The notes beneath the pieces were generated by a model. The model ran no database searches, had not been told where the DNA came from, and worked only from the letters and a program-made list of their open reading frames with translations. Shown here piece after piece: positions 1 to 16,041 of a stretch of DNA of 16,041 nucleotides; the stretch's first letter is position 1; each line of letters starts with the position of its first letter. Source of the DNA: Bryobacteraceae bacterium. GTDB taxonomy: Bacteria; Acidobacteriota; Terriglobia; Bryobacterales; Bryobacteraceae. The stretch spans positions 1 to 16,041 of the forward strand of contig JACMLA010000791.1 of the NCBI GenBank assembly GCA_014379815.1, written 5' to 3'. A program made the position numbers and the translations under genes.

Positions 1-787
1 GACGGCGCATGGACTGGGTCCACAGAACCGGGCTGGGAATCTGAGCAATCAGACCGTCTCGTGCGGCAGCGCCGGAACGAACAATCTCCGCGTTCCAGTT
101 CGAGATCAAAGGCATCGCCAGATCGAGGAAGGTGATGGCTTCCAGTTCCGGCTTCATTTCGGTCTGCGCAGGAGTCATCAGAGGGCAGTGGAACGGAGCG
201 CTGACGGCTAGGATTACGGCTCGCCTGGCACCTGCGGCTTTCGCCAGTTCCGCCGCACGGGCAACTGCTCCAGCGTGACCGGCTATCACGACCTGGTCCG
301 GTGAATTCAGATTTGCCGCAGTAACTATTTCGCCTTGGGCGGCCTCGGCGAGAACAGCGTCCAGCTTGCCTTCCGGGAGCTTCTGGAGTGCGGCCATCGA
401 ACCCTGCCCGGCAGGTACTGCCTTCTGCATGGCCAGCCCGCGCTTACGCACCAGACGCAATGCATCACTGAAGCTCAGCGCCCCGGCGGCGACCAGAGCA
501 GAGTACTCTCCCAGACTGTGCCCCGCGACGACGACTGGCTGGAACCCCTCTTCGACGAGCACGCGAAAGGCAGCGACAGAAACTGCGAGCAACGCCGGCT
601 GGGTATTCTCAGTGAGCTTGAGCTCTTCCTCAGGTCCCTCGAAACAGAGGCTGGACAAGGCAAAATCTAAAGTTGCATCGGCCTCCTCGAAGACATTCCT
701 CGCAGCGGAAAACTCGTTGTACAGTGACCTGCCCATTCCCGAAAATTGAGAGCCCTGCCCGGGAAAAAGAAATGCCAGACGCGTCAA
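1..787 (-). CDS. fabD: Malonyl-CoA:ACP transacylase FabD (3' end outside window)
   Basis: Transfers malonyl from CoA to acyl carrier protein to supply fatty-acid elongation in the cytoplasm. Reading the minus strand from a TTG at 787 gives an open frame to the window edge: about 262 of the roughly 310 residues usual for the family. Visible motifs are the N-terminal FLFPGQGSQ (residues 6-14), the nucleophile motif GHSLGEYSA with Ser91, the conserved Arg116 in LVRKRG, NSPDQVVIAG (161-170) and the catalytic histidine His200 in SAPFHCP. The TTG start is chosen because AAAGGAGG stands 4 bases upstream and the protein then begins MTRLAFLFPGQG as expected. The gene is divergent from the RND pump; neighbouring fab genes, if any, are outside the window. 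Identification is near certain; only the C-terminal fifth is unseen. Confidence 0.96.
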   Translation of the reverse strand, partial: MTRLAFLFPGQGSQFSGMGRSLYNEFSAARNVFEEADATLDFALSSLCFEGPEEELKLTENTQPALLAVSVAAFRVLVEEGFQPVVVAGHSLGEYSALVAAGALSFSDALRLVRKRGLAMQKAVPAGQGSMAALQKLPEGKLDAVLAEAAQGEIVTAANLNSPDQVVIAGHAGAVARAAELAKAAGARRAVILAVSAPFHCPLMTPAQTEMKPELEAITFLDLAMPLISNWNAEIVRSGAAARDGLIAQIPSPVLWTQSMRR

Positions 788-907
788 ATTGCCTCCTTTG
801 TTTCCGCATGCCGTCGGAGTAAGCGCGGCGACCGTTATGCTACAAACAGAGTAACCTTCGGCCCACAGTCAATCGCCTTCCTTGTACGACGGCCCAGGAG
901 TGTCTTC
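788..907. promoter_or_regulatory. Divergent control region fabD / RND pump
   Basis: These 120 bases separate the two divergent start codons and must carry the 5' signals for both genes. Good Shine-Dalgarno sequences flank it: AGGAGG just before fabD on the minus strand, and AGGAG at 897-901 before the RND start. A TTGACT lies on the minus strand near 870-875, but no convincing -10 box at proper spacing was found, so no promoter is called precisely. Confidence 0.4.
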
Positions 908-3900
908 TTGAGTATTTCGGAAATTTGCGTTCGACGACCTGTTTTTGCCTTCATGCTGATTTCGTTCCTGGTTGTGCTGGGACTGTTCAGCTTTGCGGAC
1001 CTCGGCGTCGATCTTTTCCCGCGCACCGATCCTGCTACTGTTTACGTCCGGGTACAGCTACCTGGAGCGAGTCCGGATGAGGTTACGTCCCAGGTCGTCA
1101 TGCCTCTGGAAGAATCTATCGCTTCGGTAAGCGGCATCGAGGAACTTCGGTCGATTGTTTCCGAAGGCAACGCCAACATCATCGTCACCTTTGTGCTCGA
1201 ACGCTCGATCGGCGAGGCGGCTGAAGACGTTCGCGAGAAAGTACAAGCGGCGATCCGAAAGCTTCCGCCTAATGTGCTCCCGCCGACTGTAGCGAAAGCA
1301 GATCCGGACAGCGATCCGGTGATTACTGTGGCTGTTGCCGGGGAACGTTCCACCCGCGAGTTAACCGAGATCGCCGACAAACAGATTCGTCGCTCCTTCG
1401 AGACGGTAGATGGCGTCGGCGGCGTGGACATTCAGGGTGGTCAGTTTCGTCAGATCAACATTTTCCTCGATCTTGACAAGATGAATGCCTACAACCTGAG
1501 TGCTCAGGAAGTCCGGGGCGCTGTCGAGACTGAGAATGTTGAAACACCCGGTGGCCGCATCGTCCGGGGCGCGACCGAGTTGGGCGTCCGTACACTCGGA
1601 CGCGTTGAGAGCATCGGCGAGTTCAACGACATCATTGTCAAAAACGTCAACGGCGTCCCGGTGCGTATTCGGGATGTCGGGAACGCTGAAGACGGAATGG
1701 CGGAGAAGCGGACGTTTTCCTACTACAAGAACAAGCCTGCCGTCATCCTTGAGATCCGCCGCCAGACTGGCACTAACGCGGTAAAGGTCGTTGAAGATAT
1801 TCAGACGAAGATCGCGGACCTGAACAAGGCGCTTCCTCCGGGTGTGCACATCGACACCATTAAAGAGTCGGCGTCTTACATCAAGGCGTCGGTGGCCGCG
1901 CTGGAAGAGCACCTAATTCTGGGCAGTTTTCTTGCCTCGCTCATCGTATGGCTTTTCATTCGCGACTGGCGCATGGTCCTGATCAGCTCGATCGCGATTC
2001 CCACGTCGATCATCACCACCTTCACGTTCATGAAGATGATGGACTTCAGCCTGAACTCGATGACTTTGCTCGGGCTCACGCTGGCGGTGGGTATTGTCAT
2101 CGATGACGCGATCATCGTGATGGAGAACATCTGGCGCTTCATTCAGGAGAAGGGCCAGCCTCCAATGCAGGCTTCGATCGAGGCGACCAAAGAGATTTCC
2201 CTGGCGGTGATTGCGACTACGCTTTCGCTGGTGATTATCTTCGTTCCGATCGCCTTTATGAGCGGGTACGCCAAACGATTTATGAATCAGTTTGGCTGGA
2301 CCATGGCGCTTTCGATCATGGTGTCGATGCTTGTCGCTTTCACCCTCACTCCTACTCTCAGCGCGAGGCTGCTTGGATGGAGACGCAAGAAAGGGGAGCT
2401 CACCAAGCACGATCACAAGGTTGGGTTCTTCGAGCGGATTTACGTGGGCATGCTGGCCTGGTCGATGCGGCACCGGCTGGTCATCATGGCGATCTGTGTG
2501 GTTGTTCTTGGTTCCACGTTCATCATCAATCAGTACGTTGGACGCGACTGGATGCCTCAGGACGACCAGAGCGAGCTGGGTGTCTGGCTGGAGCTGCCGG
2601 AAGGTTCTTCTTCTGATGCAACCGAAAAGCTCTCGCTAGAGGTCGCACGCAAACTGGAAAAGGTTCCCGGCGTGATTGCCTCCATTCCTGCCAGCCAGGG
2701 AATCGTTCCGCGAATCACGATGAGCTTCATAACGGTGCTTCTGAAGCCGCAGGATGAGCGGGAAGAGATTGGCGCGATGGGCCAGAAAGTTCGCGGTGTG
2801 CTCCGGGAGTACGCGTTTGCCAGGCCCCGGGTGACATTCCCGAACGCACTTGGTGGACGCGATACGTTCGCCCCGATTCGCGCACAGCTGCTTGGGCCCG
2901 ATATTCGTCCGCTGGTTACCATCGCCCGCGACGTTAGCGCACGCATGATGAAGGAGCCTGCACTGACGGACGTGAAGGCCAACCTCAACCTGAACAATCC
3001 TGAGGTACAGGTCAATATCGACCGCCAGCTTGCATCCGATCTTGGCGTGCGTGTTTCTGACGTCGCCAGCGCCGTGCGTCTGCTGATGTCCGGTGAAGAC
3101 CAGATCTCGACTTTCAAGGAAGGCGCCGAGCAGTACCCGGTGACCATGAGGCTGATGCCAGGACAGCGGGATGATCCCAATGCGCTCAGCCGGCTGCTGG
3201 TCCCGTCGGCGAAACAGGGTTTGATCCGGCTCGACTCGATTGCCAAATTGGAAAGAGGTCTTGGGCCGGGGCGCGTGGACCGTTTCAACCGGCAGTTTTC
3301 GGTAGGCATTTACGGGAACACCGCACCGGGGCACTCGCTGGGTGAAGCAGCCGCAATCACACAAAAGATCATCGATGAAGCGGGTCTGCCTCCAGGCTAC
3401 ACGATGTCATTCTCCGGCCAGGTAAAGATTCTGGAAGAGACCACGCTAAACATGCTGCTGGCTTTTGGCCTGGCATCGATCTTCATGTACATGGTGCTGG
3501 CGGCTCAGTTTGAGAGCTTGTCGCATCCTTTCGTGATCCTGCTCACGCTGCCGCTCTCGATCCCATTTGCTTTGCTTTCCCTGATTGCTACCGGGCGTAC
3601 GCTGAATCTCTTCAGTGCACTGGGGATCCTGCTGCTGCTTGGCATCGTAAAGAAGAATGGCATTCTGCAAATCGACTATATGAACCATCTTCGGAACGAA
3701 GGCTATTCGATCTACGATGCGGTCATTGAAGCAAACCGTGTCCGGCTTCGCCCGATTTTGATGACGACCCTTTCGATTGTCGCGGGTCTGGTTCCAACCG
3801 CCATCGGCGTTGGCGTAGGTGCCTCGCAGCGTTCGGCAATCGCTGTAACGATCATCGGGGGCCAGATGCTGTGCCTTCTTCTCAGTCTGATCGTTGTGCC

Positions 3901-3994
3901 GGTCGGCTACTCGTACGTGGAGCAGTGGCGTGAGTCCGGTGCGCGGCGCAGAACGCACGAAACAGCCACACCCGTCCCAGCTATGGGTGACTAG
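908..3994 (+). CDS. RND efflux transporter permease (AcrB/HAE1-type)
   Basis: Inner-membrane proton-driven pump subunit that would work with a periplasmic adaptor and an outer-membrane channel. The 1028-residue length fits the family. The protein opens with RRPVFAFM and a first membrane helix, has a second helix bundle after two periplasmic loops, and carries the TM4 proton-relay motif GIVIDDAIIVMEN with Asp399 and Asp400. TM10 has GIVKKNGI with Lys915/Lys916, matching the relay lysine region. The frame stays open back to an ATG at 746, inside fabD, but the TTG at 908 has AGGAG seven bases upstream and gives the usual family N-terminus, so it is preferred. No adaptor (HlyD-like) or OMF gene is adjacent, so partners must be encoded elsewhere. 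The substrate cannot be read from the sequence. Confidence 0.95.
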   Translation: MSISEICVRRPVFAFMLISFLVVLGLFSFADLGVDLFPRTDPATVYVRVQLPGASPDEVTSQVVMPLEESIASVSGIEELRSIVSEGNANIIVTFVLERSIGEAAEDVREKVQAAIRKLPPNVLPPTVAKADPDSDPVITVAVAGERSTRELTEIADKQIRRSFETVDGVGGVDIQGGQFRQINIFLDLDKMNAYNLSAQEVRGAVETENVETPGGRIVRGATELGVRTLGRVESIGEFNDIIVKNVNGVPVRIRDVGNAEDGMAEKRTFSYYKNKPAVILEIRRQTGTNAVKVVEDIQTKIADLNKALPPGVHIDTIKESASYIKASVAALEEHLILGSFLASLIVWLFIRDWRMVLISSIAIPTSIITTFTFMKMMDFSLNSMTLLGLTLAVGIVIDDAIIVMENIWRFIQEKGQPPMQASIEATKEISLAVIATTLSLVIIFVPIAFMSGYAKRFMNQFGWTMALSIMVSMLVAFTLTPTLSARLLGWRRKKGELTKHDHKVGFFERIYVGMLAWSMRHRLVIMAICVVVLGSTFIINQYVGRDWMPQDDQSELGVWLELPEGSSSDATEKLSLEVARKLEKVPGVIASIPASQGIVPRITMSFITVLLKPQDEREEIGAMGQKVRGVLREYAFARPRVTFPNALGGRDTFAPIRAQLLGPDIRPLVTIARDVSARMMKEPALTDVKANLNLNNPEVQVNIDRQLASDLGVRVSDVASAVRLLMSGEDQISTFKEGAEQYPVTMRLMPGQRDDPNALSRLLVPSAKQGLIRLDSIAKLERGLGPGRVDRFNRQFSVGIYGNTAPGHSLGEAAAITQKIIDEAGLPPGYTMSFSGQVKILEETTLNMLLAFGLASIFMYMVLAAQFESLSHPFVILLTLPLSIPFALLSLIATGRTLNLFSALGILLLLGIVKKNGILQIDYMNHLRNEGYSIYDAVIEANRVRLRPILMTTLSIVAGLVPTAIGVGVGASQRSAIAVTIIGGQMLCLLLSLIVVPVGYSYVEQWRESGARRRTHETATPVPAMGD

Positions 3995-4010
3995 AGCTAT
4001 GGGTGACTAG
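3979..4010. repeat. Perfect 16-bp tandem duplication at the RND stop codon
   Basis: AGCTATGGGTGACTAG occurs twice back to back (3979-3994 and 3995-4010). The first copy holds the last codons and TAG stop of the RND gene; the second is outside it. The duplication leaves the pump unchanged because the first stop still ends translation. It looks like a recent replication-slippage event. Confidence 0.95.
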
Positions 4011-4050
4011 AACTGCAGTGTTGCGTGTACACTTGAAGCGAGTCGTAAAA

Positions 4051-4278
4051 ATGCCAAAGAAGCCTGTTGTTACCGATCCGGAGTTAGGAGTGGATGATGA
4101 GATTCTTCGTAAAGCGAAAGAAGCTCTCGCGTCCGACCGGATTCGCGCTGCCGTGCGCTGCGTGATTTGCGGCAGCGAGGCCGCACCTACCTCCACCGAG
4201 GAACTGTGCTGGGTTTGCCGTCGCTTGAAAATCAGTGCGTGGCGTGATGTGGACCCCCAGCTTCCGGCGCCTGAGTAG
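4051..4278 (+). CDS. Small zinc-ribbon-like protein (75 aa), function unknown
   Basis: A 75-residue protein with two CxxC knuckles, CVIC (Cys37, Cys40) and CWVC (Cys53, Cys56), 12 residues apart. This is the spacing of a small zinc ribbon that binds one metal ion (inferred from motif only). The N-terminal third is acidic and helical (DDEILRKAKEALASDRIR), the C-terminal tail is proline-rich. The ATG at 4051 is chosen because it starts MPKKP and begins the charged, well-formed part; an in-frame GTG at 4003 would add 16 residues but lies inside the tandem repeat. No strong Shine-Dalgarno sequence precedes either. The last 47 bases overlap the end of the convergent ornithine cyclodeaminase-family gene. 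I do not recognise a named family; a regulator or an adaptor for a larger enzyme are both possible. Confidence 0.7.
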   Translation: MPKKPVVTDPELGVDDEILRKAKEALASDRIRAAVRCVICGSEAAPTSTEELCWVCRRLKISAWRDVDPQLPAPE

Positions 4279-5188
4279 TTCTGGCGGAGCGCTCGTACAC
4301 TAGCGCCGCAGTTGCCACATCCTCCAGCCCAAGTCCGACCGACTTGAAGACGATCGTGCGGGTTTCGTGCGGTTTGGTAACGCTGCCAGCCACCAGGTTT
4401 TTGAGTTCGAGGACACGGTCCCAATCGCCGTCTGCGAACGCCAGCAAAAGGTCACCAGCCTCAATGCGACAGGCTTCCTTGTCGTCCACTACAACCAGAG
4501 CAGAGCGGACCAGGCCTTCCGGAATCTCGCGACGTTGCGCGCTGTTCGATCCCATGGCAAGGACCAACGCACCTTCGCGTATGCCCTCCGCGAGCACAGG
4601 ATCTTTGGCGGACGTAGCCGTCACGACAACATCTGCTTGCGCGACCGCCGCTTCCGCCGACTCCGCTGCCGTCACCTTCACCGACAACAAAGCCTCCATC
4701 TCCTCTGCGAAACGTAACCGCCTGTTTGCATCCCGGCCAAATACTTCCACCGTTCGGAGTGGCCGAACGGCAGCCAGTGCTTCCAGCTGTGTCCAGGCTT
4801 GAAAGCCTGTGCCGATACAGGCTACCTGAATCTGATGGTCTTCCGGAAGAAGGATATCGGCGATGAGCCCGCTTACCGCTCCTGTTCGGATCTGGCCCAG
4901 CGCATTGGCTTCAAACTGCGCGACCGGCTCCGCAGTCTGCGCGTTGTAGAGGAGGAAGGTGAAGTACGCGCCATGCCCGGGATGCGTGCTGTACACCTTG
5001 GTGCCAAACCATCCGCCCCATGCACCAGCCATCGAGTGCAGAACCGACCCGCCCGAGAGGATCAGACGACGTCGGGGCTGGTTCTGAGCGCGTCCCTCAG
5101 CGTAGTCACGGAAGGCGACGCGAAGCCGCTCAATTGCGTACTGCATGGGCAGCAGCCGACGAACGTCATTCTCGGTGAAGTGCAGCAT
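4232..5188 (-). CDS. Ornithine cyclodeaminase / mu-crystallin family NAD(P) enzyme
   Basis: A cytoplasmic NAD(P)-dependent enzyme of 318 residues, normal for the family. It shows the family N-terminus MLHFTENDVRRLLPM, the conserved substrate-site lysine in GTKVYS (Lys64) and arginine in QIRTGAVSG (Arg101), the dinucleotide-binding loop CIGTGFQAW (124-132) and the C-terminal block FKSVGLGLEDVATA (281-294). Family members act as ornithine cyclodeaminase, alanine dehydrogenase or ketimine/pyrroline-2-carboxylate reductase; the sequence alone does not separate these. The loop usually containing a catalytic aspartate reads GSNSAQRREIP, somewhat unlike classical ornithine cyclodeaminases, so a reductase or dehydrogenase role is at least as likely. 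A GGGAG lies almost against the ATG, so spacing is unusually short. The gene is divergent from the sugar operon across 48 bases. Confidence 0.9.
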   Translation of the reverse strand: MLHFTENDVRRLLPMQYAIERLRVAFRDYAEGRAQNQPRRRLILSGGSVLHSMAGAWGGWFGTKVYSTHPGHGAYFTFLLYNAQTAEPVAQFEANALGQIRTGAVSGLIADILLPEDHQIQVACIGTGFQAWTQLEALAAVRPLRTVEVFGRDANRRLRFAEEMEALLSVKVTAAESAEAAVAQADVVVTATSAKDPVLAEGIREGALVLAMGSNSAQRREIPEGLVRSALVVVDDKEACRIEAGDLLLAFADGDWDRVLELKNLVAGSVTKPHETRTIVFKSVGLGLEDVATAALVYERSARTTQAPEAGGPHHATH

Positions 5189-5236
5189 TCTCCCATCTTG
5201 CCTTCATGACACAATTAGGGCAATGGCGGAACTACG
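5189..5236. promoter_or_regulatory. 48-bp divergent spacer before the sugar operon
   Basis: The starts of the ornithine cyclodeaminase-family gene (minus) and the four-gene operon (plus) are only 48 bases apart, so their promoters must overlap each other or the coding ends. Plus strand: TTGCCT begins near 5199, and an AT-rich ACAATTAG lies at 5211-5218, too close for a normal -35/-10 pair. GGCGGA near 5225 may serve as ribosome binding site for the ATG at 5237. No operator was recognised. Confidence 0.35.
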
Positions 5237-6199
5237 ATGATTTCGAAGTACCCCCAGTTTGACCGCACACGCCTTCGCATACTGCCTTTAGCGGAACGAA
5301 TCCATGATCTGCAACTGGAGCGCTGGCTAGCTCTGGAGGATAGTACTCCCTCGTTTGCAGACCCTTGTTTACCGGAGCTGGCCTCGCGCATTCGTGGAGC
5401 GTCGGACACTGGCTCAGCGCGCATTCTTATGATGGGTGCCCACGTACTGCGGGCAGGCGTTAACCGGCATATCATCGACCTGATGGAGCGCGGCTACATC
5501 ACCGCCCTAGCCACCAACGGGGCGGGCGCTATCCACGACTATGAGCTGACCCGAATCGGCGCAACTACCGAAAGCGTCGCCCGCTACATCAGCGAGGGTC
5601 AGTTTGGGTTGTGGCAGGAAAGTGGTGAATTGAACGAGATCGTCGCGGAAGCGGCTGATCTGGGACTTGGGTACGGAGAAAACGTCGGACGGCGCATCCA
5701 GGCGAGTCAATGGCCCCATCGTAATCTCAGTGTCTTCGCTGCCGCATACCGGCTCGGCATCCCGGTTACCGTTCACGTCGGCATCGGATATGACATCCTT
5801 CACGAGCATCCTAACTGCAGTGGGTCCGCCCTGGGTGCGGCCAGCTATACCGACTTTCTGATCTTTGCAGCGAGCATCGAGAAGCTGGAAAACGGAGTTC
5901 TGCTGAGCTTCGGATCCGCCATCATGGGCCCGGAAGTTTACTTGAAAGCGCTGGCTATGGCTCGCAATGTCGCACACCAGGAAGGCCGGTCTATACGTCG
6001 CTTTACGACCGCGGTTTTCGACATGGTTCCCATTACAGGCGACATCCATCGCGAACTCCCAAAGACCGATCCAGGCTACTACTTCCGTCCACATAAGACC
6101 ATGCTGGTGCGCACCGTAGCCGATGGCGGCGAGAGCTTCTACTTTTGCGGAGATCACAGGGCTACTCTTCCGGCTCTTCGCAAGGAATTGCTGTCGTGA
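5237..6199 (+). CDS. Deoxyhypusine-synthase-like protein, function unknown
   Basis: A 320-residue protein that resembles the Rossmann-type fold of deoxyhypusine synthase. The stretch MMGAHVLRAGVNRHIIDLME (65-84) followed by ALATNGAGAIHDYEL (90-104) matches the position of the synthase NAD-site strand TTAGG(V/I)EED. VHVGIGYDILHEHP (179-192) and VLLSFGSAIMGPEVYLKA (221-238) fall where the later NAD-binding segments lie. The region carrying the catalytic lysine of true synthases is not visible, and bacteria have no eIF5A substrate, so hypusine formation is unlikely. It is the first gene of a four-gene operon with sugar kinases and an isomerase, and its stop overlaps the next start by four bases (GTGA), so a role on a sugar phosphate, perhaps using NAD, is inferred. 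The family link is by pattern only; the substrate is unknown. Confidence 0.7.
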   Translation: MISKYPQFDRTRLRILPLAERIHDLQLERWLALEDSTPSFADPCLPELASRIRGASDTGSARILMMGAHVLRAGVNRHIIDLMERGYITALATNGAGAIHDYELTRIGATTESVARYISEGQFGLWQESGELNEIVAEAADLGLGYGENVGRRIQASQWPHRNLSVFAAAYRLGIPVTVHVGIGYDILHEHPNCSGSALGAASYTDFLIFAASIEKLENGVLLSFGSAIMGPEVYLKALAMARNVAHQEGRSIRRFTTAVFDMVPITGDIHRELPKTDPGYYFRPHKTMLVRTVADGGESFYFCGDHRATLPALRKELLS

Positions 6200-7188
6200 A
6201 TATTGAAACGATTCTGGCGGGATTGTCCGACCTTCGCGTACTTGTAGTCGGGGACATCTGTCTGGATCGCTGGTGTCACTACGATCCAACGCTTGCAGAA
6301 GCGTCCGCAGAAACCGGTATTCCCCGGACTGCCGTGGTGCGAACGTCTGTCACCCCTGGCGCGGGGGGAACCATTGCCAACAATCTCGCTTCGCTTGGAG
6401 TGGGCTCTATATCTGTCCTTGGCGTAATTGGCGAGGACGGTTTTGGCTTTGAGTTACGTAGCTCGCTTGCACTCCGAGGCGTGGATTCCAGTTTGCTGAT
6501 CACAAGCCGGGGAGTCAACACATTCACGTACACCAAACTGATTGACCTACACACCCACGAGGAGGACCTCGCACGGGTGGACTTTATCAACACCCGGCCT
6601 TTGCCCTCCGAGGTCGAGCAATCCCTGGTCGCGGCGCTTGTAAGCAGCTGGGAGTTGTTCGACGTGGTGATGGTCTCGGATCAGGCAGAAACCGGAGCAG
6701 GAGGCGTAGTGACGCCGGCGGTTCGGGACGCGATCAATCGGCTGGCCGTTGAGATGCCGGGTCCGGTCGTGTGGGTCGATTCCCGCAAACGCCCGGAAAT
6801 GTTCCACAACGTGATCCTGAAACCCAACCAGCAGGAGGCAGAAGACGCTTGCCGCCGCAAGTTTGGCACAATCGATTTTGCTCGCCTTGCAGTAGAGTGT
6901 AAAGCTCCTCTGATGATCGTGACTCATGGAAGTCGCGGCGCACTGGTGATCGAAGGCGGCAACCAACGCTGGATCTCCGCGCGTCAGGTGACACCAGTGG
7001 ACATTTGCGGCGCAGGGGACAGCTTCTCCGCCGGTGCCGCATGCGCCCTTCGCATTACGGGCTCCAGTGATGAGGCAGCGCGATTCGGGAATCTGGTTGC
7101 CTCCGTGACAGTGACCAAGAAGGGCACCGGGACGGCGAGCCCGGCCGAGTTGCTTGCTGTGTCATCCGGGGAAGCCGCGCGGGTATGA
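6196..7188 (+). CDS. PfkB-family sugar kinase, HldE N-domain-like
   Basis: Phosphorylates a sugar or sugar phosphate with ATP. The 330-residue protein has the ribokinase-family layout: VLVVGDICLDRW at the start (residues 15-26), the glycine pair in TPGAGGTIANNLASLG (53-68), the HldE-like LKPNQQEAE (209-217) and the signature VDICGAGDSFSAG with probable catalytic base Asp275. VGDxxLDRW and the KPNxxE block point to the kinase half of HldE (heptose-7-phosphate 1-kinase) rather than fructokinase; the adenylyltransferase half is absent. The GTG start at 6196 overlaps the upstream stop and has AAGGA nine bases before it; an in-frame ATG at 6145 would sit deep in the preceding gene. The downstream ROK gene starts at ATGA on its stop. 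Substrate specificity remains inferred. Confidence 0.88.
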   Translation: MNIETILAGLSDLRVLVVGDICLDRWCHYDPTLAEASAETGIPRTAVVRTSVTPGAGGTIANNLASLGVGSISVLGVIGEDGFGFELRSSLALRGVDSSLLITSRGVNTFTYTKLIDLHTHEEDLARVDFINTRPLPSEVEQSLVAALVSSWELFDVVMVSDQAETGAGGVVTPAVRDAINRLAVEMPGPVVWVDSRKRPEMFHNVILKPNQQEAEDACRRKFGTIDFARLAVECKAPLMIVTHGSRGALVIEGGNQRWISARQVTPVDICGAGDSFSAGAACALRITGSSDEAARFGNLVASVTVTKKGTGTASPAELLAVSSGEAARV

Positions 7189-8039
7189 ATACGCTTGCCA
7201 TCGATATCGGCGGAACCAAATTCAGCACAGCAGTCTTCAGCGAAGACGCGGAGATGATTGCGCGTGAATCCCGTTCTACGGATCGTGAAGGCGGACGAGC
7301 CTGGCTAACCGAGCAATTAGGGAGCCTGATAGCCGACTGGAAACAGCAGCTTCGGTGGGGGCGGTGCGGCGTTGGATTTGGCGGACCTGTCAACTTCGCC
7401 GGCCAGCGTGTGGTGCACTCGACGCATGTTGCCGGCTGGAGTGATTTCGACCTTGTGGCGTTCCTTGAGGCGGAATGCGGCGTGCCCGTGGTTATGGACA
7501 ATGACGCGAATGCCGGCGGTTTGGGCGAGGCGTACTTTGGGGCCGGCAAAGGCTATGACCCGTTGTTCTATATGACGCTTTCGACCGGGATTGGGGGCGG
7601 AATCGTGCAGGAGGGCCGCGTTCTGCGGGGAGCCGATTCCTATGCGGGAGAGATCGGACACCTCACGATCCGACCAGGTGGACCGGATTGTCTCTGCGGT
7701 TCGCAGGGATGCTTCGAACGGATGTGTTGTGGACTCTGGCTGGAACGCGACTATGGCCGTCCTGTGCCTGAGCTTCTGGCCGATACCCACTTCGTAGCAA
7801 GCTACGTAGTGGACCTTGCGCTCGGGCTCAAGTCCGCAATCATGCTGCTAAACCCTGCCCGCATTGTGATTGGCGGGGGCATCAGCAAGAGTGGCGACAC
7901 TCTCTTCGAGCCACTGCGTGTAGAGTTGCGCAAACAGATAACTTCGTGGTCGCGGGCACGTATCGACGTAGTACCCGCCCAGCTTGGGGACGACAGCGTG
8001 CTCTACGGAGCTCTTGTCCTCGCAGGAGAGAAAGTATGA
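7185..8039 (+). CDS. ROK-family sugar kinase (glucokinase-like)
   Basis: Predicted ATP-dependent hexose-type kinase of 284 residues. Motifs in order: phosphate-binding AIDIGGTK (5-12), the catalytic aspartate in VMDNDANAGGLGEA (Asp107), the substrate-site EIGH (156-159) and the zinc motif CLCGSQGCFE with Cys169, Cys171 and Cys176, then VIGGGIS (228-234). There is no N-terminal helix-turn-helix, so it is an enzyme rather than a ROK repressor. It starts with ATG overlapping the stop of the PfkB gene (ATGA) and its own stop overlaps the SIS gene the same way, which indicates translational coupling. Two different kinases and an isomerase in one operon suggest that more than one phosphate or more than one sugar is handled. 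Glucokinase, N-acetylmannosamine kinase or another hexose kinase activity cannot be told apart here. Confidence 0.9.
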   Translation: MNTLAIDIGGTKFSTAVFSEDAEMIARESRSTDREGGRAWLTEQLGSLIADWKQQLRWGRCGVGFGGPVNFAGQRVVHSTHVAGWSDFDLVAFLEAECGVPVVMDNDANAGGLGEAYFGAGKGYDPLFYMTLSTGIGGGIVQEGRVLRGADSYAGEIGHLTIRPGGPDCLCGSQGCFERMCCGLWLERDYGRPVPELLADTHFVASYVVDLALGLKSAIMLLNPARIVIGGGISKSGDTLFEPLRVELRKQITSWSRARIDVVPAQLGDDSVLYGALVLAGEKV

Positions 8040-8611
8040 ACACCACAGCAACAGCTTCGTTCGTGGATCAGTATCGATCGGAACTCGTCAGGACGCTGGA
8101 GACCCTCGACACAGCAAGAGTGGACGAGGCAATTGAGTGGTTCCGCGAGGCCCGAGATACCAATCGCCACATCTTCACGTGCGGAAACGGCGGCAGTGCG
8201 GCGACTGCTTCGCACTTCGCAACGGATATTATCAAGGGCGCTTCCTACACTCGCGAGAAGCGCTTCCGCATCCTGGCATTAACGGATTCGCTCTCCACGC
8301 TAACGGCGTATTCCAACGATGTCAGCTATGAGTGCGTCTTTGCCGAGCAGCTGAAGAATTTCGCGGAGCCTGGAGATCTGCTGCTTGCGATCAGCGGTTC
8401 TGGCAACTCGCCTAATGTTCTGCGCGCGGTGGAGTATGCCAACTCGGCAGGTTGCAAGACGATTGCGCTCACAGGAAGAGATGGAGGAAAACTTGGTCCT
8501 CTGGCGCAATTGAATATCCAGGTTCCTGTGCCGCATATGGGGCGGATTGAGGATGCTCATATGATTGTTTGCCATATGATTTGCTACTACTTCATGGATA
8601 CGGAAGGTTAG
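8036..8611 (+). CDS. SIS-domain sugar-phosphate isomerase, GmhA-like
   Basis: A 191-residue single SIS-domain protein close to sedoheptulose-7-phosphate isomerase GmhA in length and layout. It has TCGNGGSAATASHFATDI (48-65), the phosphate-binding ISGSGNSPNVLRA (119-131) and the C-terminal IEDAHMIVCHMI (171-182). In the known GmhA zinc site the ligands are His, Glu, Gln and His; by spacing the equivalents here are His60, Asp64, Glu172 and His180, so two of four are changed. The activity is therefore probably a GmhA-type ketose/aldose isomerisation but not certainly of sedoheptulose 7-phosphate. The ATG at 8036 overlaps the ROK stop and has AGGAG upstream; the longer frame back to 7946 is inside the ROK gene. 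It is the last gene of the operon. Confidence 0.88.
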   Translation: MNTTATASFVDQYRSELVRTLETLDTARVDEAIEWFREARDTNRHIFTCGNGGSAATASHFATDIIKGASYTREKRFRILALTDSLSTLTAYSNDVSYECVFAEQLKNFAEPGDLLLAISGSGNSPNVLRAVEYANSAGCKTIALTGRDGGKLGPLAQLNIQVPVPHMGRIEDAHMIVCHMICYYFMDTEG

Positions 8612-9049
8612 TCGGGGGCGACGTTGCACTGCCAACCACTGGCTAGGAAAAGGAATCAATCACGACCCGCCAGACTGTGGCAGACAGTTCCAGGCTTTGC
8701 GGCTGGTATTGCAGACCAACCCGGACTGAATTGGAAGTGCCACTCGGTCCAGTAAGCGGCAGTGTACATTGACAAAGATGAACCATGCAGTGAGGCTCGA
8801 AAAGCGGTCAGCCTCGGGCGATCGAGGTGGCTCTGAAGGACCAAATTTCGCACAGGACATCATTGTCGATCAAGTTCAACGGTTGATCGATTGGTGGGGC
8901 ACTCCAGGCCTCAAGCGGCTCGCCTCGCGAGGGTCCCGGACTTCTTAGCCTCTGGCACGAGCGATGGATGAATCAGAAGCGCCCAACTTTCGCCGAGTCG
9001 GTGATGCGTGCCCCTGGCGACGGATATAGCATGGTAGGAGAGCATCGGT
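8612..9049. other. 438-base gap without a recognised gene
   Basis: No recognisable gene was found. A 56-codon frame at 8778-8948 (plus) lacks a Shine-Dalgarno sequence and matches nothing I know. Minus-strand frames near 8656-8863 are similarly unsupported. CCTCGCGAGG at 8923-8932 is a 10-base palindrome. The gap probably holds degenerated accessory DNA, since the genes that follow are broken. No clear rho-independent terminator ends the operon. The AGGAG at 9036-9040 belongs to the brnT remnant. Confidence 0.5.
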
Positions 9050-9328
9050 TTGGATGTGCGTCATTTCCAGTTCGAGTGGGATGAGACAAAGACTTCCACG
9101 AACCTCCGCAAGCACGGTGTCTCCTTCGAGTTGGCGACATCGATTTTTGACGATTCCCGAATTCTCACTCTCGCCGACACAACGCACACCGAGGCGGAGG
9201 AACGCTGATTTTCGATTGGACTTGCGAGCACTGGAGCAGTGATGTCTGTTGCCTACCTTTGGACGGACGCCGTAACCGCACGTCGGGCGACGGCCACGGA
9301 GATTCGCGACTACATGGAGAACCAATGA
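9050..9328 (+). pseudogene. brnT: brnT toxin interrupted by an in-frame TGA
   Basis: The frame starting at TTG 9050, with AGGAG nine bases upstream, reads as a BrnT ribonuclease toxin: FQFEWDETKTSTNLRKHGVS then FDDSRILTLADTTHTEAEER. A TGA at 9206-9208 ends it after 52 codons. The same frame continues with FSIGLASTGAVMSVAYLW, then TARRATATEIRDYMENQ, the usual BrnT C-terminus, and stops at 9326-9328. Many relatives carry an aromatic residue after the EER, so TGG to TGA is a simple explanation (inference). The C-terminal part also seems four or five residues short just before ARRAT. Total intact length would be about 92 residues, normal for the family. The final TGA overlaps the brnA start by four bases (ATGA), the standard toxin-antitoxin arrangement. 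The toxin is probably dead. Confidence 0.85.
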
Positions 9329-9555
9329 CCAATCAACCCCCCGAAGACGAAATGCCAGCGGAAATCGACTTCAGAAAGGCGGCGAGAGGTCTTCATCATA
9401 TTCCAGCGGAGGCGGCTGTCTTTCTGCCCGCTTCGATCGAGAGAAGTGTATGGGAATATTTCTCGGACAAAGCCGAGCGCAGGGGTGTTGGCCTCTCGCA
9501 GCTTCTCACTGACGTTTTGAAACGCGACATTGAGATCAACGAAGCGCTGAAATAG
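9325..9555 (+). CDS. brnA: BrnA/CopG-type antitoxin, orphaned from its toxin
   Basis: A 76-residue antitoxin-like protein. It begins with the characteristic EIDFRKAARG (13-22), then FLPASIERSVWEYFSDKAER (33-52) and GLSQLLTDVLKRDIE (56-70), a short beta strand followed by two helices as in ribbon-helix-helix DNA-binding antitoxins. These proteins neutralise the toxin and repress their own operon. The ATG at 9325 lies on the toxin stop (ATGA) and is chosen over the longer frame beginning at 9259, which would overlap the toxin C-terminus. The gene is intact while its toxin partner carries a nonsense codon, so it may persist as a free repressor or as a neutral remnant. Confidence 0.82.
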   Translation: MTNQPPEDEMPAEIDFRKAARGLHHIPAEAAVFLPASIERSVWEYFSDKAERRGVGLSQLLTDVLKRDIEINEALK

Positions 9556-9682
9556 CCCTCCCGTTTCCTGGCCTGAACTCCCTGCCCGGTGAACCATCGA
9601 AAGTCCTGTTCAGAAATCGATTCGGGCCCATGCGTGGCCATAGGTCCACGCTGACGGCGAACGGGCAACCAGGCGAGCCGCG

Positions 9683-10056
9683 AACATCGCTTATCTTCAC
9701 AAGACGGCCACCTCTGATGTCGGCGTTAGCTTCCCTGATTTTCGAGGCTGCGTGACGGCCGGTAAGACCGTGGAGTAGGCAGATTATCAGCCCTTAGAGG
9801 CGTTAGCCTTTGCACGTCCAAGGCATGGTTGAAGATGGCGAGGACGTACCAGCGCTATCGACGCTTGACCAGTCGGCGGGCGACCCGGGACTGAGAGGCG
9901 CTGTCGCTGTTCGATTCTCTCTTCAGCCGTTGGAGAGAACGGTACGGGCCAACATTACTGCGCGAAAGCCAACTGGAAAAGATCGCACGGAACGCTCGGC
10001 TCGAAGGTGGTCCCCCGCTGACCACCATTCTGCGCGCAAATCCCTTGGCTGATTAG
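9683..10056 (+). pseudogene. hicB: hicB antitoxin remnant (one stop, two frameshifts)
   Basis: Three frames together spell a HicB antitoxin. First, from about 9683: IAYLHKTATSDVGVSFPDF then RGCVTAGKTVE, ended by TAG at 9776-9778 where relatives continue EEA. The same frame goes on to LEALAF, where an extra T in TTTG (9809-9812) shifts it; the next frame reads LHVQGMVEDGEDVPALSTLD and RGAVAV. A second +1 shift near 9961-9972 leads to QLEKIARNARLEG and a stop at 10054-10056. No start codon remains at the 5' end, and no hicA toxin was recognised upstream. HicB proteins pair a partial RNase-H-like fold with a DNA-binding tail and neutralise HicA. The 3' end touches the end of the convergent PEP-CTERM gene. 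Confidence 0.85.
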
Positions 10057-10721
10057 GCGGTTCGGCGCCGGGATAATACGAGACTTAGCAGTCCGCCGCT
10101 TAGGAGCAGCATGGACGAGGGCTCGGGTGTGGTAACCGGGGCGACGTCGTTGTCTGGTGCGAAGTCTGCAATCTGCTCGTTATTCGCAAGGCCGGTACGG
10201 GGCCACAGGTTCACCTTGTAATCAACAGGCAGCAGACCTTTGGACGCTAGAAAGTTTGCCGAGACCACGCCCTGGATCATGTTCCCGCTTACGGTGACGG
10301 AGCCGGGCGCCAGATTGACGTTTGCGACCGGATTCGGAGCGAAGTCGATGATTGTTCCCGTGAGATCGGGGCGGAGTACCACGATGATGTCGAAAAGAAC
10401 GCCGGGGCGGAAGTCCCCGAAAAACTGATTGTGGGTGCCGCGATCCACGCCCCACACGTAGAGGGCTTCTTCGGTGGTTCCGATCGCGCCATTGTGAAAG
10501 CTTCGGAAGGTAAAGTCCGTTCCATTGAAGAAAACTTCGGCTCTCAGGACATCGAGGTCTCCGTTGTGAGGGCCGTTGAAGCTCGGCAAGAAGTCATCAG
10601 CCGCATCGATGATGGGTGCTGCGAAAACGGGCGCGCTTGTGACACCGCAGACCAGCGCGGTGAGGATCATTAGTATTGAGCGAATGACAGATGAGTTCTG
10701 TCGAAACGAAAACAGGATCAT
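10053..10721 (-). CDS. PEP-CTERM sorted exported protein, function unknown
   Basis: A 222-residue secreted protein. Residues 12-34 form a Sec signal peptide (SVIRSILMILTALVCGVTSA then PVFA with probable cleavage after Ala34 or Ala35). The C-terminus has the exosortase sorting signal: TPEPSSM around Pro199-Glu200-Pro201, a short leucine-rich membrane helix and a basic SRRR end. Such proteins are anchored and cleaved by an exosortase, none of which is encoded here. The mature part is rich in Asn, Gly and Phe and predicted beta-structured; no enzymatic motif was seen. The ATG at 10721 has AGGAG nine bases upstream. The gene is intact and ends against the hicB remnant. A surface or biofilm-matrix role is typical of the class but is inference here. 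Confidence 0.85.
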   Translation of the reverse strand: MILFSFRQNSSVIRSILMILTALVCGVTSAPVFAAPIIDAADDFLPSFNGPHNGDLDVLRAEVFFNGTDFTFRSFHNGAIGTTEEALYVWGVDRGTHNQFFGDFRPGVLFDIIVVLRPDLTGTIIDFAPNPVANVNLAPGSVTVSGNMIQGVVSANFLASKGLLPVDYKVNLWPRTGLANNEQIADFAPDNDVAPVTTPEPSSMLLLSGGLLSLVLSRRRTA

Positions 10722-10824
10722 AGAGTGACACTCCTAAGGGACTGCTGGTGAAATTGGGCAGTCTCACCCTTTACCTGCGTGAAGAATTCGGCGGAGTGTA
10801 CGTTAAACGGTGAAGGTTGTATCC

Positions 10825-11526
10825 TCAGGCGGCTTGGTCGAATTGGTTTTTCGAAGTGCCTGGTTGGGATTGCGAAACAAAGCCAATTCCTGGTGTATCG
10901 CGGCGGGCTCGTCTTTCGGCCTTGCGATCCGCGCGGTCGTTGGCTCGGCGCTGGGTTCGGCTGAGGTATGAGGTTTCTCTCGGATTTGTCTCGCATTCCG
11001 GTTCGTCGACGTCGCCTGCGGAGTTTTCGGCGTAACCTTGTGTAGTTGCTCCGCTGCTCTGCCGTTGTTTCTGGACCTTCCTTAGTTCTGCGAGGGCGTA
11101 GCGCCACTCCCGGCTTGCGTTGGCTACATAGCGGAGGACGAGACCTAGTCGTTTCTGACCCACTGGATCCAGGAACAGATCGAAGACGATTTGCTCCGGA
11201 CCCGCGAGGTGTTCTGTGCCAGCGGGCGCGACAGATGCCATGAAAGCGGCTTCGATTCCCAGCAGACGCTGATAGCGCCAGCCTGTGACGGCCACCAGGT
11301 GAGTGAGAGTGTGTTCCTGCTCGCCCTGTGGGTTGTAACCTTCGACTAGTGAATCGTGCAGAGCTTCGAAAGCTTCTTTGCTTTCCCACGGCAGGACGGT
11401 CTGGCGTGAAGTGGCTCCGTGAGAGATCGCATTACCTGCGACATGGAGCTTGCCTTCTTCGGTGACCGGACCGGTGGAGAACTGAGAGTTGGCGCGATTT
11501 GCGAGAATCTGTTCGAGTGATGCCAT
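10825..11526 (-). CDS. ANRAN-STGP family protein, function unknown
   Basis: A 233-residue protein whose start, ILANRANSQFSTGPVTEEGK (7-26) followed by NAISHGATSRQTVLP, matches an uncharacterised family that occurs in many copies in Acidobacteriota genomes (from memory). The middle is helical and resembles the family core (HLVAVTGWRYQRLLGIEAAF). The C-terminal third, from about residue 155, is low-complexity: ECETNPRETS, then an Arg/Asp/Ala-rich run and a tail without clear structure. ETNP-type tails of variable length are usual for this family. There is no signal peptide or membrane segment. AAGGA lies eight bases before the ATG at 11526. Function is unknown; the basic tail could bind nucleic acid, which is a guess. 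Confidence 0.75.
   Translation of the reverse strand: MASLEQILANRANSQFSTGPVTEEGKLHVAGNAISHGATSRQTVLPWESKEAFEALHDSLVEGYNPQGEQEHTLTHLVAVTGWRYQRLLGIEAAFMASVAPAGTEHLAGPEQIVFDLFLDPVGQKRLGLVLRYVANASREWRYALAELRKVQKQRQSSGATTQGYAENSAGDVDEPECETNPRETSYLSRTQRRANDRADRKAERRARRDTPGIGFVSQSQPGTSKNQFDQAA
10867..10999. repeat. Imperfect inverted repeat in the ANRAN-STGP gene tail
   Basis: GGATTGCGAAACAAAGCC at 10867-10884 and the reverse complement of GGAATGCGAGACAAATCC at 10982-10999 match at 15 of 18 bases. Both read as a C-E-T-(N/K)-P peptide, one on each strand: CETNP in the minus-strand gene and CETKP on the plus strand. The arms are separated by about 97 bases. Confidence 0.6.
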
Positions 11527-11694
11527 GGTGTCGTCCTTGCGGCGCGTAGTCCGGGTTCTCCGGCGCGCGACGTGATTGTCTCAGAGGGTTGTATGGATTG
11601 GGATGCCGATTCGCGGCGTGGTGCGGGTAAGTTGTTGAACCGGCACACATGGAAATATTTTCAGGAAAGGGCAACGCACCCCAAATTGGCCGCG

Positions 11695-11717
11695 GATAAA
11701 CGAAGATGAACGCCGAT
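11695..11717. repeat. Short 10-bp-period repeat GATAAACGAA/GATGAACGCC/GAT
   Basis: Two 10-base units sharing GATRAACG are followed by a third GAT in the 250-base spacer between the divergent ANRAN-STGP and antitoxin-like genes. It resembles degenerate intergenic 'GATNAACGCNGAT' repeats that I recall from several bacterial genomes (unverified). Confidence 0.4.
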
Positions 11718-11776
11718 TCTAATTTGCTGACCGAGCGCATTTAGACGGAGCGATGTAATCTGCAAATGAGGCGAGT

Positions 11777-12052
11777 ATGAGCCGTGTTCAAGAACTGGAA
11801 AAGCAAATAGCCGAGCTGGATCCGGTGGAATTGAGAGATCTTCGCGAGTGGTTTGAGCGTTACGATGCCGAGGCGCGGGACGGCAGATTGATTCCGATTC
11901 GAAGAGCGGCAAGTTGTCCCGGCTCGATGCACCTTTACCACTTGCTGGTGGACCACGGTTTCTCCTTTCCTGACGTTACGTGGGACTTAGCACCACTTGG
12001 CGCTTTCCTCAAAGAGTTGCGGAGGATCCCGAAACCCGAAAGAAGCGAGTAA
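11777..12052 (+). pseudogene. Frameshifted antitoxin-like gene (RelE/ParE-partner type)
   Basis: The open frame has 91 codons, but only the first 35 or so look like the family: RVQELEKQIAELDPVELRDL then REWFERYDAEA, which opens small antitoxins paired with RelE/ParE toxins. After GAG-GCG-CGG-GAC the reading shifts: one frame over, from 11884, the sequence reads QIDSDSKSGKLSRLDA, the expected continuation (W-D-x-Q-I-x-x-D-x-x-x-G-K-L). A single lost base near 11881-11883, as in GACCGGCAG to GACGGCAG, explains this. The remaining frame-0 tail (LLVDHGFSFPDVTWDLAPLG then AFLKELRRIPKPE) is not part of that family. No toxin gene follows. The ATG has a GAGG a few bases upstream. The intact 91-codon frame could still be translated as an altered protein. 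Confidence 0.65.
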
Positions 12053-12141
12053 CAGCTCAATGAGCGGCAACGGCTAAGGGCGTATCGAATCTCCATTTGA
12101 TTGTTAGAAAGGCCAATGGCCACGAACTAGCAGCGGATACC

Positions 12142-12572
12142 TTCGGTTCATCGCGCGACCGGCTGGAGCGAGCCTATGAGCTGGATGCCGAGATACGTCG
12201 TGACCTGCCACCGATGTTCGCTAAGAACCTGGGTGTACCGTGTCGCTCACAACGTTGCCACTGGGCACGTGATTCGGCAGCGGCGGATCACGGACCGGCT
12301 GGTGAGCATTGAGTCCATCGAGGCCATGCCCGGTATCGATCACGTGGAACTGGCCGCCACCCAGGCCGAAGCGCTCGATCGTCTCTCGATGCTTAGTCCA
12401 GCGCCTGAAACCACTCGACCGGCAAATCATCGTTTCCTATCTCGAAGGAATGGACGCAAGCCCGATCGGCGATCTTACCGGGTTGTCGTCGGGCAACATC
12501 GCGATGAAAGTTCACCGAATCAAAAACATTCTGAGACGCTGGTTCGGCGAAGGAGGACTTCATGCGAAGTGA
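12142..12572 (+). pseudogene. ECF sigma factor remnant
   Basis: Three frames rebuild an ECF (sigma-70 family) factor. Frame 1 (12142-12207): FGSSRDRLERAYELDAEIRR, the start of region 2. A deletion of perhaps 60 bases follows, because the DNA jumps directly to frame 2 (12212-12394): RCSLRTWVYRVAHNVATGHV and onward, the end of region 2 and the linker. An extra A at 12395 then shifts to frame 0: QRLKPLDRQIIVSYLEGMDA, SPIGDLTGLSSGNIAMKVHR and a stop at 12570, a well-kept region 4 helix-turn-helix. The N-terminus before 12142 is degraded. Such factors direct RNA polymerase to specific promoters. Its 3' end overlaps the start of the membrane-protein gene by 11 bases, a normal coupled arrangement. 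Confidence 0.8.
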
Positions 12573-13009
12573 TTTCCACATTAAGGACTCGCTAGGGATC
12601 TGGCAAGACCAGCCTACGGAGCCATTCACAATGTCAGCAAACGCGTTGCGCTACAGGGCGCTGGAGCGGCAGTCAAAAGCCCGTCTTGAGGCGCAGGTTT
12701 CGGTGGTCATCGGCCTCGTCCTGAGCGCCTTCTTTGCGTGGACCTTAACCAGAGAAGCGACGCGACTACCTCCGCCACCGTTGGTGGAGGTCAGGACTGC
12801 CCTTCCTGCTACCAGGCATGGCTATGGTCATTGTGGGCACAGGGGCACAAAAGGCACCCCCGAATCCGTTGCGGAATGCTTTTCCCTTCTTCATGGTTCT
12901 CGCTGTGTGGGCCGTACTGTTTTTCGCTATGAGAAAGAAGCTCGGACGGGAGAATCTCCAGCAGGAGATCGAGGATTTGCGTGCGTTTGAGACAGAGAAT
13001 CACTCATGA
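12562..13009 (+). pseudogene. Sigma-linked membrane protein with internal deletion
   Basis: The ATG at 12562 has a perfect AGGAGG ahead of it and opens with IWQDQPTEPFTMSANALRY, the start of a protein family commonly encoded just after this kind of ECF sigma factor in Acidobacteriota (from memory). A membrane helix follows (VSVVIGLVLSAFFAWTL). Around 12749 the family sequence jumps to another frame: EKRRDYLRHRWWRSGLPFLL, PGMAMVIVGTG, a second helix FPFFMVLAVWAVLFFAM and the tail LQQEIEDLRAFE, stop at 13007. Relatives have about 50 more residues between the two parts, so a deletion of more than 100 bases plus a frame change is inferred. Left in frame, translation would run to 12990 with a nonsense tail. 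The intact protein may be an anti-sigma-like partner. Confidence 0.75.
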
Positions 13010-13105
13010 GGGAAGCCTTACCTCCCTCTGCGAACTTCGCAACGTGACTCATTGCTGGTTGAGAGCCGTGAACATTTGTGGGCCAATTGTTTAAAGGAGT
13101 CTGCC

Positions 13106-14329
13106 ATGTCGAGCCAGTCCGCGGACGGAACGCGTCCTCTACCCGACCGTCCCAACCTTCAGCACTTTGAAGATCAAGCCAGAGATCTGCTCGAGGCAGG
13201 GGGCGCGAAGTCTCTTACCGACGCCCAACTGCAAATCGCCACGCTCTATGGGTTCGCAAGCTGGCCGAAACTCAAAGAGCACTTAGATTCTCTTGAAGAG
13301 GTTGGACAGCTTAAGCAGGCAATCGACAGCAACGATCTCGATCGAGTCAGGAGTCTCATGAGCAGTAACCCGGCGTTGCATCGAGCACCGTTGGGGTACG
13401 CACAGAATGGCCCGCTTACTTGGGTCGCGGAATGCCGCGTTCCGTGGGAACCGCCGTCACCGGTAAGGCTCGCGATGGCTGAGTGGATGATCGAGCATGG
13501 ATCCGACGTTCACCAGGGTGGCGACGGGCCTTTGATGCGGGCAGCGCTTCGGGGTGAGCGGATCCCGATGATGGAACTTTTGGTCGCGCATGGCGCAGAT
13601 GTGAACGCGGAGTGGAACGGCGATTTTCCGATTCTGTTTGCGCCATGTGAATCTGTCGCGCCTGCCGCGATGAGCTGGCTTCTGGAACATGGTGCGGATC
13701 CGAACTGCCCAAAACCGGGGAGGCGAATGACCGCTCTGGATTACTTGATCGGAACGTATGCCCGCTCGCAGGACCTGGCGACTTGTATCGATCTCCTGAT
13801 CAACGCTGGTGGCGTCACGCGCTACAACCTGCCCGGTGTGCTCGACGTTCTTCAGGACCGGGTGGATCGATTAAGAGGGCATCTGGATGACAACCCGGAC
13901 CTGGTAAACAGACGGTTTCCCGAGCTGGACTGTGGCAGCACTGGGGCTCGGCGACTTTTGCTGCAGGGAGGGACGCTTCTGCATGTTGCCGCGGAGTACG
14001 GCAGTATGGAATCGGCGAGGCTTCTGTTGGCACGGGGAGCGTTGGTGGATGCGCGGGCACTCGTTGATGAAGCTGGAGTCGGTGGACAGACCCCGATCTT
14101 CCATGCCGTGACGCAGTTCCGCGATACGGGACTTGCCATGACACGCTTGCTTCTGGACTCCGGAGCCGACCTATCTCTGCGGGTAAAGTTGCCGGGACAT
14201 TACGAGAAGCCGGAGGAAGTCGTGGAGTGTACTCCTCTGTCTTACGCCATGCTTTTCCCGGGTTCTGAATTCCCGGGCGGCAACGAGGAGACCGTTCGCC
14301 TGCTTCGCGAGAGACTAGCCCCGGAGTAG
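13106..14329 (+). CDS. Ankyrin-repeat protein
   Basis: A 407-residue, apparently cytoplasmic protein-protein interaction protein with no signal peptide. Residues 11-63 (LPDRPNLQHFEDQARDLL ... LYGFASWPKLKEHLDSL) form the N-terminal helical domain often placed before ankyrin repeats in soil Acidobacteriota and Planctomycetes. Ankyrin-type repeats follow: around 121-170 (MAEWMIEHGSDV; MMELLVAHGADVNA), 186-200 (MSWLLEHGADPN), 288-315 (GGTLLHVAAEYGSMESARLL) and 327-358 (GQTPIFHAVTQ; RLLLDSGADLSL). The ATG at 13106 is chosen because GGAG stands about eight bases upstream; the longer frame from 13052 has no such signal. It is intact and lies next to the broken sigma/membrane pair. Its partner protein cannot be predicted. 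Confidence 0.9.
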   Translation: MSSQSADGTRPLPDRPNLQHFEDQARDLLEAGGAKSLTDAQLQIATLYGFASWPKLKEHLDSLEEVGQLKQAIDSNDLDRVRSLMSSNPALHRAPLGYAQNGPLTWVAECRVPWEPPSPVRLAMAEWMIEHGSDVHQGGDGPLMRAALRGERIPMMELLVAHGADVNAEWNGDFPILFAPCESVAPAAMSWLLEHGADPNCPKPGRRMTALDYLIGTYARSQDLATCIDLLINAGGVTRYNLPGVLDVLQDRVDRLRGHLDDNPDLVNRRFPELDCGSTGARRLLLQGGTLLHVAAEYGSMESARLLLARGALVDARALVDEAGVGGQTPIFHAVTQFRDTGLAMTRLLLDSGADLSLRVKLPGHYEKPEEVVECTPLSYAMLFPGSEFPGGNEETVRLLRERLAPE

Positions 14330-14334
14330 AATCC

Positions 14335-14355
14335 GCCTATAAGAGCCTATAAGAG
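14335..14355. repeat. 10-bp perfect tandem duplication after the ankyrin stop
   Basis: GCCTATAAGA occurs twice in a row (14335-14344, 14345-14354) followed by G, seven bases after the TAG at 14327-14329. The rest of the 191-base convergent spacer (to 14520) holds no recognised gene, though a plus-strand frame from about 14370 onward stays open without a start signal; no strong terminator hairpin was found. Confidence 0.9.
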
Positions 14356-14520
14356 AGGAGCGACGTTGATGGAGAGCTTCGAAGTGTCGACGCCAGCACG
14401 CTCCGTCTGGGTCCGTTAATCCAGATCATAGCCCGCGTGGTCGAAGCCGGGCGGCACTACGCGCAGGGAGAACCAGGAATAGAGGACTGGCAGGACTTTC
14501 CGGTTCTCAAACTGACCGCA

Positions 14521-15618
14521 TCAACGAGGCGACGCCAAAAGGTTGCCGGTGTCCCGGTCGTAGAGATAGTTGCGGCGACGGCCGTTCACCCTCACCAGCA
14601 ACGTGCTTCGTGTAAGATCGTCGTTCACATGAACTTTCAGGCCGGGTCGACCATCGCATTCGACAAATGAACCTGACTGAAATCCGCGACTTACCGGCCT
14701 TAGCAGACAAGAGCCGCCGGATGGGATTGCTAGCTCCAGCCAGCCTTGTCCTGTAATCGTCAGCGTGTATAGCACCTTCCCTGTGGCGTCCACGTAGCGT
14801 TGGGGTTGTCCTCGGCCAAGGTCTTGCCTCTCACCTGCAAGGTTCGTAACGAGATTGTGGGCAATTAGCCCTGATTCGTCGATATAAAAATGGCCGACAT
14901 TGCCCAGACGACCATCGGCGTACGTCATGTGCATGTGAAAGTGAGGCGGCCAATCCTCGTGGGCGCTATCCGGACCCAGTGTGGGGTAATTTGTATCGAA
15001 GGTCATCAGCAAGATCGTTCCGAGGTGATTGTTTACGACAGCGCGGTCGAGACCGAGGGCGCGGGTCGCCTCGTAGAGGCCGAACTCCAGATTCAGTGCG
15101 GCCTGGTGTTCCAGTGCGGGCCAGCGACCTTGCGAGTACTTTCCAGCGCGGCGAAGTGGGTGAGCATGCTCGACCCGGATATCCAGGCCCGGTTCCAGGA
15201 TGTGCGTGTGCACCTCGGTCGAGTTGGTTCGTTCCAGCGGTAACGGAAGATCAACAACGATCGCCTTGGCTTCGCGTCGGAACGGCAGTCGGGCTTTCTG
15301 GACGATGACCGCTGCTACATTGGCAGGATCATTGACAGCGATTCGGAAAGAAGGAATCAGCGGCGGAGACGTGGGAGCGAGGAAATGGAAGAAGGCTTCG
15401 AGATCGTTCTCTCCTTCGTGCCTGGCACCGCTTAGCGGCTGGCACGCGGGGCAGATCTCCATCGAAGGCCTGGCTTCGAGGGAAGTTCCCCGGACTTTGA
15501 CTAGCTTCACGCCGACGACGCGAGTTTCGGGCGACGATAAGAGCGAATCGTTAGAGAGCGGCCCCAGGAGCATCGTGGCTCCGAGGACCATGTAACGGAT
15601 TGCAACAAGAGTCTGCAT
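14521..15618 (-). CDS. Predicted secreted histidine-rich protein, function unknown
   Basis: A 365-residue protein with a hydrophobic N-terminal segment (residues 9-20, following Arg8) consistent with a signal peptide or anchor. I do not recognise the family. Striking features are a CPAC pair (Cys56, Cys59), several histidines at 137-152 (EVHTHILEPGLDIRVEHAH), and HEDWPPHFHMHM (220-231) with four closely spaced histidines, then GHFYIDESGLIAHN (242-255). These could form a metal site in a beta-rich periplasmic protein. The C-terminal part ends in NGRRRNYLYDRDTGNL. It starts six bases after the TonB-receptor stop, so the two are probably cotranscribed, which suggests handling of whatever the receptor imports or secretes. 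The Shine-Dalgarno is weak (AGGT). Confidence 0.7.
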   Translation of the reverse strand: MQTLVAIRYMVLGATMLLGPLSNDSLLSSPETRVVGVKLVKVRGTSLEARPSMEICPACQPLSGARHEGENDLEAFFHFLAPTSPPLIPSFRIAVNDPANVAAVIVQKARLPFRREAKAIVVDLPLPLERTNSTEVHTHILEPGLDIRVEHAHPLRRAGKYSQGRWPALEHQAALNLEFGLYEATRALGLDRAVVNNHLGTILLMTFDTNYPTLGPDSAHEDWPPHFHMHMTYADGRLGNVGHFYIDESGLIAHNLVTNLAGERQDLGRGQPQRYVDATGKVLYTLTITGQGWLELAIPSGGSCLLRPVSRGFQSGSFVECDGRPGLKVHVNDDLTRSTLLVRVNGRRRNYLYDRDTGNLLASPR

Positions 15619-15624
15619 GCTGAC

Positions 15625-16041
15625 CTAGAAGGTGATCTTCGCGGCGATCTGTAATTGCCGAGCGGGGTTCGGCGCTCCCGCAACGCCGCCAATCGTACCG
15701 AACGCGGCTGAACCGAACGTACTATTCGGTGTACCGAACTCGGTGCGATTGAAAGCGTTGAAAGCCTCGAATCGCAACTGGAAACGCAATCGCTCGGCCA
15801 GCGACGTTGACCAAAAGAGGGAGAGATCCACATTGTTTGTGCCAGGCCCAAAGACGTCGGGTAAAGTTCGCGACACATTGCCAAAGGTAAAGGCCGCTGG
15901 CTGCGAGAATGACGCTGGCGCAAAGTACTGCGCTAGCAGAGCAGTCGTATCGGCGTGGTCTCTACCTGAGGTGATTCCGGTACTATCGGGTCGCTGCCCG
16001 CCACCAAAGGAGTTGCTGGTGTTGTTGGCTACCGAGAGCAA
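15625..16041 (-). CDS. TonB-dependent Oar-like outer-membrane receptor, C-terminal part
   Basis: The frame enters from beyond the window edge and ends at 15625, giving the last 138 or so residues of a much larger protein. The closing part is typical of the large carboxypeptidase-regulatory/TonB receptors abundant in Acidobacteriota: LRFEAFNAFNRTEFGTPNS, then FGTIGGVAGAPNPARQLQIA and the final aromatic strand KITF that ends the beta-barrel. Upstream is a run of Asn/Ser/Gly and RDHADTTALLAQYFAPASF. The N-terminal plug and signal peptide lie outside the window. It would sit in the outer membrane and import or bind a large substrate such as a polysaccharide or peptide with TonB energy. The secreted histidine-rich protein gene follows at once. 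Confidence 0.88.
   Translation of the reverse strand: MLSVANNTSNSFGGGQRPDSTGITSGRDHADTTALLAQYFAPASFSQPAAFTFGNVSRTLPDVFGPGTNNVDLSLFWSTSLAERLRFQLRFEAFNAFNRTEFGTPNSTFGSAAFGTIGGVAGAPNPARQLQIAAKITF

Follow-up and report, generated by a model that had tools for sequence, protein, structure and literature searches.

Several described systems are close to the locus reported here. The E. coli-type ADP-heptose pathway, as set out in an excerpt of PMC10948575, has counterparts of its isomerase and kinase families in our cassette, of its HAD-fold phosphatase in relatives of the cassette, and of its later steps in HldC-like and clade-2 GSU2086 genes located elsewhere in related genomes. Unlike that pathway, the cassette has a kinase and an isomerase that score under the family cut-offs, the isomerase being a metal-site variant, and it adds a ROK kinase and a clade-1 deoxyhypusine synthase (DHS)-like protein and is without HldD. 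In the same excerpt, a HygP/GmhB/HldE route is described that leads to ADP-D-glycero-D-altro-heptose.

Another such system is a Geobacter sulfurreducens gene group, in which the excerpted accounts (PMC5585712, PMC3495685) give the locus tags GSU2084 (GmhB), GSU2085 (hldE), GSU2086, and GSU2087 (gmhA), GSU2088 being a glycosyltransferase. The Tn-seq defects of GSU2085, GSU2086, and GSU2087 are similar (−3.1, −3.2, and −3.7), and the three genes matter for growth on electrodes (PMC5585712). GSU2086, the name member of the family discussed below, is found with GmhB, HldE, and GmhA; the Geobacter HldE is, however, bifunctional, and no ROK kinase is among the four tags. No paper assigning a function to GSU2086 was found in the open-licence literature.

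Results

A coupled four-gene cassette

The window, the 16,041-nt contig JACMLA010000791.1 of a Bryobacteraceae bacterium (GCA_014379815.1), carries at positions 5237-8611 four open reading frames on the same strand (Table 1). An earlier note on this DNA had described them as a coupled set joined by three 4-base stop/start overlaps, and the frames bear this out. Of 565 relatives found, 80 were retained and, with the window, make up the 81 loci compared here. Since a 4-base overlap recurs in most adjacent gene pairs of the relatives, the overlaps are beyond chance. The divergent ornithine-cyclodeaminase-family gene (4232-5188, PF02423, a different family from the DHS-like protein) was considered as a further participant and set aside; its product was included as a query in the tblastn search, and no such neighbour was seen in the relatives.

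Table 1. Features of the cassette and its upstream border. Overlap counts refer to the 80 retained relatives and the window.
Feature	Position	Strand	Basis or comparison
DHS-like protein, 320 aa, clade 1	5237..6199	+	NF052581 (GSU2086 family)
PfkB kinase, 330 aa, HldE-N-like, GTG start	6196..7188	+	PF00294, TIGR02198, 4e84 match
ROK-family sugar kinase, 284 aa	7185..8039	+	PF00480, glucokinase 3vov match
GmhA-like SIS isomerase, 191 aa, two-position metal-site variant (Glu to Asp, Gln to Glu)	8036..8611	+	PF13580, TIGR00441, 1x92 alignment
Stop/start overlap GTGA (DHS-PfkB)	6196..6199	+	4-base overlap in 67/77 with the pair
Stop/start overlap ATGA (PfkB-ROK)	7185..7188	+	4-base overlap in 44/57
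Stop/start overlap ATGA (ROK-SIS)	8036..8039	+	4-base overlap in 27/40
48-base gap before the divergent gene; HAD gene here in most relatives, none in the window	5189..5236	.

The DHS-like protein belongs to the GSU2086 family

The protein encoded by the first gene matches NF052581 (GSU2086) with 376.3 bits over residues 7-316, above the curated cut-off of 250, and no Pfam family at E 0.001. Its scores to the deoxyhypusine synthase family PF01916 (DS; 11.6 bits, residues 56-102) and to the ArgZ-like C-terminal domain PF21570 (19.2 bits) are both below the cut-off of 27, and PF21570 appears as a precomputed label on some distant clade-1 relatives. The predicted structure (pLDDT 95.5) has the fold of deoxyhypusine synthase and of the NAD-binding AgrE/ArgZ domain. 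The label "DHS-like" given by the earlier note is therefore right as fold and wrong as family membership. An HDxE motif is common, in the alignment, to the window protein, AgrE, ArgZ, and the LOR/SDH protein 3c2q; by their entry titles, the AgrE/ArgZ C-terminal domain and 3c2q belong to ornithine metabolism, 3c2q only putatively. The genomic partners of the DHS-like protein are, in contrast to those of deoxyhypusine synthase, sugar-phosphate enzymes.

At least 8,000 relatives were scored. The GSU2086 family splits into two clades, of which the window protein belongs to clade 1, and K237 and E233 are invariant across both. A catalytic lysine is a feature of deoxyhypusine synthase. None of eight pattern matches on viral contigs was a relative. 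No SIS-DHS fusion was seen in the best 120 of 7,993 scored matches to an artificial SIS+DHS query, which was uninformative because the list was filled by DHS-only proteins.

The kinases and the isomerase

The description of the second and fourth products as HldE-N-like and GmhA-like holds only below the curated cut-offs. The PfkB kinase scores 104.6 bits to PF00294 and 139.6 bits to the HldE kinase domain TIGR02198 (cut-off 345), its best match among solved structures being the heptose-7-phosphate kinase 4e84; the isomerase scores 77.6 bits to SIS_2 (PF13580) and 128 bits to GmhA (TIGR00441, cut-off 209.45). The ROK kinase is above the cut-off of PF00480 (206 bits, cut-off 22.9) and below that of the glucokinase subfamily TIGR00744 (172.9 bits, cut-off 260.35), with glucokinase 3vov as best match among solved structures (E 7.8e-41).

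When aligned with GmhA 1x92, the isomerase departs from the GmhA metal site, reading HFATD and RIEDAH in place of HxxxE and RIQExH. The variant is shared by the cassette copies: the Asp is present in 35/35, and the Glu replacing Gln was found in 32 by pattern and in three more (L005, L006, L007) by eye. The change at two conserved GmhA positions, together with PfkB and SIS scores far under the HldE and GmhA cut-offs, leaves room for a sugar other than sedoheptulose 7-phosphate.

The module in relatives

The set has four genes in the window and five in relatives. The full Bryobacterales order is HAD phosphatase, DHS-like protein, PfkB, ROK, and GmhA-like isomerase, and the HAD gene lies directly upstream in 75/81 loci. 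Counted over the 81 loci, HAD is present in 77, DHS in 81, PfkB in 77, ROK in 58, SIS in 41, and all five in 38; no HAD gene was found in L030, L053, L072, and the window. HAD and DHS are fused in one protein (P0347, whose called start falls after the HAD FDFDGT motif) and apparently in another (P0087, whose sequence, on a contig of 2,929 bases, starts inside the HAD domain). Recurrence extends beyond this genome and phylum, which refutes uniqueness: a Chloroflexota plasmid bears HAD-DHS-PfkB-SIS, and a related set, with a nucleotidyltransferase-PfkB fusion, a DHS-like protein, and a SIS protein, is found on a Solidesulfovibrio plasmid.

In eight Bryobacterales genomes, the module members are largely co-retained. 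ROK is kept in 8/8, away from the cassette in three (G006, G007, G008), and the variant isomerase in 7/8, away from it in three (G005, G006, G008); it was not found in G007. Given these dispersed copies, we discarded the view that the genes must form a fixed unit of four. Each of the eight genomes has two GSU2086 members over the cut-off, representing both clades, and in 5/8 the cassette PfkB is the sole HldE-N-like match above 74 bits.

The earlier note had remarked that GmhB, an adenylyltransferase, and HldD are missing. None is within the window's cassette, and HldD over the cut-off was found in 0/8 of these genomes; the absent steps have candidates, namely the HAD protein for GmhB, a stand-alone HldC-like gene for the adenylyltransferase, and clade-2 GSU2086 for HldD. 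The HldC-like gene is present away from the cassette in 8/8 genomes, one match being over the cut-off, though TIGR02199 matches may take in other nucleotidyltransferases.

Clade 2 and HldD do not co-occur in 199 Acidobacteriota genomes

Canonical gmhA lies within two genes of clade 2 in 11/59 clade-2 loci, and in one Acidobacteriota genome without HldD (G184), gmhB, clade-2 GSU2086, hldE, and gmhA stand together in this order, matching the set of Geobacter tags. When the listed gene places were compared by eye, this was the sole canonical hldE neighbour noticed, and no clade-1 protein was seen directly beside canonical hldE. Among 199 Acidobacteriota genomes of unstated completeness, clade 2 is present in 58 and HldD (matches at E 1e-60 or better) in 50, and both occur together in 0, against 14.6 expected (Fisher 1.4e-9, uncorrected for kinship). 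Clade 1 occurs together with HldD in G032 and G058, so the window protein cannot be read as a plain substitute for HldD.

A quick, single-gene infB tree with long branches was built for 92 genomes, eight of 100 fetched rows, each belonging to the group that lacks both genes, having been dropped for want of a clean frame or motif. It covers 45/61 GSU2086 genomes and 36/50 HldD genomes (those with a listed infB place), and one of 43 GSU2086-labelled rows (G164) has clade 1 only. On this tree HldD requires seven changes, at least six of which are forced by starred branches.

Discussion

The explanation that we prefer, and hold with about as much belief as doubt, is that the cassette is a variant heptose-phosphate module in which the DHS-like protein performs an NAD-dependent step, with clade 2 probably standing in for HldD. 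A heptose-like sugar phosphate, one of the options that the earlier note had offered, is the likeliest substrate class. The four genes would be the core of a five-enzyme module running parallel to the early steps of heptose synthesis. Starting from sedoheptulose 7-phosphate or a closely related ketose phosphate, the isomerase may yield an aldose phosphate, the PfkB kinase would then phosphorylate the anomeric carbon of the latter, and the HAD enzyme, encoded elsewhere in the window's genome if present, would take off the distal phosphate. The NAD-dependent step proposed by the earlier note agrees with the fold, which is that of NAD-dependent enzymes; the step itself we infer, and it would probably be redox-neutral, acting on the sugar carbon chain, e.g. 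by epimerisation. For the ROK kinase, free or salvaged sugar is a possible substrate. The GSU2086 family overall would be a heptose-pathway family, clade 2 probably acting in HldD's place.

Several points count against this explanation: some clade-1 loci look catabolic, PfkB and SIS score low and the isomerase is a variant, clade 1 coexists with HldD in two genomes, some HldE-positive genomes have neither HldD nor a GSU2086 member, and the window has no HAD gene. It is somewhat unlikely, in our judgement, that the cassette serves uptake and breakdown of a rare sugar, with ROK phosphorylating it, a ketose bisphosphate arising through the isomerase and PfkB, and a side product being cleared or the breakdown finished by the DHS-like and HAD proteins. 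The Chloroflexota copy is flanked by a sugar ABC transporter, Gfo/Idh, deoC, and a GntR regulator; the G032 and G058 copies adjoin MFS Nuc_H_symport and sodium symporter genes; a phosphofructokinase is in the L156 cluster; an aldose 1-epimerase lies beside HAD-DHS-PfkB in L026 (Pfam-tested) and, similar by sequence, in L010, L059, and L062; and glucokinases are nearest to the ROK protein. However, the module has no conserved aldolase, the nucleotidyltransferase-PfkB fusion of clade-1 relatives L094 and L186 points to an activated sugar, L094 is situated among pseudaminate/neuraminate-type genes, and the GSU2086 family is tied to gmhB-hldE-gmhA.

The exclusion of clade 2 and HldD could reflect lineage history only, the two genes belonging to separate lineages and acting on unrelated substrates. 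Both labels are indeed strongly clustered on the infB tree, the association of GSU2086 with HldE over the cut-off is modest (43/61 with GSU2086 against 72/138 without, p 0.019), and of 115 HldE-positive genomes, 30 lack HldD as well as GSU2086, which implies that an epimerase is not obligatory. We consider this account unlikely, as HldD genomes are nested several times inside GSU2086 lineages (G094 by G083, G133 by G062, and G022, G183, G142, and G159 within another) and clade 2 keeps company with canonical gmhA and, in G184, with the gmhB-hldE-gmhA operon. A genuine role of the DHS-like protein in polyamine metabolism or protein modification (as deoxyhypusine or homospermidine synthase, or as ornithine cyclodeaminase), its sugar linkage being incidental, seems very improbable. 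The fold matches such enzymes and an ornithine-cyclodeaminase-family gene lies divergently in the window, but the Pfam DS score is below the cut-off, the divergent neighbour is from a different family, and the linkage to sugar enzymes, HAD fusions included, is near constant in the retained loci.

A bolder form of the heptose-module explanation, which we put forward tentatively, is that heptose epimerisation has a second solution, not related to the first, in the GSU2086 family: an NAD enzyme of DHS fold that repeatedly replaced the short-chain-dehydrogenase epimerase HldD in Acidobacteriota and Geobacter. The window's clade-1 copy would then hold, by extension from clade 2, the central place in a parallel pathway that leads to a different activated heptose and has an isomerase, kinases, and a phosphatase of its own. 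A testable function is offered here for the very large, unassigned GSU2086 family. If the proposal is right, the DHS fold would have a part in carbohydrate metabolism, and for bacteria without HldD, e.g. in Geobacter-type LPS, a missing step of heptose synthesis would be supplied. The HygP route differs in that the excerpt describing it mentions no DHS-like protein (PMC10948575); by the same description, it resembles the proposed pathway in that a non-GmhA sedoheptulose 7-phosphate isomerase can supply HldE-type enzymes with a different heptose.

The cassette belongs to a conserved five-gene module

The four reading frames proposed in the earlier note, joined by three 4-base stop/start overlaps, were borne out by the window sequence. 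Pfam assigned genes 2–4 to the PfkB, ROK, and SIS families, and no Pfam match at E 0.001 was obtained for gene 1. Its product, which resembles deoxyhypusine synthase (DHS), belongs to NCBIfam NF052581, 'GSU2086 family protein' (376 bits; cut-off 250). By NCBIfam scores, the cassette kinase is similar to HldE-N, at 139.6 bits where membership begins at 345, and the isomerase to GmhA, at 128 bits where it begins at 209.

Features of the window
Feature	Position	Strand	Match
RND efflux permease	746–3994	+	PF00873, 878.8 bits
Ornithine cyclodeaminase/mu-crystallin family	4232–5188	−	PF02423, 164.9 bits
DHS-like	5237–6199	+	NF052581
PfkB	6196–7188	+	
ROK	7185–8039	+	
GmhA-like SIS	8036–8611	+	
C-terminal PEP-CTERM sorting signal	10053–10721	−	PF07589, 24.6 bits
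Sigma-factor-like, first part (by eye)	12176–12595	+	
Sigma-factor-like, second frame	12309–12572	+	Sigma-70 region 4, 25.5 bits
Ankyrin-repeat protein	13052–14329	+	PF00023 and others
Outer-membrane beta-barrel protein, C-terminal end, cut by window edge	15625–16041	−	PF25183, 102.3 bits

A species-genome scan yielded 565 loci encoding relatives; the best 80, almost all labelled Acidobacteriota or Bryobacterales (the two labels Arcobacter and Acidimicrobiia are probably due to mis-binning), were retained and combined with the window. With presence set at tblastn >100 bits and some loci cut by contig ends, these 81 loci contained DHS-like (81), HAD (77), PfkB (77), ROK (58), and SIS (41) genes, the complete set being found in 38. 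The HAD gene (PF00702, 40 bits; cut-off 26.4) directly adjoins the DHS-like gene upstream in 75 loci, and was not found in L030, L053, L072, and the window among the 81 checked. The 4-base overlaps are conserved in 67/77 DHS–PfkB, 44/57 PfkB–ROK, and 27/40 ROK–SIS pairs. In two proteins HAD and DHS portions are joined: P0347, whose called start lies within the HAD domain (HAD portion 69% identical to the HAD of the Chloroflexota copy, DHS portion 54% to the window), and apparently P0087, from a short contig (64% over 141 HAD residues, followed by the DHS portion).

Eight genomes from the scan (G001–G008) were searched for co-retained genes. ROK orthologues (67–73% identity) were present in all eight; those of G006, G007, and G008 are not linked to the cassette. 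The variant isomerase was present in seven (not found in G007), unlinked in G005, G006, and G008. HldC-like nucleotidyltransferases occurred in all eight, one above cut-off, and HldD above cut-off in none (top score 137 bits; cut-off 274.6). The cassette PfkB is the sole HldE-N-like kinase above 74 bits in G001, G003, G004, G005, and G007; a further one (328–343 bits) is encoded in G002, G006, and G008.

Two clades of the GSU2086 family

A 77-sequence tree resolved two clades, both with full support. Clade 1 (27 rows) includes the window, plasmid copies from Chloroflexota (L093) and Solidesulfovibrio (L094), and L186; the other 50 rows form clade 2. L094 and L186 carry a nucleotidyltransferase–PfkB fusion and an SIS gene, with split transketolase genes near the DHS-like gene (by annotation and by sequence, respectively); the group is possibly a transketolase-fed heptose cluster. 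A same-strand SIS gene lies within two genes in 11 of 59 clade 2 loci.

Aligned motifs of GmhA 1x92 read HFSSE and RIQEVH, while those of the window isomerase read HFATD and RIEDAH. In GmhA the two variant positions bind the metal. The variant Asp was found in 35/35 cassette isomerases, as was the variant Glu (32 by pattern, L005–L007 by eye); isomerases adjoining clade 2 genes retain Glu and Gln (11/11).

In many Acidobacteriota genomes uvrA directly adjoins the clade 2 paralogue (L081–L088 and clade 2 loci). Other clade 2 genes lie between queA-like and tilS/ftsH-like genes (named by eye); housekeeping neighbours are frequent and the place is stable.

Clade 2 and HldD are mutually exclusive in 199 Acidobacteriota genomes

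Among 199 Acidobacteriota genomes, GSU2086 scored above cut-off in 61 and HldD in 50; the two coincided in G032 and G058, both with clade 1 only. Clade 2, present in 58, never occurred with HldD (14.6 genomes expected; Fisher 1.4e-9, uncorrected for kinship). Of 115 genomes with HldE above cut-off, 43 had GSU2086 only, 42 HldD only, none both, and 30 neither. To account for HldD, a 92-genome infB tree requires 7 changes, no fewer than 6 of them on starred branches; the figures for GSU2086 are 10 and no fewer than 7. HldD genomes are nested within GSU2086 lineages (e.g., G094 by G083, G133 by G062). In control genomes, HldD exceeded its cut-off in E. coli and Caulobacter, and GSU2086 in none.

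In genome G184, gmhB, a clade 2 GSU2086 gene, an hldE with both domains, and canonical gmhA follow one another in this order on one strand; no HldD was found there in the 199-genome search. This GSU2086–hldE adjacency is paralleled by adjacent hldE and hldD in several HldD genomes (e.g., G102, G155). PMC3495685 and PMC5585712 describe, in Geobacter, GSU2084 as heptose bisphosphate phosphatase, GSU2085 as hldE, GSU2086 as hypothetical, and GSU2087 as gmhA, with electrode Tn-seq values of −3.1, −3.2, and −3.7 for the last three.

From these sequence comparisons, we infer that the GSU2086 family is part of heptose-type sugar metabolism, and clade 2 appears to behave like a replacement for HldD, described in PMC10948575 as an NAD+-dependent epimerase. 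The clade 1 protein of the window co-occurs with clade 2 or HldD and would therefore serve a parallel pathway, whose remaining enzymes would be HAD, PfkB, ROK, and the variant isomerase. We favour a pathway that would build an activated heptose; salvage or degradation of a rare sugar, which is supported by transporter genes adjoining some clade 1 copies, is less favoured.

Other genes of the window

The ornithine cyclodeaminase/mu-crystallin gene is divergent from the cassette and differs in family from the DHS-like protein. The sigma-factor-like gene is apparently split across two frames, with the region 4 match in the second only, slightly below the cut-off of 25.7 bits.
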